Assembly (NCBI GenBank): GCA_003612335.1
Contig: RAYO01000005.1
Span: 1-64,000, forward strand
Direction of reading: 5' to 3'
Source of the DNA: a bacterium 1xD42-67
GTDB lineage: Bacteria > Bacillota > Clostridia > Oscillospirales > Oscillospiraceae
Length of the DNA: 64,000 nucleotides
Below the pieces are notes generated by a model. It searched no databases. It had not been told where the DNA came from and saw nothing but the letters and a program-made list of their open reading frames with translations. Both the position numbers and the translations under genes were made by a program. Shown here piece by piece: positions 1 to 64,000 of the stretch. Numbering within the stretch: position 1 is the first letter of the stretch; every line of letters begins with the position of its first letter.

Positions 1-1259
1 CCTGCGGCGGCGGCGGCGGGAACGGCGGCGGCGGCTCCAATGCCGGCGGGTCCGGCGGCGGCTCCAACGGCGGCGGCGCGCCCTCCAACAACGGCGAGAA
101 GATCGCTATCAGCGTGATCGCCGCGCAGTATGGACAGAAGACCGCCGACTGGTGGGCCACCTTCCAGAAGGAGTTCAATGACAGCCACGAGAACATCGCC
201 CTGAACGTGGAGGTCGTCTCCTGGAACGACATCTACACCGTGGTCAACACCCGCCTGGGCGGCGGCGCCGCTCCCGACATCCTGAACATCGACGTCTTCG
301 CCGACTATCAGGCCGACGGACTGCTCCTCCCCGCCAAGGACTATGTCTCTGACGAGACCTATGCCAAGTTCTACCCTGCTTTCCTGGATCAGTCCGTGGT
401 GGACGGCACCGTGTGGGCCATCCCCGACCTGGCTTCCGCCCGTGCCCTGTACTACAATGTGGAGCTGCTGAAGGACGCCGAGGTGGAAGTGCCCACCACC
501 TGGGACGAGCTGGAGGCCGCCTGTGAGAAGCTGAAGGCCCATTACGGCGACGATGTCTATCCCTGGGGCATCGACATGACCACCGACGAGGGCCAGGCCG
601 CTTTCGCCTATTACATCTGGAACAACGGCGGCGACTTCACCGATGCGGACGGCAACTGGACCCTGAACAGCGACGAGAACGTAGAGGCCATCGAGTTCGC
701 CATCGGTCTGGTCAACAAGAAGCTGACCAACTCCGATCCGGCCACCGAGACCCGCTATACCCTCCAGGACCTCTTCGGCAGCGGCAAGCTGGCCATGATG
801 ATCGGCCCCAACTCCATCCCCACCTACATCGCCGTGGACAAGGACCCCTCTGAGGTCATCAACTACGGCACCGCTCCCATCCCCACCAACGACGGCAAGC
901 CCTCCGTTTCCGCCGGCGTTATGGACCGCTTCATGGTCTTCGACAACGGCCACTCTGATGAGAAGATCGAGGCCATCAAGGAGTTCTTCGACTACTTCTA
1001 TGAGGATGAGCGGTACTCCGACTGGGTCCTGATGGAGGACTTCCTGCCCGCCACCAAGACCGGCGGCGAGATTGTGGCTGCAGCGGATGAGCGTATGGCC
1101 TCCTGGGTGGATATCGTGGGCTCCTGCAAGTTCTATCCCACCGCTCAGGCCAAGTGGGCCGACGTGAAGCAGGGCGTCATCGACGTGGAGCAGAAGGCTC
1201 TGCTGGGCGGCAACGTCAAGGAGCTGCTGGATGCGCTCCAGGCGAAGATCGCCGGCTGA
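1..1259 (+). CDS. ABC transporter sugar-binding lipoprotein (5' truncated)
   Basis: This is the extracellular solute-binding protein of a carbohydrate ABC importer. The reading frame is open from the left edge. The codon at 3-5 is Cys, followed by about 30 residues of Gly/Ser/Asn linker, which looks like the lipobox cysteine and tether of a lipoprotein, so only the signal peptide is missing. The body (from about residue 34 after the Cys) has the extracellular binding protein family 1 pattern: GGAAPDILNIDVF, WAIPDLASARALYYN, PTTWDELEAACEKLK and a C-terminal FPAT/YPTAQAKWADVK segment. Two permease genes follow, and kinase, nagB and nagA genes lie in the same direction, so an amino sugar or amino-sugar oligosaccharide is the likely ligand (inference from context). 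Confidence 0.9.
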   Translation, partial: CGGGGGNGGGGSNAGGSGGGSNGGGAPSNNGEKIAISVIAAQYGQKTADWWATFQKEFNDSHENIALNVEVVSWNDIYTVVNTRLGGGAAPDILNIDVFADYQADGLLLPAKDYVSDETYAKFYPAFLDQSVVDGTVWAIPDLASARALYYNVELLKDAEVEVPTTWDELEAACEKLKAHYGDDVYPWGIDMTTDEGQAAFAYYIWNNGGDFTDADGNWTLNSDENVEAIEFAIGLVNKKLTNSDPATETRYTLQDLFGSGKLAMMIGPNSIPTYIAVDKDPSEVINYGTAPIPTNDGKPSVSAGVMDRFMVFDNGHSDEKIEAIKEFFDYFYEDERYSDWVLMEDFLPATKTGGEIVAAADERMASWVDIVGSCKFYPTAQAKWADVKQGVIDVEQKALLGGNVKELLDALQAKIAG

Positions 1260-1295
1260 CCGCCCTTTTCCGGATACACAGTCCAGCACACGACC

Positions 1296-1336
1296 GCATG
1301 GCCGGGCCGCCTCGGCCCGGCCATGCATCTTTTTTT
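1296..1336 (+). terminator. Strong hairpin terminator between binding-protein and permease genes
   Basis: A perfect 14-bp stem (1296-1309 with 1313-1326, three-base loop) is followed by a run of seven T at 1330-1336. It sits between the binding-protein stop and the first permease gene. It would let most transcripts end after the binding protein, with partial read-through into the permeases. Confidence 0.85.
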
Positions 1337-1420
1337 CCAGCCGTTTTCAAAGCGCACAGCGCCGCCGCTCTTTGAGAGCGGCTGGGAGGCGCTCATCTAT
1401 CAAACTTAGGAGGTGTCTCC

Positions 1421-2398
1421 GTGAACAAGAATGCCCCGGCTGTCTCTGCGGAACGAAACGCTCCGAAGAAAAAACAGGCCCCCAAAAAGAGCCCCCGTCT
1501 GCCCAGCCCCGGGAGGAAGAGATTCTTCTGGTTCATCGAGCCCTACATCTGGATCGCGCCCAGCGTCATCCTGATGGCGGTCTTCATCGTGATGCCCATC
1601 CTGAAGGTCTTCCAGCTGTCCATGAGCAAGGTGACTCGGACGGGACAGCTCAAGGGCCTCAACAATTTTGAGAATTTCAAGAACGTGATCAAGGACCCGG
1701 CCTTCAGCCTGGTGCTGAAGAACACCATCGTGTGGACCATCGCTGTGGTGGTCATCTCCACCATCTTGGGCTTCATGCTGGCTCTGGTGCTGAACAACAA
1801 GTTCCGCGGCCGCAAGATCGCCCGGGCCATCGTGGTCTTCCCCTGGGCCACCACTCTGGTGATCCAGGCCAGCGCCTGGAACTTCATCATCAATAAGGAC
1901 TATGGCACCCTGAACACCCTGCTGATCAAGCTGGGCATCATCAAGCAGGCGATGAACTGGACCCCCACCCCCTCGATCTACTTCGCCTGGGAGATCGCCT
2001 GCGGCATCTTCGTCACCATCCCCTTCGTCACCTTCTGCGTCCTGTCCGGCCTGCAGAGCATCGACGCCTCCTATTACGAGGCCGCTACGGTGGACGGAGC
2101 GGGGTATTTCCAAAAGCTCTTCAAGATCACCCTGCCTCTGGTCAAGTCCTCCCTGACCGTGTCTACCGTGCTGAACATCATCTACGTGTTCAACTCCTTC
2201 CCCATCATCTGGACCATGACCAAGGGCGACCCGGCCAACTACACCGATACCTTGGTCACTTACCTCTACAAGCTGGCTTTCTACAACGGACGTCAGGGCG
2301 AGGCCGCCGCTGTCTCTGTGATCGGCTTCATCATCCTGCTGATCTGCGCCAGCTCTTACATGTTCTACACTCTGCGGAAAGGAGATGACGACCTGTGA
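1421..2398 (+). CDS. ABC sugar permease, MalF/UgpA type
   Basis: This is an inner-membrane permease of a carbohydrate ABC importer, 325 aa. The GTG start at 1421 has the ribosome site TTAGGAGGTG at 1406-1415. A basic, Lys/Pro-rich cytoplasmic N-terminus of about 40 residues precedes six predicted membrane segments. The EAA loop that contacts the ATPase is visible near residue 220 (YEAATVDGAGYFQKLFKITL). Its stop overlaps the GTG of the next permease by four bases, so the two are probably translationally coupled and form a heterodimer. Confidence 0.93.
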   Translation: MNKNAPAVSAERNAPKKKQAPKKSPRLPSPGRKRFFWFIEPYIWIAPSVILMAVFIVMPILKVFQLSMSKVTRTGQLKGLNNFENFKNVIKDPAFSLVLKNTIVWTIAVVVISTILGFMLALVLNNKFRGRKIARAIVVFPWATTLVIQASAWNFIINKDYGTLNTLLIKLGIIKQAMNWTPTPSIYFAWEIACGIFVTIPFVTFCVLSGLQSIDASYYEAATVDGAGYFQKLFKITLPLVKSSLTVSTVLNIIYVFNSFPIIWTMTKGDPANYTDTLVTYLYKLAFYNGRQGEAAAVSVIGFIILLICASSYMFYTLRKGDDDL

Positions 2399-3261
2399 GC
2401 GAGCCCGCCGTCACTGTGAAAAGACCAGCATCCCTGAAGAAGACGATCCTCCGGCTCCTGCTCTATTTCGTAGTGCTGGACGTGTGTGTCATCACCCTGT
2501 ACCCCTACTTCGCTATGCTGTGCACTGCGCTGAAGGGCCGGGGCGAGATCTTCGCCACCCAGGGCACGATCCTGCCCATCACCGCCCTGTGGTCCAACTT
2601 TGTCGATATCTGGAGCCTGGCGCCCATGGCCAAGTACATGCTCAACTCCTTCCTGATCGCCGGCGGCTCCACCCTCATCGCTATGCTGTGCGGCATCCCC
2701 GCCGCCTATGCCCTGGCCCGGATGAAGTTCAAGGGACAGACCGCGTTCCTGGCCTTCGTCATCGTCTCTCAGATGTTCGCCCCGGTGGTGCTGCTGATCG
2801 GTATCTATCAGGTCATGCTGGCCCTCCACCTGACAGACAGCATCTGGGGCCTGATCTTCATCAATGCCGCCTTCAACCAGGCGTTCACCGTCTGGCTGCT
2901 GCGGGGCACTTTTATGGGCATCTCGGCGGAGATGGAGCAGGCCGCTACCATCGACGGCTGCACCAGGGTCCAGTCCATGATGAGGGTGCTCCTCCCTGTG
3001 GCCGCCCCAGGCATCGTCACCACCCTGATCTTCATCTTCATCAACGCCTGGAACGAGTACACCGTGGCCCTGTGTCTGATCAAGACCGATACCCTCAAGC
3101 CGCTGACGGTGGGCATCAACATCTTCAACGGCTATAATATCATCGAATGGCAGTATCTCTTCGCCGCATCCATCTTCGCGATCATCCCGGTGGTCATCCT
3201 CTTCATGTGCATCGAGAAGAACCTGGTCAGCGGACTGGCTTCCGGCGGCGTGAAGGGCTGA
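2395..3261 (+). CDS. ABC sugar permease, MalG/UgpE type
   Basis: This is the second membrane subunit of the importer, 288 aa, with six predicted membrane segments. The GTG start overlaps the upstream stop (GTGA), with GGAG about 10 bases upstream. The EAA loop lies near residue 180 (EMEQAATIDGCTRVQSMMRV). The C-terminus KNLVSGLASGGVKG is typical of MalG-like permeases (family knowledge). It belongs to the same operon as the binding protein and the amino-sugar enzymes downstream. Confidence 0.93.
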   Translation: MSEPAVTVKRPASLKKTILRLLLYFVVLDVCVITLYPYFAMLCTALKGRGEIFATQGTILPITALWSNFVDIWSLAPMAKYMLNSFLIAGGSTLIAMLCGIPAAYALARMKFKGQTAFLAFVIVSQMFAPVVLLIGIYQVMLALHLTDSIWGLIFINAAFNQAFTVWLLRGTFMGISAEMEQAATIDGCTRVQSMMRVLLPVAAPGIVTTLIFIFINAWNEYTVALCLIKTDTLKPLTVGINIFNGYNIIEWQYLFAASIFAIIPVVILFMCIEKNLVSGLASGGVKG

Positions 3262-3292
3262 GCGCACCACGAAATGATTAGGAGGAACGCCT

Positions 3293-4669
3293 ATGGAACG
3301 CTATGGTATCCCTGTCCAGATCAAGAACGTGCCGGAGCTGGACCCGGAATTCATGCCTATCCTGCGATTCGACCGCGCCTTTTTGCAGGACGCCAAAAAG
3401 CCCGTCTCCATCGCTGTGGAACGGGCCGACGGTCAGATGGCCGTCCGTCATACCTTCGTCCACGGCACCCCTGAGATGGCGGAGGCGGACCTGTACTATG
3501 TGGAGCGGCTGATCAAGACCATGCTCTGGATGTGCGGCGGCTATTGCGTCCAGATCACCGACCAGGACCTGTGCAGACGGCTGAACGAGCTGTATGGAGC
3601 GGGCGGCCGCCAGTGGTTCGATGTGGAGTTCATGCACGATGTGTTCGAGGCCCCCTTTTCGATCATCTGCGTGGACAAGGCGCCGGAGGAAAAGAGCAGT
3701 CCCCAGGCCGTGGGCGGCCATCTGGACGGCTGCCGCATCGGCTTCGACGCCGGCGGCTCCGACCGGAAGGTCTCGGCGGTCATCGACGGAGAGACCGTCT
3801 TCTCCGAGGAGGTGGTCTGGTTCCCCAAGACCAACGCCGACCCGGACTACCACTATGAGGGCATCGTCTCCGCCTTCCAGTCCGCCGCCGCCCACATGCC
3901 CCGGGTGGATGCGGTGGGCATCAGCTCCGCCGGCATCTACATCAACGACCGGGCCATGGTGGCCTCCCTCTTCCTCAAGGTCCCGAAGGACCTCTATGAG
4001 GCCAAGGTGAAGGACATCTACATCCGGGCCGTCACCGACACCTTTGGAGACGTGCCCTATGTGGTGGCCAACGACGGCGATGTCTCCGCCCTGGCAGGGG
4101 CCATGAGCCTGAAGACCAACAACATCCTGGGCATCGCCATGGGCACCAGCGAGGCGGTGGGCTATGTGGACGGCGAGGGCCGGATCACCGGCTGGCTCAA
4201 CGAGCTGGCTTTCGTGCCGGTGGACGTCCACCCGGAGGCCATGCGGGACGAGTGGTCCGGCGACATCGGCTGCGGGGTGAAGTACTTCTCTCAGGACAGC
4301 GTGATCAAGCTGGCCCCCCGGGCGGGGATCGAGCTGGAGGAGGGGGCCTCCCCGGCAGAGAAGCTGAAGGCCGTCCAGGCCCTGATGGAGCAGGACGACC
4401 CCCGGGCCGCCAAGGTCTACCGGTCCATCGGCTGCTACCTGGGCCATACACTGCCTTACTACTATGAGTTCTACGGGTTCGGCTGCGTGCTGCTGCTGGG
4501 CCGGGTGATGAGCGGCAAGGGAGGGGAGCTGATCCTGGAGACCTGCCGCAGTGTCCTGGAGGACGAGTATCCCGAGCTTGCCGGCAGGTTCCAGCTCACC
4601 CTCCCCGACGAGAAGTTCCGCCGGGTGGGCCAGTCTATGGCCGCCGCCAGCCTGCCCAAGGGCCGCTGA
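3293..4669 (+). CDS. ROK-like sugar kinase, probable amino-sugar kinase
   Basis: This is a 458-aa protein with an actin-like kinase fold in its C-terminal two thirds. FDAGGSDRK near residue 151 is the phosphate-1 loop, NDGDVSALAGA near 260 carries the expected catalytic Asp, and MGTSEAVG near 282 is the phosphate-2 loop. The first ~145 residues are an extra domain that I do not recognise. The CxCGxxGC zinc motif of classical ROK kinases is absent. The AGGAGG site lies just before ATG 3293. Its position between the permeases and nagB-nagA suggests phosphorylation of N-acetylglucosamine or a related amino sugar after ABC uptake (inference). A regulatory role cannot be excluded. Confidence 0.72.
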   Translation: MERYGIPVQIKNVPELDPEFMPILRFDRAFLQDAKKPVSIAVERADGQMAVRHTFVHGTPEMAEADLYYVERLIKTMLWMCGGYCVQITDQDLCRRLNELYGAGGRQWFDVEFMHDVFEAPFSIICVDKAPEEKSSPQAVGGHLDGCRIGFDAGGSDRKVSAVIDGETVFSEEVVWFPKTNADPDYHYEGIVSAFQSAAAHMPRVDAVGISSAGIYINDRAMVASLFLKVPKDLYEAKVKDIYIRAVTDTFGDVPYVVANDGDVSALAGAMSLKTNNILGIAMGTSEAVGYVDGEGRITGWLNELAFVPVDVHPEAMRDEWSGDIGCGVKYFSQDSVIKLAPRAGIELEEGASPAEKLKAVQALMEQDDPRAAKVYRSIGCYLGHTLPYYYEFYGFGCVLLLGRVMSGKGGELILETCRSVLEDEYPELAGRFQLTLPDEKFRRVGQSMAAASLPKGR

Positions 4670-4697
4670 GCGCCACTGTTTGGAAAGGAAGATGTGT

Positions 4698-5444
4698 ATG
4701 AAGATCTATCGTGAAAAAGACTACGACGCCATGAGCCGCCGCGCGGCTGAGATCATCGCCGCTGAGATCCTCCACGACCCGGCCTGTGTGCTGGGCCTGG
4801 CCACCGGCTCTACCCCCGAGGGGGCCTACAAATATCTGGTGGACTGGTATGGGAAGGGGCTCCTCAGCTTCAAGGACGTCCTGTCTGTGAATCTGGATGA
4901 GTATGTGGGGCTGGCTCCCGACCACGACCAGAGCTATCGCTATTTCATGCAGAGCAACCTCTTCGACCATGTGGACATCGTTCCCGGGAACACCCGGGTG
5001 CCTGACGGTCTGTCCAAAGACCCTGGGACGGTCTGCAAAGAGTACGACGCCTATATCCGCTCCCTCGGCTACGTCAGCCTCCAGCTGCTGGGCATCGGCC
5101 GCAATGGCCACATCGGCTTCAATGAGCCGGGGGACCACTTCGTCAAGGAGACCCATGTGGTGGACCTGACGGAGAGCACCATCGACGCCAACGCCCGTTT
5201 CTTCGCCAGCCGGGAGGACGTGCCCAGGCAGGCGATCAGCATGGGCATCGGCGCCATCATGGGGGCCAAGAAGGTGCTGCTGTGCGCCAGCGGCGAGGAG
5301 AAGGCGGAGGCCATCTTCAACACGGTCTGCGGGCCCATCTCCCCCAGCTGCCCCGGCTCCATCCTGCAGCTCCATCCCAACGTGGTGCTGGTGGCGGACG
5401 AGACCGCGCTGAGCAAACTGACTGCTGCCGGGGTGGAGGTATGA
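4698..5444 (+). CDS. nagB: Glucosamine-6-phosphate deaminase
   Basis: This enzyme converts glucosamine-6-phosphate to fructose-6-phosphate and ammonia in the cytoplasm, 248 aa. Diagnostic segments are LATGSTPEGAY (sugar-phosphate loop, near residue 33), NLDEYVGL (catalytic Asp near 67) and GIGRNGHIGFNEPGD (near 132). The start at 4698 is preferred over ATG 4692 because AAGGAA (4685-4690) is correctly spaced for it. The stop overlaps the nagA start (ATGA), so the two are coupled. It supplies glycolysis with carbon from the imported amino sugar. Confidence 0.96.
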   Translation: MKIYREKDYDAMSRRAAEIIAAEILHDPACVLGLATGSTPEGAYKYLVDWYGKGLLSFKDVLSVNLDEYVGLAPDHDQSYRYFMQSNLFDHVDIVPGNTRVPDGLSKDPGTVCKEYDAYIRSLGYVSLQLLGIGRNGHIGFNEPGDHFVKETHVVDLTESTIDANARFFASREDVPRQAISMGIGAIMGAKKVLLCASGEEKAEAIFNTVCGPISPSCPGSILQLHPNVVLVADETALSKLTAAGVEV

Positions 5445-6568
5445 GGATCTCCGGCGGCCAGGTCTTCGACCTGGAGGAGGGGTTCGTCCTCCGGGAGGTC
5501 TGTACCGATGGGCCGCTGATCGCGGCGGAGAGCGGGGACGGAGAGACGCTGGACGCCAGCGGCTGCTATGTGATCCCCGGCCTGGTGGACGTCCACTTCC
5601 ACGGCTGTGTAGGGGAGGACTTCAGCGACGCTGACCCGGAGGGCCTGCAGCGGATCGCCGACTATGAGCTGTCCCAGGGGGTCACCTACATCTGTCCCGC
5701 CGGTATGACCCTTCCGGAGGAGCAGCTGACGGCCATCTGCAGGACCGCCGCCGCCCACCGGGCCCAAAATGCCGGCGGCGCGGAGGTGGTGGGGGCACAC
5801 TTAGAGGGGCCCTTCCTGTGCGAGGCCAAGAAAGGGGCCCAGAACGGCGCCTATCTCCATGATCCGGACGCCGCTATGCTCCAGCGCCTCCAGGAGGCGG
5901 CGGAGGGCTGTGTGCGTCTGGTCACGCTGGCCCCGGAGCAGCCCGGCTCTGTCGAGTTCATCCGCGCGGCCGCGGAGATGGGGATCCATGTCTCTGTGGG
6001 CCATACCGTGGCCGGCTATGAGACGGCCAGGGCCGCCTTCGAGGCGGGAGCGGATCATGCTACCCACCTGTTCAATGCCATGCCCCCCTTCGCTCACCGT
6101 GACCCGGGCGTCATCGGTGCGGCGTTCGATGTGTCCAGTGTCCTGCCGGAGCTGATCTGCGACGGGATCCATGTCCACGGCTCTGCGGTCCGGGCCGCGT
6201 TCCGGTTGTTCGGGAAGGAGCGGATGATCCTCGTCTCCGATTCCCTCCGGGCGACCGGGATGCCGGACGGAGAGTACCCGTTCGGCGGCCAGATGATCGA
6301 GGTCCACGGCAATCGGGCGACCATCCTGGGCCACCCGGAGACGCTGGCCGGCTCTGTCACCAGTCTGATGGGCTGTCTGCGCCAGGCCGTGTCCTTCGGG
6401 ATCCCTCTGGCCGACGCGGTGCGGGCCAGTACCTATAACCCCGCCCGGTCCATCGGGATCGACGGCCGGATCGGGAGCCTGGATACCGGCAAGGAGGCCA
6501 GCGCTGTCCTGCTGGACCCAAAGGACCTGTCCATCCGGGCGGTCGTGTTCAAAGGACAGAGGATGTAG
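5441..6568 (+). CDS. nagA: N-acetylglucosamine-6-phosphate deacetylase
   Basis: This is an amidohydrolase-superfamily enzyme, 375 aa, that removes acetate from GlcNAc-6-phosphate and feeds NagB. Visible motifs are VDVHFHGC (metal-binding HxH, near residue 49), GAHLEGPFL (catalytic/metal Glu, near 120), VGHTVAG and THLFNAMPPF (metal His residues) and LVSDSLRATG (catalytic Asp, near 266). ATG 5441 is preceded by GGAGGT and overlaps the nagB stop. The order permease-kinase-nagB-nagA-ATPase makes one uptake and degradation unit. Confidence 0.96.
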   Translation: MRISGGQVFDLEEGFVLREVCTDGPLIAAESGDGETLDASGCYVIPGLVDVHFHGCVGEDFSDADPEGLQRIADYELSQGVTYICPAGMTLPEEQLTAICRTAAAHRAQNAGGAEVVGAHLEGPFLCEAKKGAQNGAYLHDPDAAMLQRLQEAAEGCVRLVTLAPEQPGSVEFIRAAAEMGIHVSVGHTVAGYETARAAFEAGADHATHLFNAMPPFAHRDPGVIGAAFDVSSVLPELICDGIHVHGSAVRAAFRLFGKERMILVSDSLRATGMPDGEYPFGGQMIEVHGNRATILGHPETLAGSVTSLMGCLRQAVSFGIPLADAVRASTYNPARSIGIDGRIGSLDTGKEASAVLLDPKDLSIRAVVFKGQRM

Positions 6569-6762
6569 ATCGATATCCAAAATCATTCCACGGGCCGGAG
6601 GCTACTCCATCATGGTAGTCCCGGCACCGCACAGAAGGAGGAAAAAGCTACCGCTGCGGCTTGCGGTGCGGCAGTGTGGAGACCTGTCGTAACGTTCCAA
6701 AGGTCCTGCTCCTTTGGGGCGAGGTGGAAACTGGCGGAGGCCCTTCCACCAGAGCCGGACAT
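6569..6762 (+). promoter_or_regulatory. Hairpin-rich leader before the MsmK-type ATPase gene
   Basis: These 194 bases hold no recognised gene. Three short inverted repeats are visible: GCACCGC/GCGGTGC (6624-6630 with 6663-6669, enclosing an AAGGAGG that has no start codon), CCAAAGG/CCTTTGG (6697-6703 with 6711-6717) and GGTGGAA/TTCCACC (6723-6729 with 6744-6750). The last loop holds GGAGG, the nearest ribosome-site-like sequence to ATG 6763. This may be a translational control region; that is inference only. Confidence 0.35.
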
Positions 6763-7956
6763 ATGGCGACTTTGAATCTGAGGAACATCACGAAGATCTA
6801 CCCCCACAGCGGCGGGGAGAAGAAGGCCAAGAAAAAGAAGAGCGACAGCGGAGAGAAGAAGGTCAACCTCCAGATCACCGATCAGGGCGTGGTGGCCGTC
6901 CAGAAGTTCGATCTGGATATCGCCGACAAGGAGTTCATCGTGCTGGTGGGTCCCTCGGGCTGCGGCAAGTCCACCACCCTGCGGATGGTGGCCGGCCTGG
7001 AGGAGATCTCCGGCGGCGAGCTGCTCATCGACGGCAAGCTGATGAACGATGTGGAGCCGAAAAACCGGGACATCGCCATGGTGTTCCAGTCCTACGCCCT
7101 GTATCCCCACATGACGGTGTTCGAGAACATGGCTTTCCCGCTTCGCCTGCGCAAGGTCCCGGCAAACGAGATCGAGCGCCGGGTGAAAGAGGCGGCGGAG
7201 ATCCTGGACATCACCCAGTATCTGGACCGGAAGCCCAAGGCGCTGTCCGGCGGCCAGCGGCAGCGTGTGGCCATCGGCCGGGCCATCGTCCGGGAGCCCA
7301 AGGTGCTGCTCATGGATGAGCCCCTGTCCAACCTGGATGCCAAGCTCCGCAACCAGATGCGGGCCGAGATCATCAAGCTGCGCCAGAAGATCGACACCAC
7401 CTTCATCTACGTCACCCACGACCAGACCGAGGCCATGACCCTGGGCGACCGGATCGTGATCATGAAGGACGGATTCATCCAGCAGATCGGCACCCCCCAA
7501 GAGGTCTTCGACCACCCCGCCAACATCTTCGTGGCCGGCTTCATCGGGATGCCCCAGATGAACTTCTTCGATGCCAAGCTGCTCAGCGAGGGCGGGAAAT
7601 ACTTCGTCACGGTGGGCGGCTGCAAGGTGGAGCTGTCCGCCGAGAAACAGAAGAATCTGGCCGCGCACAAGATCTCCGCCCAGGACATCACCCTTGGGGT
7701 CCGTCCCAGCCACATGGTGCTGGCCAAGCAGGCGGGGAACACCCTCTCTGCCACTGTGGAGGTCTCGGAGATGATGGGCAGCGAGGTCCATTTCCACGCC
7801 AACGCCGAGGGGCGGGACGTGGTGGTCATCGTCCCCACCATGAACCCGGACGGCAGCCACATCGACACCTTCACCACCGGAGACAAGCTGGAGCTCACCT
7901 TCAGCGGCAACGTCTGCCATGTCTTTGGCAAGGACGGCAGGAATCTGGAGTATTGA
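6763..7956 (+). CDS. Sugar ABC transporter ATPase, MsmK/UgpC type
   Basis: This is the cytoplasmic ATPase subunit, 397 aa from ATG 6763. Walker A is GPSGCGKST (near residue 63), the Q-loop is MVFQSYALYPHM, the ABC signature is LSGGQRQRVAIGRA (near 160), Walker B is VLLMDEPLSNLDA (near 181) and the switch is YVTHDQTEAM. The C-terminal ~130 residues form the regulatory TOBE/OB region of the MalK class. Unusually, residues 16-42 are a Lys-rich insertion between the first strand and the Walker A strand. The start is not secure: no good ribosome site precedes 6763, and a TTG at 6661 would add 34 residues. It probably energises the importer upstream and perhaps other sugar importers. Confidence 0.92.
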   Translation: MATLNLRNITKIYPHSGGEKKAKKKKSDSGEKKVNLQITDQGVVAVQKFDLDIADKEFIVLVGPSGCGKSTTLRMVAGLEEISGGELLIDGKLMNDVEPKNRDIAMVFQSYALYPHMTVFENMAFPLRLRKVPANEIERRVKEAAEILDITQYLDRKPKALSGGQRQRVAIGRAIVREPKVLLMDEPLSNLDAKLRNQMRAEIIKLRQKIDTTFIYVTHDQTEAMTLGDRIVIMKDGFIQQIGTPQEVFDHPANIFVAGFIGMPQMNFFDAKLLSEGGKYFVTVGGCKVELSAEKQKNLAAHKISAQDITLGVRPSHMVLAKQAGNTLSATVEVSEMMGSEVHFHANAEGRDVVVIVPTMNPDGSHIDTFTTGDKLELTFSGNVCHVFGKDGRNLEY

Positions 7957-7974
7957 GCGGCCAGATCCGCAGGA

Positions 7975-8003
7975 GCCCGGCCCCGCATCGAGCGGGGCCG
8001 GGC
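7975..8003. terminator. Convergent hairpin between ATPase and phosphate permease genes
   Basis: A perfect 12-bp GC-rich stem (7975-7986 with 7992-8003, loop ATCGA) lies between two convergent genes. The following T tract is poor (CGTTCTGT), so termination strength is uncertain. Confidence 0.6.
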
Positions 8004-8012
8004 CGTTCTGTG

Positions 8013-9047
8013 CTATGAGAGGGAGGCGAGAGAGAGTTTGGCCATCCAAAAGCCGATGGCCATACAGCCGGGGAAGGTGAGGGCCCAGGCCAGGGCGATC
8101 CGGCCTGCCACCCACCAGTTGGGGCGGTCTTCCCCAGCGGAGCCCACCCCCAGGAGGGCGCAGGTGCGGGTGTGGGTGGTGGAGACGGGCAGGCCCAGCA
8201 CAGTCGCGCCCAGCAGACAGGCGATGCTGCCCAGATCGGCGGCCAGACCCTCCCGAGGGCCCAGAGACACCATCTCCCGGCCCACAGTGTCGATGATCCT
8301 CCGGCCGCCCATGAGGGTGCCCAGGGCCATGAAGAGGGCGCACAGGACCATGAGCCACAGAGGGATCAGGAAGGTCTGCTCATCGCCCCGGCCTTGGGCC
8401 AGGGCGGCCCCCAGCAGGAAGACGCCCAAGAACTTCTGTCCGTCTTGGGCGCCGTGGAGGAAGGCGGCGGCCGCCGCCGCTGGGAGCTGTGCCCTGCGGA
8501 AGGTATGGGGAGATGCCTTCACAGGGCACAGGATCCGGGATGCCGTCCGTCCCGCCCAGGCTCCGGCTGCGGCGGACAGGATCAGGCCCAGGCCGACTCT
8601 GGCCCAGCAGTCCCAGCGGATGCAGGAGAAGGAGCCTTCCAGAGCCACAGCCGCCCCCGAGATGCCGGCCACCAGGGCATGGCTCTCGCTGGTAGGGATT
8701 CCGAAGAACCAGGCCAGCGCCGCCCACAGGACGATGGCCCCCATAGCGGAGCACAGAGCGGTGAGGGCGGCTCTGGAGCCGCCGCCGAAGGCAGCGATGG
8801 AATATACCGTCTCCGCCACTGTGGCGTCCACCGAGGTGACGCACAACACCCCCAGAAAGTTGCACACCGCCGCCAGCACCACCGCAGGACGGAAGGGGAG
8901 GGCCCCTGTCACCACAGCCCCGGCGATGGCGTTGGGGGCGTCGGTCCAGCCATTCACCAGCAGGACGGCCAAAGTGAGCAGGACCGTGCTGGACAGGGCG
9001 GGATCCCCGCTCAGCTGGCCTAAAAAGTCAAAAAAAGACAGGGGCAT
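8013..9047 (-). CDS. pit: PiT-family inorganic phosphate permease
   Basis: This is a membrane phosphate transporter of the PiT family, 344 aa. Both family signatures can be seen in degenerate form: GWTDAPNAIAG near residue 33 (GANDxANA type) and LPVSTTHTRTCALLG near the C-terminus. Hydrophobic segments fill the rest. The start at 9047 is chosen because GGAGGTG lies seven bases upstream; an ATG at 9062 would add five residues but has no site. It is transcribed away from the sugar operon and follows a small membrane-protein gene on the same strand. Confidence 0.88.
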   Translation of the reverse strand: MPLSFFDFLGQLSGDPALSSTVLLTLAVLLVNGWTDAPNAIAGAVVTGALPFRPAVVLAAVCNFLGVLCVTSVDATVAETVYSIAAFGGGSRAALTALCSAMGAIVLWAALAWFFGIPTSESHALVAGISGAAVALEGSFSCIRWDCWARVGLGLILSAAAGAWAGRTASRILCPVKASPHTFRRAQLPAAAAAAFLHGAQDGQKFLGVFLLGAALAQGRGDEQTFLIPLWLMVLCALFMALGTLMGGRRIIDTVGREMVSLGPREGLAADLGSIACLLGATVLGLPVSTTHTRTCALLGVGSAGEDRPNWWVAGRIALAWALTFPGCMAIGFWMAKLSLASLS

Positions 9048-9091
9048 GGACGACACCTCCATGCCCCAGATTATGCGGTCTTATCCTCTGT

Positions 9092-9292
9092 TCATGCTTT
9101 CTTTTTCCACAGCGCCGAGATGACCACGAGGGCTATGACCGGCGGGGTGGAGAAAATGGAGCCGAGCAGCCATCTCATGTTGAAGGAGAGATCCGGCGTA
9201 TAGCTCATGACATAGTGTCCGGCTGCGGCAACGATGAAGGCCCAGATCAAGAGCAGTACGCTGATCCAGATCTTAGTCTGTTTCTGTTCCAT
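9092..9292 (-). CDS. Small two-helix membrane protein
   Basis: This 66-aa protein has two hydrophobic segments (about residues 9-28 and 42-60) and a Lys-rich C-terminus (WKKKA). AAAGGGGA precedes ATG 9292. It has its own promoter upstream and lies 44 bases before the phosphate permease on the same strand, so the two may be co-transcribed. I recognise no family and assign no function. Confidence 0.6.
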   Translation of the reverse strand: MEQKQTKIWISVLLLIWAFIVAAAGHYVMSYTPDLSFNMRWLLGSIFSTPPVIALVVISALWKKKA

Positions 9293-9333
9293 AGCGGTCC
9301 CCTTTCTGTCAGTGCCGATAGTCCCTGACCCTC

Positions 9334-9362
9334 ATGATATACCCCGCCAGTATAAAATGCAA
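9334..9362 (-). promoter_or_regulatory. Promoter for small membrane protein and phosphate permease
   Basis: On the minus strand TTGCAT (9357-9362) and TATCAT (9334-9339) are separated by 17 bases. This is a good housekeeping-type promoter about 40 bases upstream of ATG 9292. Confidence 0.65.
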
Positions 9363-9384
9363 GATGTATCGGAAAAAGATATCG

Positions 9385-10620
9385 TCATTTCCCGCCCCCT
9401 GGCGGCGGGGCGTGGCGCTCCTGGGCAGGGTCCCGGGGGGCGGAGGCGGGGGCGATGGCCCCGGGGCCGTATTTGGCCCGAATGAGGTCCAAGGTGTTTT
9501 CCAGCCGCTCCAGCCGCTGGCGTTTGGCGTCCTGCCCGGCGGAGAAGAGATCCAGCTGGGCCCCCGCCTCCTCGGTGGAGATGAGGTAGATGGCGGTCAC
9601 CGTCAGGGCCCGCACCGGACTGGCCATGTTCCAGCAGCTGTCGGCCAGCTCCGCCGCCGCCTGAGCCAGTTCCCGGGCCAGATCGGTGGGGGGATCCAGC
9701 CGGGTCTGGCGGCTGATGTCACGAAAGTTGGGGTCCCGGATGGCAAGGGAGACCCCTTGACACTTCATGGAGTGCCTGCGCAGCCGGACGGCCACCTGGT
9801 CGGCCAGCTGGGCGATCCCCGCTCTGATCTCCTCCCGTCCCTGGAGGTCGTTGGGGAAGGTATACCCGTTCCCGATGGACTTGGGGGGCGTATACTGTCC
9901 GGCGGGGGCCACTGGGGAGCGGTCCTCGCCGCTGGCGAAGTCGTGGAGCTGGGCGCCGTTCTTCCCCAGCAGAACGAACAGCTGCTCCCGGTCGAAAGCG
10001 GCCAGGTCGCCGATGGTGCGGATCCCGAACTTCTGGAAGGTCCGGGCCGCCGCCCGGCCCACATAGAGCAGGTCGGTGACGGGAAGGGGCCAGACGATCT
10101 TCCGGAAGTTTTCCCGGGTGATGACAGTGGTGGCGTCCGGCTTCTTGTAGTCGCTGCCCAGCTTGGCGAACACCTTGTTGAAAGACGCCCCCACAGAGAT
10201 GGTCAGGCCGAATCGGCGGCGCATCTCGTCCCGCAGGCGGTCGGCCAGGGCCCGGGGATCCCCGCCGAAGAGGTGGAGGGTGCCGGTGACGTCCAGCCAG
10301 CTCTCGTCGATGCCAAAGGGCTCCACCAGGTCGGTGTACTCCTCATAAAGGGAATTTACTTTACGGGAAAGGTCCCGATACAGCCCGTGGTGGGCGGGGA
10401 GGAGGACCAGGTCGGGACATTTCTTCTTGGCCTGCCAGATGGTCTCCGCCGTCTTCACCTGGAAGACCTTGGCAGGCTCGTTCTTGGCCAGGATGATCCC
10501 GTGGCGGCTGGCCGGGTCGCCGCACACCGCCACCGGCAGATGGCGCAGCTCTGGGTGGGACAGCAGTTCCACCGAGGCGTAAAAGCTGTTCAAGTCGCAG
10601 TGGAATATCACTCGGTCCAT
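9385..10620 (-). CDS. dinB: DNA polymerase IV (Y family)
   Basis: This is an error-prone translesion polymerase, 411 aa. The catalytic motifs are FHCDLNSFYASVE (residues 6-18, metal-binding Asp) and FGIDESWLDVTG (102-113, the DE pair). The little-finger domain follows. QLDLFS near residue 370 is a likely sliding-clamp binding motif. A GGGAGGGA site precedes ATG 10620. It is expressed from a strong promoter divergent from the unknown gene at 10753. No LexA-type operator was identified with confidence. Confidence 0.94.
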   Translation of the reverse strand: MDRVIFHCDLNSFYASVELLSHPELRHLPVAVCGDPASRHGIILAKNEPAKVFQVKTAETIWQAKKKCPDLVLLPAHHGLYRDLSRKVNSLYEEYTDLVEPFGIDESWLDVTGTLHLFGGDPRALADRLRDEMRRRFGLTISVGASFNKVFAKLGSDYKKPDATTVITRENFRKIVWPLPVTDLLYVGRAAARTFQKFGIRTIGDLAAFDREQLFVLLGKNGAQLHDFASGEDRSPVAPAGQYTPPKSIGNGYTFPNDLQGREEIRAGIAQLADQVAVRLRRHSMKCQGVSLAIRDPNFRDISRQTRLDPPTDLARELAQAAAELADSCWNMASPVRALTVTAIYLISTEEAGAQLDLFSAGQDAKRQRLERLENTLDLIRAKYGPGAIAPASAPRDPAQERHAPPPGGGK

Positions 10621-10642
10621 GGCTGTCCCTCCCTTTGCCTAT

Positions 10643-10671
10643 ATTATACACCATCAGGAGCAGGAAGTCAA
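10643..10671 (-). promoter_or_regulatory. dinB promoter
   Basis: On the minus strand TTGACT (10666-10671) and TATAAT (10643-10648) are 17 bases apart. This near-consensus promoter lies about 25 bases upstream of the dinB start. Confidence 0.85.
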
Positions 10672-10691
10672 ACTGTAGTTCTATATTTTTC

Positions 10692-10720
10692 TTGACAGAT
10701 CTTTCGAGAGCTGGTATGAT
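10692..10720 (+). promoter_or_regulatory. Promoter of unknown gene pair
   Basis: TTGACA (10692-10697) and TATGAT (10715-10720) are 17 bases apart. It faces away from the dinB promoter, with only 20 bases between the two -35 boxes. Confidence 0.85.
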
Positions 10721-10752
10721 ATACAAAAGACGGATGCAGGGGAGCGTATAAA

Positions 10753-11304
10753 ATGAGCCGAATCTCCTTTCATGAGATCGAATGTCTGCCCTTTTGGATC
10801 AACTATTTCGGGTGCAGCTGCCTTGCTCTATCCGATGAGGGAGAGGACATCTCTGTCTCCGAGCGGATGGAGGAGCTGTGTACTCAGGAGATCTGCGGAT
10901 GGTGGAAGACGTTTACAGGCTGGTATGACGGGGCCTTGGACGAGAGCGACGGTTATTTGGACGACCCCACCTTCCTGGAGGCCCCGCTGGCCCAGGGCAA
11001 AACGCTGAAGATCGAATTTCATCCTGGGGACACCCTTTACTTCGTGGACGGGGAAGAGATCGGGAGCACAGGCCCCCACTGGAAGCTGGGGACGGTCCCT
11101 TACAAGGAGCTGGAGGAGCTGCTGCCACTGGAGCATGGCCGTCAGCTGTTCCTGCTGCTGCTCCCCCTTGCCTCCTTAGAGCGTGAGGATGCCTCCGCCG
11201 CCCAATGGGCGATCAAAGCTCAGATGATGCACTATTTTGATGCGGACTTGTGCGAAGATGTATCAAGGTGTCTCGTCTCTGGTCTGGTCGGAGACAGAAG
11301 CTGA
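10753..11304 (+). CDS. Hypothetical protein
   Basis: This 183-aa acidic soluble protein has no signal peptide or membrane segment. GGGGAG precedes ATG 10753, which sits 32 bases downstream of a strong promoter. Notable content is a Trp/Cys-rich first third (CLPFWINYFGCSCL, ICGWWKTFTGWYDG) and an aliphatic run LFLLLLPLASL near residue 133. I do not recognise a family. The gene is followed after 29 bases by another unknown gene, and the pair looks like an operon. Confidence 0.6.
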   Translation: MSRISFHEIECLPFWINYFGCSCLALSDEGEDISVSERMEELCTQEICGWWKTFTGWYDGALDESDGYLDDPTFLEAPLAQGKTLKIEFHPGDTLYFVDGEEIGSTGPHWKLGTVPYKELEELLPLEHGRQLFLLLLPLASLEREDASAAQWAIKAQMMHYFDADLCEDVSRCLVSGLVGDRS

Positions 11305-11333
11305 TCAGATCTTAGGTCAAAGAAAGGAATCAG

Positions 11334-12521
11334 GTGTTGTGTATGTTTGGATGGTCCAGAAAAAAGAAAGGGCCGGCCCCTGCGGTCCAGCCGGTCCGGG
11401 AGACACCGAAGGAGGATATCTCTCTGGAGGAGCGTGTCCTGCGCCATGTGGCGGAGCTGATACCGGGGACGGTGCTGGAGGGGGGAGAGCTGCGGTTCCC
11501 CGACTGCGGCGGGCTGACCATGCGGGCAGAGTTCCCCGACTTGGACGGTCCCCAGTTCCGCATGGAGGCCATCCTGGAGCACCCGGACTTTTTCGGGCCT
11601 CTGGTGGAATCCACCGCCGGAGTGGCCGACAGCGACGAGGATAAGGCCAGATATGCCGCCCGGCAGATCGTGGATTCGGTGCTGGACGCTCTGCTGCCCG
11701 CTCTGCGCGGGGGAGGGGAGCCGGTGCCGCCGGTGGAGCTCTGGGGGCGGACCCACCGCTTCAAGGCCAGCGTGTCCGGCGTCCTGCTGATGAACGCCCA
11801 GGAGCCTCCGGAACGGCGGGACCTGTGGAGCCGGATGGAACAGGCGGCGCTGGACTGCCTGGGCACTCAGAAGGTCTACTGGGTGAAGCTCTATATGGCC
11901 CATATCAACGGAGGCGACACCTCCTGCGAGGTGCGGATCAACGGCTGGGTGGTCCCGGAGCTCACCGAGACCCTGGTCCAGATCGCCAAGGAGTGGCCTC
12001 TGGAAGGGATGCCGGTGCGGTCCGCAAAGCAGTACATCGTCCTGGTCCAGGACGGAGATACCTGCCCCGCCTGCCCCTACACCTGGGAGCAGGTCAAGGA
12101 ACTGACCCGGCAGGCCATCCGCCTGTTTGAAAGTGGGACGAAATATGACCAGATCCCGGAGAGATTGGAAGGATCTTCCCCAGATCCCTCCCTGGCGGAG
12201 GACGTGTTCGGCTTCCTGCCCGAGCTGATGGCTCAGGTCATCTGGCCTCAGGTGAAGGTGACCAGCCAGTTCAGCATCAGCCGGCATGGGGCAGGGCAGA
12301 CCTCGGTCTGGTTTACCCAGTGCCGGGCCTGGGACCCGGTCTACAGCGCCATCATGGACCATCTCCGGGAGGACCGGCCCGATCAGGATCAGGTCCTGTC
12401 CATCGCAGGCACCAGTGCTATGTGTCACGCTCTGAGCAATGCCATCAACAGCGGCAGCAAGCTGGAGGACCTGATGATGTCCCAGGCTTTCATGGTCTCG
12501 GAGCAATACCAGCTGTGGTGA
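11334..12521 (+). CDS. Hypothetical protein with possible DUF6348-like C-terminus
   Basis: This 395-aa cytoplasmic-looking protein has a Lys/Pro-rich N-terminus (WSRKKKGPAPA) and no membrane segments. The region around residues 65-170 holds DGPQFRMEAILEHPDFFGP and LVESTAGVAD. The centre contains DTCPACPYTWEQ, a single CxxC. I associate the fold loosely with DUF6348-type proteins, but cannot confirm it. The stop (12519-12521) overlaps the ATG of the radical-SAM remnant by one base, so the two were coupled before that gene decayed. Confidence 0.55.
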   Translation: MLCMFGWSRKKKGPAPAVQPVRETPKEDISLEERVLRHVAELIPGTVLEGGELRFPDCGGLTMRAEFPDLDGPQFRMEAILEHPDFFGPLVESTAGVADSDEDKARYAARQIVDSVLDALLPALRGGGEPVPPVELWGRTHRFKASVSGVLLMNAQEPPERRDLWSRMEQAALDCLGTQKVYWVKLYMAHINGGDTSCEVRINGWVVPELTETLVQIAKEWPLEGMPVRSAKQYIVLVQDGDTCPACPYTWEQVKELTRQAIRLFESGTKYDQIPERLEGSSPDPSLAEDVFGFLPELMAQVIWPQVKVTSQFSISRHGAGQTSVWFTQCRAWDPVYSAIMDHLREDRPDQDQVLSIAGTSAMCHALSNAINSGSKLEDLMMSQAFMVSEQYQLW

Positions 12522-12875
12522 TGGAATATATCCCCGCCAAGCACCTGCTCCACCGGAGCAGATCCGCCGAATGGTTCGGCACCGACCACACCATGAACCT
12601 CTGCCGGGGCTGCTGCCACGGCTGTCTCTACTGCGACAGCCGCAGTGCCTGCTACCAAGATCCGGACTTCGACCAGGTGAAAGCCAAGGCGGGGATCTTC
12701 TCCGGGGTGCTCCTCATGCCCGTATTACCCTATGTGGAGGATTCTGCGGAAAATGTACTGTCAGTGGGAGCTGTTTTCCAACCGCTGCAAGGAGCTGGGC
12801 CTGCTGTACGAGATGAAGCACATCATCTCCGCCGCTACCCAGGGCTATGAGGACCGGCAGCTGAGCTTTTTTTGA
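12521..12875 (+). pseudogene. Decayed radical-SAM (SplB-like) gene
   Basis: The start encodes MEYIPAKHLLHRSRSAEWFG and then NLCRGCCHGCLYCDSR, the CxxxCxxC-type [4Fe-4S] radical-SAM motif of small SplB/Rv2578c-like proteins (family knowledge). The normal central TIM-barrel region is missing. Residue ~55 (QVKAK) runs straight into the late segment AGIFSGVLLMPVLPYVED at about 12690. A second deletion plus frame change near 12755 puts the true C-terminus (WELFSNRCKELGLLYEMKH, ending at TGA 12873-12875) in another frame. Two internal deletions in a family of about 290 aa make activity very unlikely. Confidence 0.8.
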
Positions 12876-13085
12876 TCAGTCTGTTTCTGCGTTTTGGCAA
12901 GCTGTAAGCTGCGTTTGAAGATCTCGCTCGGCATCGACCAGATAGTTCCAAACCGCATGGAAGCCGTCTGCGTAGGGATCTGCTGCCTGTGCCAGCCCCA
13001 TCGTCATGATACCGATGGCATTGATACCGCCGCTGATTCTGCGGACAGGGCCTTCCAGTTCTATGAGCCATTCTTGGTTTGTCAT
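12876..13085 (-). CDS. Small hypothetical protein
   Basis: This 69-aa protein starts with MTNQEWLIELEGPVRRISGG; the start at 13085 has GGTGG upstream on the minus strand. A longer reading from 13139 lacks a site and would overlap the promoter. It is divergent from a small ribbon-helix-helix regulator, and its promoter and leader carry copies of the same 8-bp element found at that regulator's promoter. It is likely a helical accessory protein of mobile-element origin; the function is unknown. Confidence 0.6.
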   Translation of the reverse strand: MTNQEWLIELEGPVRRISGGINAIGIMTMGLAQAADPYADGFHAVWNYLVDAERDLQTQLTACQNAETD

Positions 13086-13090
13086 CTTTT

Positions 13091-13173
13091 TGACACCACC
13101 TTTCTGCTTTATAGTATCACATCTTGCTTTTGGTGTCAATAAGATGTCTTTACTTTTTTCCCTTGTGGTGTCA
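13091..13173. promoter_or_regulatory. Divergent promoters with three TGGTGTCA operator-like sites
   Basis: The 8-mer TGGTGTCA occurs at 13131-13138 and 13166-13173, and inverted at 13091-13098. The minus-strand promoter is TTGACA (13134-13139) with TACTAT (13111-13116), spacer 17. The plus-strand promoter is TTTACT (13149-13154) with CATAAT (13172-13177), spacer 17. One copy overlaps the minus -35, one overlaps the plus -10, and one lies at the minus-strand ribosome site. This is what an autoregulated small repressor would use. Confidence 0.6.
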
Positions 13174-13200
13174 TAATGGCATTAAAAGGAGGTCTCCTCT

Positions 13201-13371
13201 ATGAAAAACAGCGATCCCTATACTCGGGACGACCAGACGAGGTTCACCATGCGGATCGACTCTGAGTTGTTGGATAAAATAAAAGTCGAAGCGGAAAGGA
13301 ACAAACGCTCGACCGCCAAACAGATCGAATTTATCCTTGAACGATATATTGATGGTCTTTCTGAAGGATAA
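13201..13371 (+). CDS. Ribbon-helix-helix (Arc-like) regulator
   Basis: This 56-aa protein has an Arc/MetJ-type pattern: a basic N-terminus, the strand RFTMRIDSELLDKI, then KVEAERNKRSTAKQIEFILERYI for the two helices. AAAGGAGG precedes ATG 13201. Proteins of this size and pattern bind DNA as dimers and commonly repress their own promoter (family knowledge). Repeated TGGTGTCA elements overlap both divergent promoters just upstream, making it the likely repressor of itself and of the 69-aa gene opposite. Confidence 0.75.
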   Translation: MKNSDPYTRDDQTRFTMRIDSELLDKIKVEAERNKRSTAKQIEFILERYIDGLSEG

Positions 13372-13375
13372 AATA

Positions 13376-13398
13376 GGCCCGCCCCAATGGGGCGGGCC
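13376..13398. terminator. Bidirectional terminator
   Basis: A perfect 10-bp stem (13376-13385 with 13389-13398, loop AAT) lies between the convergent RHH gene and the phosphofructokinase gene, with T-rich flanks on both strands. Confidence 0.85.
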
Positions 13399-13404
13399 TT
13401 CGCT

Positions 13405-14646
13405 TTATTTAGCCAGTACCTTTTTCAGGCGGGCGAAGCGGGGCAGAGCGTTTTCGGTGGGGGCCTTGGCGTCGCCCTGGATCAGGGGCAGAGCGTAGTC
13501 GATGAAGGCCTGGGTCACGCCGTTGTGCTCGGCGTTGATCCACTCCAGGGGGACCTTCTTCTCAAAATTGGCCACCTCGGACAAGTTGAACAGCTTGGTC
13601 TTGCAGGAGTACACGCCGCCCTCGCGGGAGCACTCAAAGCCCACCATCTTGTCGGTCTCGCCGGCCACGGCGGCCTCCACGGCGGTCTTGCCGGCCAGGA
13701 AGGACTCGTCGATGTCGGTGCGGGAGGCCACATGGGCGCCGCAGCGCTGGAGGAGGGACAGCTCGATGCCCCGGACCTTGGCGCCGGTCTTCTCCTTGAC
13801 CACGCTGGCCAGCAGGGCAGCCAGGCCGCCCAGCTGAGCGTGGCCGAAGCCGTCGGTGGCGGAGGTCTTGGCCTCGGAGACGAAGGAGCCGTCGGCGTAG
13901 TGGATGCCCTCGGAGACGGCTACGATGCAGTTGCCGTTCTTTTGATAGATGGCGTCCACATCGGAGAGGAACTTGTCCATATCGAAGTCCACCTCGGGGA
14001 GGTAGACCAGGTCGGGGGCGCAGCCAGCGACCCCGGCCAGGGCGGCGGCTCCGGCCAGCCAGCCGGCGTGACGGCCCATGATCTCGATGATGGTCACCAT
14101 GCCGGTGTCATAGACCCGGGCGTCCTTGTACACCTCGGCGCAGGAGGTGGCGATATACTTGGCGGCAGAGGCGAAGCCGGGGCAGTGGTCGGTGCCGAAG
14201 AGGTCGTTGTCGATGGTCTTGGGCACGCCCATGATGCGGCACTCATAGCCCACCTTCTGCATATATTTGGAGATCTTGTTGCAGGTGTCCATGGAGTCGT
14301 TGCCGCCGTTGTAGAAGAAATAGCGCACATCATACTTCTTGAAGATCTCCAGGATGCGCTTGTAGTCGGTGTCGTCGGCGTCGGGGTCGGCGATCTTATA
14401 GCGGCAGGAGCCCAGCTCGGAGGAGGGGGTGTTGAGCAGCAGCTCCAGCTCCTTGGCGTCTTCCTGGCCCATGTCGTACAGCTTATCATTGAGCACGCCC
14501 TTGATGCCGTGGGCCGCGCCGTAGACGGCGGTGATATCGGGGCAGTCCAGGGCGGTGCGGATCACGCCGTAGGCGCTGGCATTGATGACGGAAGTGGGGC
14601 CGCCGGACTGACCGATGATCAGAGCGCCCTTCAAAGTGTTGCTCAT
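13405..14646 (-). CDS. pfp: 6-phosphofructokinase, probably pyrophosphate-dependent
   Basis: This glycolytic enzyme phosphorylates fructose-6-phosphate, 413 aa. Motifs are IIGQSGGPTSVINASA near the N-terminus, YNGGNDSMDT (the GGDD/GGND region that separates PPi- from ATP-dependent forms), GVPKTIDNDL (catalytic Asp region) and EIMGRHAGW. The length and the GGNDS residues favour PPi as phosphoryl donor (family knowledge, not proof). The start at 14646 has TTGGAGGTAA upstream; an earlier ATG at 14667 would place that site inside the gene. Confidence 0.9.
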   Translation of the reverse strand: MSNTLKGALIIGQSGGPTSVINASAYGVIRTALDCPDITAVYGAAHGIKGVLNDKLYDMGQEDAKELELLLNTPSSELGSCRYKIADPDADDTDYKRILEIFKKYDVRYFFYNGGNDSMDTCNKISKYMQKVGYECRIMGVPKTIDNDLFGTDHCPGFASAAKYIATSCAEVYKDARVYDTGMVTIIEIMGRHAGWLAGAAALAGVAGCAPDLVYLPEVDFDMDKFLSDVDAIYQKNGNCIVAVSEGIHYADGSFVSEAKTSATDGFGHAQLGGLAALLASVVKEKTGAKVRGIELSLLQRCGAHVASRTDIDESFLAGKTAVEAAVAGETDKMVGFECSREGGVYSCKTKLFNLSEVANFEKKVPLEWINAEHNGVTQAFIDYALPLIQGDAKAPTENALPRFARLKKVLAK

Positions 14647-14701
14647 ATCGATTACCTCCAAATTCAAAATATCCTTTGCAGGACGGGTGATGCCTAGGGA
14701 T

Positions 14702-14730
14702 ATTATAGCAAAGATCCGCCCGGATGTAAA
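14702..14730 (-). promoter_or_regulatory. pfp promoter
   Basis: On the minus strand TTTACA (14725-14730) and TATAAT (14702-14707) are 17 bases apart. The predicted leader is about 50 bases. Confidence 0.8.
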
Positions 14731-14880
14731 CGGGGAGAATAGCCGACTCTGCCGGGGATCTCAGGGGCGATGGTGGTAAAATTAAACGTTCGGGACCGGC
14801 CCCGATCGATGCCCTCATAAAATGGACCTCGATCTTCGCGGTCCGATCCGGTCACGATCCTACAGAGGCCATCGAACAGA

Positions 14881-14914
14881 AAAACCCCGGAACCGTTGCG
14901 GCTCCGGGGTTTTG
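14881..14914 (-). terminator. Terminator of rplM-rpsI operon
   Basis: An inverted repeat (AACCCCGGA with TCCGGGGTT, plus inner CCG/CGG) is followed on the minus strand by a T run. It lies nine bases beyond the rpsI stop. Between it and the pfp promoter (14731-14880) I see nothing recognisable. Confidence 0.85.
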
Positions 14915-14922
14915 TAGTAATA

Positions 14923-15327
14923 TCAGCGCTTGGAGAACTGGGGGGCGCGGCGGGCGGCCTTGAGGCCGTACTTCTTGCGCTCTTTCATACGAGGGTCGCG
15001 GGTGAGGAAGCCGGCGGCCTTCAGGGCGGGGCGGAACTCCTCATTGACCAGCAGCAGGGCGCGGGCGATGCCGTGGCGGATCGCGCCGGCCTGACCGGTG
15101 ACGCCGCCGCCGGTGACGGTGGCCACGATGTCCACCTTGCCCACCTGCTCGGTGGTGACCAGGGGCTGGCGGACGATGAGCTTCAGGGTCTCCAGACCGA
15201 AGTAGTCGTCGATGTCACGGCCGTTGATGGTGATCGTGCCGGTGCCGTTCTCGAACAGATGGACGCGGGCCACGGAGGACTTCCGGCGGCCGGTGCCATA
15301 GAAATAAGGCTTCTTGCTCTTATACAT
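14923..15327 (-). CDS. rpsI: Ribosomal protein S9
   Basis: This is a small-subunit ribosomal protein, 134 aa. The C-terminus [17 protein letters not shown] is the conserved tail that reaches the P-site tRNA, and [19 protein letters not shown] is the family signature. It follows rplM by 16 bases in the usual L13-S9 operon and shares its promoter. Confidence 0.97.
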
Positions 15328-15343
15328 AGTTCAGATCCTCCTC

Positions 15344-15775
15344 TTACTCGGCGTCCCAGAGCTCGGGCTTCTGGGCGGCGTGTCCGTGCTCGCCGCCGCG
15401 GTAGATGTGCAGGCGGGTCATGGAGCCGCGGGACAGGGTGTTTTTGGGCATCATGCCCTTCACGGCCAGCTGCATAGCCAGCTCGGGCTTGGTCTGCATC
15501 AGGGTGCGGTACTTGGTCTCCTTCAGGCCGCCCACCCAGCCGGAGTGGGTGCGGTAGTACTTCTGGTCCAGCTTCTTGCCGGTGAGCACTGCCTTCTCGG
15601 CGTTGATGATGATGACGAAGTCGCCGCAGTCGGCGTTGGGAGTGAACTCGGGCTTGCGCTTGCCCCGCAGCAGGTCGGCGGCGATGACAGCGGTCTTGCC
15701 CATGGGCTTGCCGGCGGCGTCGATGACGTACCACTTCCGCACGATGCTGCCCTTGTTGGCCATGAACGTGGACAT
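15344..15775 (-). CDS. rplM: Ribosomal protein L13
   Basis: This is a large-subunit ribosomal protein, 143 aa. KWYVIDAAGKPMGKTA at the N-terminus and GMMPKNTLSRGSMTRLHIYRG near the end are diagnostic. The start at 15775 (MSTFMANKG) is eight bases from GGAGG; ATG 15790 would add five residues without a site. It is the first gene of the rplM-rpsI operon. Confidence 0.97.
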   Translation of the reverse strand: MSTFMANKGSIVRKWYVIDAAGKPMGKTAVIAADLLRGKRKPEFTPNADCGDFVIIINAEKAVLTGKKLDQKYYRTHSGWVGGLKETKYRTLMQTKPELAMQLAVKGMMPKNTLSRGSMTRLHIYRGGEHGHAAQKPELWDAE

Positions 15776-15810
15776 AGGTGAAACCTCCAATTTCCTTTAT
15801 GTTTATGTGA

Positions 15811-15834
15811 AAAATGTTCTCTCACAAACATTTT
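15811..15834 (-). promoter_or_regulatory. Leader hairpin of rplM mRNA
   Basis: An 8-bp perfect stem (AAAATGTT with AACATTTT) encloses an 8-base loop within the ~85-nt leader of rplM. Firmicutes L13 leaders are known to be structured and autoregulatory, but I cannot confirm that this belongs to that family. Confidence 0.4.
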
Positions 15835-15867
15835 GCCCCAAAATGGTGTCCAAGTGGAGCGTATCGT

Positions 15868-15896
15868 ATTATAGTACGCCGGACCCTGGGTGTCAA
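15868..15896 (-). promoter_or_regulatory. rplM-rpsI promoter
   Basis: TTGACA (15891-15896) and TATAAT (15868-15873) on the minus strand have exact consensus boxes with a 17-base spacer, as expected for a ribosomal operon. Confidence 0.93.
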
Positions 15897-15998
15897 CGTT
15901 TTTTTGAGGAAATTTTTATAAAAACTCTGATATCTCCTGTTTGCTCCTGTTTCCTCTCGTATCCTCCCGATATCTCCCATCCGATATTTATTTTCCAC

Positions 15999-16027
15999 TT
16001 GCCGAAGGGTGGGGGATCGTGGTAGAA
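15999..16027 (+). promoter_or_regulatory. Promoter of TtcA-like gene
   Basis: TTGCCG (15999-16004) and TAGAAT (16022-16027) are 17 bases apart. The implied transcript start near 16033 supports the TTG start at 16055 rather than upstream alternatives. Confidence 0.6.
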
Positions 16028-16054
16028 TACAGGGGCTTCAAGGGGGGATATCCA

Positions 16055-16822
16055 TTGGAAAAGATACTGTCCCTCACCCGCCGGTGCGTGGAGGACTATG
16101 ATATGATCCAGCCTGGAGACCGGATCGGGGTGGGGGTGTCGGGGGGGAAGGACTCTCTGATGCTGCTGGCGGCCCTGGCCAGGCTGCGGGAATTCTATCC
16201 CGTCCCCTTCACGGTGGAGGCGTTCACCCTGGACATGGGCCATGCCGACGGGATCGAGCCCCTGGACTTCGCGCCGGTCCGGGCCCTGTGCCAGGGGTTG
16301 GAGGTGCCCTATACTGTGCTGGACAGCGAGATCCAGCACATCATCTTCGATCTGCGCCGGGAGAAGAACCCCTGCTCCATGTGCGCCAAGATGCGCCGGG
16401 GGGCCCTCCACGCCGCGCTCCAGGAGCGGGGCATCTCCAAGATCGCTCTGGGCCACCACTATGACGACGCGGTCGAGACCTTCTTCCTGTCTCTGATATT
16501 CGAGGGGCGGCTGTCCTGCTTCCAGCCCGTCACCTATCTGGACCGGACAGGGATCACCCAGATACGCCCTCTGCTCTACTGCGGAGAGAAGCTGATCCAG
16601 AGCACCGTCCAGCGGCTGGCCCTGCCTGTGGTGGAGGGCCGCTGTCCTGCCGACGGGAACACCAAGCGGCAGGAGATCAAGGAGCTGATCTATGAGCTCC
16701 AGGGCCGGTATCCCGGCCTGAAAGCCCGGGCCTTCGGAGCCATGCAGCGGCTGCCCCTGCCCGAATGGGGGCCTGTGGAGCACCGCCGCCGGCCCCTGCC
16801 TGAAGAGATGGAGGAACGATGA
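16055..16822 (+). CDS. TtcA-like tRNA thiolation family ATPase
   Basis: This 255-aa PP-loop enzyme is of the TtcA/TilS superfamily. SGGKDSLMLL near residue 29 is the PP-loop that adenylates the tRNA base. CSMC near 107 supplies cysteines for an Fe-S cluster or thiolation, and GHHYDDAVETFFL near 133 is the family motif. The start is TTG 16055, with AAGGGGGG at 16040-16047. The protein is shorter than E. coli TtcA but typical of clostridial homologues (family knowledge). The next gene starts two bases after the stop. Confidence 0.85.
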   Translation: MEKILSLTRRCVEDYDMIQPGDRIGVGVSGGKDSLMLLAALARLREFYPVPFTVEAFTLDMGHADGIEPLDFAPVRALCQGLEVPYTVLDSEIQHIIFDLRREKNPCSMCAKMRRGALHAALQERGISKIALGHHYDDAVETFFLSLIFEGRLSCFQPVTYLDRTGITQIRPLLYCGEKLIQSTVQRLALPVVEGRCPADGNTKRQEIKELIYELQGRYPGLKARAFGAMQRLPLPEWGPVEHRRRPLPEEMEER

Positions 16823-16823
16823 G

Positions 16824-17891
16824 ATGAGAAAGAGAAAGAGCGCCGGTCTGTTCCTGCTGCTGACAGTGGTCCTGCTCTCCCTGGCGGCGGTATACGTCCT
16901 GAAGGAGCGGGAGGATCTCCCGGGGAAGATCCAGCCGGGGGAGGGCAGCAGCTTCCAGGTCCACTTCATCGATGTGGGCCAGGCGGATTCCGCCCTGGTG
17001 ATCTGTGACGGACACTATATGCTCATCGACGGCGGCAATGCCGGGGATTCCGACCTGGTGTACGCCTATCTGGAGCGCCATGGGGCGGAACGGCTGGACT
17101 ATATGGTGGCCAGCCACGCCCACGAGGACCACATCGGGGGCCTGTCCGGCGCCCTGAACTATGCCAAGGTGGACACCGCCCTCTGCCCAGTGACGGAGTA
17201 CAGCTCCAAGGTCTTCGGGAATATGGTGAAGTACCTGGAGGAGCAGGGGAAGTCCCTGACCGTCCCCGCGCCGGGGGACAGGTTCAGTCTGGGCTCCGCC
17301 CAGGTGGAGATCCTGGGCCCGGTGAAGGAGTATGACGACACCAATGACACCTCCATCGTCCTGCGGATCGACTACGGCGAGACCTCGTTCCTCTTCACCG
17401 GGGACATGGAGACAGGGGCGGAGGAGGACCTGATCCAGTCGGGGGCAGACCTGGAGGCCACGGTGCTCAAGGTGGGCCACCACGGCAGCGATACCTCCAC
17501 CGGCTATCAGTTCCTCCGGGAGGTGATGCCAAAATATGGGGTGATCTCGGTGGGGGAGGGGAACAAATACGGCCACCCCTCTGACGAGGTGCTCAGCCGT
17601 CTCCGGGATGCGGGGACAGAGGTCTACCGCACCGACATGCAGGGCCACGTGATCGCCGAGAGCGACGGCAAGACCGTCACCTTCCGCACGGAGAAGGAGG
17701 CGGTCACCTCCACCAATCCCACCGGCGGCCCCCCTCAGCAGACCTATGTGGGCAACGCTGGGACCAAGAAGTTCCATCGGCCCGACTGCGCCTCCGCCAA
17801 GGACATCCAAAAGGAGAACCGGGTGGAGTTCGGCGCCCGGTCCCAGGCGGTGCTGGAGGGCTATGAGCCCTGCGGCCGGTGCGATCCCTGA
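16824..17891 (+). CDS. Secreted metallo-beta-lactamase-fold hydrolase, ComEC-like
   Basis: This 355-aa protein has an N-terminal signal or anchor helix (residues 6-27). A metallo-hydrolase domain follows: VHFIDVGQADSALV, SHAHEDHIGG (near 97, zinc-binding HxHxDH), FTGDMETGAEEDL and KVGHHGSDTST (near 218), as in the extracellular domain of ComEC. The last ~50 residues form a separate Cys module (FHRPDCASAKDI, GYEPCGRCDP) resembling the Ada-type metal-binding fold found on surface nucleases. It probably acts outside the membrane on nucleic acid or a phosphodiester (inference). Confidence 0.85.
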   Translation: MRKRKSAGLFLLLTVVLLSLAAVYVLKEREDLPGKIQPGEGSSFQVHFIDVGQADSALVICDGHYMLIDGGNAGDSDLVYAYLERHGAERLDYMVASHAHEDHIGGLSGALNYAKVDTALCPVTEYSSKVFGNMVKYLEEQGKSLTVPAPGDRFSLGSAQVEILGPVKEYDDTNDTSIVLRIDYGETSFLFTGDMETGAEEDLIQSGADLEATVLKVGHHGSDTSTGYQFLREVMPKYGVISVGEGNKYGHPSDEVLSRLRDAGTEVYRTDMQGHVIAESDGKTVTFRTEKEAVTSTNPTGGPPQQTYVGNAGTKKFHRPDCASAKDIQKENRVEFGARSQAVLEGYEPCGRCDP

Positions 17892-18016
17892 GAGAGGGAT
17901 GGCCGTTTTGGACACAGGCCCCGCTCCTCGGGGCACGTCTGCGGCGGAGCCGAGGGATGTGCAAACTGCAAGAAATCCTGCATCATTTTTTGGCGGGGCA
18001 GAGTTTGAATTATATC

Positions 18017-18045
18017 TTGCATTTTCCGGACCGCCGCCGTATAAT
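18017..18045 (+). promoter_or_regulatory. Aminotransferase promoter
   Basis: TTGCAT (18017-18022) and TATAAT (18040-18045) are 17 bases apart, with a leader of about 55 bases to ATG 18108. Confidence 0.83.
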
Positions 18046-18107
18046 AGAGCAACACTGCAAAACGGCCGGATGGGGTATTTTGCGTGACGGAAAAGGAGGA
18101 ACGATCC

Positions 18108-19388
18108 ATGAAACAGTATCAGGAAATGACGAAGGACCAGCTGGAGGCGGAGCGCCGGCAGCTGGAAGAGGACTATGCCCGGCTCCAGGCCAAGGGGCTG
18201 AAGCTGAACATGGCCCGGGGCAAGCCGGGGGCCGACCAGCTGGAGCTGTCCCGGGACCTGCTGGACGTGCTGGATTCCAAGAGCGACTGCCGCACGGAGA
18301 GCGGGATCGACTGCCGCAACTACGGCGAGCTGCTGGGCATCCCGGAGGCCCGCCAGCTCTTCGCCAACTACATGGGGGTGGCCCCGGAGGAGACGATCGT
18401 GGTGGGCTCTGCGTCCCTGACCTTCATGTATGACTGCATGGCCCGGGCCATGCTGCTGGGGGTGCTGGGGGGGGAGAAGCCCTGGTGCCGGTATGACAAG
18501 GTGAAGTTCCTGTGTCCCGTCCCTGGCTACGACCGGCACTTCACCATCTGCGAGGCCCTGGGCATCGAGATGATCCCCATCCCCCTCACCGAGTGGGGCC
18601 CGGACATGGACCTGGTGGAGGAGCTGACGGCGGAGGACGACACTGTCAAGGGCATCTGGTGCGTCCCCAAGTACACCAACCCCCTGGGCGGCTCCTACTC
18701 CGACGAGGCGGTGCGCCGCCTGGCCGCCCTCAAGCCCGCCGCCAAGGACTTCCGCATCTTCTGGGACAACGCTTACGCCGTCCACTACGTCTATGAGGAC
18801 ACCCCTGTCCTCAACATCCTGGAGGAGTGCAAAAAGGCGGGGAATCCCGATATGGTCTACATGTTCGGCTCCACCTCTAAGATCACCTTCCCCGGGGCCG
18901 GGGTGGCGTTCTTCGCCGCCTCCAAAGCCAATGTGGACTTCACCGCCAAGCAGCTGGACGCCCAGGCCATCAGCTGGGACAAGATGAACATGCTGCGCCA
19001 TGTGCGGTATTTCAAGGACGTGGCTGGGATCCGGGCCCAGATGGATCGGCACGCCGCCATCCTGCGGCCCAAGTTCGACGCGGTGCTGGACACCCTGGAG
19101 CGGGAGCTGGGAGGCACCGGGGCCGGCACCTGGGTCAAGCCCAAGGGGGGGTACTTCGTCACCTATATCGCCGCCCCCGGCTGCGCCAAGCGGATCGTCG
19201 CCCTGTGCAAGGAGGCCGGCGTGGTCCTCACCGCCGCCGGCGCCACCCACCCCTACCACAAGGATCCGGACGACAGTTATATCCGTCTGGCCCCCTCCTT
19301 CCCCTCTCCGGAGGAGCTGACCGCCGCGATGGAGGTCTTCTGCACCGCCGCCAAGCTGGCCCTGGTGGAGGGACTGCTGGCCCGGTGA
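18108..19388 (+). CDS. PLP-dependent aminotransferase (MocR-domain-like family)
   Basis: This 426-aa fold-type-I aminotransferase has KLNMARGKPG near the N-terminus, WCVPKYTNPLGGSY and WDNAYAVHY (cofactor-binding Asn/Asp/Tyr region), and GSTSKITFPGAGVAFF with the Schiff-base Lys near residue 257. The pattern fits the family annotated as aspartate/alanine aminotransferase-like (PF12897). AAGGAGG precedes ATG 18108; a GTG at 18084 would overlap that site. The substrate is not predictable from the sequence. Confidence 0.87.
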   Translation: MKQYQEMTKDQLEAERRQLEEDYARLQAKGLKLNMARGKPGADQLELSRDLLDVLDSKSDCRTESGIDCRNYGELLGIPEARQLFANYMGVAPEETIVVGSASLTFMYDCMARAMLLGVLGGEKPWCRYDKVKFLCPVPGYDRHFTICEALGIEMIPIPLTEWGPDMDLVEELTAEDDTVKGIWCVPKYTNPLGGSYSDEAVRRLAALKPAAKDFRIFWDNAYAVHYVYEDTPVLNILEECKKAGNPDMVYMFGSTSKITFPGAGVAFFAASKANVDFTAKQLDAQAISWDKMNMLRHVRYFKDVAGIRAQMDRHAAILRPKFDAVLDTLERELGGTGAGTWVKPKGGYFVTYIAAPGCAKRIVALCKEAGVVLTAAGATHPYHKDPDDSYIRLAPSFPSPEELTAAMEVFCTAAKLALVEGLLAR

Positions 19389-19504
19389 GCCGCAGTCATG
19401 GGCGCGCTGGATAGGGGGGAGCATCTGCCTCCCTTCCGGCCTGCCGTTTGGTCCTGCCCGGCCGTGCGGAAGGACAGCCCTGCGCCGGATCGGCATGGAG
19501 ACCG

Positions 19505-19538
19505 AGCTCCGTCGGACTTTTGTTCGGCGGAGCTTTTT
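19505..19538 (+). terminator. Aminotransferase terminator
   Basis: A 13-bp stem (19505-19517 with 19522-19534, two G-T pairs, TTTT loop) is followed by a T run. It lies about 115 bases after the stop. The remainder of the 19389-19704 interval holds only the repeat listed separately. Confidence 0.85.
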
Positions 19539-19543
19539 CATAT

Positions 19544-19595
19544 CTGCCGCTGGTCGAAGATCGGTCTGCCGATCTTCAAGTGTGCTGGCTATATC
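19544..19595 (+). repeat. Palindromic repeat, copy 1
   Basis: This ~52-bp segment (CTGCCGCTGG, then GAAGATCGG and CCGATCTTC as an inverted repeat, then AAGTGTGCTG) recurs at 43409-43461 in the same orientation with a handful of differences. It lies directly after a terminator and upstream of uppP. Confidence 0.75.
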
Positions 19596-19704
19596 CCACG
19601 ATCCGACAGGAGGGAGAGAAAAACTCTGGCATTTTTCTCCGGCTTGTGTTAATATAGTTGACAGTGACGATATGGGCCCAGGTCCATCTAGGAGGTACAT
19701 CATA

Positions 19705-20562
19705 TTGACCAGCTTCATGGCGATCGTCCTGGGCTTCGTCCAGGGCGTGGCAGAGTTCCTGCCCATCTCCAGCTCCGGACATCTGACACTGTTCCAGCAC
19801 TTCTTCCGCATGGAGGAGCCCGATCAGCTCTTCAACGTCCTGCTCCACTTCGCCACCCTGCTGGCGGTGTGCGTGGTCTACTGGCGGGATATCTGGGAGA
19901 TGATCGTGGAGTTCTTCTCCTTCTTCAGCGATGCCTTCTCCCGCCGGTCCTACCGGGGCAGCCCGCCGGAGGCCCGGCGGATGGTGCTGCTGATCATCGT
20001 GGGCACCCTGCCCCTCTTCCTGGTCCTGCCCTTCAAGGACAGGGTAGAGGCCCTGGGGAGGAGCCCTGTCCTGGTGTGTGTGGCCCTGCTGGTCACCGGG
20101 TGCATCCTCTTCCTCTCCGACCAGATGGGCTCGGGGCGCAAGACCGCCCGGAACGTCTCTCTGGCGGAGGTGCTGCTGGTGGGCGCGGCCCAGGGCCTGG
20201 CCACCGTCCCGGGGCTGTCCCGCTCCGGGTGCACCATCTCCGCCGGGCTGATCCTGGGCTTCGACCGGAAGTTCGCCGTGCGCTACTCCTTCCTCATGTC
20301 TCTGCCCGCCGTCCTGGGGGCCACCCTGCTGGAGGTGCTGGACGTGATGGAGACGGAGGGGGGCGTCCCGGCGGAGAACGTGCCCAAATATCTGATGGGG
20401 ATGGCCGTTGCCGCTGTGGTGGGCTATTTCTCCATCCAGCTGGTGAAGCTCCTGGCCGACCGGGGCCGGTTCGGGGCCTTCGCCTTCTACTGCTGGGGAG
20501 CGGGAGGGCTGTTCCTCCTGCTGAACATCATGGGCTGGGGCCAGGCCGCCCCGGCGGTGTGA
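19705..20562 (+). CDS. uppP: Undecaprenyl-diphosphatase
   Basis: This integral-membrane enzyme recycles the cell-wall lipid carrier by dephosphorylating undecaprenyl diphosphate, 285 aa. The two catalytic loops are visible: VQGVAEFLPISSSGHL near residue 12, with its Glu and Ser/His, and ATVPGLSRSGCTISAG near 167. The start is TTG 19705, nine bases after TAGGAGGT; the next ATG (19717) would shorten it by four residues. The protein normally confers bacitracin tolerance (family knowledge). Confidence 0.92.
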   Translation: MTSFMAIVLGFVQGVAEFLPISSSGHLTLFQHFFRMEEPDQLFNVLLHFATLLAVCVVYWRDIWEMIVEFFSFFSDAFSRRSYRGSPPEARRMVLLIIVGTLPLFLVLPFKDRVEALGRSPVLVCVALLVTGCILFLSDQMGSGRKTARNVSLAEVLLVGAAQGLATVPGLSRSGCTISAGLILGFDRKFAVRYSFLMSLPAVLGATLLEVLDVMETEGGVPAENVPKYLMGMAVAAVVGYFSIQLVKLLADRGRFGAFAFYCWGAGGLFLLLNIMGWGQAAPAV

Positions 20563-20617
20563 AGCCCTCTCTCTTGGAGAGGGCCTGAGACAGATCCTGA
20601 AAGGAAGTTTACATCCT

Positions 20618-23383
20618 ATGCCGACACAGAAGAAGACAGGGGGGCGCGCCGCGCCCTCCTCCAGGAGCAAGCCCAAGAGCGGCGCCAAGGGCGGGGCCCG
20701 GGGGCGGCAGGCCCCCGCCAAGAAGCCCTACCGCCGGGAAGCGGGGGCGGTGGCCTGCTTTTTGCTGGCCGTCTTCTCCCTCCTGGGCTGTTTCCGCATG
20801 AAAGCCCTCTTCATCGACCTGCTCTGCGGCCTGGTCAAGGGCCTGCTGGGCTATGGCTTCTGGCTGATGCCTCCCGCGCTGCTGCTGGGGGCCTATATCC
20901 TCATGTTCCACCGGGGGCGTCCGGTGCGCCTGCGGCTGACCTGCGCCCTGGTGCTGCCCCTGGTCCTTTCCTGCCTGCTCCACGGCCTGCTGGCGGCGCC
21001 CCTGCCCTGGGACGCCGGGCTCCTCCCCGCCCTGACGGAGAGCGGCAGGGCCATGAGCTCCGGAGGCGCGTTGGGAGGGCTGCTGGGCCAGACCTTCGTC
21101 ACCCTCTTCACCGCCCTGGGGGCCACGGTGGTCTCGGGGCTGGCCGCCGTCCTGGTGGGGCTGGCCGCCTTCGACCGCACCATCGTGGACGTGGCCGAGT
21201 GGATCTTCAACAGGCCGGTCTATGAGTATGAGCCCGAGCCCGAGCCCCGCCGGGACCGCCGGCGGGGGAGCAGGGGAGAGGCGCCGTCCCGGAGCTCCGG
21301 CCGCTCCGCCATCGACATCCCGGTGGACGACGGCCCCCTGGCGGACCAGGAGCCCCCGCCCCAAGGGAAAAAGAAGGGCTTCTTCGACCGCAGCCCCCGG
21401 GTCCCCGCCCCGGACCAGGTGCTGCGCCCCCGGGAGGAGGCGCGGTCCGCGTCCCCGGAGGAGCCCCAATACTATGAGGAGGAGAGCCTGTCCATCTCCA
21501 AGCCGGAGCCCATCACCCGCCCGGTCCACCCGCTGCGCCCGGTGGAGGAGCCCGCCTCTCCGCCCCCTGCGGCGCCTCCCGTGCCTCCGGTGACGCCCTC
21601 CGTGACGCCTCCTGTACCCCCTCCGGCGGCGCACGTGGAGGAGCCAGCCGCCGTCCGGGAGCCGGTCCCCGCTCCGCCCCGCCAGCCCGTCAAGCAGACG
21701 GCCAAAGAGGAGATCCAGGACCAGGCGGCGGAGGTCTCCCAGGAGATCCAGCAGGCCATCGGCCAGGAGGTCCGGCCCTATCGATATCCCCCTCTCTCTT
21801 TGCTCAGCGAGGGGTCCGGGGACATCGGCGGCGAGGCCCTCAGCGAGCTGAGCGCCAACCGCCAGCGCCTCACCGACACCATCCACTCCTTCGGGATCGA
21901 CGCCGACATCATCAACGTGGTCCGGGGGCCCTCGGTCACCCGGTATGAGCTGGAGCTGGACCAGGGGGTCCGGCTGAACAAGCTGACCAACCTGGCCGAT
22001 GACATCGCCCTGGCCTTGGGGGCCACCGGCGTGCGGATCGCCCCCATCCCCGACAAGATCTCGGTGGTGGGCATCGAGGTGCCCAACAAGGTGGTCTCTC
22101 CGGTGAGCATCCATTCGGTGATCGGCGCAGACCGGTTCACCAACAGCAAGTCCAAGACCTCCTTCGCCGTGGGCAAGGACATCAGCGGACAGGCCATCGT
22201 GGGGGACATCAACAAGCTGCCCCATCTGCTGATCGCCGGCACCACCGGCTCGGGCAAGTCGGTGTGTACCAACTCTCTGATCATCTCCCTGCTCTACAAG
22301 GCCGCCCCCGAGGAGGTCCGCCTGATCATGGTGGACCCCAAGATGGTGGAGCTGGGGATCTACAACGGGATCCCCCACCTGCTGATCCCTGTGGTCACCG
22401 ACCCCAAAAAGGCCGCCGGGGCCCTCCAGTGGGCGGTGACCGAGATGATGAAGCGCTACCGCACCTTCTCAGAGGTGGGGGTGCGCAAGCTGGAGGAGTA
22501 CAACGCCAAGGCCGCCCAGACCGAGGGGATGGAGAAGATGCCCTTCATCGTGGTGGTCATCGACGAGCTGGCCGACCTGATGCTGGTGGCGGCCAAGGAG
22601 GTGGAGGAATCCATCTGCCGGGTGGCCCAGATGGGCCGCGCCGCCGGGATGCACCTGGTGATCGCCACCCAGCGGCCCTCCGCCGACGTGATCACCGGCC
22701 TGATGAAGGCCAACATCCCCAGCCGGATCGCCTTCGCTGTGGCCTCCGCCATGGAGTCCCGGATCATCCTGGACACCCAGGGCGCGGAAAAGCTGGTGGG
22801 CCGGGGGGACATGCTCTTCGCCCCCCTGGGCAGCGGCAAGCCCCAGCGGGTCCAGGGCTGCTTCATCTCCGACCCGGAGGTGGCCGCAGTGGTGGGCTTC
22901 GTCAAGCAGAACAGCGGCGCCGCCCAGTATGACAGCGCCGTCATGGAGGAGATCGAGCACAACGCCGCCGAGAAGGACAAGGGCGCGAAGGGGGTCGGCG
23001 GTTCCGCCCCCGAGGAGGTGGACGGCGCCTTCGACGAGCTCATCGACGCCGCCGCCGAGGTGGTGGTGGAGACGGGCCAGGCCTCGGTGTCCATGCTCCA
23101 GCGGCGGCTGAAGCTGGGCTATGCCCGGGCCGCCCGGCTGGTGGACCAGCTGGAGGAGAAGGGCATCGTAGGCCCCTTCGAGGGGTCCAAGCCCCGGCAG
23201 CTCCTGGTGACCAAGGAGCAGTGGCAGGAGATGAAATACCGCCAGGGGACCGCCTCCCCCGGAAGCCCCGGGGCAGCTCCTGCGCCGGCCCCCGCTCCAG
23301 CCCCGATCCCCGCGCCCGCGGAGGACATGCCTCCCTTCGGTGGGGAGGAGGTCCTGGACCGGGCGGAGGAGGATACGCTGTGA
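20618..23383 (+). CDS. spoIIIE: DNA translocase FtsK/SpoIIIE
   Basis: This 921-aa translocase has a basic N-terminus, four membrane helices (about residues 45-190) and a long Pro/Glu-rich linker (about 200-390). The motor domain has Walker A AGTTGSGKS near 540, Walker B VVVIDELADLM and the ATQRPSADVI motif. A C-terminal winged-helix gamma domain follows (about 805-860, ASVSMLQRRLKLGYARAARL) that reads polar DNA motifs. An Ala/Pro tail follows that domain. It pumps chromosome through the division or sporulation septum. The last 32 bases of the gene are duplicated 780 bp downstream. Confidence 0.95.
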   Translation: MPTQKKTGGRAAPSSRSKPKSGAKGGARGRQAPAKKPYRREAGAVACFLLAVFSLLGCFRMKALFIDLLCGLVKGLLGYGFWLMPPALLLGAYILMFHRGRPVRLRLTCALVLPLVLSCLLHGLLAAPLPWDAGLLPALTESGRAMSSGGALGGLLGQTFVTLFTALGATVVSGLAAVLVGLAAFDRTIVDVAEWIFNRPVYEYEPEPEPRRDRRRGSRGEAPSRSSGRSAIDIPVDDGPLADQEPPPQGKKKGFFDRSPRVPAPDQVLRPREEARSASPEEPQYYEEESLSISKPEPITRPVHPLRPVEEPASPPPAAPPVPPVTPSVTPPVPPPAAHVEEPAAVREPVPAPPRQPVKQTAKEEIQDQAAEVSQEIQQAIGQEVRPYRYPPLSLLSEGSGDIGGEALSELSANRQRLTDTIHSFGIDADIINVVRGPSVTRYELELDQGVRLNKLTNLADDIALALGATGVRIAPIPDKISVVGIEVPNKVVSPVSIHSVIGADRFTNSKSKTSFAVGKDISGQAIVGDINKLPHLLIAGTTGSGKSVCTNSLIISLLYKAAPEEVRLIMVDPKMVELGIYNGIPHLLIPVVTDPKKAAGALQWAVTEMMKRYRTFSEVGVRKLEEYNAKAAQTEGMEKMPFIVVVIDELADLMLVAAKEVEESICRVAQMGRAAGMHLVIATQRPSADVITGLMKANIPSRIAFAVASAMESRIILDTQGAEKLVGRGDMLFAPLGSGKPQRVQGCFISDPEVAAVVGFVKQNSGAAQYDSAVMEEIEHNAAEKDKGAKGVGGSAPEEVDGAFDELIDAAAEVVVETGQASVSMLQRRLKLGYARAARLVDQLEEKGIVGPFEGSKPRQLLVTKEQWQEMKYRQGTASPGSPGAAPAPAPAPAPIPAPAEDMPPFGGEEVLDRAEEDTL
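23350..23381 (+). repeat. Direct repeat, copy 1 (ftsK 3' end)
   Basis: These 32 bases at the end of the spoIIIE gene match 24134-24165 with one mismatch. The two copies bracket the zinc-ribbon gene. Confidence 0.85.
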
Positions 23384-23546
23384 AAGCAGGGCGGCAGTCA
23401 AGGCCGGCGGGCCCTGGGCATGTTGGCTTTGGCCGCGATCCTCCAGACTGCGGATACTGTTCCCATCTCCGGAGGGGGAACAAAAAACGAGACGTGGGAT
23501 CGCCGGTATCTTGGATCTCGCGATAGATCGAAAGGAAGAGATAGAG

Positions 23547-24107
23547 ATGGACAAATTCTGTAGAAACTGCGGCACTCCCCTAAAGGACCAGCCGTCGTTC
23601 TGCCCCAAGTGCGGGACCCCTGTGAGCACGGCCTCCGCCGGGATGGAGCATGGTCATCTGAACGACAGCGTCCCTGGTCCTGCTCCCGGTCCTGCCCCTG
23701 CGCCTGCTCCTGCTCCTGCTCCTGCCTCCGGCAGGAGCTCCAGTGGTGAGGGGAACCTCCTTGGGGCTATCATCAATGGGGTGGTGCTGGGCGCATTCGT
23801 TTTCCTGCCCTATGCGGATCTGGGCCCGATGGAGTTCTCTCTGATGGACAGCAGCGATGTTTGGGCCTACTTCGCCTGCGTGGCGGTGCTCGCTGTGTCT
23901 GAGCTGATCGACAAGCCGATCCTTTCTGTGGTCGGCGGTGCAGCATCGATCCTCTACAACCTCTACGAGATCGGTAACGCGCAGGACACGCTGGGCATCT
24001 TCTCCGGTGCGTTGGAGCTGAGATGGGGCTTCTGGGTGATCATGTTCTTCTCCGCTTGCGCTGTCATCAGTGGCATCGCCAATCTATGGAGGGCCAAGAA
24101 CGGCTAG
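23547..24107 (+). CDS. Zinc-ribbon membrane protein
   Basis: This 186-aa protein starts with a double-CxxC zinc ribbon (FCRNCGTPL and FCPKCGTPV, cysteines 5, 8, 19 and 22). A Pro/Ala repeat linker follows (about residues 44-62), then three to four hydrophobic segments. AAAGGAAGAG precedes ATG 23547. It resembles the many zinc-ribbon membrane proteins of clostridia with no fixed function. It sits between two copies of the spoIIIE gene tail, suggesting insertion by recombination or duplication. Confidence 0.7.
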   Translation: MDKFCRNCGTPLKDQPSFCPKCGTPVSTASAGMEHGHLNDSVPGPAPGPAPAPAPAPAPASGRSSSGEGNLLGAIINGVVLGAFVFLPYADLGPMEFSLMDSSDVWAYFACVAVLAVSELIDKPILSVVGGAASILYNLYEIGNAQDTLGIFSGALELRWGFWVIMFFSACAVISGIANLWRAKNG

Positions 24108-24133
24108 TGAGCCGGCGGCATGACCCTGGAGAA

Positions 24134-24165
24134 GGTCCTGGACCGGGCGGCGGAGGATACGCTGT
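24134..24165 (+). repeat. Direct repeat, copy 2 (ftsK tail remnant)
   Basis: This matches 23350-23381 with one mismatch (GGCGGCGG versus GGCGGAGG), in non-coding DNA upstream of the MFS gene. A stop-like TAA follows where the original has TGA. Confidence 0.85.
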
Positions 24166-24254
24166 AATAAATGCTGCGGTCACATCATGTAGGGCAAGGG
24201 CAGAGCCCTTTCCCTGCGGGGGACGAGAGCTTGTTTCAGGAGAGAGGATCACAT

Positions 24255-25457
24255 ATGACCGAACAGAACCGACAGCGGGCGGTCCGCCTCTTCGTGGCGG
24301 TACTGGCCCTCACCGCCCTGGCCAACGGCCTGGGCAATAATATCCTTTCCAACTATTTCAACGAGGTCTTCCACATCGACTCCGTCCAGCGGGGATTCAT
24401 CGAGATCCCCCGGGAGAGCCCCGGCATCCTGTGCATGGTGCTGGTGGCCGCTCTGGGCTTCCTGGGCAACCTGTGGATGTCCGTCGCGGCCCAGGCCCTG
24501 GTGCTGGTGGGCTTCATCGTCATGGGCTGGATGTCTCCGGGCTATGGGACCATGCTGGTGTCCATGTTCATCCACTCCCTGGGGATGCACCTGTTCATGC
24601 CCCTCAACGACGCGGTCTCCATGGACCTGGCGGAGAAGGACAAGGTGGGGGCGACTTTTGGGAAGTTCAAAGGGGTCACCACCCTGTTCAACATGGCGGC
24701 GGCGGTGATGGTGTTCTTCGGCTTCCGGACGGGTTTCTTCAGCTTCCAGACCAGGACGATCCTGCCCTTCGCCATCGGGGGGATCGCCACCGCCGGGGCG
24801 GTGGTCCTGCTGGCGGTGATGGCACTGTCCGTGCCCCGGAAGGACGCGGTGAAGAACCACGCGCTGCTCTTCCGGAAGCGCTACATGCCCTATTACATGG
24901 TCACCCTGGCCTACGGCTGTCAGAAGCGGATCAAGATCGTCTTCGCCCCCTGGGTGATCATCGACCTGCTGGGGCAGGGGGCGGATACCGTGGCCCTGCT
25001 CACCATCGTCACCCACCTGGCGGGGACCTGGCTGGCCCCCTTCCTGGGCCGGATGCTGGACCGGCTGGGGGTGGCGCGGATGCTGTGGGCCGAGGCGGCC
25101 TATATCGCCCTGTCCTTCTCGACGATGGGGCTGCTGACCGGGATGCTGGCGGCGGGCTCCTTCGACCTGGGGGACTGGCAGACCTGGCTGGTCTTCGGGG
25201 CCTATGTGCTGTGCGTCCTCTTCGAGCAGTTCAACATGGTCCATTCCTATATGATGCGCTCCATCGCCCTGGACCCCTCTGAGGTCGCCCGGACCCTGTC
25301 GGTGGGGCTGAGCGTGGACCATGTGATGGCCATCATCGCCTCCCCCGTCATGGGCATGATCTGGAACGCCTGGGGAGTGCAGTACGTGTTCTATCTGGCG
25401 GCGGGCTCCGCCCTGTTCCAGGTGGCCGCCGCAGCCATGACCAGGGAGAGGCAGTGA
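24255..25457 (+). CDS. MFS transporter
   Basis: This is a 400-aa, 12-helix major facilitator protein. A conserved-looking GNNILSNYFNEVFHID segment follows helix 1, and a DxxxE/Lys-rich segment (MDLAEKDKVGATFGKFKGV) replaces the usual motif A in the helix 4-5 region. AGGAGAGAGG precedes ATG 24255; upstream in-frame starts have no site. The substrate is unknown. It stands alone, followed by the ireB promoter. Confidence 0.82.
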   Translation: MTEQNRQRAVRLFVAVLALTALANGLGNNILSNYFNEVFHIDSVQRGFIEIPRESPGILCMVLVAALGFLGNLWMSVAAQALVLVGFIVMGWMSPGYGTMLVSMFIHSLGMHLFMPLNDAVSMDLAEKDKVGATFGKFKGVTTLFNMAAAVMVFFGFRTGFFSFQTRTILPFAIGGIATAGAVVLLAVMALSVPRKDAVKNHALLFRKRYMPYYMVTLAYGCQKRIKIVFAPWVIIDLLGQGADTVALLTIVTHLAGTWLAPFLGRMLDRLGVARMLWAEAAYIALSFSTMGLLTGMLAAGSFDLGDWQTWLVFGAYVLCVLFEQFNMVHSYMMRSIALDPSEVARTLSVGLSVDHVMAIIASPVMGMIWNAWGVQYVFYLAAGSALFQVAAAAMTRERQ

Positions 25458-25506
25458 CACCGGGGGCCGAGAAATATTTCATTTGTATTAATTTTTCGGA
25501 TAGGGC

Positions 25507-25535
25507 TTTACATGGGCGGAGTTTTGGAGTAGACT
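25507..25535 (+). promoter_or_regulatory. ireB promoter
   Basis: TTTACA (25507-25512) and TAGACT (25530-25535) are 17 bases apart, about 65 bases before the start. Confidence 0.65.
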
Positions 25536-25599
25536 AGAGCCATAGATGTCCGTCCGTGCCGGGGCGCCGGGACGAGATGCTTTTTGGGGAGGTGCTACG

Positions 25600-25851
25600 A
25601 TGGAGGAGATGGATTTCACCCGCAAGTTCAGCTTGGGTGACCAGCGGGATCTGGAGATCAAGACCATCCTGACGACGGTCTATCAGGCCCTGCAGGAGAA
25701 GGGCTATAACCCGATCAACCAGATCGTGGGCTATATCCTGTCTGAGGACCCCACCTATATCACCAACCATAACAACGCCCGGGCCCTCATCCGCAAGGCA
25801 GACCGGGACGAGCTGCTCCAGACCCTGGTCAGATACTATCTGACCCACTGA
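25600..25851 (+). CDS. ireB: IreB-family regulatory phosphoprotein
   Basis: This 83-aa protein is of the UPF0297/DUF965 family. It shows the conserved [19 protein letters not shown]-terminus with Thr7, the region phosphorylated by the Ser/Thr kinase IreK in enterococci (family knowledge), and [27 protein letters not shown] precedes ATG 25600. It probably links PASTA-kinase signalling to cell-envelope stress. Confidence 0.93.
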
Positions 25852-25864
25852 ACGATGCGCGCAG

Positions 25865-25891
25865 CGGCCCGCCCACCGGCGGGCCGTTTTT
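25865..25891 (+). terminator. ireB terminator
   Basis: A perfect 9-bp stem (25865-25873 with 25878-25886, loop CACC) is followed by TTTTT. Confidence 0.88.
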
Positions 25892-25941
25892 CGCAGAGCG
25901 CCTCCCCCTGGAAGAGGGGAGCTGCCAGAGGAGGGACACAG

Positions 25942-26382
25942 ATGAAGATATTGGTCAGCCACTGTTTTTTGGGGGAGCCCTGCCGGTATGACGGGGCCAG
26001 CTGTCTGGACCGTCAGGTGATCGAGCTCCACGGTGCGGGCCACGAGCTGATCCCCGTGTGTCCGGAGCTCCTGGGGGGACTGGACGTCCCCCGGTCTCCG
26101 GCGGAGATCCAGCCCGACGGGAGGGTGATCGCCCAGGATGGCCGGGACGTCACCGAGGCGTACCGGGCCGGGGCGGAGCGTGCCCTGGCCATCGCCAGAG
26201 AGCACGGCTGCACCGTGGCGGTGCTCAAGGCCCGGTCCCCCTCCTGCGGGAGCGGGGAGGTCTACGACGGCACCTTCACCCGCACGCTCAGGAGCGGCTG
26301 GGGGATCGCCGCCCGTATGCTGGCTGAGGCGGGCATCGAGGTCATGGACGAGGAACACCTTCAGGCGTCGCTGTACCTGTAG
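25942..26382 (+). CDS. DUF523 family protein
   Basis: This 146-aa cytoplasmic protein has the DUF523 cysteine/proline pattern: SHCFLGEPCRYDG near the N-terminus, CPELLGGLDVPRSP and ARSPSCGSGEVYDG. The conserved cysteines suggest metal or thiol chemistry, but the function is unknown. GAGGAGGG precedes ATG 25942. Confidence 0.85.
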   Translation: MKILVSHCFLGEPCRYDGASCLDRQVIELHGAGHELIPVCPELLGGLDVPRSPAEIQPDGRVIAQDGRDVTEAYRAGAERALAIAREHGCTVAVLKARSPSCGSGEVYDGTFTRTLRSGWGIAARMLAEAGIEVMDEEHLQASLYL

Positions 26383-26527
26383 GGGCGGGGATCGCCCGGC
26401 AGCCTGCCCTGCGTCCATATCCGCCCCTGCAGCACCGGCGGGCTGAGTCGTCCTGCCCTATAGCTCCGGCCCTCAAAAATCCATCGAAAACCGTCAGACG
26501 ATAAAAAATTTAGGGCCGGCGGCGGCC

Positions 26528-26556
26528 GTATGAAAGACCTCCCCCCGGAGATACTG
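26528..26556 (+). promoter_or_regulatory. Putative forespore (SigF/SigG-type) promoter of sigG
   Basis: GTATG at 26528-26532 and GGAGATACTG at 26547-26556 match the forespore consensus (GYATA-type -35 and GGnnAnAnTR -10), with a 14-base gap, one short of the usual spacing. The position, 34 bases before the start, fits a promoter. Confidence 0.45.
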
Positions 26557-26589
26557 GAGATACAGTATTCCGGGCGGGAGGTCTTTGTC

Positions 26590-27360
26590 ATGCAGCATAA
26601 GGTAGAGATATGCGGGGTGAACACCGCCAAGCTGAAGGTGCTGAAGAGCAGCGAGACCCAGGCCCTCCTGCGGAAGGCCAAGGCGGGGGACGAGCAGGCC
26701 CGGGAGGAGCTGATCGCCGGCAACCTGCGGCTGGTCCTGTCGGTGATCCAGCGCTTCGCCAACCGGGGAGAGAATGCGGACGACCTGTTCCAGGTGGGGT
26801 GCATCGGCCTGATCAAGGCCATCGACAACTTCAACGTCGACCTGGACGTGAAGTTCTCTACCTACGGGGTGCCCATGATCGTGGGGGAGATCCGCCGCTA
26901 CCTCCGGGACAACAGCGCCATACGGGTGTCCCGGGCCATGCGGGACACGGCCTATAAGGTCCTCCAGGCCAAGGAGGCCTACATGGCCCAGCACCAGAAG
27001 GAGCCCACCGTGGAGGAGATCGCCAAGCTCCTGGGGCTGAAACGGGAGGAGGTGGTCTTCGCCCTGGACGCCATCCTGGAGCCGGTGTCCCTCTATGAAC
27101 CGGTGTGGTCGGACAGCGGGGACACGGTGTGCGTCATGGATCAGGTGAAGGACGACAAGAACAACGATGAGATGTGGGTGGAGCGGATCGCCCTGAAGGA
27201 GGCGGTGAGCCACCTCACCGACCGGGAGCGGAAGATCTTGTCTATGCGCTTCTTCCAGGGCAAGACCCAGATGGAGGTGTCCGCTGAGATCGGCATCTCC
27301 CAGGCCCAGGTCTCAAGGCTGGAGAAGAACGCCCTGCGCCAGATCAGGAAGGAGATGTGA
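26590..27360 (+). CDS. sigG: Sporulation sigma factor SigG
   Basis: This 256-aa sigma-70 family protein directs late forespore transcription. The N-terminal tag KVEICGVNTAKLKVL is specific to SigG orthologues. Region 2 (DDLFQVGCIGLIKAIDNFN, FSTYGVPMIVGEIRRYLRD), region 3 and region 4 (LTDRERKILSMRFFQGKTQMEV and the helix-turn-helix SAEIGISQAQVSRLEK) follow. ATG 26590 is used because GGGAGG sits just upstream and gives the usual length; a 20-residue extension to 26530 has no site. It confirms a spore-forming lineage. Confidence 0.95.
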   Translation: MQHKVEICGVNTAKLKVLKSSETQALLRKAKAGDEQAREELIAGNLRLVLSVIQRFANRGENADDLFQVGCIGLIKAIDNFNVDLDVKFSTYGVPMIVGEIRRYLRDNSAIRVSRAMRDTAYKVLQAKEAYMAQHQKEPTVEEIAKLLGLKREEVVFALDAILEPVSLYEPVWSDSGDTVCVMDQVKDDKNNDEMWVERIALKEAVSHLTDRERKILSMRFFQGKTQMEVSAEIGISQAQVSRLEKNALRQIRKEM

Positions 27361-27386
27361 GAGCGCCCCGCCTGCGGGCGGGGAAG

Positions 27387-27437
27387 CCCTCTCAGTCAGC
27401 CTGACGGCTGACAGCTCCCCCAAAGGGGGAGCCAAGG
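27387..27437 (-). repeat. Structured repeat unit U1 (reverse orientation, partial)
   Basis: Read on the minus strand this gives a hairpin GCTCCCCC/GGGGGAGC, then TGTCAGCC/GGCTGACTGAG. These are hairpins 1 and 2 of the unit found at 27537 and 62385. It lies just after sigG. Confidence 0.7.
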
Positions 27438-27536
27438 CCGTTGGAACAGCAGCAACAGGATAGAGAGCACCATGAGCCTCCTTTTCCCCGCAAGGGGGCA
27501 GAGATGAGGGCCCTCGTCCCGCCCGCAGGCGGAAAG

Positions 27537-27605
27537 CCTCCTTTTGAAAGGAGGTGGCACGCCCGAAGGGCGTGACGGAGGATCGTATTTTGGCGGAGCC
27601 AAAAT
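27537..27605 (+). repeat. Structured repeat unit U2 (three hairpins)
   Basis: Three consecutive perfect hairpins are present: 27537-27554 (CCTCCTTT/AAAGGAGG), 27558-27574 (CACGCCC-GAA-GGGCGTG) and 27587-27605 (ATTTTGGC-GGA-GCCAAAAT). They are followed by GTGCGGAGCAAACAAA. The same order, loops and joining bases appear at 62385-62446 and inverted at 62491-62559, with different but complementary stem bases. The rest of 27361-27653 has no gene. Confidence 0.85.
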
Positions 27606-27653
27606 GTGCGGAGCAAACAAAGCATTGCAGACCTTGTTTACTTCATGTGAAGG

Positions 27654-27869
27654 CTATCTCTCTTTCAATGCCAGAAATCCCTCCTCCGCTTCGGAGAAGC
27701 GCATCGCCAGCAGACTGCACAGGTCAGACGCCTCTCTCGCCTCCGGAGAGCTCAGGCCGTGGGCCTCTACCGCCTTTTCCAGCCCGATCTGCGCGATTCG
27801 AAACTCTGTCCCCAGTGTGGAGAGCTGCTGTCCCAGCTCCAAGAGCCTTGCTTTGTCTTTTTCTGTCAT
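27654..27869 (-). CDS. Small coiled-coil hypothetical protein
   Basis: This 71-aa charged helical protein (MTEKDKARLLELGQQLSTLG) has a good GGAGGG site before ATG 27869 and a strong promoter upstream. It is divergent from the XRE-type regulator, which may control it. The family is unknown. Confidence 0.65.
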   Translation of the reverse strand: MTEKDKARLLELGQQLSTLGTEFRIAQIGLEKAVEAHGLSSPEAREASDLCSLLAMRFSEAEEGFLALKER

Positions 27870-27892
27870 GAGCTATCCCTCCGTTCCATGAT

Positions 27893-27921
27893 ATTATAAC
27901 TCAAACGAGATATATATTCAA
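27893..27921 (-). promoter_or_regulatory. Promoter of the 71-aa gene
   Basis: TTGAAT (27916-27921) and TATAAT (27893-27898) on the minus strand are 17 bases apart. Confidence 0.8.
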
Positions 27922-27986
27922 CCTTTTTCGACGATATCATACGGACCATATGAGCATTAAGATAGAGTTGAGAGAAGGTGATCGCC

Positions 27987-28298
27987 TTGAAAGCCCTTGA
28001 GCGTCTTCAGGAGCTGTTAGCGGAACGGGAGTGGACAGCCTATAAGCTGGCAAAGGAATCCGGTCTGCCGCAGTCGACTATCACAAATCTGTTCAACAGG
28101 AACTACGATCCATCTATCACGACTTTAGAAGCGATATGCGGCGGGCTGGGCATCACGATGAGCCAGTTCTTCGCAGAAGGGGAGCTGGTGGAGCTGTCGG
28201 AGGAGCAGTACCAGTTTTTCAGCGACTGGGCCGTGCTGAGCCCAGAGGACAAGCTGCTGATCGCTCAGCTGGTGAAAAAACTGAAAACGGCGAAATAA
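27987..28298 (+). CDS. XRE-family helix-turn-helix regulator
   Basis: This 103-aa protein carries a Cro/C1-type helix-turn-helix (WTAYKLAKESGLPQSTITNLF, then ITTLEAICGGLGITMSQFF). The TTG start at 27987 is preferred because AGAAGGTG is correctly spaced; a GTG at 27978 overlaps that site. The C-terminus DWAVLSPEDKLLIAQLVKKL is typical of mobile-element-derived regulators. It probably controls the divergent 71-aa gene or itself. Confidence 0.85.
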   Translation: MKALERLQELLAEREWTAYKLAKESGLPQSTITNLFNRNYDPSITTLEAICGGLGITMSQFFAEGELVELSEEQYQFFSDWAVLSPEDKLLIAQLVKKLKTAK

Positions 28299-28330
28299 GG
28301 CCGCTCCGGGAGGCTCCGGAGCGGCCTTTC
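28299..28330 (+). terminator. Terminator of XRE gene
   Basis: A perfect 11-bp stem (28299-28309 with 28316-28326, loop GAGGCT) is followed by TTTCTCTCT, directly at the stop codon. Confidence 0.85.
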
Positions 28331-28385
28331 TCTCTGCCGCCGCGTTCTCGTCTGTCATCTCTCTCTGAGCGCCGCCCACAGAGCG

Positions 28386-28445
28386 GCACAGTATCAGGGA
28401 CAGTAGCAGTATCAGTGACTATCTCAGTAACAGTTACAGTTACGT
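28386..28445. repeat. Degenerate 6-bp tandem low-complexity tract
   Basis: Imperfect repeats of ACAGTA/TCAGTA/GTTACAG cover about 60 bases between the XRE gene terminator and the DUF6291-like gene. On the minus strand it would encode alternating Val-Thr. The unit varies too much for a CRISPR or a typical minisatellite. Confidence 0.6.
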
Positions 28446-28511
28446 CGCCTTACGTGTGCGGGAACGTACAACTTTCCTCCCTTCCCCCTGTGGGGTGAGG
28501 AGATGATCGAT

Positions 28512-28886
28512 ATGTCAGTGCTGAAAAAGAGTTTTGTGGTCTACTTCGACAGCTATCCGCTGTTGGCTGGTCTGTCCATGGAGCAGCGGGGACTGCTGTT
28601 CTCCGCCCTGATGATCTACGCCGACCGGGTGTGGCGGGACCAGGACGCCAGCCTGGAGGAGGTGCTGGAGGGCTTCCCCAAGCTCTCACCGGAGGCGCGG
28701 ATGGCCTGCGGCTTCATGGGGGCGGCGGTCTGCCGGGACACGCTGGCCTGGCTGGATAAGCGGGAGCGGCGGCAGCAGAGGAGACAGGAGGGGGCGGTCT
28801 CCTCTGCCGAGCAGGACCGGCGGGCCCGGGAGGACATGGAGCGGACCCGGCGGCTGATGGAGGAGATGAAGGAAGGCCCCCTCTGA
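28512..28886 (+). CDS. DUF6291-like protein (phage/ICE type)
   Basis: This 124-aa protein opens with VLKKSFVVYFDSYPLLAGLS and GLLFSALMIYADRV, the pattern of DUF6291-type proteins found in prophages and integrative elements of clostridia (family recollection, not searched). The C-terminal half is strongly charged and helical (WLDKRERRQQRRQEG). The start at 28512 fits the GAGGAG site; ATG 28503 is too close to it. It stands near the XRE regulator and may be a remnant of an accessory element. Confidence 0.6.
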   Translation: MSVLKKSFVVYFDSYPLLAGLSMEQRGLLFSALMIYADRVWRDQDASLEEVLEGFPKLSPEARMACGFMGAAVCRDTLAWLDKRERRQQRRQEGAVSSAEQDRRAREDMERTRRLMEEMKEGPL

Positions 28887-28898
28887 GAGGGGGCCTTC
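28872..28898. terminator. Convergent terminator overlapping a stop codon
   Basis: A perfect 12-bp stem (28872-28883 with 28887-28898) has the TGA stop of the plus-strand gene as its three-base loop. It separates that gene from the convergent ZIP transporter gene. T tracts are short. Confidence 0.6.
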
Positions 28899-28904
28899 GT
28901 CGAG

Positions 28905-29687
28905 TCAGCCCAGAGCCACGTCCAGGATCATCATGAGGAGGAAGCCGGTCATGACCCCCAGAGTGCCCGAGTGGCCCCCCTGGGACAGGTTGGCCTCGGG
29001 GATGAGCTCCTCCACCACCACATAGAGCATGGCTCCGGCGGCGAAGGAGAGCAGCCAGGGGAGGACCAGCTGGACCGACCCGGCGATCAGCACGGTGAGC
29101 AGGGCGAAGACGGGCTCCACCACGCCGGAGGCCGCTCCGATGAGGAAGGCTCTCCCCTTGCCCATCCCCTCCTGATAGAGGGGCAGGGAGATCGCCGCCC
29201 CTTCGGGGAAGTTCTGGATCCCGATGCCGACGGCCAGGGCGGTGGAGGCGGTGAGGAGGGCGGCGTCGCCGTTCTGGGCGGCCAGGGCGAAGGACACCCC
29301 CACCGCCATCCCCTCGGGGATGTTATGGAGGGTGACGGCCAGCACCAGCAGGGCGGTGCGGCTGGGGGAGGCCCCCCGATGGAAGGATTCCGGGCCAAGG
29401 TGGGGGAGGAGATAGTCCATGAGCAGCAGGAAGCCGATGCCCAGGACCGACCCTCCGGCGGCGGGGAGCCAGCCCGTCTGGCCCAGCTCCTCCGCCTTCT
29501 CGATGGCGGGGATGAGCAGCGACCACATGCTGGCGGCGATCATCACCCCGGCGGCGAAGCCCAGCATCACCCGGTGGAGCGTCATGGAGGTCTTCCTGCG
29601 GAACAAAAAGACCACAGCGGCCCCGGCGGCGGTCATCAGAGCAGTGAAGCCCGTGCCTCCGGCGGCCCAAGTCAATGCCTGTAACAC
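28905..29687 (-). CDS. ZIP-family metal transporter
   Basis: This 260-aa membrane protein imports divalent metal, probably zinc or iron. Helix 4 carries HNIPEGMAVG (residues 121-130) and helix 5 carries IQNFPEGAAIS (158-168), the binuclear metal centre of the ZIP family. Helices 1-8 are visible. The start is GTG 29687, with only a weak upstream AAAGGG, so the start is less certain. It lies 100 bases downstream of buk on the same strand but is functionally unrelated. Confidence 0.9.
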   Translation of the reverse strand: MLQALTWAAGGTGFTALMTAAGAAVVFLFRRKTSMTLHRVMLGFAAGVMIAASMWSLLIPAIEKAEELGQTGWLPAAGGSVLGIGFLLLMDYLLPHLGPESFHRGASPSRTALLVLAVTLHNIPEGMAVGVSFALAAQNGDAALLTASTALAVGIGIQNFPEGAAISLPLYQEGMGKGRAFLIGAASGVVEPVFALLTVLIAGSVQLVLPWLLSFAAGAMLYVVVEELIPEANLSQGGHSGTLGVMTGFLLMMILDVALG

Positions 29688-29787
29688 GATGTAAAGACCC
29701 TTTCTGGAAGGCTCGCAGGCGGCGCCTGTACGGTCGCTTCCAGACTAGGCTATGTATGGGGACAAGGCGGGGTGAGCGCCGCGCCCG

Positions 29788-30879
29788 TCACCGCCCCTGG
29801 ACCATGGGACAGACGGGACTGAACCGGCGGGCCGTCTCCTCCCCCCGGAGCAGGCGCAGGCCGCCCAGGGCCAGGGCCTCCATCTCGTTCTCTCCGGGGA
29901 GGACCACCACCCGGCACAGGGCGTGGAGGTATTCGATGACCATCCCGGTGAGCATCTTGGAGTTGGCCAGCCCGCCGGTGAGGATGACGGCGTCGATCAG
30001 CTCCTTGAAGCAGGCCAGCATGGTGCCGATCCCCTTGGCGATCTGGAGGGCCTGGGCCTGGTAGACCAGGGCGGCCCACTCGTCCCCCTGGGCGATCCGC
30101 CGCTCCACCTCCTGGCAGTCGTGGGTGCCCAGCAGGGCGGACATGCCCCCCTCGCCCCGGAGCTTCTTGGTCATCTCCGCCTTGGTGTATCTGCCCGAAT
30201 AGCACATGTCCAGCACATAGAGCATGTTCAGGCTGCCTCCCCGGTCGGGGGAGAAGGGGCCGGCGTCGTCAGACACCGAGTCGATGATCCGCCCGTGGCT
30301 GTGGGCGGACACCGAGATCCCGCCCCCCAGATGGGCCACCACCAGGTTCATGTCCTCATACCTGCGGCCCATGGCCTGGGCGTATTTGTGGCTGGTGGCC
30401 CTGGCGTTGAGGACATGGCAGAAGCTGGTGCGGGTGACCTCCTTGAAGCCGGTGACCCGGGCCTCGGGGAGGAGCTCGTCGCTGGTGACGGCGTCGTAGA
30501 TATAGGCGGGGATGCCCAGGGGCTCGGCGAATTCCCGGGCCATCAGCCCCCCTAGGTTGGAGGCGTGGTCGAAGACGGTGTGGTGGAGCAGGCAGTCGGT
30601 GAGGGCCTCGTCCACCAGGTAGCCCCCGGAGACGATATTGGGGATGATGCCCCCCCGGCCTACCACGGCGGACAGGCCGGACAGGTCGTAGCCCTCCAGA
30701 GCCAGCCAGCTGCGCACCATGCCCACCCGGTAGTCCAGCTGGTCGCTGAGGACGGGGTAGGGGGCCAGGTCCGGGTTGGTGTGGACCATGCTCCGGACCA
30801 TGAGAGGGCGCTCGTCCCGGTAGACCGCCGCCTTGGTGCTGGTGGAGCCGGGGTTCAGGACCAAGATATCGTATGACAT
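29788..30879 (-). CDS. buk: Butyrate kinase
   Basis: This enzyme converts butyryl phosphate and ADP to butyrate and ATP, 363 aa. It is an acetokinase-superfamily protein: ILVLNPGSTSTKAAVY (N-terminal phosphate loop), VGRGGIIPNIVSGGY, NARATSHKYA and VVAHLGGGISVSAHSHGRI near residue 184 separate butyrate from acetate kinase. It follows ptb with a nine-base gap. The pair gives terminal butyrate formation with ATP yield, but a branched-chain acyl substrate is also possible. Confidence 0.92.
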   Translation of the reverse strand: MSYDILVLNPGSTSTKAAVYRDERPLMVRSMVHTNPDLAPYPVLSDQLDYRVGMVRSWLALEGYDLSGLSAVVGRGGIIPNIVSGGYLVDEALTDCLLHHTVFDHASNLGGLMAREFAEPLGIPAYIYDAVTSDELLPEARVTGFKEVTRTSFCHVLNARATSHKYAQAMGRRYEDMNLVVAHLGGGISVSAHSHGRIIDSVSDDAGPFSPDRGGSLNMLYVLDMCYSGRYTKAEMTKKLRGEGGMSALLGTHDCQEVERRIAQGDEWAALVYQAQALQIAKGIGTMLACFKELIDAVILTGGLANSKMLTGMVIEYLHALCRVVVLPGENEMEALALGGLRLLRGEETARRFSPVCPMVQGR

Positions 30880-30888
30880 AGTGACCTC

Positions 30889-31788
30889 CTAATCCATGGC
30901 CGCGCAGATCATGATCGACCAGTATTTCTCCGCCGCCGTGGCCCCCCGGGAGTTGACGGTGACAGGGACCTTCGCCCCCAGGACCACCCCGGCCATCTCC
31001 CCGCCGGCCAGGCCGTAGAGGGATTTGCCCAGCAGGTTGCCCGCCGCGATGGACGGGGCCAGGAGGATGTCTGCGTCCCCCGCCACCGGGCTGCGGTAGC
31101 CCTTCACCTGGGCGGCCTCTCGGTCGGTGGCCAGGTCCAGGGCGATCGGGCCCTCCACGATGCAGGGGCCGAACTCCCCCCGGTCCCCCTCCGCCTTCAG
31201 GGCGGCGGCGTCCGCCGTCTCGGGCATGGCGGGGCTCACCGTCTCCACGGCGCACAGGGCCGCCGCCTTGGGACGGTCATAGCCCAGGAAGCGGCAGAAG
31301 TCCAGGGCGTTCTTCAAGATGTGGCGCTTCTGCTCCAGGTCAGGGGCCACCACCATGCCGCCGTCGGTGACGTAGAGGAGCTTGTGGTAGCTGGGCACGT
31401 CCAGGATGGCCACGTGGGACATGACCTGGCTGCTCCGGATGCCTGTCTCCTTGTTCACCACCGCCTTGAGGAGGGCGCCGGTGGGGAGCATCCCCTTGAT
31501 GAGCATGGCTCCCTCTCCGGCGCGGATGAGGTCCACCGCCCGGGCGGCGCACTGGGCGTCGTCCCCGGCGTCTGCCACCTGGGCGAGGTCCAGGTCCTCA
31601 CCCAGGTCTTGGGCGATGGACAGGATCTCCTCCCGGCGGCCCACCAGGGTGGGGAGGATGAGGCCGTCCCGCCGGGCGGCGAAGACCGCCTGGAGGGTGT
31701 GTTCGTCATGGGCGGCGGCCACCACTGCCCGTCTGGGGGGCAGGCCGTGGAGCTGGGCCTTCAGGGCGGGGAAGCTGGGGATGACCAT
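30889..31788 (-). CDS. ptb: Phosphate butyryltransferase
   Basis: This 299-aa enzyme transfers butyryl from CoA to phosphate. Features are VVAAAHDEHTLQAVF near the N-terminus, the central LIKGMLPTGALLKAVVNKETGIR and SHVAILDVPSYHKLLYVTD, and the C-terminal DILLAPSIAAGNLLGKSLYG and VTVNSRGATAAEKYWSI, all typical of the PTA/PTB family with the PTB pattern. It is the first gene of the ptb-buk operon, with GGAGG before ATG 31788. Confidence 0.92.
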   Translation of the reverse strand: MVIPSFPALKAQLHGLPPRRAVVAAAHDEHTLQAVFAARRDGLILPTLVGRREEILSIAQDLGEDLDLAQVADAGDDAQCAARAVDLIRAGEGAMLIKGMLPTGALLKAVVNKETGIRSSQVMSHVAILDVPSYHKLLYVTDGGMVVAPDLEQKRHILKNALDFCRFLGYDRPKAAALCAVETVSPAMPETADAAALKAEGDRGEFGPCIVEGPIALDLATDREAAQVKGYRSPVAGDADILLAPSIAAGNLLGKSLYGLAGGEMAGVVLGAKVPVTVNSRGATAAEKYWSIMICAAMD

Positions 31789-31995
31789 AGGGACCTCCTC
31801 CTTCGTATGCGTTCTGGGCGCCGGGATCGATACCGGTCACTTTTTTACTATGATACCTGATATGGGGCGCTTTATCGAGCGCGGTCCGGCAAAGATGACC
31901 TGGAACGCCGCTGGGATCGCCCCGTGACCCGGACAAAACGGATCTCTGCCGTCAGGGACCTTCCCGGCGGACGACAGGGCCCTTTCGGGCCCCGT

Positions 31996-32781
31996 TCACG
32001 TTTCCTCCAGGGCGAGCTGGAGCAGATATCCGTGGGTCCGGCGGGCGGTCCAGCTGTCGCTCCAGCCGCCGAGGCGCAGGCCGTCCTTCTCCGCCTGAGC
32101 CAGCTTCCCCAGGGCCGGGACAGCCTTGGTGCATTTGGCCTTCACCAGCTTGTGGCACAGCGCTTCCAGAACGTACTCGTCCTCCTTGGGGGAGAGAAAG
32201 GGGATCAGTTCCTCCGCGTAATAGTCGGGCATGACCGCGCAGACGCAGAAGCCCATATTGATATACCAGTCCTCCCGCAGGTCCTCCGCCTTCCAGAGCC
32301 TGATGAGCTCCTGAGCGGCCAGGTGGAAGCGCTCGGTCTCCTTCTCGGTCATGGGCTGACCGTCGTTGAGGTCGATGTCGTCCCAGAATTTGTTCTCATA
32401 ATTGGGGTCGCCGTCTTCGGTGTGATCCCGGATGATCCGGCGGTAATAGTCCGCGAACCGGGCCAAGGAAAAGAATTTAGGGGAGATATCGGTGGGGCCG
32501 TGGAGCATGTAGACCGTTCCCTTCAGCGGGCCGGTGTAGTAATAGCCCACCACGGCGGAGATGTGGTCCGTGTCCCAGAAAAAGACAGACTCTCCGCCGG
32601 GGAAGCCCCGGAAATTGTCCTCATAGAAGCCCTCGTATTCCATGGACTCCTCAAAGGACAGCAGCTTGGGGACGGCGCAGCCGACAGGGGCGGGCTGGGC
32701 CTCCAGCCAGCGGTCCAAGATCTCCCGGTCCTCCGGGGGGATGTCGATCCCGTGGGCCAGGAAGGGGTCAGAATAGGCCAT
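31996..32781 (-). CDS. Hypothetical protein
   Basis: This 261-aa soluble acidic protein is rich in aromatic residues (VFFWDTDHISAVVGYYYTGPL, PDYYAEELIPF). The start at 32781 has AAGGAGGG seven bases upstream; a 72-residue extension has no site and would cover the promoter region of the riboswitch. The last 70 residues contain an alpha-helical, HEAT-like stretch (LEALCHKLVKAKCTKAVPAL). A SUKH/SMI1-type immunity fold is conceivable but not supported by a clear motif. Confidence 0.6.
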   Translation of the reverse strand: MAYSDPFLAHGIDIPPEDREILDRWLEAQPAPVGCAVPKLLSFEESMEYEGFYEDNFRGFPGGESVFFWDTDHISAVVGYYYTGPLKGTVYMLHGPTDISPKFFSLARFADYYRRIIRDHTEDGDPNYENKFWDDIDLNDGQPMTEKETERFHLAAQELIRLWKAEDLREDWYINMGFCVCAVMPDYYAEELIPFLSPKEDEYVLEALCHKLVKAKCTKAVPALGKLAQAEKDGLRLGGWSDSWTARRTHGYLLQLALEET

Positions 32782-32861
32782 AGAGATCCCTCCTTCTGTC
32801 TGATCTGTGTATAACTTACCATATGGAGCCAAAAAATGCAACAGTTTTCCCTGAATCGCCA

Positions 32862-32890
32862 TTGACATCTCCGCGAGTTCATGGTAGGAT
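32862..32890 (+). promoter_or_regulatory. Promoter of riboswitch-controlled transporter
   Basis: TTGACA (32862-32867) and TAGGAT (32885-32890) are 17 bases apart, 70 bases before the lysine aptamer. Confidence 0.83.
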
Positions 32891-32960
32891 ATCCGTGAAA
32901 CAGACAAAGACACGTATCTGCCGGCAGGGGGCTCCTCTGGGGCGGAGCGGTCCAGATATA

Positions 32961-33119
32961 GGATAGAGGCGCGGCGCTCATGCGTACTGCGGGACAAGGC
33001 CAGGCAAGCTGTCCCGGGGGAGAGGGTGCGCCGCCGAAGGTCACACGGCTTGCCTGAGCCGCGGGACCTGGGGCGTGAGAGAAGATCTTACGGACTGTCA
33101 CGAAAGTGGAGCGCTATCC
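32961..33119 (+). ncRNA. Lysine riboswitch aptamer (L box)
   Basis: Conserved L-box blocks appear in order: AGAGGCGCGGCGCTCA after the first strand of P1, GGGGGAGAGGGTGCGCCGCC then GAAGG, ACCTGGGGCGTGAG, ATCTTACGGACTGTCA, and GTGGAGCGCTATCC. P1 closes by GGATAG (32961-32966) with CTATCC (33114-33119). These are the core nucleotides of the five-helix lysine aptamer. The downstream gene is an NhaC-family transporter, a known class of lysine riboswitch target. Confidence 0.9.
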
Positions 33120-33155
33120 AGAGGTCCCCGGCCAAGGGCTGGGGGCGTCCGGTCT

Positions 33156-33195
33156 TGCCGTGGAGCGCGTTCTGCGCACCACGGCATCTATTTTT
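33156..33195 (+). terminator. Lysine riboswitch terminator
   Basis: TGCCGTGG (33156-33163) pairs with CCACGGCA (33179-33186), with an inner GCGC pair; TCTATTTTT follows. GTGGAGCGC occurs both in the 3' strand of aptamer P1 (33106-33114) and in the 5' arm of this hairpin. The 3' arm can therefore pair with either: an antiterminator when lysine is absent, a terminator when lysine holds P1 closed. Confidence 0.83.
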
Positions 33196-33241
33196 GCGCA
33201 GACGGGGGCGTGTGTCCCCCAAAAATCAGGAGGGAAAACGT

Positions 33242-34993
33242 ATGAGAAAGAGAAGATCCGCCGGCCTGCGGACCGTCATCCTGGCGATGATGCTCCTGGC
33301 CATGGTCTGCACCGCCTTCGCGGCGGGGGGAGACCCCACCGAGCTGACCGGCACCAAGTACATCGAGTGCCCCGACTGCGGGACGATGGGCGTGGTCCTG
33401 TCTGACGAGGGACAGGCTGTCCCCTGCGGGACCTGCGCAGACAGCGGCTATGTGGGCTATATCCAGTCGCCCAGCGGCTTTTTCAACAGCCCCATGTCTC
33501 TGCTGCCCCCAGTCATCGCCATCGCCCTGGCCCTGATCACCAAGGAGGTCTATTCCTCTCTGTTCATCGGGATCCTGGTGGGCGGCCTGCTCTATTCCAA
33601 CTTCTCCTTCGAGGGGACCGTCCTCCACGCCTTCAGCGACGGGATCGTGGCCTCTCTGTCCGACGGCTATAATGTGGGCATCCTGATCTTCCTGGTGATC
33701 CTGGGCGTGATGGTCTGCCTGATGAACAAGGCGGGGGGCTCCGCCGCCTTCGGCCGCTGGGCCAAGAAGAACATCAAGTCCCGGGCGGGGGTCCAGCTGG
33801 CCACCATCGTGCTGGGCTGCCTGATCTTCATCGACGACTATTTCAACTGCCTCACGGTGGGCTCGGTCATGCGCCCCGTCACCGACAAGCAGAACGTCTC
33901 CCGGGCCAAGCTGGCCTACCTGATCGACGCCACCGCCGCCCCCATCTGCATCATCGCCCCGATCTCCTCCTGGGCCGCCGCCGTGGCCTCCTTCGCCGAG
34001 GACGGCCAGGGCCTGAATCTGTTCATCAAGGCCATCCCCTACAACTTCTACGCCCTGCTCACCGTGGTGATGATGGTGGGCATGGTGATGATGAAGGCGG
34101 AGTTCGGCCCCATGGCCAGGTTCGAGAAGAACGCCCTGGAGAAGGGGGATCTCTTCTCCGGCTCCAACCCCTACGCCATGCTGGATGAGGAGAACGACGA
34201 GTCCAAGGGCATCGTCCTGGACCTGGTGCTGCCCATCCTGGTGCTGGTGGTCGCCTGCGTCATCGGTATGATCTACTCCGGCGGCTTCTTCTCCGGCGAG
34301 AACTTCGTGGACGCCTTCTCCAACTCCGACGCCTCTGTGGGCCTGATGCTGGGCTCCGCCTTCGGCCTGCTCTTCGCCTTCGTCTACTACTTCGTCCGCC
34401 GGTCCATGTCCTTCAAGGAGATGATGGGCTGCATCCCCGAGGGCTTCAAGGCCATGGTGCCCGCCATCCTGATCCTCACCTTCGCCTGGTCCCTCAAGGG
34501 CATGACTGATTCCCTGGGCGCCAAGTATTTCGTCCGCGACCTGGTGCGCTCCGCCTCCGGGATCCAGATGCTGCTGCCCGTCATCGTCTTCGTGGTGGGC
34601 TGCCTGCTGGCCTTCGCCACCGGCACCTCCTGGGGCACCTTCGGCATCCTGATCCCCATCGTCCAGAACGTGTTCACCGACACGCCCGATGCCCCCCTGG
34701 TCATCATCTGCGTCTCTGCCTGCATGGCCGGCGCCGTCTGCGGCGACCACTGCTCTCCCATCTCTGACACCACCATCATGGCCTCTGCCGGCGCCCAGTG
34801 CGACCACGTGAACCACGTGTCCACTCAGCTGCCCTATGCCATCTCCTGCGCGGTGATCGCCGGTATCACGTATCTGGCCGCCGGCATCCTGGTGACCGTG
34901 GGCGCGCCTGGGATCGTCTCCCTGCCCATCGGCGTCGTGCTGATGCTGGGCTTCCTCTTCGCGGTGAAGAGCCGCAGAGTGGATGCCGCCTGA
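33242..34993 (+). CDS. NhaC-family transporter, probable lysine importer
   Basis: This 583-aa membrane protein is of the NhaC antiporter superfamily. Residues 1-27 look like a signal peptide or first helix (RTVILAMMLLAMVCTAFAAGG). Residues 36-66 carry CPDCGTMGVV and CGTCADSGYVG, a DnaJ-like pair of CxxC motifs, on what should be the outside. At least ten membrane segments follow, with FIDDYFNCLTVGSVMRPV and the GDHCSPISDTTIMAS signature of NhaC proteins. AGGAGGG precedes ATG 33242. The lysine riboswitch upstream indicates the substrate is lysine rather than sodium/proton exchange alone (inference). Confidence 0.88.
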   Translation: MRKRRSAGLRTVILAMMLLAMVCTAFAAGGDPTELTGTKYIECPDCGTMGVVLSDEGQAVPCGTCADSGYVGYIQSPSGFFNSPMSLLPPVIAIALALITKEVYSSLFIGILVGGLLYSNFSFEGTVLHAFSDGIVASLSDGYNVGILIFLVILGVMVCLMNKAGGSAAFGRWAKKNIKSRAGVQLATIVLGCLIFIDDYFNCLTVGSVMRPVTDKQNVSRAKLAYLIDATAAPICIIAPISSWAAAVASFAEDGQGLNLFIKAIPYNFYALLTVVMMVGMVMMKAEFGPMARFEKNALEKGDLFSGSNPYAMLDEENDESKGIVLDLVLPILVLVVACVIGMIYSGGFFSGENFVDAFSNSDASVGLMLGSAFGLLFAFVYYFVRRSMSFKEMMGCIPEGFKAMVPAILILTFAWSLKGMTDSLGAKYFVRDLVRSASGIQMLLPVIVFVVGCLLAFATGTSWGTFGILIPIVQNVFTDTPDAPLVIICVSACMAGAVCGDHCSPISDTTIMASAGAQCDHVNHVSTQLPYAISCAVIAGITYLAAGILVTVGAPGIVSLPIGVVLMLGFLFAVKSRRVDAA

Positions 34994-35008
34994 ATATGGA
35001 TCCAAAGC

Positions 35009-35038
35009 GAGAGGCCGCCCCGGCTGGGGCGGCCTCTC
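35009..35038. terminator. Bidirectional terminator
   Basis: A perfect 13-bp stem (35009-35021 with 35026-35038, loop GGCT) lies between the transporter and the convergent 120-aa gene. Confidence 0.85.
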
Positions 35039-35039
35039 T

Positions 35040-35402
35040 TCATCTCTGGGGCCTCACATATCCGATCGCTGTCTCCGGAGCGTGGGCGGCGATGTGGTCC
35101 AGGGCCGCCTGGCCCGAGGGCTTATCCGGCATATGGGCCCGGCGCTGCCGGCCGTCGGCGCAGTCCATGACCAGGTAGAACTGGTCGAAATTGGCGGTGG
35201 CGCAGCACATCCGGGCGTTGACCTCCTCCTGCCGCAGCCAGGCCCGGAGGATCTGGCTGTAGGGCAGGTAAGAGGTCCCGAGGAGCTTTTGGAAGAACAG
35301 ACAGCGTTCCCCCAGGGAGATCTTGCCGATGCTCCGGGCTCGGGCGAAGTCTTGGCTCACGTCGCCCTCAGAGAGGGCGGCGCCGGGGATCTCTGATCTC
35401 AT
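35040..35402 (-). CDS. Hypothetical protein
   Basis: This 120-aa soluble protein has a core that reads LGERCLFFQKLLGTSYLPYSQI then AWLRQEEVN and FDQFYLVMDCADG. It looks like a small PH-like or regulatory beta domain, but I do not recognise the family. The start at 35402 fits AAGGAGA; an ATG ten codons earlier is in contact with the site. It begins 16 bases after the LysR gene stop on the same strand, so they are probably co-transcribed. Confidence 0.62.
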   Translation of the reverse strand: MRSEIPGAALSEGDVSQDFARARSIGKISLGERCLFFQKLLGTSYLPYSQILRAWLRQEEVNARMCCATANFDQFYLVMDCADGRQRRAHMPDKPSGQAALDHIAAHAPETAIGYVRPQR

Positions 35403-35418
35403 AGCGGACATCTCCTTT

Positions 35419-36390
35419 TCAGCGGTGGTCACCTGCCGGGGCGGGGGGAGACTGCGGCCTGCCGCACCGGGCGGCGGTGTAATGCTGGATGGTCATGTCG
35501 ATGAAGGCCCGGGCGACGGGGGAGAGGTAGCTCTTTTTCTTGTAGACCACGCACAGAGGGTGGATCAGGTCGTCGGAGCCCAGGTCGAAGAAGGCCAGCT
35601 CCTGGGGGTTCGGCGCGCTGGAGACCCCCGTCTCGTTGAGGAAGCAGAACCCGTAGTTCTGGGCGGTGAGGTTCAGGATCGTGGTGGCACTGGTGGTGTA
35701 GACCAGGTCCCGGAGGGCGATCTGGTGTTTGTCCAAAAAATTGGTCACCCGCTTGGCCAAGGTGAGCTCGGGGCGCAGGAGGAGCATCCGCACCCCCTCC
35801 AGGAGATGGAGGTCGAGGGGCTGGCCGGCGGCCTGCTGCGCCAGGAACTGCTGGGTGACCGGGTCCCTCCGGTTGCCCACCAGGAGGATCTTTTCGTAGA
35901 AGATGACCTCGTCGGTCACGTAGTCCGGGGTGTCCAGGGTGGTGTTCATGATAACGAGGTCCACCTTGTCGTCGGCGATCAGGCGGTACATCTCGCTGGT
36001 GCGCACCTCGAAGAGGTCCAGCCTGACCTGGGGGTATTTTTGGGAGAAGGCGGGCAGGATGTCGGGCAGGAGGACGCTGGCCCGCCAGTTGCTGAAGCCC
36101 ATGCGGAGGGTCTGGGCGCGGTCGGTGCTGATGGCGTCGAAGTCCATGAGCAGCTTCTGGTAGAGCTGGCGGCAGCTGTCCAGATAACTGGCGTATACCT
36201 CCCCGGCGGGGGTCAGGGCCAGGGGGGACCGCTCCCGGTCCAGCAGCTGGACCCCAAAGCTCTCCTCCAGACGGATGATGTGCTGGCTCAGGTAGGGCTG
36301 GGAGATATACAGCTTCTCTGCCGCCTTGGAGATGCTCCGCTCGGCGGCGACGGTGAGGAAGTATTCCGGATTCTTGTTGACCTTGATCAT
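35419..36390 (-). CDS. LysR-family transcriptional regulator
   Basis: This is a 323-aa regulator. The N-terminal winged helix-turn-helix is clear (ISKAAEKLYISQPYLSQHIIRLEESFGVQLLDR, residues about 20-52), followed by the periplasmic-binding-like effector domain (RMGFSNWRAS near 115). It is divergent from a four-gene operon of hydroxy-acid/keto-acid enzymes, and a palindrome between them is well placed for LysR activation. The expected effector is a substrate or intermediate of that operon. GGAGGG precedes ATG 36390. Confidence 0.92.
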   Translation of the reverse strand: MIKVNKNPEYFLTVAAERSISKAAEKLYISQPYLSQHIIRLEESFGVQLLDRERSPLALTPAGEVYASYLDSCRQLYQKLLMDFDAISTDRAQTLRMGFSNWRASVLLPDILPAFSQKYPQVRLDLFEVRTSEMYRLIADDKVDLVIMNTTLDTPDYVTDEVIFYEKILLVGNRRDPVTQQFLAQQAAGQPLDLHLLEGVRMLLLRPELTLAKRVTNFLDKHQIALRDLVYTTSATTILNLTAQNYGFCFLNETGVSSAPNPQELAFFDLGSDDLIHPLCVVYKKKSYLSPVARAFIDMTIQHYTAARCGRPQSPPAPAGDHR

Positions 36391-36410
36391 AGGCGGTCCC
36401 TCCCCCTCCC

Positions 36411-36439
36411 ATTATAAGGCGGCCGCCTCCAAAAGTAAA
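36411..36439 (-). promoter_or_regulatory. LysR gene promoter
   Basis: TTTACT (36434-36439) and TATAAT (36411-36416) on the minus strand are 17 bases apart. The -35 lies 5 bases from the palindrome at 36445, so the regulator could repress itself. Confidence 0.8.
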
Positions 36440-36444
36440 GGGCG

Positions 36445-36466
36445 GATATAGCAGAACTGCTATATC
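36445..36466. promoter_or_regulatory. LysR operator palindrome
   Basis: Perfect 10-base arms (GATATAGCAG and CTGCTATATC) are separated by two bases and contain the T-N11-A LysR motif. The centre is about 66 bases before the predicted start of the catabolic operon transcript, the normal activation site for LysR proteins. Confidence 0.8.
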
Positions 36467-36485
36467 TTTATCCTGTTTTCGGTCT

Positions 36486-36515
36486 TTGACACAGAGGGCG
36501 GCAAAATGGTATCCT
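36486..36515 (+). promoter_or_regulatory. Catabolic operon promoter
   Basis: TTGACA (36486-36491) and TATCCT (36510-36515) have an 18-base spacer. The weak -10 is consistent with need for an activator. Confidence 0.7.
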
Positions 36516-36562
36516 TGTCCCAGCAGAGCGCTGCAAAACTTGAGAGCAAGGTGGGACCGAGG

Positions 36563-37594
36563 ATGAGGATCTTTTCCCCTGATGTGCTTCGAGCATATTG
36601 TAAAAATGTTTTGACCGCCTCCGGTGTGGAGGAGGGCTGCGCCCAGGCGGTGGCGGATGTACTGATCGACGCGGACCTCACCGGCGTCAGCACCCACGGG
36701 GTGAGCCGGATGTCCATCTATATGCAGCGGATGGAGGCGGGCCTGGTGGCCCGGAGCAGCGAGATCAGGATCCTGGAGGAGGGGCCCTCCACTGTGGCGA
36801 TCGACGCCGGGAACACCCTGGGGGCCCCCAGCGCCAAGTTCGCCATGGAGACCTGTATCCGCAAGGCGAGGGAGACTGGGTGCTGCTTCGCCACAGTGAG
36901 GAATTCCAACCACTTCGGCGCCACCGCCTTCTACACCAAGCTGGCGGCGGAGCAGGGGATGATCGGCTTTGCCTGCACCAACCTCACCGGCAAGATCGCC
37001 CCCTTCGGCAGCTGCGAGCCCTTTATGGGGACGGATCCGATCTCGGTGGCCGTCCCCTCTGACGGCAAGCCGGTGGTGCTGGACATGACCCCCAGCGTGG
37101 TGGCCCTGGGCAAGCTGATCCTGGCCCAGAAGCTGGGGGAGAGCATCCCCCTGGGCTGGGCTTTGGACCGGGAGGGCCGCCCCACCACCGACCCGGCGGA
37201 GGGGCGGAAGGGATCCCTGATCCCCATCGGCGGGCCCAAGGGGAGCGGCATGGCGATCATGGTGGAGATCCTCAGCGGGGTCCTCAGCGGGGCGGGGTAC
37301 GGCCCCCACCTCCACGACCTGTATGAGTTCGACGCCCCCCAGGGGGTGGGCCACTTCATGGGGGCCATCGACATCTCCCGCTTCCTGCCCCTGGCGGAGT
37401 TCAAGACCGCCGTATCCCGCATGTCCGCTGAGATCAAGGGCCTGCGCAAGGCAGAGGGCTTTACAGAGATCCTCATGCCCGGCGAGCTGGAGCTGGACCG
37501 GGCGGAGGTGAACCGGGAGAAGGGGATCGGCCTGTCCGATCCGGTGTATGAGGAGCTGCTGGAGCTGGGCCGGCCCTACGGCCTGTCTCTGTGA
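36563..37594 (+). CDS. Ldh2/malate-lactate dehydrogenase family oxidoreductase
   Basis: This 343-aa NAD(P)-dependent dehydrogenase is of the YlbC/DpkA/AllD type (Ldh_2 family). Landmarks are DADLTGVSTHGVSRM near residue 48, VRNSNHFGATAFYT near 112 (catalytic His region), TNLTGKIAPFGSCEPFMGTDP and PIGGPKGSGMAIMVEIL. The family oxidises 2-hydroxy acids such as malate, lactate, ureidoglycolate or sugar-derived acids. The start at 36563 follows AAGGTGG. It is the first gene of the LysR-controlled operon. Confidence 0.88.
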   Translation: MRIFSPDVLRAYCKNVLTASGVEEGCAQAVADVLIDADLTGVSTHGVSRMSIYMQRMEAGLVARSSEIRILEEGPSTVAIDAGNTLGAPSAKFAMETCIRKARETGCCFATVRNSNHFGATAFYTKLAAEQGMIGFACTNLTGKIAPFGSCEPFMGTDPISVAVPSDGKPVVLDMTPSVVALGKLILAQKLGESIPLGWALDREGRPTTDPAEGRKGSLIPIGGPKGSGMAIMVEILSGVLSGAGYGPHLHDLYEFDAPQGVGHFMGAIDISRFLPLAEFKTAVSRMSAEIKGLRKAEGFTEILMPGELELDRAEVNREKGIGLSDPVYEELLELGRPYGLSL

Positions 37595-37614
37595 AGGATG
37601 AGGAGGGATATGAG

Positions 37615-38550
37615 ATGGCAAAGATCCTTGTGACCGAGACGGTCCATCCCGTGGGGCCGGAGCTCCTGGAGGCAGCGGGCCACCAGGTGGTCTATGCCGG
37701 CCGGGACATGGATACGGTCCGCCGGGAGATCGTGGACGCCGACGCGGTCTTCGTGCGGATCCTCGACCTGCCGGGGGAGCTGCTGTCCGCTGGGAAGCAG
37801 CTGAAGATCGTCAGCAAGCACGGCGTGGGCTACGACAACATCGACCTGGACTACTGCAGACAGGCGGGGATCCCGGTGACCACCGCGCCCAACGCCAACA
37901 GCCTGTCAGTGGCGGAGCACGCCTTTGCCCTGATGATGGCCCTGGCCAAGAACATCGTCCCTGTGTCCAAGGCGTACCGGGAGACCGGCTTCTCCGCGAA
38001 GAACTACGCCCCGGGGACAGAGCTCACCGGGAAGGTCCTGGGCCTGATCGGAGTTGGCCGGATCGGCGGGCACTTTGCCCAGATGTGCGGTCGTGGCTTC
38101 GGCATGGAGGTGCTGGCCTTCGACCCCTACGCCAAGGGCGTCCCCGAGGGCGTCACCTTGACGGAGGACCTGGACGAGGTGGTCCGCCGGGCGGACGTGC
38201 TCTCCCTCCACTGCGCCCTCACCGAGGAGACCAGGAAGCTGATCGACGCCCGGCGGCTGGCCCTGATGAAGCCCACCGCCATCCTGATCAACTGCGCCCG
38301 GGGGCCCATGGTGGACGAGGAGGCCCTGATCGGGGCGCTGGAGCGGGGAGAACTGGCCGCCGCCGGACTGGACGTCACTGACCCGGAGCCCCTCGCCCCC
38401 GACAGTCCCCTGTTCCGAATGGACAACGTGATCGTGACACCTCATTATGCCCCCACCACCCTGGAGGCATCCATCCGAGTATCCAAGATCGGATGTGAGA
38501 ATATCTTGGCCGTCCTCTCCGGACAGGAGCCGGTAGGGCGTATCGTCTGA
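37615..38550 (+). CDS. D-2-hydroxyacid dehydrogenase (SerA-like)
   Basis: This 311-aa NAD-dependent dehydrogenase has the nucleotide fold VLGLIGVGRIGGHFAQ near residue 141. The catalytic triad is in place: Arg in NCARGPMVDEEAL near 226, Glu in DVTDPEPLAPDSPLF near 254 and His in VTPHYAPTTLEAS near 275. HGVGYDNID precedes the fold. There is no ACT regulatory domain, so it is not a full 3-phosphoglycerate dehydrogenase. GAGGAGGG precedes ATG 37615, 20 bases after the previous gene. Together with the first gene it could epimerise a 2-hydroxy acid through the keto acid (inference). Confidence 0.88.
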   Translation: MAKILVTETVHPVGPELLEAAGHQVVYAGRDMDTVRREIVDADAVFVRILDLPGELLSAGKQLKIVSKHGVGYDNIDLDYCRQAGIPVTTAPNANSLSVAEHAFALMMALAKNIVPVSKAYRETGFSAKNYAPGTELTGKVLGLIGVGRIGGHFAQMCGRGFGMEVLAFDPYAKGVPEGVTLTEDLDEVVRRADVLSLHCALTEETRKLIDARRLALMKPTAILINCARGPMVDEEALIGALERGELAAAGLDVTDPEPLAPDSPLFRMDNVIVTPHYAPTTLEASIRVSKIGCENILAVLSGQEPVGRIV

Positions 38551-38592
38551 CTGCCAGAGCACAAAAACAGATCGTGATAGGAGGAGATCCAT

Positions 38593-39519
38593 ATGCGTCT
38601 CACTACCATCCAGCACAGCGGTGCTGAGATCGCCGGTATCGTCACCCCCAAGGGCGTGTTCCCCGTCGCCGCCCTCAACGCGGCCAAGGGCACGGCCTGG
38701 AAGACCGACATGATGTCCCTGATCCAGGCCGGGGAGATCCCTGCCATGACCGACTGGTACAATACCGGCGGAAAAGAGGAGCTGGAGGGCATGGCCGGTC
38801 TGATCCCCCGGGAGGAGGTGGTCTGCGCCCCCCTGTATCGGGATCCCAAGCGGATCTTCGGCATCGGGCTGAACTATGTGGACCACGCCGGGGACATCGG
38901 CGCCGCCGCTCCCACCGGCTTCCCCGGCAGCTTCTTCAAGATGGCCGATACCCTGATCGGTCCCAACGACGAGATCCACCTGCCCAAGCTGAAGGAGGCC
39001 CAAAAGACCACCGCCGAGGCGGAGCTGGGCATCATCATGGGGAGGGACTGCCGGGACGTGTCTGAGGAGGACTGGCAGAGCGCCATCGTGGGCTACACCA
39101 CCATCCTGGACATGACCGAGGAGTCCATCCTCAAGGGCAACGATTTCGTCAGCGGCAACCCCCGCTACCTCACCATCGTGAAGAATTTCCCCACCTTCTT
39201 CTCCTTCGGCCCCGAGCTGGTCACCCCCGATGAGGTGCCCGACGTGCTGGCGCTGGAGGTCCAGTCGGTCTGCAACGGCCAGGTGTACGCCAGGAACGTG
39301 GTGGCCAACATGACCCACCGTCCCGCCCGGCTGGTCTCCCTCCACAGCAGCATCCAGGGCTGGTATGCCGGGGACATCCTGTCCACCGGCACCCCCCGGG
39401 CCTTCCACATCCAGGACGGCGACCTGGCCGAGTGCCGGATCGTCGGCCCCGACGGCTTCGAGATGGCCCCCCTGGTCAACCCGGTCGTGGATCTGAAAAA
39501 GCATCCTGAGAAAGAGTGA
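38593..39519 (+). CDS. Fumarylacetoacetate hydrolase family enzyme
   Basis: This 308-aa FAH-superfamily hydrolase or decarboxylase has RIFGIGLNYVDHAGDIG near residue 96, metal-binding acidic residues in EAELGIIMGRD near 138 and TTILDMTEESI near 176, and the C-terminal GDILSTGTPRAF. The family cleaves or dehydrates keto acids, for example 2-keto-3-deoxy sugar acids or acylpyruvates. It is the third gene of the operon and likely acts on the keto acid made by the two dehydrogenases (inference). Confidence 0.87.
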   Translation: MRLTTIQHSGAEIAGIVTPKGVFPVAALNAAKGTAWKTDMMSLIQAGEIPAMTDWYNTGGKEELEGMAGLIPREEVVCAPLYRDPKRIFGIGLNYVDHAGDIGAAAPTGFPGSFFKMADTLIGPNDEIHLPKLKEAQKTTAEAELGIIMGRDCRDVSEEDWQSAIVGYTTILDMTEESILKGNDFVSGNPRYLTIVKNFPTFFSFGPELVTPDEVPDVLALEVQSVCNGQVYARNVVANMTHRPARLVSLHSSIQGWYAGDILSTGTPRAFHIQDGDLAECRIVGPDGFEMAPLVNPVVDLKKHPEKE

Positions 39520-39585
39520 CCACCTAGAGTTGGGCCGCCGAAGGCGGCGGCCCCTGTATAACGATAAAGATTGGAGAGATCGATC

Positions 39586-40440
39586 ATGAGAGCTGCATTC
39601 GTCCTGACCCCCGCTGAGGCCCGCCGCCTCATCGCCAAGGCCGTCGTCCAGACCCCTGAGTTCCAGAAGGCCTGGAAGGACGCCTATGTCCTGCTGGCCG
39701 GCGGCACCACCAACGCCTTCATCGCCCAGGAGCTGGGCTGTGAGGTGGAGCCCGGTCTGTGTACCGTGGGCACCAGCACTGACGGCCTGCTGTGCGTCAC
39801 TGAGCCCTCCAGCCGCAAGGGCTTCCCCAACGTGTTCTACAAGGGCCAGCCGGTGGACAAGAAGATCGACGAGGCCCTCCAGGACTACCACGCCGACACC
39901 GTGATCATCAAGGGAGCCAACGCCTTCGACCTGGACGGCCATGTGGGCGTGATCACCTCCGGCTTCAACGGCGGCACCGTCCCCAATTTCATCGGTTACA
40001 TGACCAGCAAGGGGCTGAAGTGGATCTGCCCTGTGGGCTACGAGAAGATGGTGCCCAGCGTCCCCGCCGCCAGCCGGGCCTTGGGCGGCGCGGATCACAT
40101 CGACGTCTCCATGGGGGCCGACCCCGGCCTGTACTGCCTGTCCAGCGCCGACATCCTCACCGAGGCGGATGCCATCCGGATGATGTTCCGCTGCGAGGCC
40201 AAGGTGGTGTGCGCCGGCGGCATCGGCGGCAACGAGGGGGCCCACTACTGGGCGGTGGACGGCGAGGAGGCCGACGTCAAAGCCCTGGTGGACTTTTTGG
40301 AGAAGGAGATCAAGGGCGAGCCCCCCGTCAAGGGCAGCAAGGGCAACTGCGCCAACTGCCGCTACCCCGGCTGCAAGTACAATGGCCTGAAGCCCGAAGA
40401 GCTCCCCGAATGGATGAAGAAGAAGGGGCTCGAAAAGTAA
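39586..40440 (+). CDS. Unrecognised conserved-looking protein with C-terminal Cys motif
   Basis: This 284-aa soluble protein has strongly patterned segments: YVLLAGGTTNAFIAQEL (near residue 27), CTVGTSTDGLL, TVIIKGANAFDLDGHVGV (near 103), GGTVPNFIGYMTSKGLKW and VCAGGIGGNEGAHYWAVDG. The tail NCANCRYPGCKYNG carries three Cys. A Rossmann-like or NagB/CoA-transferase-like fold is possible from the Gly-rich loops, but I do not know the family. GGAGAG precedes ATG 39586; the 66-base gap and same strand place it last in the catabolic operon. Confidence 0.7.
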   Translation: MRAAFVLTPAEARRLIAKAVVQTPEFQKAWKDAYVLLAGGTTNAFIAQELGCEVEPGLCTVGTSTDGLLCVTEPSSRKGFPNVFYKGQPVDKKIDEALQDYHADTVIIKGANAFDLDGHVGVITSGFNGGTVPNFIGYMTSKGLKWICPVGYEKMVPSVPAASRALGGADHIDVSMGADPGLYCLSSADILTEADAIRMMFRCEAKVVCAGGIGGNEGAHYWAVDGEEADVKALVDFLEKEIKGEPPVKGSKGNCANCRYPGCKYNGLKPEELPEWMKKKGLEK

Positions 40441-40451
40441 GAGGAACGGAA

Positions 40452-40481
40452 CAGACCTCCGGCCTTTGGGCTGGAGGTCTG
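40452..40481. terminator. Convergent terminator
   Basis: CAGACCTCC (40452-40460) pairs with GGAGGTCTG (40473-40481), with a 12-base loop containing CC/GG pairs. It separates the catabolic operon from galT. Confidence 0.65.
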
Positions 40482-40497
40482 TCGATTCGAAGGGGGC

Positions 40498-41994
40498 TCA
40501 CAGGGCATCCAGGAAGCGGAGGAAGGCGGCTCTGCCCTCGGGGGTGCGCTTGTACACCCCAGCGTGCTCCAGCACCTGGGCGAAGACCAGGCCGGTCTCC
40601 TTTTGGACGATGTCCAGGGCGTTTTCCGCCGTAATGGTGTAGTTCTTGGCGAAGGACTCCGCCCAATCGGCGTGCTTGGCGGTCAGTTCGCTGGCCCGGA
40701 GGTCGGCCCCGGTGGCCAGGGCGTCGGCCACGGCGGCCAGCTCCTCCTTCAGCCGGGCGGGGAGGACGGCCAGGCCCATCACCTCGATCAGGCCGATGTT
40801 CTCCTTCTTGATGTGGTGGAGCTCGGCGTGGGGGTGGTAGAGGCCCAGGGGATGCTCCTCGGTGGTCAGGTTGTTCCGGAGGACCAGGTCCAGCTCGAAC
40901 TCGTCCCCCCGGCGGCGGGCGATGGGGGTGATGGTGTTGTGGGGCTCGCCGTCGGTCTCGGCGAAGATGAGGGCGCTCTCGTCGGTGTAGCCCCGCCAGG
41001 CGCCGAGGATCCTGTCCGCCAGGTCGATGAGCCGCTCCGGATCCTTGGAGGAGATCCGGATGACCGACATGGGCCACTTGACGATGCCCGCCCCCACATC
41101 CTCAAAGCCGGGGAAGGTGAAGGGGACCTCTATGGGGGCCTTCTCCATGGCGAAGGTGTACCGCCCCCCCTGGAAGTGGTCGTGGGCCAGGATGGAGCCG
41201 CCCACGATGGGCAGGTCGGCGTTGGAGCCCACGAAGTAGTGGGGGAACTGTCCCACGAAGTCCAGCAGCTTGGCGAAGCAGGCCCGGTCGATCTTCATGG
41301 GCACGTGCTGGCTGTTCAGACAGATGCAGTGCTCGTTGTAGTACACATAGGGGGAGTACTGCAGGAACCAGGGGGAGCCGTTGATGGTGATGGGCACCAC
41401 CCGGTGGTTCTGCCGGGCGGGGTGGTTGACCCGGCCGGCGTAGCCCTCGTTCTCGGCGCACAGCTGGCACCGGGGATAGGCGGAGGCGGGGAGGTTCTTG
41501 GCTGCGGCGATGGCCTTGGGGTCCTTCTCCGGCTTGGACAGGTTGATGGTGATGTCCAGGTCTCCGTACTCGGTGGGGGCCTTCCACTGCATGTCCTTGG
41601 CGATGCGGTCCCGGCGGATGTAATTGGTGTCCTGGCTGAAGGCGTAGTACCAGTCGGTGGCCGCTTTGGGGTCGTCATGGCAGATGTACTGGAACTTCTC
41701 AATGACCCAGGAGGGCCGGGGGGTGAGCCGCCCCATAAGCTCGGTATCGAACAGGTCCCGGTAGACCACCGAGTTCTCGGTGAGCACCCCCCGGGCATAG
41801 GCGTCGTCCAGCAGCTCCTCCAGGATGGGGGCCAGCTCCAGGCTGTTTATATCCCAAGTAAACTCCGGCTCTATATAGCTGTCCAACTTCAACACGTCCA
41901 GAATCGTGTTGATGGCCCAGGTGTAGTCGCATGACTCGATCAGTCCGTTTCGCACGGCGTGATCCGCCAGCTTGGCGACGGCTTCGTCTATCAT
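40498..41994 (-). CDS. galT: UDP-glucose-hexose-1-phosphate uridylyltransferase, type II
   Basis: This is a Leloir pathway enzyme, 498 aa, exchanging UMP between UDP-glucose and galactose-1-phosphate. It is the Firmicutes class II form: RVNHPARQNHRVVPI, SQHVPMKI and the active-site ILAHDHFQGGRY near residue 280 (nucleophilic His) are diagnostic. AAAGGAGGG precedes ATG 41994; the longer reading from 42060 overlaps galK. It follows galK by 14 bases. galE was not seen in this window. Confidence 0.95.
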   Translation of the reverse strand: MIDEAVAKLADHAVRNGLIESCDYTWAINTILDVLKLDSYIEPEFTWDINSLELAPILEELLDDAYARGVLTENSVVYRDLFDTELMGRLTPRPSWVIEKFQYICHDDPKAATDWYYAFSQDTNYIRRDRIAKDMQWKAPTEYGDLDITINLSKPEKDPKAIAAAKNLPASAYPRCQLCAENEGYAGRVNHPARQNHRVVPITINGSPWFLQYSPYVYYNEHCICLNSQHVPMKIDRACFAKLLDFVGQFPHYFVGSNADLPIVGGSILAHDHFQGGRYTFAMEKAPIEVPFTFPGFEDVGAGIVKWPMSVIRISSKDPERLIDLADRILGAWRGYTDESALIFAETDGEPHNTITPIARRRGDEFELDLVLRNNLTTEEHPLGLYHPHAELHHIKKENIGLIEVMGLAVLPARLKEELAAVADALATGADLRASELTAKHADWAESFAKNYTITAENALDIVQKETGLVFAQVLEHAGVYKRTPEGRAAFLRFLDAL

Positions 41995-42008
41995 TGCAAA
42001 TCCCTCCT

Positions 42009-43310
42009 TTACTCCGCCACCACACAGCCGCCGACGGGACGGATGTGGAGCACATGGCATTTGCCCTGGCCCAGAAGGGCTTCCATGCCTGCTTTGAAGG
42101 CAGCCAGCCTCTCGTTAGGCACCCAGGCCTGGATGGTCCCGGCGAAGCCGCCGCCGTGGACCCGGATCGCGCCGGTGCCCTCCAGCAGCTCGCTCCCGAT
42201 GGCCAGGACCACGGGGATGGCCTGCTGCTTGGGGTCGGCGATGGACCAAGTGTTTTGCAGATGGAGGGCGGAGGACAGCCCGGAGGCGTTCACCAGCGCC
42301 AGGAAACGGCTGAAGTCGCCGTCTCTCAGGGCCTGGGCCTCCTGGGCGGCCCGGCGGTCGTCGTCATAGAAGTGGAGGGAGCGGAGCACCGCCCGATCCC
42401 CGTAGGCCTGGCGCAGAGCAGGGAGGGCGGCCCGGAAGTCGGCCTCTGGAACGCTGCGCAGGTGCTGCCGTCCGAAGTGGGAGGCCACTGCGTTCATCTC
42501 TCGGGTGACGTCGGAGTAATCCTCGGTGAGGTCTCCGTGGCTGGAGCAGGTGTCCACGATGCACAAGGCGTGGCCCGACTGGGAAAAATCGTAGCGGATG
42601 GGCTCCACCACCGGGTCGGCGGGGTCGCCGAAGTCGATGGCCACCGCTCCGCCCACCGAGGAGCCCATCTGATCCATCAGACCGCTGAGCTTGCCAAAAT
42701 AGATGTTCTCAGCGTACTGGCCATTCTTGGCGATCTGGATGGGATCCAAGGCCCCGCCGCAGCAGAAATAGTTGAGGATGTTCCCAACGAGCACCTCGTA
42801 GGCGGCGGAGGAGGAGAGGCCGGAGCCGGAGAGGACGGTGGAGGTGATGTAGGCGTCGAAGCCGGCCAGCTCATAGCCCAGCTCCTCCACCTTGGCGGCC
42901 ACCCCCCGCACCAGGGCGGCGGAGGTGTTCTTCTCCTCCTTCCGGGGGATCAGACTGTCCAGTCCGATCTCCAGCATGGGGTAGCCCTCGGAGCAGATCC
43001 GGATGGTGTCGGTGCCATTGAGGGCGGCGCAGGCCAGCATGTCCATATCCACGCTGCCGCACAGCACCCGGCCGTGCTGGTGGTCGGTGTGGTTGCCGCC
43101 GATCTCGGTGCGGCCAGGGCCGCTGAACAGGGCGGCGGAGGCGTCACCGGCGGGGGAGAAGGTATCCATCAGGGACTGGACCACGTGGCAGGCCCGGTCC
43201 CGGGCCCGGTCCAGGCTCTCCTGTGTCCCGTCCAGGGCATAGAGGGCGGCCAGAGACTGGTCGTGCCGGCCCTCCCGCAGGGCAGCCAGGAGCTGATCAG
43301 GGGTAGACAT
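42009..43310 (-). CDS. galK: Galactokinase
   Basis: This 433-aa GHMP kinase phosphorylates galactose. The substrate loop is FSGPGRTEIGGNHTDHQHG near residue 64, the ATP loop is LSGSGLSSSAAYEV near 160, and the third motif is AIRVHGGGFAGTIQAW near 400. AGAGGTGA lies before ATG 43310. Its leader of about 150 nt contains the palindromic repeat copy 2. Confidence 0.95.
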   Translation of the reverse strand: MSTPDQLLAALREGRHDQSLAALYALDGTQESLDRARDRACHVVQSLMDTFSPAGDASAALFSGPGRTEIGGNHTDHQHGRVLCGSVDMDMLACAALNGTDTIRICSEGYPMLEIGLDSLIPRKEEKNTSAALVRGVAAKVEELGYELAGFDAYITSTVLSGSGLSSSAAYEVLVGNILNYFCCGGALDPIQIAKNGQYAENIYFGKLSGLMDQMGSSVGGAVAIDFGDPADPVVEPIRYDFSQSGHALCIVDTCSSHGDLTEDYSDVTREMNAVASHFGRQHLRSVPEADFRAALPALRQAYGDRAVLRSLHFYDDDRRAAQEAQALRDGDFSRFLALVNASGLSSALHLQNTWSIADPKQQAIPVVLAIGSELLEGTGAIRVHGGGFAGTIQAWVPNERLAAFKAGMEALLGQGKCHVLHIRPVGGCVVAE

Positions 43311-43408
43311 AGCGGTCACCTCTTCCATATAGTTTATAGTTGGCGTGGCCGCAAAGCGGACTGCGCCAGACTTCATAGTCAGCGCACAGGCTTTGCCCGC
43401 CAGCGGCT

Positions 43409-43461
43409 CTGCCGCTGGCCGAAGATCGGTCTTGCCGATCTTCAAGTGTGCTGACCATATC
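43409..43461 (+). repeat. Palindromic repeat, copy 2
   Basis: This corresponds to 19544-19595 with few changes. It is preceded by a further inverted pair (CCAGCGGC at 43400-43407 with GCCGCTGG at 43411-43418), so two hairpins stand in tandem. It lies in the galK mRNA leader, downstream of the promoter. Confidence 0.75.
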
Positions 43462-43468
43462 ATCTTGT

Positions 43469-43497
43469 AATATAGCGCTTTTTTCCAAAAAACGCAA
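43469..43497 (-). promoter_or_regulatory. galK-galT promoter
   Basis: TTGCGT (43492-43497) and TATATT (43469-43474) on the minus strand are 17 bases apart. Confidence 0.7.
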
Positions 43498-43548
43498 GGG
43501 CAGATCTCAGGAACTATGGCGTTATGTTAACTAAAGTGACGATAAAAT

Positions 43549-43570
43549 AGCGCGCCGTGCCCGGCGCGCT
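43549..43570 (-). terminator. Aldo/keto reductase terminator
   Basis: AGCGCGCC (43549-43556) pairs with GGCGCGCT (43563-43570), followed on the minus strand by ATTTTAT. It is 40 bases beyond the stop at 43611. Confidence 0.75.
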
Positions 43571-43610
43571 GGGTGCGGCGAGGGGGACGGGCCCTTTTGG
43601 GCGGCGGGGA

Positions 43611-44747
43611 TCACAGGCCCAGCTTGGCGGAGAAGTCGGCCAGGGCCTCCGAGATCTTGATCTGCTGGGGGCAGACGGCCTCGCAGCTGCGGCAGCCTAC
43701 GCAGGCGCTGGGCTTCTTGCCGGCGGGCAGATGGCCCACCCGCATGGGGGCGAGGAAGCCGCCGCCGGTGAAGGAGTGCTCGTTATACAGCTCCAGCAGC
43801 GTGGGGATGTCCAGCCCCTGGGGGCAGTGGGCGGTGCAGTACCGGCAGGCGGTGCAGGGCACGCTGGTCTGTCCGATCATGCTGTCGGCGATGGCCAGCA
43901 GGGTCTGGAGCTCCTGGGCGGACAGGGGCCTTTCCTCCGCGAAGGTGCCCAGGTTGTCCTCCACCTGGTCCATGGTGGACATGCCGGACAGGGTGACGGT
44001 GACAGCGGGGAAAGACTGGAGGAACCGGAAGGCCCAGGCGGGCACGCTCTCGTCGGGGCGCAGTTCGTGAAGACGGGCGGTGTGGCCGTCGGACAGCTTG
44101 GCCAGCTTACCGCCCCGCAGGGGCTCCATGACCCAAACCGGGATGTCCCAGCAGAAGTCCAGCAGCTCCATCTTGGCCCGGGCGTCCTGAAGATCCCAGT
44201 CCAGCCAGTTGAGCTGGATCTGGCAGAACTCCATGTCCTTGCCGTAGGCCTCCAGGAAGCGCTTCATGGTGTCCAGGCTGCCGTGGGTGGAGAAGCCCAG
44301 GTGGCGGATCTGCCCCGCTCTTTTGCGGGCCATCAGAGACTCGAAGATATGGAACTTGGGGTCTAAGTAGGCGTCGATGTTCATCTCACAGACATTGTGG
44401 AAGAGGTAGAAGTCGAAGTGGTCCACCTGGCACTTCTCCAGCTGGCGGTCGAAGATCTCGTCCACCTTGTCCATGTTGGACAGGTCGTAGCCCGGGAATT
44501 TGTCGGCCAGATAGAAGCTGTCCCGGGGGTAGTTCTTCAGAATTCTGCCCATGACGGTCTCGGAATTGCCGCCGTGGTAGCCCCAGGCGGTGTCGTAGTA
44601 GTTGATGCCTCCCTCCATGGCCCGGGCGATCAGTCTGGCGGCCTGGACCTCGTCGATCTGGGCCTCGTCACCGCCCACGGTGGGCAGACGCATACAGCCA
44701 AAGCCCAAGGCGGAGAGTCTTGCTTCGTGGAACTGTTTCTCGATCAT
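43611..44747 (-). CDS. Aldo/keto reductase with two 4Fe-4S ferredoxin motifs
   Basis: This is a 378-aa protein. The aldo/keto reductase barrel occupies residues 1-290 (LGFGCMRLP, INYYDTAWGYHGG with the catalytic Asp/Tyr, HFDFYLFHNV, IQLNWLDWD). The C-terminal domain has CTACRYCTAHCPQ and CVGCRSCEAVCPQ, two four-Cys clusters. It probably couples NAD(P)H to electron transfer. Its promoter has a 19-base spacer with a dyad typical of MerR control, and a merR gene is divergent. AAAGGAAGA precedes ATG 44747. Confidence 0.9.
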   Translation of the reverse strand: MIEKQFHEARLSALGFGCMRLPTVGGDEAQIDEVQAARLIARAMEGGINYYDTAWGYHGGNSETVMGRILKNYPRDSFYLADKFPGYDLSNMDKVDEIFDRQLEKCQVDHFDFYLFHNVCEMNIDAYLDPKFHIFESLMARKRAGQIRHLGFSTHGSLDTMKRFLEAYGKDMEFCQIQLNWLDWDLQDARAKMELLDFCWDIPVWVMEPLRGGKLAKLSDGHTARLHELRPDESVPAWAFRFLQSFPAVTVTLSGMSTMDQVEDNLGTFAEERPLSAQELQTLLAIADSMIGQTSVPCTACRYCTAHCPQGLDIPTLLELYNEHSFTGGGFLAPMRVGHLPAGKKPSACVGCRSCEAVCPQQIKISEALADFSAKLGL

Positions 44748-44764
44748 AGCGGTCTTCCTTTCTG

Positions 44765-44793
44765 TTGACGGGTCGGGATCTCTGCGCTATAAT
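44765..44793 (+). promoter_or_regulatory. merR promoter
   Basis: TTGACG (44765-44770) and TATAAT (44788-44793) are 17 bases apart, giving a leader that runs through the MerR operator. Confidence 0.8.
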
Positions 44794-44813
44794 AGCGCTG
44801 TAAGTATAGGACG

Positions 44814-44844
44814 ATCATACACCTTCGAGTGAACTTTAAGTCAA
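44814..44844 (-). promoter_or_regulatory. MerR-type promoter with 19-base spacer
   Basis: On the minus strand TTGACT (44839-44844) and TATGAT (44814-44819) are 19 bases apart. A dyad (CTTAAAGT and ACTCGAAG, arms partly symmetric) lies between them. Overlong spacers of 19-20 bases with a central dyad are the signature of promoters activated by MerR-family twist. Confidence 0.85.
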
Positions 44845-44866
44845 GTCTTTTTTTAGGAGAGATCTT

Positions 44867-45316
44867 ATGTTCTACACCATCGGAGAGATGGCCCAGAAGC
44901 TGGATGTGGCCCCGTCCACCCTGCGGTACTATGATAAGGAAGGGCTGCTGCCCTTTGTGGAGCGGTCCAGCGGGGGAATCCGCATGTTCAAGGACGAGGA
45001 CATGGAGTGGCTGCGGCTGCTGGGCTGCCTGAAAAAGGCGGGGATGCCCCTGAGAGAGATCAAGGCCTTTATGGACTGGTCCCGCCAGGGGGACGCCACC
45101 ATTGACCGGCGGCTGGACCTGATTGAAAAACAGCGCCAGTCGGTGCTGGAGCAGCAGAAACAGCTGGAGGACACCCTGCTCATGCTGGATTACAAGCGGT
45201 GGTACTACCAGACCGCCCAGGAGGCGGGCACCTGCGCCGTCCACGACACCCTGTCCCTGGAGCGGGTGCCGGAGCGGTTCCGGCCGCTGAAAGAGGCGTG
45301 GAAGGTGGGGGAGTAG
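44867..45316 (+). CDS. MerR-family transcriptional regulator
   Basis: This 149-aa regulator opens with FYTIGEMAQKLDVAPSTLRYYDKEGLLP (winged helix) and continues with the FKDEDMEWLRLLGCLKKAGM wing and the dimerisation helix. The C-terminus lacks an obvious metal-binding Cys pair but has one Cys in AGTCAVHD. It probably senses an organic or redox signal and activates the divergent aldo/keto reductase. TTTAGGAGA precedes ATG 44867. Confidence 0.92.
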   Translation: MFYTIGEMAQKLDVAPSTLRYYDKEGLLPFVERSSGGIRMFKDEDMEWLRLLGCLKKAGMPLREIKAFMDWSRQGDATIDRRLDLIEKQRQSVLEQQKQLEDTLLMLDYKRWYYQTAQEAGTCAVHDTLSLERVPERFRPLKEAWKVGE

Positions 45317-45337
45317 TAGGAGTGGAGCGCAGACGAC

Positions 45338-46066
45338 ATGAACAACGAGTATGATAATGAAAGATTTTTTAATCAGTACGCCCAAATGCCGAGAAGCAAA
45401 GAGGGACTGACAGCGGCAGGGGAGTGGCATCAGCTGAAGCCGCTGTTTCCGCCGCTTCAAGGCAAGGCGGTTCTGGATTTGGGGTGCGGCTATGGCTGGC
45501 ACTGCCGGTTTGCCGCGGAGCAGGGGGCCGTGCAGGTGCTGGGTATTGATTTAAGCGAGAAGATGCTCGAAGAGGCGAAAAAGCGCAATGGAGGGCCAGG
45601 AATTGAATACCGCGTCTGTGGGATTGAGGAGTACAGGTATCCGGAAAATACCTGGGACTGTGTTGTCTCCAACCTGGCCCTGCACTACATTGAAGACATC
45701 AGGCAGATTTTTCAGAAGGTATGCCGTACCTTGACGCCGGGCGGAATTTTTCTCCTGAATATGGAGCACCCGGTCTTTACCGCCGGGGTGGGGCAGGACT
45801 GGCTCTACACAGAAAATGGAGCGCCCTGGTGCTGGCCGGTGGATCAATATTTTATGCCCGGAGAGCGGAAAACCCATTTTTTGGGGTGCGATGTAAGGAA
45901 ACAGCACCATACGCTGACGCAAATTCTGATGGGCCTGCTGAACAGCGGCTTTACTCTGGAAGCGGTAGAAGAGGCGGAGCCGCCCGTGGAAATGCTTGAC
46001 CTTCCCGGAATGCGGGACGAGCTGCGCCGCCCGATGATGCTGTTAGTAAGAGCAAGAAAGACTTAA
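45338..46066 (+). CDS. Class I SAM-dependent methyltransferase
   Basis: This 242-aa protein is of the UbiE/type-11 methyltransferase group. Motif I is VLDLGCGYGWHCRFAA near residue 46; motif II/III is GIDLSEKMLEEAKKR; LALHYIEDI and LTPGGIFLLNMEHPV follow. Codons end in A/T more often than in the adjacent mutS2 and merR genes, so it may have been acquired. The substrate is unknown. It lies 21 bases after merR and 11 bases before mutS2, possibly in one transcript. Confidence 0.87.
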   Translation: MNNEYDNERFFNQYAQMPRSKEGLTAAGEWHQLKPLFPPLQGKAVLDLGCGYGWHCRFAAEQGAVQVLGIDLSEKMLEEAKKRNGGPGIEYRVCGIEEYRYPENTWDCVVSNLALHYIEDIRQIFQKVCRTLTPGGIFLLNMEHPVFTAGVGQDWLYTENGAPWCWPVDQYFMPGERKTHFLGCDVRKQHHTLTQILMGLLNSGFTLEAVEEAEPPVEMLDLPGMRDELRRPMMLLVRARKT

Positions 46067-46077
46067 AGGAGAACCCT

Positions 46078-48444
46078 ATGAGCGAATTATTTGAAAAATC
46101 TATGGCCACCCTGGAGCTGCCCCGGGTTCTGGAGCTGCTGTCCGGGTGCGCCGTCACCGACGAGGGCCGGGAGCGGGCGCTGGAGCTGCGGCCCATGAAC
46201 GACATCGACGACGTACGCCGGGCCCAGGATGAGACCACCGCGGCAGTCAAGCTGCTGGTCCTCCGGGGGACCCCCGGCTTTGCCGGCATCAAGCCGGTGG
46301 CCGCCAGCCTTCAGCGGGCGGACATGGGGGGCAGCCTGAACACAAGAGAGCTGCTGGAAATCGCCGCCGTCCTCCGGGCGGCCCGCACCGCCTCGGACTA
46401 TGGGGCGGGGGAGGAGAAGACCCCCATATCCCACCTGTTCCGGTCCCTGACCACCAACCGTTTTCTGGAGGACACCATCACCAACTCCATCGTGGGGGAG
46501 GACGAGCTGGCCGACTCCGCCAGTCCGGAGCTGGCTTCCATCCGGCGGCACATGCGGGCCACCGAGTCCAAGGTCCGGGACATCCTCCAAAAGCTGATCT
46601 CCTCCAACCAGTCCAAGTATTTGCAGGAGTCCATCATCACCATCCGCTCCGACCGGTACGTGGTGCCGGTGAAGTCGGAGCACAAGAACGCCATCCCCGG
46701 CCTGGTCCACGACGTGTCCTCCTCGGGCTCCACCTTTTTCATCGAGCCCATGGGGGTGGTGAAGGCCAACAACGAGCTGCGGGAGCTGCTGGCCAAGGAG
46801 AAAAAGGAGATCGAGCGGATCCTAGCCGAGCTGTCCGCCCAGTGCGCCGCCCACAAGGAGGACATCGCCGAGGACTACCAGCTCCTCATCTGGCTGGATA
46901 CCATCTTTGCCCGGGCCAAGCTGTCTTTGAAGCTGGAGTGCACCGAGCCGAGATTGTCTGACAAGTATCTCCACTTGCGGGGGGCCCGGCACCCCCTCCT
47001 GGACATGAAAAAGGCGGTGGCCAACGACCTGGAGCTGGGGGAGCGGTTCGACACTCTGGTGATCACCGGCCCAAACACCGGCGGCAAGACGGTCACCTTA
47101 AAGACGCTGGGCCTCATCACCCTCATGGCCCAGTGCGGCCTGCACATCCCGGCCAAGGACGACTCCACGGTCCGGGTCTTCTCCCGGGTGCTGGCCGATA
47201 TCGGCGATGAGCAGTCTATCGCTCAGTCCCTGTCCACCTTCTCCTCCCACATGACCAACATCGTGGGCATCCTGGGGGAGGCGGACGGCGACACCCTCAT
47301 CCTCTTTGACGAGCTGGGGGCGGGCACCGATCCGGTGGAGGGGGCGGCGCTGGCCGCCGCCATCATTGAGTCCGCCCGGGGCATCGGGGCCCAGGTTGCG
47401 GCTACCACCCACTACGCCGAGCTGAAGGTCTACGCCATGACCACTCCCGGGGTGGAGAACGCCTCCTGCGAGTTCAACGTGGAGACCCTGGCCCCCACCT
47501 ACCGGCTGGTGCTGGGCATCCCCGGAAAGTCCAACGCCTTCGCCATCTCCCGGCGGCTGGGTCTGCCCGAGTATATCATCGAGAAGGCCGCCGCCCGGCT
47601 GGATGCGGAGAATGTCCGGTTTGAGGATGTGCTCACCCGGCTGGACCAGCAGCGGCAGGAGATGGAGCGGGAGCGGGCCGAGGCCCGGCGGCTCAAGCTG
47701 GATATGGAGCAGAGTGCGGAGAAGGCCCGGGAATATCGGGAGAAGCTGGAGGCCGAGCGGGCGAAGGTGGTGGAGAAGGCCAACGCCGAGGCCCGGGCCA
47801 TCATCGAGGAGGCCCGCGCCGCCAGCGACCTGGCGATTTCTGAGCTGAAGGAGCTGAAAAAGCGCCAGGACCTGGACTGGCAGCAGGTGAACGACGGCCG
47901 GGCAGAGGCCCGGCGGCTGCTCAACGAGGCGGAGCGGAATATCGGCGGCGGGGCCCCCGAGGTGGAACCGCCGCCCCCCACCCGCCCGGCGAAGGCGGGG
48001 GACACGGTGGAGCTGGTGTCCATGGGGACAAAGGCCACGGTCCTGTCGGTGAACAAGGACGGTTCCCTCCAGCTCCAGGCAGGGATCTTGAAGATATCCG
48101 CCAAGCAGGAGGAGGTCCGGGTGGTGGAGGGGGAGACCCAGGCCCAGAAGGAGACCCGGCGGATCATCGCCCGGGCGGAGCACACCCTGCGCACCGCCGC
48201 CGTCCCCAGCCAGATCGACCTGCGGGGCATGATGACCGACGAGGCCGTCGCCAATCTGGAGCGCTTTCTGGACACGGCAATGATGGGAAAGCTGGAGACC
48301 GTCACCATCGTCCACGGCAAGGGCACCGGCGCGGTGCGCTCCGCCGTGCGCACCTACCTCAAACGCAGCCGCTATGTGAAGTCCTTCCGCCCCGGCCGCT
48401 ACGGTGAGGGAGAAGACGGGGTCACCGTGGCGGAGCTGAGATAA
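46078..48444 (+). CDS. mutS2: MutS2 endonuclease/ATPase
   Basis: This 788-aa MutS-family ATPase has Walker A ITGPNTGGKTVTLKT near residue 330, Walker B LILFDELGAGTDPVEG, a long charged coiled coil (about 520-620), and a C-terminal Smr endonuclease domain (IDLRGMMTDEAVANLERFLD, then TIVHGKGTGAVRSAVRTYL). In Firmicutes MutS2 rescues collided ribosomes or suppresses recombination (family knowledge). AAAGGAGAA precedes ATG 46078. Confidence 0.96.
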   Translation: MSELFEKSMATLELPRVLELLSGCAVTDEGRERALELRPMNDIDDVRRAQDETTAAVKLLVLRGTPGFAGIKPVAASLQRADMGGSLNTRELLEIAAVLRAARTASDYGAGEEKTPISHLFRSLTTNRFLEDTITNSIVGEDELADSASPELASIRRHMRATESKVRDILQKLISSNQSKYLQESIITIRSDRYVVPVKSEHKNAIPGLVHDVSSSGSTFFIEPMGVVKANNELRELLAKEKKEIERILAELSAQCAAHKEDIAEDYQLLIWLDTIFARAKLSLKLECTEPRLSDKYLHLRGARHPLLDMKKAVANDLELGERFDTLVITGPNTGGKTVTLKTLGLITLMAQCGLHIPAKDDSTVRVFSRVLADIGDEQSIAQSLSTFSSHMTNIVGILGEADGDTLILFDELGAGTDPVEGAALAAAIIESARGIGAQVAATTHYAELKVYAMTTPGVENASCEFNVETLAPTYRLVLGIPGKSNAFAISRRLGLPEYIIEKAAARLDAENVRFEDVLTRLDQQRQEMERERAEARRLKLDMEQSAEKAREYREKLEAERAKVVEKANAEARAIIEEARAASDLAISELKELKKRQDLDWQQVNDGRAEARRLLNEAERNIGGGAPEVEPPPPTRPAKAGDTVELVSMGTKATVLSVNKDGSLQLQAGILKISAKQEEVRVVEGETQAQKETRRIIARAEHTLRTAAVPSQIDLRGMMTDEAVANLERFLDTAMMGKLETVTIVHGKGTGAVRSAVRTYLKRSRYVKSFRPGRYGEGEDGVTVAELR

Positions 48445-48445
48445 G

Positions 48446-48471
48446 AAAAAGCGGCCTTGCGGCCGCTTTTT
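48446..48471. terminator. mutS2 terminator
   Basis: AAAAAGCGGCC and GGCCGCTTTTT with loop TTGC form a bidirectional terminator between mutS2 and the convergent anti-sigma gene. Confidence 0.93.
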
Positions 48472-48472
48472 C

Positions 48473-49906
48473 TTAAAACTGATACACAAGCAGATAATGC
48501 GTCTCGTTGTCCAAGGTACTGGCGCGAATGCTCACGGTGTTGTCGTCATCCCAGCCGATGCCGCCCTCGTCGAGGTTTTCATAGCCCTCCCGATCAAAGG
48601 CGAAGAAGACGCCCTTCTCCAGGTCGGCGACGCCGATTCGGGAGATGCCCAAGCCGTCTGCGTTGGGATCCATGGAGAAGTACAGCAGTTTGTTTCCGGA
48701 GGGACTGATCATAAAGTCGTCTCCCTTCTGGAAGGTGAAGCCGCCCAGCAGGGTCCGGTCCCCGGTTTTCAGGTCCACCACCTGGACCTGTCCCTCCTCC
48801 GAAATGAGGACGCAGCGGCTGCCGAAGGTCATCACACCGTTGGGATCTTCGTCCCTGTCCCTATAGTAAGGTGTCTGGTCCAGCGTCTTTGTCACGCGGC
48901 CGGAGGGGATATCATAGGCATAGAAGGTCATGGCCTGGAGCATATCATTCTCGTCGTAGCTGGAGCCGTAGAGGATCAGGGTATCGTCGTCCGCGAACGC
49001 CGCCATGTCCGCGCCCATTCCGCCCAGGGTGCGCACGTCGGTCAGCGTCCCGGTCTCCCGGTCGTACAGCCACTCCCGGCCATTGGGGAACTCCTCGCTG
49101 GCGCGGCCGGTGATCAGGGCCATCTGGAAGTTGTCGGACCAGATGGCGCCGTCAGATCCGGCTAATACGTCTGGGTCTAAGCCAGCAAACAGGTCCTCTG
49201 TCGCTCCGGTGTCCAGGTGGTAGAGGAGGGGGTGCTCCCTGTATTCCATCTGTGTCCCGGTGGACAGGCGGAGCAGAAGCACATCGGTGCGGCCGGGGAT
49301 GAGAGAGAAGTTCCAGTCCCATGCGTGCTCCCCCTCCTCGTCCCAGGCGCGGTTGTCGGCGGTGAAATAGTCCAGCTGGCCCTCGTGGATAAACCACCAG
49401 AACTCCCCCTGATAGTGGAGACCTTTAAACATGATGTCCACCTGGCTGGTGCGCATGTCTACCTCAACAGGGATCAGCTCATTGTCCCGGACCTGCCAGA
49501 ATTTGGCGTCCTCCAGAATGCGGCCGTCCTCGCTCCAGGTCAAATGGTGGAGCAGGCCGCCGGAGAAGCCATACTGGTAGCTGTCCATCTTGATATACTG
49601 GGCCTTGACCAGCTGGCCGATCTCCGCGTTGCTGATGTCGGGGCCGTCCGATGTGACGCCGCCGCTGGGCACCTGCTCCCGCTCCTCTATGCGGAAGAAG
49701 GAGAGCACCGCCGTGCGCAGCTCGGGGCTGGCCGCCAGGGCGACAGTGAAGAGACAGGCGACGGCCAGGGCCGCGGCCAGCAGGCCGTTCACCATCCGGC
49801 GGACCGGGGTACGCTTCTTGGTGTGTTTCTGGCTCATGATACGCTCCTTCAGCTTTTTGTCAGGGAGGATCTGGTCCATCCCGCGGCGGTAATCATCGAT
49901 GTTCAT
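48473..49906 (-). CDS. Membrane anti-sigma-like sensor protein
   Basis: This 477-aa protein has an N-terminal cytoplasmic region of ~35 residues (DDYRRGMDQILPDKKLKERI), one membrane helix (about 38-60, VNGLLAAALAVACLFTVALA), and a large extracellular part rich in WSEDGR, DLKTGD and SPSGNKLLY repeats that look like a beta-propeller. There is no zinc-binding anti-sigma domain. It overlaps the upstream ECF sigma gene by four bases, so it is probably its membrane anti-sigma partner and envelope sensor. Confidence 0.75.
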   Translation of the reverse strand: MNIDDYRRGMDQILPDKKLKERIMSQKHTKKRTPVRRMVNGLLAAALAVACLFTVALAASPELRTAVLSFFRIEEREQVPSGGVTSDGPDISNAEIGQLVKAQYIKMDSYQYGFSGGLLHHLTWSEDGRILEDAKFWQVRDNELIPVEVDMRTSQVDIMFKGLHYQGEFWWFIHEGQLDYFTADNRAWDEEGEHAWDWNFSLIPGRTDVLLLRLSTGTQMEYREHPLLYHLDTGATEDLFAGLDPDVLAGSDGAIWSDNFQMALITGRASEEFPNGREWLYDRETGTLTDVRTLGGMGADMAAFADDDTLILYGSSYDENDMLQAMTFYAYDIPSGRVTKTLDQTPYYRDRDEDPNGVMTFGSRCVLISEEGQVQVVDLKTGDRTLLGGFTFQKGDDFMISPSGNKLLYFSMDPNADGLGISRIGVADLEKGVFFAFDREGYENLDEGGIGWDDDNTVSIRASTLDNETHYLLVYQF

Positions 49907-50379
49907 GTAGATCCCTCCAATTCCAGTTTCAGCAGCTCCCGGCCCCGTTTCAGGCGCATCTTCACCGCCGACTGTCCCAGGTGCAGGATCTCCCCGATCT
50001 CCGCCACCGAGTAGCCCTCGTAGTAGTGGAGATGGATGGGGAGCTTATACTGCTCCGGCAGCCGGACCACTGCGCTGAGGGCCTCCTGTTCCTCCGGGGC
50101 GGCGGCAGGGAGGACGTCCTCCAGTTCGGTCACCCGTTTCCGCCAAAACCCTCTCAGCTGGTCCCGGCACAGGTTGGCGGCCACCTGGAGGAGCCAGCGT
50201 TTTTGATGCGCCTCGTCAGCGAAGAGGGGGGAGCGGTACAGCAGACGGAAAAAGGTCTCCTGGACGACGTCCTCTGCGTCGGCGTGCCTGCCCAGATAGA
50301 CCATCGCCAGGCGGTAGACTGCCGCGCCCCAGGCGTCGTAGACCGCCTCGAACTGACAGACGCTCATCTTTTGCTCCAT
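49903..50379 (-). CDS. ECF-type RNA polymerase sigma factor
   Basis: This 158-aa sigma factor has region 2 in YRLAMVYLGRHADAEDVVQETFFRLL and region 4 in LPIHLHYYEGYSVAEIGEILHLGQSAVKMRLKRGRE. No region 1 or 3 is present, as expected for ECF proteins. AAAGGAGG precedes ATG 50379. Its stop overlaps the start of the anti-sigma-like gene. Confidence 0.92.
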   Translation of the reverse strand: MEQKMSVCQFEAVYDAWGAAVYRLAMVYLGRHADAEDVVQETFFRLLYRSPLFADEAHQKRWLLQVAANLCRDQLRGFWRKRVTELEDVLPAAAPEEQEALSAVVRLPEQYKLPIHLHYYEGYSVAEIGEILHLGQSAVKMRLKRGRELLKLELEGST

Positions 50380-50653
50380 GCTTCAGCCTCCTTTCACGGA
50401 TATAACGATCCCGGGAGAGGAAAGGTCACATCTTGGGAAACGATCTTTTCTGAGTGGGCCGCGGTCCTATGGAAGGCGTCCCAGGCCTGTCCGCCCCACA
50501 GAGGGAGGAGAGAGGGGGGACGGCTCTGGAGGAGATGGGGAAAAAGGAGCAAAGGCCCTTAAAAAGATCCACATTTGTGACAAGTGCAGTTTTGTGCAGG
50601 AATTGGAGAGAAAAATCGAAAAAATAAAGATATTTGGCCTTGCAGGGAAAAAT

Positions 50654-50711
50654 CGGGACAAAAATAGAAATTTGTCCCGTAAAAGTGGACAAAGATTCCG
50701 GCGATCTTTGT
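50654..50711. promoter_or_regulatory. Paired hairpins upstream of HPr promoter
   Basis: CGGGACAAA (50654-50662) and TTTGTCCCG (50671-50679) form a 9-bp perfect stem. ACAAAGAT (50689-50696) and ATCTTTGT (50704-50711) form an 8-bp stem. GGGACAAA recurs at 50734-50741 inside the HPr promoter spacer. The rest of 50380-50653 shows nothing recognisable. Confidence 0.5.
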
Positions 50712-50722
50712 GCAAATATCCA

Positions 50723-50752
50723 TTGACGGGAGCGGGACAAATCTGGTATGCT
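50723..50752 (+). promoter_or_regulatory. HPr gene promoter
   Basis: TTGACG (50723-50728) and TATGCT (50747-50752) have an 18-base spacer; the GGGACAAA motif overlaps the spacer. Confidence 0.72.
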
Positions 50753-50790
50753 AGACCTGCATTTCAATGAATAGGGCGGAGGTACGCGGT

Positions 50791-51054
50791 ATGTATAGTC
50801 AGGAAGCTGTCGTGAACAACCAGGTCGGCCTGCATGCCAGGCCTGCCACTTTTTTCATCCAGAAGGCCAATGAGTTCAAGAGCTCGATCTGGGTGGAGAA
50901 AGAAGAGCGGAAGGTCAACGCGAAGAGTTTGCTGGGCGTTCTGTCTCTCGGGATCGTAAAGGGCACTCCCATCAAGCTGATCGCGGATGGCCCTGACGAG
51001 AAGGAAGCGGTAGAGGCGCTGTATAAGATGATCTCTTCCGATTTCTTCGAGTAA
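50791..51054 (+). CDS. HPr-family phosphocarrier protein
   Basis: This 87-aa protein has GLHARPATFF with His15 (the phosphoryl site used by enzyme I) and NAKSLLGVLSLGI with Ser46 (the HPr kinase site). Both regulatory sites are intact, so it is a true HPr and not Crh. GGAGGT precedes ATG 50791. It acts in PTS sugar uptake and carbon catabolite control. No other PTS genes are in the window. Confidence 0.93.
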   Translation: MYSQEAVVNNQVGLHARPATFFIQKANEFKSSIWVEKEERKVNAKSLLGVLSLGIVKGTPIKLIADGPDEKEAVEALYKMISSDFFE

Positions 51055-51072
51055 GCAGCAAAGATCGTGGAA

Positions 51073-51097
51073 GGCGCCGCGCAGCGGCGCCTTTTTT
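51073..51097 (+). terminator. HPr gene terminator
   Basis: GGCGCCGC and GCGGCGCC with loop GCA are followed by TTTTTT. Confidence 0.93.
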
Positions 51098-51189
51098 GAT
51101 GTCGTGTCGTTCCAAGATGCCCTGCGGGCGCGTGACATGCGCCCCCGCGCCGGCGGTATCCCTTCAGGAGAGCGGAAGGAGGAGGGCCC

Positions 51190-53010
51190 ATGACCTTTGA
51201 CGAATTGAAAGAGAAGGCTCACAGCCTGCCCCTGAGACCGGGGGTCTACATCATGCAGGACGCCCAGAGCACCGTCATCTACGTGGGCAAGGCCAAGGCC
51301 CTGAAGAACCGGGTGAGCCAGTATTTCCAGGATTCCGCCTCCCACACCGAGAAGACCCGGGCCATGGTGGCTCAGATCGACCACTTCGACGTGATCATCG
51401 CCGACAGCGAGTTCGAGGCCCTGGTGCTGGAGTGTTCCCTGATCAAACGGCACCAGCCGCGGTACAATATCCTGCTCAAGGACAGCAAGGGCTATCCCTA
51501 TGTCCGCCTGTCCAACGAGCCCTATCCCCGGTTCTCTCTGGCCTCCAAGGCGGCGGAGGACGGCGCCCGGTACTTTGGGCCCTACGCCAGCCGGCACAGC
51601 ACCCAGGGCATCATCGACGCCCTGCGCACCGCCCTGCGCCTGCCCTCGTGCAGCAAGAAGTTCCCCCGGGACATCGGGAAGGAACGGCCCTGCCTCAACT
51701 TCCACATGGGCAAGTGCGATGGGTACTGCCGGGGGGAGGAGTGGAGGGAGCAGCACGGTCAGGCCATCGCTCAGGCGGTGTCCCTGCTGGAGGGACGGTT
51801 CAAGGATGTCCAAAGGGACCTGACCCAGGAGATGGAGCGGGCGGCGGAGGAGCTGCGGTTCGAGCGGGCCGCTCAGCTCCGGGACCGCCTCCGAGCCATC
51901 GAGCTGCTGGGCAAGCGGCAGAAGGTGATCGCCGGCTCCCTGGCAGATACCGACGTCACAGCCTTTTTTCGGGGGACGGCCAAGAGCTGCTTCGTGGTCC
52001 TCCACTATATGGAGGGGGAGCTGGCCGCCAAGGATTTCGACCTGCTGGAGACCCCCATGGAGGAGGAGGAGGGGACGGTGCTGTCCTCCCTCCTGCGGGA
52101 ATACTATGTAGGCCGCACCCGTCTGCCCAAGCAGATCCTCATCCCCTGTGAGCTGCCCGACCAGGTGCCCCTCACCCGGATGCTCTCCGAGCAGGTGGGC
52201 TGCCGGGTGGAGCTGATCACCCCTCAGCGGGGGGCGAAGATGGACCTGATCCGTCTGGCCGACCGGAACGCCCGGGAGGAGGTGGAGCGGGCCACCACCC
52301 ACGAGGAGCGGCGCAATAAGCTGCTGGAGGCTTTGGGGAAGATGCTCAGCCTGGAGCAGCCCCCCCGCCGGATGGAGTCCTACGACATCTCCAACCAGGG
52401 GGCCAGCGATATCGTGGCCTCCATGGTGGTCTATATGGACGGCAAACCGCTGAAGCGGGATTACCGCCGCTTCAAGCTGAAGGACCTGGAGGGCCCTGAC
52501 GACTACGCCTCTATGGAGCAGGTGCTCACCCGGCGCTTCCGCCGCTATCTGGACGGGGACGAGAAGTTTTCCGACAAGCCCGACCTGCTCCTCATCGACG
52601 GGGGCCACGAGCATGTGAAGGTGGCCGCCCGCGTGCTGGAGGCCCTGGATCTGGAGATCCCCGCCTTCGGCATGGTGAAGGACGACCGCCACCGCACCCG
52701 GGCCCTGGTCCATCCCGACGGCCGGGAGATCGGGATCCAGTCCATCCCGGCGGTCTTCGCCCTCATCGGCCAGATCCAGGAAGAGACCCACCGCTTCGCC
52801 ATCGAGTACCACCGCCAGCTCCAGGCAGGACATGTGAAGACCTCCGTCCTGGACAAGATCCCCGGGGTGGGGGAGAAGCGCCGCCAGCTGCTGCTGAAGC
52901 ACTTCAAAACGGTGAAGGCCATCCGGGCCGCCTCCCTGGAGCAGCTCCAGGAGGTGGTCCCCAAAAATACCGCTCAGGCGGTGTACGATCATTTCCATCG
53001 CGAGGCATGA
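51190..53010 (+). CDS. uvrC: Excinuclease ABC subunit C
   Basis: This 606-aa repair nuclease has the GIY-YIG domain LRPGVYIMQDAQSTVIYVGK at residues 15-35, a UvrB-interacting coil (LTQEMERAAEELRFERAAQLRD, near 213), an RNase-H-like domain (ESYDISNQGASDIVASMVV near 396, LIDGGHEH near 470) and C-terminal helix-hairpin-helix IPGVGEKRRQLLLKHF. It incises on both sides of UvrAB-bound lesions. Confidence 0.97.
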   Translation: MTFDELKEKAHSLPLRPGVYIMQDAQSTVIYVGKAKALKNRVSQYFQDSASHTEKTRAMVAQIDHFDVIIADSEFEALVLECSLIKRHQPRYNILLKDSKGYPYVRLSNEPYPRFSLASKAAEDGARYFGPYASRHSTQGIIDALRTALRLPSCSKKFPRDIGKERPCLNFHMGKCDGYCRGEEWREQHGQAIAQAVSLLEGRFKDVQRDLTQEMERAAEELRFERAAQLRDRLRAIELLGKRQKVIAGSLADTDVTAFFRGTAKSCFVVLHYMEGELAAKDFDLLETPMEEEEGTVLSSLLREYYVGRTRLPKQILIPCELPDQVPLTRMLSEQVGCRVELITPQRGAKMDLIRLADRNAREEVERATTHEERRNKLLEALGKMLSLEQPPRRMESYDISNQGASDIVASMVVYMDGKPLKRDYRRFKLKDLEGPDDYASMEQVLTRRFRRYLDGDEKFSDKPDLLLIDGGHEHVKVAARVLEALDLEIPAFGMVKDDRHRTRALVHPDGREIGIQSIPAVFALIGQIQEETHRFAIEYHRQLQAGHVKTSVLDKIPGVGEKRRQLLLKHFKTVKAIRAASLEQLQEVVPKNTAQAVYDHFHREA

Positions 53011-53127
53011 GCGTTCGGGACCGTCTCTCTCTGCGGAGGGAGGCGCGCCGCTGGAGCTGGAGGGCCTTCCAGGCCCCTCGCCGGCTCCTGCCGGGAGCCC
53101 CCTGTTTGATAGAAAGGAAGATCGGCT

Positions 53128-53685
53128 ATGCGCATCATATCTGGAACGGCCAGAGGCAGGAAGCTGAAGGAGCCCCAGGGGCTGGACACCCGGCCCACCA
53201 CCGACAAGGTGAAGGAGTCCCTGTTCAACATCATCCAGTTCGAGCTGGAGGGCCGGCGGGTGCTGGACCTCTTCGCCGGCACCGGCCAGCTGGGGCTGGA
53301 GGCCCTGTCCCGAGGCGCGGAGCACTGTACCTTCGTGGACCGGCGGCAGGAGGCGGCGGCCCTGGTGCGGGAGAATATCGGGCTGTGCCGGTTCGAGGAC
53401 CGGGCCCAAGTGGTCCAGGAGGAGGCCCAGTGGTTCCTCCGCTCCTGCGGAGAGCGGTTCGATGTGATCTTCCTGGATCCGCCCTATCAGACGGATCTGC
53501 TGGCACAGTGCCTGGAGAAGATCGCGAGATTTGACATTTTGCGGGAACATGGTATAATAGTGTGCGAAAGTGGGGCGGATCAGTCCGTGCCCGCCCTGAC
53601 GTCCCCCTACGAGGCGGGGCGGGAGTACCGGTATGGACAGATCAAGCTGACGGTCTGCCGCCGGGCCGGGAGCGTGATTCGATGA
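53128..53685 (+). CDS. rsmD: 16S rRNA (guanine966-N2)-methyltransferase
   Basis: This 185-aa methyltransferase has RIISGTARGRKL at the N-terminus, DTRPTTDKVKESLFNII, motif I VLDLFAGTGQLGLEAL and catalytic VIFLDPPYQ. Its stop overlaps the coaD start (ATGA), the common rsmD-coaD order of Firmicutes. Confidence 0.95.
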   Translation: MRIISGTARGRKLKEPQGLDTRPTTDKVKESLFNIIQFELEGRRVLDLFAGTGQLGLEALSRGAEHCTFVDRRQEAAALVRENIGLCRFEDRAQVVQEEAQWFLRSCGERFDVIFLDPPYQTDLLAQCLEKIARFDILREHGIIVCESGADQSVPALTSPYEAGREYRYGQIKLTVCRRAGSVIR

Positions 53686-54179
53686 GCGTGGCGATCTATC
53701 CGGGCAGCTTCGACCCGGTGACCCTGGGGCATCTGAACATCATCAAGCGGGCGGCCGCCTGTTTCGACAAGGTGATCGTGTGCGTTATGATAAACTCGAA
53801 GAAAACGGGGATGTTCGCCCCGGAGGAGCGGGTAGAGCTCCTGAAAAAGTCTACCGCCCGTTTCCCCAATGTGGAGGTGGATTTCTCCAGCGAGCTGCTG
53901 GCGGCCTATGCCAAGCGGCGGCGGGCCCACGTGGTGGTGAAGGGCCTGCGGGCGGTATCTGATTTTGAGCAGGAGGTCCAGATGGCGGTGATCAACCGGC
54001 ACCTGAACTCCAAGCTGGAGACCATGTTCCTGGCCTCCAGCGAGAAATATACCTATATCAGTTCCACCATCGTCAAGGAGATGGCCCGATATGGGGCCGA
54101 CCTGAGGGACTTCGTCCCCAGAGAGATCGTAGATGATGTGGAGCAGCGGGTGAGAGAGATGGAAGGAAAGGAAGGTTGA
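53682..54179 (+). CDS. coaD: Phosphopantetheine adenylyltransferase
   Basis: This 165-aa enzyme of coenzyme A synthesis has YPGSFDPVTLGHLNII (T/HxGH nucleotide-binding motif), VVKGLRAVSDFEQEVQMA and YTYISSTIVKEMARYG. The ATG lies inside the rsmD stop region, so it is coupled to rsmD. Confidence 0.97.
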   Translation: MSVAIYPGSFDPVTLGHLNIIKRAAACFDKVIVCVMINSKKTGMFAPEERVELLKKSTARFPNVEVDFSSELLAAYAKRRRAHVVVKGLRAVSDFEQEVQMAVINRHLNSKLETMFLASSEKYTYISSTIVKEMARYGADLRDFVPREIVDDVEQRVREMEGKEG

Positions 54180-54182
54180 CCC

Positions 54183-54716
54183 ATGGCGAGCGGTGTGGAA
54201 GAACTTTTGGACATGCTTTTTGAGATGATCGACGAGGCGAAGAACGCCCCCTTCGCCAGCGACAAGTGCGTCATCGAGCGGGACCGGGCCCTGGATCTGA
54301 TCGATGATATCCGCAGCCAGTTCCCCATGGAGCTGACTGAGGCCCGGAAGATGATGGCCCGCCGGGCAGAGATGGAAGCGGAGTCGAAGCGCAAGGCGGA
54401 GTCCATCGTCCGCGGGGCAGAGGAGCGGGCCAAGCAGCTCCTGGCCGCCGACACCCTGGCGCTCCAGGCCAAACAGCGGGCCAACGACATGATCCGCCAG
54501 GCGGAGGAGCGCAGCCGGGCCCTGAAGCGGTCTGCCAACGAGTACTGCGAGGACGCTCTGCGCCGCACGGAGGAGGCCGTGGCCGAGGCCTACGACGAGA
54601 TCAAACAGTCCCGGTCCCGGTTCCGGGCCGCCGCCAACGCCACTTCGGCGCCGTCCTCTGGGCTCTCTGGCGGCAGCGGACGGACGATCTATGACGCCGC
54701 GGCCGATCAGGACTGA
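54183..54716 (+). CDS. Coiled-coil protein (ATP synthase subunit H-like)
   Basis: This 177-aa protein is a long amphipathic helix (about residues 45-150, TEARKMMARRAEMEAESKRKA) with a disordered Ser/Gly tail. It starts three bases after the coaD stop. Homologous small coiled-coil proteins commonly follow coaD in this lineage (recollection); the function is unknown. Automatic annotations call it an ATPase subunit, which the sequence does not prove. Confidence 0.7.
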   Translation: MASGVEELLDMLFEMIDEAKNAPFASDKCVIERDRALDLIDDIRSQFPMELTEARKMMARRAEMEAESKRKAESIVRGAEERAKQLLAADTLALQAKQRANDMIRQAEERSRALKRSANEYCEDALRRTEEAVAEAYDEIKQSRSRFRAAANATSAPSSGLSGGSGRTIYDAAADQD

Positions 54717-54739
54717 GAGGCTTGGGATCTGAAAACACA

Positions 54740-54776
54740 GAGCCGCCCCCAGGGGCGGCTCTTCTGTCTTTTTTGC
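54740..54776. terminator. Terminator of rsmD operon
   Basis: GAGCCGCCCC (54740-54749) pairs with GGGGCGGCTC (54752-54761), and TTCTGTCTTTTTT follows. Confidence 0.85.
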
Positions 54777-56429
54777 TCACAGCGCCGTATGGGCCTTGTT
54801 CAGCTCCTGGGCGATGTTGAGCACATGGTCCCCGATCCGCTCGAAGTCGGTGAGGAGCTCGGAGTATAGGATGCAGGCCTCGTCGGAACAGGTCCCGTCG
54901 CGCATCCGGACCAGCTGCTCCCGGCGGAAATCTTCAGTCATATCGTCGATCTTCTGCTCCAGCTGGGCCACCTGGGCCAGCCAGTCAGCGTGGCCGGCGT
55001 CGCTGGACAGCAGGGCGGAGACTGCGCGGATGGAGATGTCGCGCATCCGTCTGACCTCCTCCAGGGCGAACTGAGAGAAGGTGATGTCCTCCTTGACCAG
55101 CATCTTGGTGTAGCCGGCCAGGTTGTCGGCGTGGTCGCCGATCCGTTCGATGTTGCCCGAGATAGCGAAGAGACAGCTCACCACCTTAGAGCCCCGCTCA
55201 TTGGTCTCGATGGCGATGAGGTGGGAGATGTACCGGGAGATCTCCTTGTTCAAAAAGTCGATGTACTGCTCCCGCTTCTCCACCCGTTCCAAGGGGGCGG
55301 TGTCCCGGTCCATGATCGCGGTGAAGCTGGCGTCTACGTTCTGGCGGGCCATCTCGAGCATCCGGTGCAGCTCGTTGCGCAGCTGGCCCACCACGATGAC
55401 GGACACGCCCAGGCCGCCGTCCTTGCCGCCGGCGGTGACAGGGGTCAGATAGGTCAGGCGCATCCCGTTCTCGCCCGTCTGGACGGGCTCGGCCCCGTCG
55501 GGGAGGATCCGGGAGGCCAGCTTGGCCAGCCGGCTGCCGAAGGGGAGGAGGAGGATCGTGGTGGCCAGATTGAAGATGACATGCATCACTGCGATCTGGG
55601 CCATGGGGTCGTGGATCACGGATTCGATCTGGGCAGTGAGGGGGAAGACCATCACCACCGCGGTGAAGATCGCCGTGCCGATGACATTGAAGAGGATATG
55701 GACGCAGGTGGCCCGCTTGGCGTCCCGGCTGACGCCGAAGGATGCCATGACAGCGGTGATACAGGTGCCGATGTTCTGTCCGAACAGGATATAGACCGAC
55801 GAGGCGAACTCCACGACCCCAGCGGCGGCCAGAGACTGGAGGATGCCCACCGAGGCGGCGGAGGACTGGATCAGGGCGGTGAACAGGGTGCCGAACAGGA
55901 TGCCCAGGATCGGATCGGACAGGGCTGCCATCATAGAGACGAAAGCGGGGACCTCCCGCAGGGGCTCCATAGCGGCGCTCATCATATCCATGCCGATGAA
56001 CAGGATCCCCAGCCCGGCCAAGAGCTGGCCGATGTGCTGCATCTTCGAGTCCTTCACGAAGACCATCATAGCCACGCCCGCGAAGGCCACCAGGGGGGCC
56101 AGCGCCCCCACATCCATGGCGATGAGCAGGCCAGTGGTGGTCTTGCCCACGTTGGCCCCCATGATGAGCCACACCGCCTGATCCAGGGACATCATCCCCG
56201 CGTTGACGAAGCCCACCACCATCACAGTGGTGGCGGAGGAGGACTGGACGGCGGTGGTGATCAGCGCGCCCACCAGGATCCCCATGAACCGGTTGGCGGT
56301 GAGCCGCTCCAAAACGGACTTCATCCCGTTGCCGGCCGCCGCCTCCAGGCCGGAGCTCATCATCTGCATCCCGTGGAGGAAGAGGGCCAGCCCGCCGAAT
56401 ACGCCTAAAAACTGCAACAGCTCCATCAT
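54777..56429 (-). CDS. Na/Pi cotransporter family protein with PhoU domain
   Basis: This 550-aa protein has two inverted NptA/PNaS repeats (GALITTAVQSSSATTVMVVGF near residue 60 and LFTALIQSSAASVGILQSL near 180), each with the QSS motif that binds sodium and phosphate. The C-terminal ~200 residues form a PhoU-like helical bundle (GNIERIGDHADNLAGY, FERIGDHVLNIAQEL). It imports or senses phosphate. ATG 56429 follows AGAAGGGA; an adjacent ATG at 56426 is equally possible. Confidence 0.92.
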   Translation of the reverse strand: MMELLQFLGVFGGLALFLHGMQMMSSGLEAAAGNGMKSVLERLTANRFMGILVGALITTAVQSSSATTVMVVGFVNAGMMSLDQAVWLIMGANVGKTTTGLLIAMDVGALAPLVAFAGVAMMVFVKDSKMQHIGQLLAGLGILFIGMDMMSAAMEPLREVPAFVSMMAALSDPILGILFGTLFTALIQSSAASVGILQSLAAAGVVEFASSVYILFGQNIGTCITAVMASFGVSRDAKRATCVHILFNVIGTAIFTAVVMVFPLTAQIESVIHDPMAQIAVMHVIFNLATTILLLPFGSRLAKLASRILPDGAEPVQTGENGMRLTYLTPVTAGGKDGGLGVSVIVVGQLRNELHRMLEMARQNVDASFTAIMDRDTAPLERVEKREQYIDFLNKEISRYISHLIAIETNERGSKVVSCLFAISGNIERIGDHADNLAGYTKMLVKEDITFSQFALEEVRRMRDISIRAVSALLSSDAGHADWLAQVAQLEQKIDDMTEDFRREQLVRMRDGTCSDEACILYSELLTDFERIGDHVLNIAQELNKAHTAL

Positions 56430-56491
56430 TCGTCCCTTCTGCGGCAAGCCGCCCGTCATTTAGACAAATGTCCCAAAATAATGCCATTTTG

Positions 56492-56521
56492 ATTATAGTT
56501 GGAAGGGACTGCCCATGTCAA
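56492..56521 (-). promoter_or_regulatory. Na/Pi cotransporter promoter
   Basis: TTGACA (56516-56521) and TATAAT (56492-56497) on the minus strand have an 18-base spacer. Confidence 0.85.
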
Positions 56522-56645
56522 CTGACGTTCTTCACGAATTTTCCAGGAAAAGGTCGAAGGGAAAGGGGATACAGGGGCGGATCTGGTGGAAGAAGGGGCG
56601 ACTGTACCCCCGGGGAGCACACGCGGGCGACAGGAGAGAGCATAG

Positions 56646-56681
56646 GACTGCCGGCAGGGGAGAGGGCCCCTGCCGGCAGTC
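56646..56681. other. Perfect 15-bp inverted repeat
   Basis: GACTGCCGGCAGGGG (56646-56660) and its complement (56667-56681) are separated by six bases, 25 bases past the stop of the PucR-type gene. There is no T run, so a terminator role is uncertain; the position after a gene still favours one. Confidence 0.6.
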
Positions 56682-56705
56682 TCGTTCGGTATGCGCTCTG
56701 TCCCG

Positions 56706-57797
56706 TCAGGACTCGATCCCCCGGGAGATGAGGTATTTTTTGACCATCAGCGCCACCTTGAAGGTGATGGCGTCGTCGAACTCCCGCAGGTCCAGGCCGG
56801 TGAGCTTCTTGATCTTCTCCAGCCGGTAGACCAGGGTGTTCCGGTGGACGAAGAGCTTCCGGGCCGTCTCGGAGACGTTCAGGTTGTTCTCGAAGAACTT
56901 ATTGATGGTGAGGAGGGTCTCCTGATCCAGCGCGTCGATGGGGCTCTTTTTGAAGACCTCCTGGAGGAACATCTGGCACAGGATGGTGGGCAGCTGATAG
57001 ATCAGCCGGCCGATGCCCAGGTTCTCATAGTTGATGACGGTCTTCTCCGTGTCGAAGACCTTGCCCACGTCGATGGCCACCCCGGCCTCCTTATAGGCCC
57101 GGGCCAGGTCGCGGATATGGGGGACGATGGTGCCGATGCCAATGACCACCCGCACCCCCAGCTCCTGGCTGGCAGCGGCGGCGATTTGCTTGGCGATCTT
57201 GCCCAGCTCCTTGGAGTCGGCTCCCTCGGGGAGCTGCTTGATCAGGGCCACGTCGGTCTCGTTGATGGAGATGACGAAGTCGGTCTGCTTGTCCGGGAAG
57301 AGGTTCTGGATCACATCGATGACAGAGACATCGGCGGGGCCCAGCTGGCGGACCAGGAAGGCGGCCCGGGGCACTTCGGAGACGAAATGGAGCTCTTTGG
57401 CCTGGGTGTATACGTCCCCAAGGAGGATGTTGTCGGAGATGATATTCTTGACGAAAGTGGCCTTGTCGTGCTTCTCCTCGTAGTAGGTCTTGGCGCCGTT
57501 GAAGGCCACCACCGCCATGGCGCACAGGGAGGCGGCCATCTCGTCCTCTCCTTTGACGAAGGCGGCGTAGTCGAACTGGGCTCCCCAGCCGGTCAGGGGC
57601 TTGAAGGTCCTGCCCTCGAACCGGGCGGTCGAGTTGTCCGCTCCGTTGATGGCGGCCACCGCGCCGGACCAGTGCTCGCCGATGCAGGTCAGTTCACTGC
57701 AGGCCACCACGATCCCTTCTGAGTCTACCACACCTACCGTGCGGCTGATGCTGTCCTTCATTTGGAGCACGACACCCTGGAACATCCTGCTAGACAC
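56706..57797 (-). CDS. PucR/CdaR-type transcriptional regulator
   Basis: This 363-aa regulator has an N-terminal sugar-diacid-recognition-like domain (MFQGVVLQMKDSISRTVGVVDSEGIV), a GGDEF-like middle region (QELGVRVVIGIGTIVPHIRDLARAYKEA) and a C-terminal PucR helix-turn-helix (INKFFENNLNVSETARKLFVHRNTLVYRLEKI). GTG 57797 is chosen because TAGGAGGG precedes it; ATG 57827 would add ten residues. It stands alone, so its target is not evident. Confidence 0.87.
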   Translation of the reverse strand: MSSRMFQGVVLQMKDSISRTVGVVDSEGIVVACSELTCIGEHWSGAVAAINGADNSTARFEGRTFKPLTGWGAQFDYAAFVKGEDEMAASLCAMAVVAFNGAKTYYEEKHDKATFVKNIISDNILLGDVYTQAKELHFVSEVPRAAFLVRQLGPADVSVIDVIQNLFPDKQTDFVISINETDVALIKQLPEGADSKELGKIAKQIAAAASQELGVRVVIGIGTIVPHIRDLARAYKEAGVAIDVGKVFDTEKTVINYENLGIGRLIYQLPTILCQMFLQEVFKKSPIDALDQETLLTINKFFENNLNVSETARKLFVHRNTLVYRLEKIKKLTGLDLREFDDAITFKVALMVKKYLISRGIES

Positions 57798-57842
57798 AGC
57801 GATCCCTCCTATTTTTTCTTTGCGCATGTTTCCTTTGCCACC

Positions 57843-57872
57843 ATTATAACGGGTGCCCCCCTGGTTTGGCAA
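57843..57872 (-). promoter_or_regulatory. PucR-type gene promoter
   Basis: TTGCCA (57867-57872) and TATAAT (57843-57848) on the minus strand have an 18-base spacer. Confidence 0.72.
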
Positions 57873-57910
57873 GGGTTTTTTTGCTTTTTTTGTTCAGATC
57901 GCCCAAATAT

Positions 57911-58630
57911 TTATGGGACACGCCTCGAGCAGCGGAGGATGGACACCTCCTCCGCCGTCAAAAACCGCCATGTTCCGGAGGAGAGGCCCTCGTCCAGCAC
58001 CAAAGGGCCCATCCGGCGGCGGTGGAGGGAGACCACTGGCTTGCCCCGGGCGGCCAGCATCCGCTTCACCTGGTGATACTTCCCCTCCCGCAGGGTGACC
58101 AGACAGGAGGAGCCGTCTCCCAAGGGCTCCAGTCCGGCGGGGAGACAGTGCAGTCCGTCCTCCAGCACCATCCCGGCGGCCAGGGCCCGGACGTCCTCGC
58201 CGTCCACCCGGCCCTCCACCTGGGCCAGATAGACCTTGTCCACGTGCTTTTTGGGGGAGAGGAGCTGATGGGCCAGGTCCCCGTCGTCGGTGAGGAGGAG
58301 GAGACCGGTGGTATCCTTGTCCAGCCGGCCCACCGGGAACAGTCCCCGGCGGCGCAGCTCCGGCGGCAGCAGATCCAATACGGTGGGCTGGCGGGGGTCC
58401 TCGGTGGCGGAGAGCAGGCCCGCCGGCTTGTGGAGCATCACATAGACGAAGGGGGCGCAGTCCACCGCTCGGCCGTCCACCGTCAGGCGGACCGCCTCTG
58501 GATCCAGCTTCTCCTCCGGACGGAGGACCGGCCGGCCGCCGGCCAGGACCCGGCCCTGCCGGATCAGGTCCTTCACTTCTCTCCGGCTCCACTTTCCCGT
58601 GGAGGCCAGGAGCTTGTCGATACGTTCCAT
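57911..58630 (-). CDS. 16S/23S rRNA pseudouridine synthase, RsuA/RluB family
   Basis: This 239-aa protein has an N-terminal S4 RNA-binding domain (RIDKLLASTGKWSRREVKDLI) and a catalytic domain with FPVGRLDKDTTGLLLLTDDG (catalytic Asp) and TLREGKYHQVKRML. The start at 58630 is preceded by AGAGG. It modifies a uridine in rRNA; the exact position cannot be told from the sequence. Confidence 0.92.
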   Translation of the reverse strand: MERIDKLLASTGKWSRREVKDLIRQGRVLAGGRPVLRPEEKLDPEAVRLTVDGRAVDCAPFVYVMLHKPAGLLSATEDPRQPTVLDLLPPELRRRGLFPVGRLDKDTTGLLLLTDDGDLAHQLLSPKKHVDKVYLAQVEGRVDGEDVRALAAGMVLEDGLHCLPAGLEPLGDGSSCLVTLREGKYHQVKRMLAARGKPVVSLHRRRMGPLVLDEGLSSGTWRFLTAEEVSILRCSRRVP

Positions 58631-58781
58631 CGATCTGCCGCCTCTCTGGATCGTCCGGGGCGGTAGGATCCGCCGAAGGACATGGGATAGGTCTTGCTGG
58701 CGATGCCCGCTCCCTGACATATCCCCCCGCTGTCCCGCATACCCTGAAGGGAAGACACGCCTAGGGAAGGAGCGATATGCT

Positions 58782-59255
58782 GTGCTGATCATGACCGCAA
58801 AGGTGCCAAAACGCAAGCTGACCTGGGGGGTGGCCGCAGCGGCTCTGCTGTGCTGCTGTGCCATCGCCCTGAACTTCGGCCATGCCGTCCGGGAGGTATC
58901 TGCCTCGGGACTGCCCAGCCCCAAGGGGGTGAAGAGCGCCCAGGACCGGATCGATTACCTGTCTGCCTACGGCTGGCAGGTGTCTGAGGAGCCCATCGCC
59001 ACCCAGGAGCTGCTCATCCCTGAGGAGATGGACGCCAGCTACGACGAGTATCTGGCCCTCCAGGCCCAGCAGGGCTTCGACTTGAAGAAGTATGCGGGCA
59101 AGCGGGTGAAGCGGTACACCTATGAGGTGCTCAACTACCCCACCGGTGAGAAGGGGGTCCAGGCCAACCTCCTGATCCGCAAGAATACTGTGGTGGGGGG
59201 CGAGGTGCTCTCCCCACAGCTGGACGGCTTCCTCCACGGGCTGGCTATGCCTTGA
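58782..59255 (+). CDS. DUF4830 domain membrane-anchored protein
   Basis: This 157-aa protein has an N-terminal membrane anchor (about residues 13-33, TWGVAAAALLCCCAIALNFG) and an extracellular DUF4830-type domain (IDYLSAYGWQVSEEPIATQE, KRYTYEVLNYPTG, VVGGEVLSPQLDGFLHGL). The GTG start at 58782 is nine bases after AAGGAG; ATG 58791 is an alternative without a close site. The function is unknown. Confidence 0.8.
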   Translation: MLIMTAKVPKRKLTWGVAAAALLCCCAIALNFGHAVREVSASGLPSPKGVKSAQDRIDYLSAYGWQVSEEPIATQELLIPEEMDASYDEYLALQAQQGFDLKKYAGKRVKRYTYEVLNYPTGEKGVQANLLIRKNTVVGGEVLSPQLDGFLHGLAMP

Positions 59256-59295
59256 AGGCCCAAGGGGGAGGGGGTGCGGCTGGCGTAAGGCGTCC

Positions 59296-60120
59296 CTACC
59301 GCTCCACGATATGTACGTTCAGATGGTCATAGGTCATCTCCACCCCGTGGCGGCCGAAGGACTCCCGGACCCCCTCCATCAGGGCGTAGTACACGGTCCA
59401 GTAGTCGCCGGAGAGGGTCCACAGCCGGACCAGGTACTGGATGCTGCTGGACTGATACTCCGACAGGAAGATGGCCGGGGCAGGGTCCTCCAGGATCCCT
59501 GGGACGGCGTCCAGCGCCTCCTGGAGGGCGGTGCGCACCTGTTGGGTGGAGGCGTCGTAGGAGGCGGTGAACGCCAGGTCCATCCGCCGCTGGCCCAGGG
59601 CGTTGTAGTTGACGATCTTGGCGGCGGAAAGCTGGCTGTTGGGGACGAAGATCTCCTTGTTGTCCGGGGTGACGAAGGTGGTGTAGGCCAGGTCGATGGC
59701 GGAGATGGTGCCGCTGACACCGTCGGCCTCCACATAGTCCCCCACGACGAAGGGCTTGGCCACCAGCAGCACCAGTCCTCCGGCCAGATTGGACAGGGTG
59801 TTCTGGAGGGCCAGGGACACCGCCAGGCCCACCACGCTGAGCATGGCGATGATAGAGGTGACCTCGATCCCCAGAGTGCCCGCCAGCATCAGGGCCAGCA
59901 GGGACCAGAGCAGGATCCGTACTGCGGAGCGGATATAGACCCTGATGGCGGCCACCGACTTGGCCCGGTCCAGCATCCGGTCCACCATCCGCATCAGCAC
60001 CCGGATGACCAGCCAGCCCACCAGCATGGTCAGCACTACCCGCAGCAGGGCCATGGGAGTGATGCCCTGGGTCCCCAGGGCGTCGCCCACGCTGCTCACG
60101 ACTTCCTGTACATCAGGCAT
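59296..60120 (-). CDS. mscS: Small-conductance mechanosensitive channel
   Basis: This 274-aa MscS-family channel has three N-terminal helices, the pore helix with Ala/Gly pattern (SVVGLAVSLALQNTLSNLAGGLVLL near residue 90) and the beta domain (DYVEADGVSGTISAIDL, VPNSQLSAAKIVNY). It releases solutes on hypo-osmotic shock. The start at 60120 fits AAGGAGG; ATG 60126 is closer than usual. It lies downstream of mreB on the same strand. Confidence 0.93.
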   Translation of the reverse strand: MPDVQEVVSSVGDALGTQGITPMALLRVVLTMLVGWLVIRVLMRMVDRMLDRAKSVAAIRVYIRSAVRILLWSLLALMLAGTLGIEVTSIIAMLSVVGLAVSLALQNTLSNLAGGLVLLVAKPFVVGDYVEADGVSGTISAIDLAYTTFVTPDNKEIFVPNSQLSAAKIVNYNALGQRRMDLAFTASYDASTQQVRTALQEALDAVPGILEDPAPAIFLSEYQSSSIQYLVRLWTLSGDYWTVYYALMEGVRESFGRHGVEMTYDHLNVHIVER

Positions 60121-60142
60121 CGTCATCTCCTCCTTCAAGGGA

Positions 60143-60165
60143 ACAGCCGGCCAAAGGCCGGCTGT
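60143..60165 (-). terminator. Hairpin after mreB
   Basis: ACAGCCGGCC and GGCCGGCTGT with loop AAA lie between mreB and mscS. The T tract on the minus strand is absent (TCCCTTGAAG), so it may only attenuate. Confidence 0.45.
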
Positions 60166-60186
60166 CTGTATCATATCTGAGATCCA

Positions 60187-61218
60187 TCAGTAGTTCATCT
60201 GCTTGCGGCGGGACAGGTTCATGGTGCCGTCCTGCATCTGGTCCAGGCTGTCCAGGCTCTTGCCGGTGCCGAAGGCCACGCAGGAGATGGCGTCGTCGGC
60301 CACGTGGGTCTCGATCCCGGTGTGAGACTGGACCAGCTTGTCGAAGCCCCACAGCAGAGAGCCGCCGCCGGTCATGACGATCCCGTTGGTGGAGATATCG
60401 GCCACCAGCTCCGGGGGAGTGCGTTCCAAAACGCCGTGGATGGCCTCCAGGATGGAGGAGGAGGTCTCCTCGAAGGCCTCGATCATCTCGCCGGAGGTGA
60501 CGTTGAACACCCGGGGCAGACCGGTCATGAGGCAGCGGCCCTTGATCTCCATGGTGACCTCCTCCGGACGGGGGAAGACGCAGCCGATGTTGATCTTCAG
60601 CTCCTCGGCGGTGCGGTCGCCGATGAGGACGTTGTGCTTGCGGCGGATATACTTCACCACCGCCTCGTCGAACTTGTCGCCGGCCACCTTGATGGAGGCG
60701 GATTCCACCACCCCTCCCAGGGAGATCACGGCGATGTCAGCGGTGCCGCCGCCGATATCCACCACCATGTGTCCGTCGGGCTTCGTGATGTCGATCCCCG
60801 CGCCGATGGCGGCGGCCACAGGCTCCTCGATCAGGTAGGCCCGGCGGGCCCCGGCCTGGATCCCCGCGTCCACGACGGCGCGCTCCTCCACCTCGGTGAT
60901 CCCGGAGGGGACACAGATCAGCAGGCGGGGCTTGAACAGGGAGAAGGAGGTCACTTTTTTCATGAACTCCTTCAGCATCCGTTCGGTCATGTCGTAGTCA
61001 GAGATGACCCCCTCCCGCAGGGGGCGCATAGCCACGATATTGCCGGGGGTGCGGCCCAGCATGGCCTGGGCCTCGGTGCCCACCTTCAGCAGCTTGCCGG
61101 TGTTCTTGTCCATGGCCACCACAGAGGGCTCCCGCAGGACCACCCCCTTGCCCTTGATATATACCAAGACCGAGGCAGTGCCCAGGTCGATCCCGATATC
61201 TTTACTAAAGAAACCCAT
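60187..61218 (-). CDS. mreB: MreB/Mbl-type rod-shape actin homologue
   Basis: This 343-aa bacterial actin has DIGIDLGTASVLVYIKGKGVV (phosphate 1), VVDIGGGTADIAVISLGG (phosphate 2) and GIVMTGGGSLLWGFDKL (adenosine motif). It organises lateral wall synthesis. The start at 61218 has AAGGTGG at the right distance; an ATG four codons earlier overlaps the site. Isolation from mreC/mreD suggests the Mbl or MreBH paralogue (inference). Confidence 0.94.
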   Translation of the reverse strand: MGFFSKDIGIDLGTASVLVYIKGKGVVLREPSVVAMDKNTGKLLKVGTEAQAMLGRTPGNIVAMRPLREGVISDYDMTERMLKEFMKKVTSFSLFKPRLLICVPSGITEVEERAVVDAGIQAGARRAYLIEEPVAAAIGAGIDITKPDGHMVVDIGGGTADIAVISLGGVVESASIKVAGDKFDEAVVKYIRRKHNVLIGDRTAEELKINIGCVFPRPEEVTMEIKGRCLMTGLPRVFNVTSGEMIEAFEETSSSILEAIHGVLERTPPELVADISTNGIVMTGGGSLLWGFDKLVQSHTGIETHVADDAISCVAFGTGKSLDSLDQMQDGTMNLSRRKQMNY

Positions 61219-61330
61219 CTTTTGTTCCACCTTATATATTTAGTCATCATCGTCAGTGCTGTTTGAAAGATCGATGTCTCAAACCAGCCCAGGCCGTCTC
61301 CATGGGAGCGGCTCTTGAACGCCACTTTGT

Positions 61331-61359
61331 ATTATAACCTGAGCGCGGTCCCTTTTCAA
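61331..61359 (-). promoter_or_regulatory. mreB promoter
   Basis: TTGAAA (61354-61359) and TATAAT (61331-61336) on the minus strand are 17 bases apart, giving a ~110-nt leader. Confidence 0.82.
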
Positions 61360-61410
61360 CTATTTTTTCCAACGATCTTCGTCTTTTTTTAGACCGTCAG
61401 GGCCCTCCTC

Positions 61411-62073
61411 TCAGCGGTCCCCTCTGGCCCGGGCCAAGGTGAGGCACCACACCTGGGCCGCGCCCCCCATGCGCAGCAGCCCGGCGCACTCGCTGAGGGT
61501 GGAGCCGGAGGTGACCACATCGTCCACCAGCACCACCCGCTTCCCCCTCAGATCCGCTCCGGACCGCAGGGCATAGGCTCCCCGGGCGTTGGCCCGGCGG
61601 GCGGATCCCTCCTCCAGACCGGACTGGGGGGCGGTGTGCTGGATCTTTTCCAAAATGGGCTCCGCCGGGATGGCCAGCAGCCGGCCCATCTCCCGGGCCA
61701 GCAGCTCCGCTTGGTCGAAGCCCCGCTCCCGCAGCCGCTTTTTGGACAGGGGGGCCCAGCAGAGCAGATCTGCCCCCTCCGGGAGCCGGTCCTCCAGGCA
61801 GTGGGCCATCAGTCGGCCCAGGGGCCTCCCCAGGGCCTGCACCCGGCTGAATTTATACCGGCGGACCGCCTCCGGCACCCCGTCCCGATAGGCCAGGGGG
61901 GAGAAGCACCCGTCGGCGAAGTCGATGGTGCGCTCTCCGGCCTTGCCCTCCAGCCAAGGCAGCCTGGTCCGGCAGGGGGGACACAGCGGGGCCCTGGGGT
62001 CCTCTAAGATCCTCTGGCAGAACGGGCACTTGGGCGGGAAGAACAGGTCCAGCAGCTTTTCCCCAAGGCTCAT
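61411..62073 (-). CDS. comF: ComF-family phosphoribosyltransferase
   Basis: This 220-aa protein has an N-terminal zinc finger (FPPKCPFCQRIL and APLCPPCRTRL) and a C-terminal PRTase domain with VVLVDDVVTSGSTLSECA, the PRPP-binding loop. ComF proteins are required for transformation in several bacteria. It is coupled by a 4-base overlap (ATGA) to a small upstream ORF. Confidence 0.93.
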   Translation of the reverse strand: MSLGEKLLDLFFPPKCPFCQRILEDPRAPLCPPCRTRLPWLEGKAGERTIDFADGCFSPLAYRDGVPEAVRRYKFSRVQALGRPLGRLMAHCLEDRLPEGADLLCWAPLSKKRLRERGFDQAELLAREMGRLLAIPAEPILEKIQHTAPQSGLEEGSARRANARGAYALRSGADLRGKRVVLVDDVVTSGSTLSECAGLLRMGGAAQVWCLTLARARGDR

Positions 62074-62246
62074 CTCAGCTCGTCCTCCGGGATGGGGCCG
62101 TGCTCCTTCTCAAAATCCCGGATGCACTTCTGGATCAGATACAGGATCTGCCCGCTCATGGAGCGGCCCTCATATTCTGCGATATAGACCAGCTTCCCAT
62201 GGTGTTCGCCGCTGATCGTGATACCCAGATGCTTGTCTCGTTTCAA
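62070..62246 (-). CDS. Small protein coupled to comF
   Basis: This 58-aa acidic protein reads LKRDKHLGITISGEHHGKLV, IAEYEGRSMSGQILYLIQ, and ends KEHGPIPEDELR. The pattern is compatible with a small Arc/RHH-like fold (a strand followed by two helices), but not conclusive. The start is TTG 62246 after GGTGG; its TGA overlaps the comF ATG. It was too short for a 60-residue cut-off. Confidence 0.72.
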   Translation of the reverse strand: MKRDKHLGITISGEHHGKLVYIAEYEGRSMSGQILYLIQKCIRDFEKEHGPIPEDELR

Positions 62247-62384
62247 AGTCTACCACCGTCCTGATCGTTGTCTGGACGTATAGTATCCTAATTCTCCTCG
62301 GATCATCTTGATATCGACTTGATTTAAGTCAAGAAAATACTTGTTCCAAGTAGGCTCTCTCGTCCCGCCCGCAGGCGGCCAAGG

Positions 62385-62446
62385 CCCCTTTTGAAAGGGG
62401 CTGTCAGCCGAAGGCTGACTGAGGATCGTATTTTGCGGAGCAAAAT
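62385..62446 (+). repeat. Structured repeat unit U3 (three hairpins)
   Basis: Hairpins CCCCTT/AAGGGG (62385-62400), GTCAGCC-GAA-GGCTGAC (62403-62419) and ATTTTGC-GGA-GCAAAAT (62430-62446) are followed by GTACGAAGTAAACAAA. The unit matches U2 in order and loops but not in stem sequence. It faces U4, giving a composite palindrome. Confidence 0.85.
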
Positions 62447-62490
62447 GTACGAAGTAAACAAACCTTGCACAGATCTTGTTTGCTTCGCAC

Positions 62491-62559
62491 ATTCCGGCTT
62501 CGCCGGAATACAATCCTCCGTCACGGGCTTCGCCCGTGCCACCTCCTTTCTAAAGGAGG
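62491..62559 (-). repeat. Structured repeat unit U4 (reverse orientation)
   Basis: On the minus strand, hairpins CCTCCTTT/AAAGGAGG (62542-62559), CACGGGC-GAA-GCCCGTG (62522-62538) and ATTCCGGC-GAA-GCCGGAAT (62491-62509) are present. It is the inverted partner of U3 across a ~44-base centre. The interval 62247-62623 otherwise holds no gene. Confidence 0.85.
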
Positions 62560-62590
62560 CTTGGGGACGCAGACCTGCCAGACATACGAA

Positions 62591-62616
62591 CAGCCCGCCG
62601 GGGCTCCGGCGGGCTG
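62591..62616 (-). terminator. Hairpin after DivIVA-like gene
   Basis: A perfect 11-bp stem (62591-62601 with 62606-62616) lies just beyond the stop on the minus strand. The T run is weak (TTCGT). Confidence 0.6.
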
Positions 62617-62623
62617 CGGACGG

Positions 62624-63337
62624 TCATTCCTCCGGGAGGGGCACGGGGGCCTCCACCCGGGATGGATCGGTCCTGTCGTAAGCGGCGGACAGTTCTTCCA
62701 GAGCGGTCTCCTGGCTGGCCATGAGCTGGCCCACCTGGTCCAAACAGAGCCCTGCCTTCTCCAGCTCGCTGGCGGCGTGGGAGATGGTGGTCTCCACCTG
62801 ACTGCGCAGGGCGTCATACTCCCGGGCCAGCCGTGTGAGCCACTGTTCGGTCTGGCGGCGCAGCTTCTGGGCGTTCCCTTCCGCCTTCTCCTGGATGGCC
62901 TGGGCCCGGCGGTGGGCGTCCAGCTCCACGCCGGCGGTGCGCTCCTTCAGCTGGACGAAAGCCTGGGCGTCCGGTTCCAGGGCCTGGGTCCGGGACTGGG
63001 CCTGGTCCCGCTCCCGGCGGACCTCCTCCAGCTCCCGGGCCAGGCCGTCCGCCCTGGTCCGGCTGGCGGACAGCTCCTGTTCGGCCTGGCCCAGACGGTC
63101 CCGCAGGGAATCCCGGTCCCGGAGGGCGGTCTCCAGCTCCCGGCGGACCTCCTCCAGCTGGCGGCGCAGCTCGCCGCTCTCCCTGCGCAGGGCCCCCTCC
63201 TGGCGCTCGGACTCGGCCAGCTGGTCCTGGAGGGCCTGCTGGGCCTGGGCGGACTGTTTCGCCTGCTCCTCCAAAAAGTCCAGCACGTCCTGTTTGTTGA
63301 AGCCGCCGATCGCGGCAGAGCGGAAAGGATGTTCCAT
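62624..63337 (-). CDS. DivIVA-like coiled-coil protein
   Basis: This 237-aa protein begins MEHPFRSAAIGGFNKQDVLD, like the membrane-binding head of DivIVA (FxxxxxGGYNxxEVD pattern). About 150 residues of continuous charged coiled coil follow (GELRRQLEEVRRELETALRD). It may mark curved membrane or cell poles, but the head is divergent. GAGGTG precedes ATG 63337. Confidence 0.75.
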   Translation of the reverse strand: MEHPFRSAAIGGFNKQDVLDFLEEQAKQSAQAQQALQDQLAESERQEGALRRESGELRRQLEEVRRELETALRDRDSLRDRLGQAEQELSASRTRADGLARELEEVRRERDQAQSRTQALEPDAQAFVQLKERTAGVELDAHRRAQAIQEKAEGNAQKLRRQTEQWLTRLAREYDALRSQVETTISHAASELEKAGLCLDQVGQLMASQETALEELSAAYDRTDPSRVEAPVPLPEE

Positions 63338-63371
63338 AGATCGCGCACCTCGTTCTTTCTGTGTCGGAGCC

Positions 63372-63400
63372 ATTCTAGCACGATCCGCTCCAGATCGCAA
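63372..63400 (-). promoter_or_regulatory. Promoter of DivIVA-like gene
   Basis: TTGCGA (63395-63400) and TAGAAT (63372-63377) on the minus strand are 17 bases apart. Confidence 0.7.
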
Positions 63401-63419
63401 TCACTTTGCGGATATTTCA

Positions 63420-63449
63420 TTGACGGACCGGCGGCCGGGATGGTATACT
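63420..63449 (+). promoter_or_regulatory. Promoter of class I methyltransferase gene
   Basis: TTGACG (63420-63425) and TATACT (63444-63449) have an 18-base spacer, 31 bases before ATG 63481. Confidence 0.75.
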
Positions 63450-63480
63450 GGAGCGATATCAGAGAAGGAGGACATCAGCG

Positions 63481-64000
63481 ATGTGGCTGTCCTGCGAGTG
63501 GAAGGACTATGAACTGATCGACTGCGGCCGGGGGGAGAAGCTGGAGAGGTGGGGGGACCAGCTCCTGGTCCGGCCCGACCCCCAGGCGATCTGGGACACC
63601 CCCCGGACCCATCCGGGATGGAAGAGGAACGCCGGCCGCTATGCCCGCTCCTCCACAGGAGGGGGCCAGTGGCAGAATCGGTCTATGCCGGAGCGGTGGA
63701 CAGTGGGTCATAAGGGGCTGACCTTCAACGTCAAGCCCATGAATTTCAAGCACACCGGCCTGTTCCCAGAGCAGGCGGCCAACTGGGACTTCGCCCAGGA
63801 GCAGATCCGCAGCGCCGGCCGGCCGGTGAGCGTCCTCAACCTCTTCGCCTACACCGGCGGGGCCACAGTGGCCTGCGCCGCCGCCGGGGCCTCGGTCTGC
63901 CACGTGGACGCCGCCAAGGGGATGGTCCAGTGGGCCCGGGAGAACGCCAGATCCTCGGGGCTAGAGAGCGCCCCCATCCGGTGGATCGTGGACGACTGCG
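63481..64000 (+). CDS. Class I SAM-dependent rRNA methyltransferase (3' truncated)
   Basis: The first 173 residues are present. Motif I is VSVLNLFAYTGGATVACAAAG (the RlmI/RlmL-type LFxYTGG loop), followed by VDAAKGMVQWARENAR and the Asp-containing IRWIVDD. The N-terminal ~100 residues (NFKHTGLFPEQAANWDFAQE) are typical of the short RlmI-like methyltransferases. AAGGAGG precedes ATG 63481. The right edge of the window cuts the gene. Confidence 0.88.
   Translation, partial: MWLSCEWKDYELIDCGRGEKLERWGDQLLVRPDPQAIWDTPRTHPGWKRNAGRYARSSTGGGQWQNRSMPERWTVGHKGLTFNVKPMNFKHTGLFPEQAANWDFAQEQIRSAGRPVSVLNLFAYTGGATVACAAAGASVCHVDAAKGMVQWARENARSSGLESAPIRWIVDDC

Follow-up and report, generated by a model that had tools for sequence, protein, structure and literature searches.

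In the 64,000-nucleotide stretch of DNA from the bacterium 1xD42-67 that was analyzed here (the window), a lysine riboswitch with an intrinsic terminator lies upstream of a gene for an NhaC-superfamily transporter, and this arrangement is real and of a known kind. We interpret it as a transcriptional lysine OFF switch, in which the 5′ arm of the terminator forms the antiterminator, controlling a lysW-type transporter that most likely imports lysine, and we place the probability of this interpretation at roughly 75%. A lysine riboswitch in front of an NhaC-superfamily gene is already in print from other bacteria, where lysine transport was proposed. As a clean example of this known regulatory pair, the window makes it easier to test what riboswitch-controlled NhaC proteins carry. 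All coordinates are positions in the window, and the features described lie on its forward (+) strand unless stated otherwise.

Lysine aptamer and intrinsic terminator

The Rfam lysine riboswitch model RF00168 matched positions 32956-33124 with a score of 84.4 bits, well above the gathering cut-off of 30 (E 1.2e-20), and the alignment extended over model positions 1-182, the whole model length. A preliminary description of this DNA had reported that the L-box core was present and had proposed a search with this model, and the full-length match bears out the first of these. Such a match predicts that the aptamer binds lysine. Two copies of RF00168 were found genome-wide (93.2 and 84.4 bits), both on one contig, with the 93.2-bit riboswitch located upstream of genes whose translations read as asd, dapA, and dapB.

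In the Rfam structure line, the P1 5′ strand (GGATAG) is at 32961-32966 and the P5 hairpin (TCAC-GAAA-GTGG) at 33098-33109, of which 33106-33109 is the 3′ strand, followed by J5/1 (33110-33113) and the P1 3′ strand (CTATCC, 33114-33119). The GTGG of P5 is the first part of an element that is copied downstream. This element, the nonamer GTGGAGCGC at 33106, covers the P5 3′ strand and J5/1 and extends one base into the P1 3′ strand. The preliminary description had correctly noticed that it is repeated in the 5′ arm of the terminator, with exact copies at 33106-33114 and 33160-33168 (and GCGCACCAC at 33174), but had taken 33106-33114 for the P1 3′ strand, which by the structure line is an error.

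The intrinsic terminator hairpin occupies 33156-33186 (-22.4 kcal/mol), with the U-rich tail TCTATTTTT directly behind it at 33187-33195. When the stretch behind the aptamer was shuffled 10 times, no terminator-like hairpin of this stability arose. Given the E-value of the aptamer and a z-score of -4.2 for the fold of 33105-33202, the aptamer and the fold are beyond chance. A plain promoter and terminator scanner run on the window did not list the terminator at 33156-33186. A possible sigma-70-type promoter (TTGACA-17-TAGGAT, 10 of 12 matches) at 32862-32890 is a weak candidate, as one was found against 0.5 expected from shuffles. The transporter gene starts at the ATG at 33242, behind a Shine-Dalgarno-like AGGAGGG at 33228-33234 that was read directly from the sequence; the end of the gene at 34993 had been given correctly in the preliminary description, and only its start was moved to this ATG.

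Between the terminator and the ribosome-binding site, at 33196-33220, lies a GCGC and then a possible hairpin whose loop is of the GUGUG type. GCGC was found behind the U-rich tail in 19 of 19 aligned sequences (the window and 18 relatives, chosen from 23 listed, with L021, L022, L024, and L013 omitted), and L021, which was not aligned, is without it. After GCGC, most sequences have a possible hairpin with a variable stem and a UGUGUG-like loop, ahead of the ribosome-binding site. L005, L006, and L013 carry some 60 inserted bases between terminator and ribosome-binding site; the insertion folds as a long imperfect hairpin and resembles a small mobile or repeat element.

For the comparison of leaders, the best 80 of 394 encoding stretches from relatives were kept. 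A motif search placed the 3′ edge of the aptamer in the window and in 70 of these 80; the 10 without the motif were dropped, as were L027 and L056, in which it was misplaced, so that 69 leaders remained, one from the window and 68 from relatives. A terminator-like hairpin with a T-rich tail was present in all 69 (mean -18.0 kcal/mol), that is, behind the aptamer of the window and of 68 of 68 parsed relatives, as found with a lenient hairpin finder that also detected some hairpin in 418 of 690 shuffles behind the aptamer, although a hairpin matching the leader's own in stability appeared in only 31 of the 690. The leader terminators are of three kinds, the CCATGG-/CCGTGG-type of the window, a GGGCGCT-type, and a GTCATGAC-type, and across the 69 leaders one aptamer edge is met by three different terminator sequences. 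The three classes held 30, 14, and 25 leaders in the folding run without penalty and 27, 16, and 26 in the penalty run (both described below), the sorting rule having changed between them. Base pairs were counted in 20 look-alike leaders of the 30 in the window's class under the first set of labels, with L029, L034, L037, L038, L047, L055, L060, L064, L072, and L082 omitted. In these 20, five terminator pairs were changed on both sides, a number reached by none of 500 shuffles.

Predicted switching between P1 and the antiterminator

In the proposed mechanism, when no lysine is present the nascent 5′ arm and loop of the terminator (33161-33175) would pair with 33106-33120, and this pairing would break P1 and keep the 5′ arm off the 3′ arm, so that polymerase reads through. 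Bound lysine would instead hold P1 and P5 and leave the 5′ arm free, allowing the terminator at 33156-33186 to form and silencing the gene. The 5′ half of the putative antiterminator (33106-33120) comprises the P5 3′ strand, J5/1, and the P1 3′ strand, and its 3′ half (33161-33175) comprises the terminator 5′ arm, the loop, and the first two bases of the 3′ arm, as derived from duplex and folding models. In the growing transcript, 11 antiterminator pairs were predicted with the end at 33173-33174, and 13, around a 2x2 loop, with the end at 33175-33178. Equilibrium folding of growing transcripts gave P1 a probability of 0.98 at 33155, 0.01 at 33173, and 0.00 at 33176, with a return to 0.97 at 33185, where the terminator is complete. 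In the model, P1 can coexist with the terminator but not with the antiterminator, and the 5′-arm antiterminator displaces P1 before transcription reaches the 3′ arm; an OFF switch is predicted on both grounds, and the mutual exclusion is weaker in folds without the penalty. Since the complete terminator wins at equilibrium in the window, read-through would have to be kinetic. In the same model P1 dropped again later, to 0.05 at 33195 and 0.04 at 33202, where its partner was the U-rich tail, and stood at 0.38 at 33241, a late loss that counts against a simple reading of the switch. An ON switch, or a gene encoding a lysine exporter, would recall the lysine riboswitches before catabolic genes that a passage of PMC5584792 describes as positive regulators, but the predicted fit of P1 with the terminator and its exclusion of the antiterminator make either very improbable.

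The lysC riboswitch of Bacillus subtilis is a transcriptional OFF switch with an intrinsic terminator, in which P1 competes with the antiterminator. The window resembles it in its aptamer, its terminator, and the opposition of P1 and antiterminator, and differs in that the predicted pairing reaches further into the aptamer, to the P5 3′ strand and J5/1. This agrees with a passage of PMC13273304, in which the lysine aptamer-platform overlap is described as larger than in B. subtilis lysC.

The preliminary description had offered a transcriptional OFF switch in which the antiterminator is formed by the aptamer element at 33106-33114, taken as the P1 3′ strand, and the terminator 3′ arm at 33174-33182. 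The OFF logic and the intrinsic terminator are retained here, in the folding model and in the sequence, respectively, but the antiterminator as written is not. That the 3′ arm can pair with either partner is correct as far as pairing goes, as its duplex with the aptamer element reaches -14.4 kcal/mol, the pairing consists of standard pairs in 98.8% of cells in the 20 leaders of the class, and in 24 of 69 leaders the 3′ arm pairs at least as strongly as the 5′ arm. As an antiterminator, however, it is slightly surpassed in the window by the pairing of the 5′ arm and loop (-15.1 kcal/mol), it can form only once the 5′ arm is present, and it ends 4 nt before the U-rich tail, thus resembling a terminator. 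In addition, an exact copy of at least 8 nt of the element was confined to the window's terminator class (10 of 30 leaders, against 0 of 14 and 0 of 25 in the other two), so the copy is not a general mechanism; in the window, the palindromic GCGC means that a copy of the aptamer element can also be the partner of that element. We therefore regard an antiterminator made by the 3′ arm as decidedly unlikely.

The comparison with relatives favors the 5′ arm less uniformly. By plain duplex energy, the 5′ arm is the preferred partner in only 45 of 69 leaders, and 5% or fewer of 200 shuffled arms pair as well in 13 of 69, with the window at 6%. The 11 antiterminator pairs of the 5′ arm and loop are kept in 96.2% of cells in the 20 leaders, slightly fewer than the 98.8% of the 3′-arm pairing, so conservation does not decide between the two. 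Covariation cannot lend support to the antiterminator because its aptamer side is invariant in these leaders. We infer the choice of the 5′ arm from which segment is transcribed first and from where the U-rich tail lies.

An attempt to identify the antiterminator in equilibrium folds without constraints did not succeed in many relatives. In the window's class, at least four antiterminator pairs formed in only 8 of 30 leaders (window included), and in the other two classes they formed in 7 of 14 and 25 of 25; in 10 of 13 displayed leaders, the 5′ arm paired with the 5′ side of the aptamer. For this reason we used a run in which the interior of the aptamer was protected by a penalty of 15 kcal/mol. 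Under the penalty, at least four antiterminator pairs were predicted at the loop or 3 nt later in 69 of 69 leaders (means of 8.9 pairs at the loop and 10.6 at +3 nt, against 3.8 at the loop for shuffled arms). The mean number of P1 pairs went from 5.7 to 0.8 (+3 nt) and back to 5.7, with 3.9 at the loop for shuffled arms, and 34 of 69 leaders beat at least 19 of 20 shuffles. Among the 57 leaders with at least three P1 pairs before the 5′ arm, P1 fell below half in 54 and remained above half in L042, L047, and L067; at least three P1 pairs were predicted again at the full terminator in 55 of the 57.

The transporter and its cysteine-rich N-terminal module

The gene at 33242-34993 encodes a 583-amino-acid protein with a PF03553 domain (183.2 bits, cut-off 23), as expected from the NhaC-type transporter named in the preliminary description. 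Its score against Tet(35) (NF000013) was 194.2 bits, under the curated cut-off of 750, and the NCBIfam ArcD model scored far below its cut-off. One of the proteins with 99% identity to it carries the name Lawsonibacter sp. The predicted structure (pLDDT 83.4, pTM 0.80) has the fold of INDY-, ArsB-, and MleN-like carriers of the IT superfamily, although identity to these and other members is 7-13% among the ten best rows and their substrates differ; one structure match, 9a59, is itself an integrative model. A PDB sequence search with the protein alone returned no relative, and a search with profile A2 gave only six matches (E 0.12 to 0.99), all to unrelated proteins.

In having a lysine riboswitch immediately before a gene of the NhaC superfamily, the locus resembles lysW (COG1757), which a passage of PMC5584792 counts among lysine transporter genes, with a widespread riboswitch and a proposed role in transport, and CD1655 of Clostridioides difficile, mentioned in PMC11477304. 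The PF03553 domain and the upstream riboswitch are the two features by which we call the gene lysW-type. Here, as for lysW, lysine transport is proposed from the riboswitch, and import of lysine is plausible and the most likely role of the protein. The alpha-aminoadipate carrier protein (Pfam PF21344) goes by the name LysW as well; it is not known to be related to the lysW of the NhaC superfamily.

The main competing view of the protein is that of a true Na+/H+ (or K+/H+) antiporter, serving pH homeostasis at low lysine rather than carrying lysine. The family name of PF03553 suggests it, and a pH role for NhaC genes that follow a lysine riboswitch has been discussed both in a passage of PMC5584792 and in PMC11477304, a review that in the passage concerned calls the function of NhaC behind the lysine riboswitch unknown. 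The NhaC-type protein 0846 of Staphylococcus aureus has K+:H+ antiport activity at alkaline pH according to a preprint cited in PMC10817146, but the same article describes 0846 as a main histidine transporter from uptake assays. The window protein scored 42.3 bits against NhaC sensu stricto (TIGR00931), far under the equivalog cut-off of 370, and its predicted fold is like that of the substrate carriers MleN, ArsB, and INDY, a likeness of fold, not of function. On balance, we consider an antiporter unlikely and lysine import the better reading. Tyr T-boxes also precede NhaC genes, as reported in part of PMC2494555.

The part of this protein that a transporter specialist would not expect is its cysteine-rich N-terminal module. 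A signal-peptide-like N-terminus (residues 1-28, ending in AFAA; 33242-33325), read from the sequence, is followed by a zinc-ribbon-like module at residues 40-75 (33359-33466) with the cysteine pairs C43-C46 and C62-C65, which matched Zn_ribbon_5 at E 0.002 with 18.3 bits, under the curated Pfam cut-off of 29.3. Each of the four cysteines was present in at least 90% of 48 sequences, and strands were predicted at residues 40-43, 51-53, 59-61, and 73-75. The signal-like segment, together with positive charges in alternate loops as judged by eye, suggests that the module is outside the cell. In the best 80 of 394 relatives, with the starts as chosen, two CxxC motifs were counted in 56, four in 19, one in 1, and none in 4; L031, counted as having none, is an artefact of start choice and has the module. 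In 11 of 57 members, DnaJ_CXXCXGXG gave a match with E up to 1 (best 2.4e-6); the model was absent from the match table of the window protein. More distant homologues whose N-termini were printed have acidic linkers, short segments, or none.

This signal-peptide-like N-terminus with a CxxC...CxxC module may set the window protein apart from published lysW proteins and CD1655, and a literature search on NhaC with a zinc ribbon found no paper. As a speculative and rather doubtful extension, transport by the lysine importer of this clade could be gated by an extracytoplasmic metal-binding module that responds to zinc or redox state or serves as a docking site for a partner. If this were true, lysine uptake would be under two controls, one exerted on the RNA by lysine and the other on the protein by metal or redox state.

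Distribution and genome context

Rfam placed a lysine riboswitch upstream of the transporter in 78 of the best 80 of 394 relatives (16/16, 15/17, 16/16, 16/16, and 15/15 in the five batches), with no RF00168 match upstream in L057 and L075. Across 60 genomes of the class, a lysine riboswitch was found in 42, a count obtained with stricter filters that may lose weak ones, and a homologue of the transporter (E 1e-20 or better) in 24. A manual comparison of the two tables showed 14 of the 31 homologue matches to be immediately preceded by a same-strand lysine riboswitch; these are found in 14 of the 24 genomes.

In the genome of 1xD42-67, PF03553 gave 10 match rows on 7 contigs. Lysine catabolism was considered as a reason for the switch and rejected, as far as the lysine 2,3-aminomutase pathway is concerned, since the genome has no match to lysine 2,3-aminomutase (TIGR03820). 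Near the transporter, on the opposite (-) strand at 29788-31788, a butyrate kinase gene (TIGR02707, 405.9 bits, cut-off 289.1) lies beside a phosphate acetyl/butyryltransferase-like gene. Elsewhere in the window, a malK-I RNA motif (RF03069, 131.7 bits, cut-off 60.3) at 6587-6768 is directly upstream of an open reading frame, extending to 7956, which resembles a MalK/UgpC-type ABC ATPase. Other riboswitches were also seen near the transporter loci of relatives, namely a molybdenum/tungsten riboswitch in L082 (8404-8528, + strand, 44.6 bits) and a TPP riboswitch in L078 (7377-7492, - strand, 62.8 bits).
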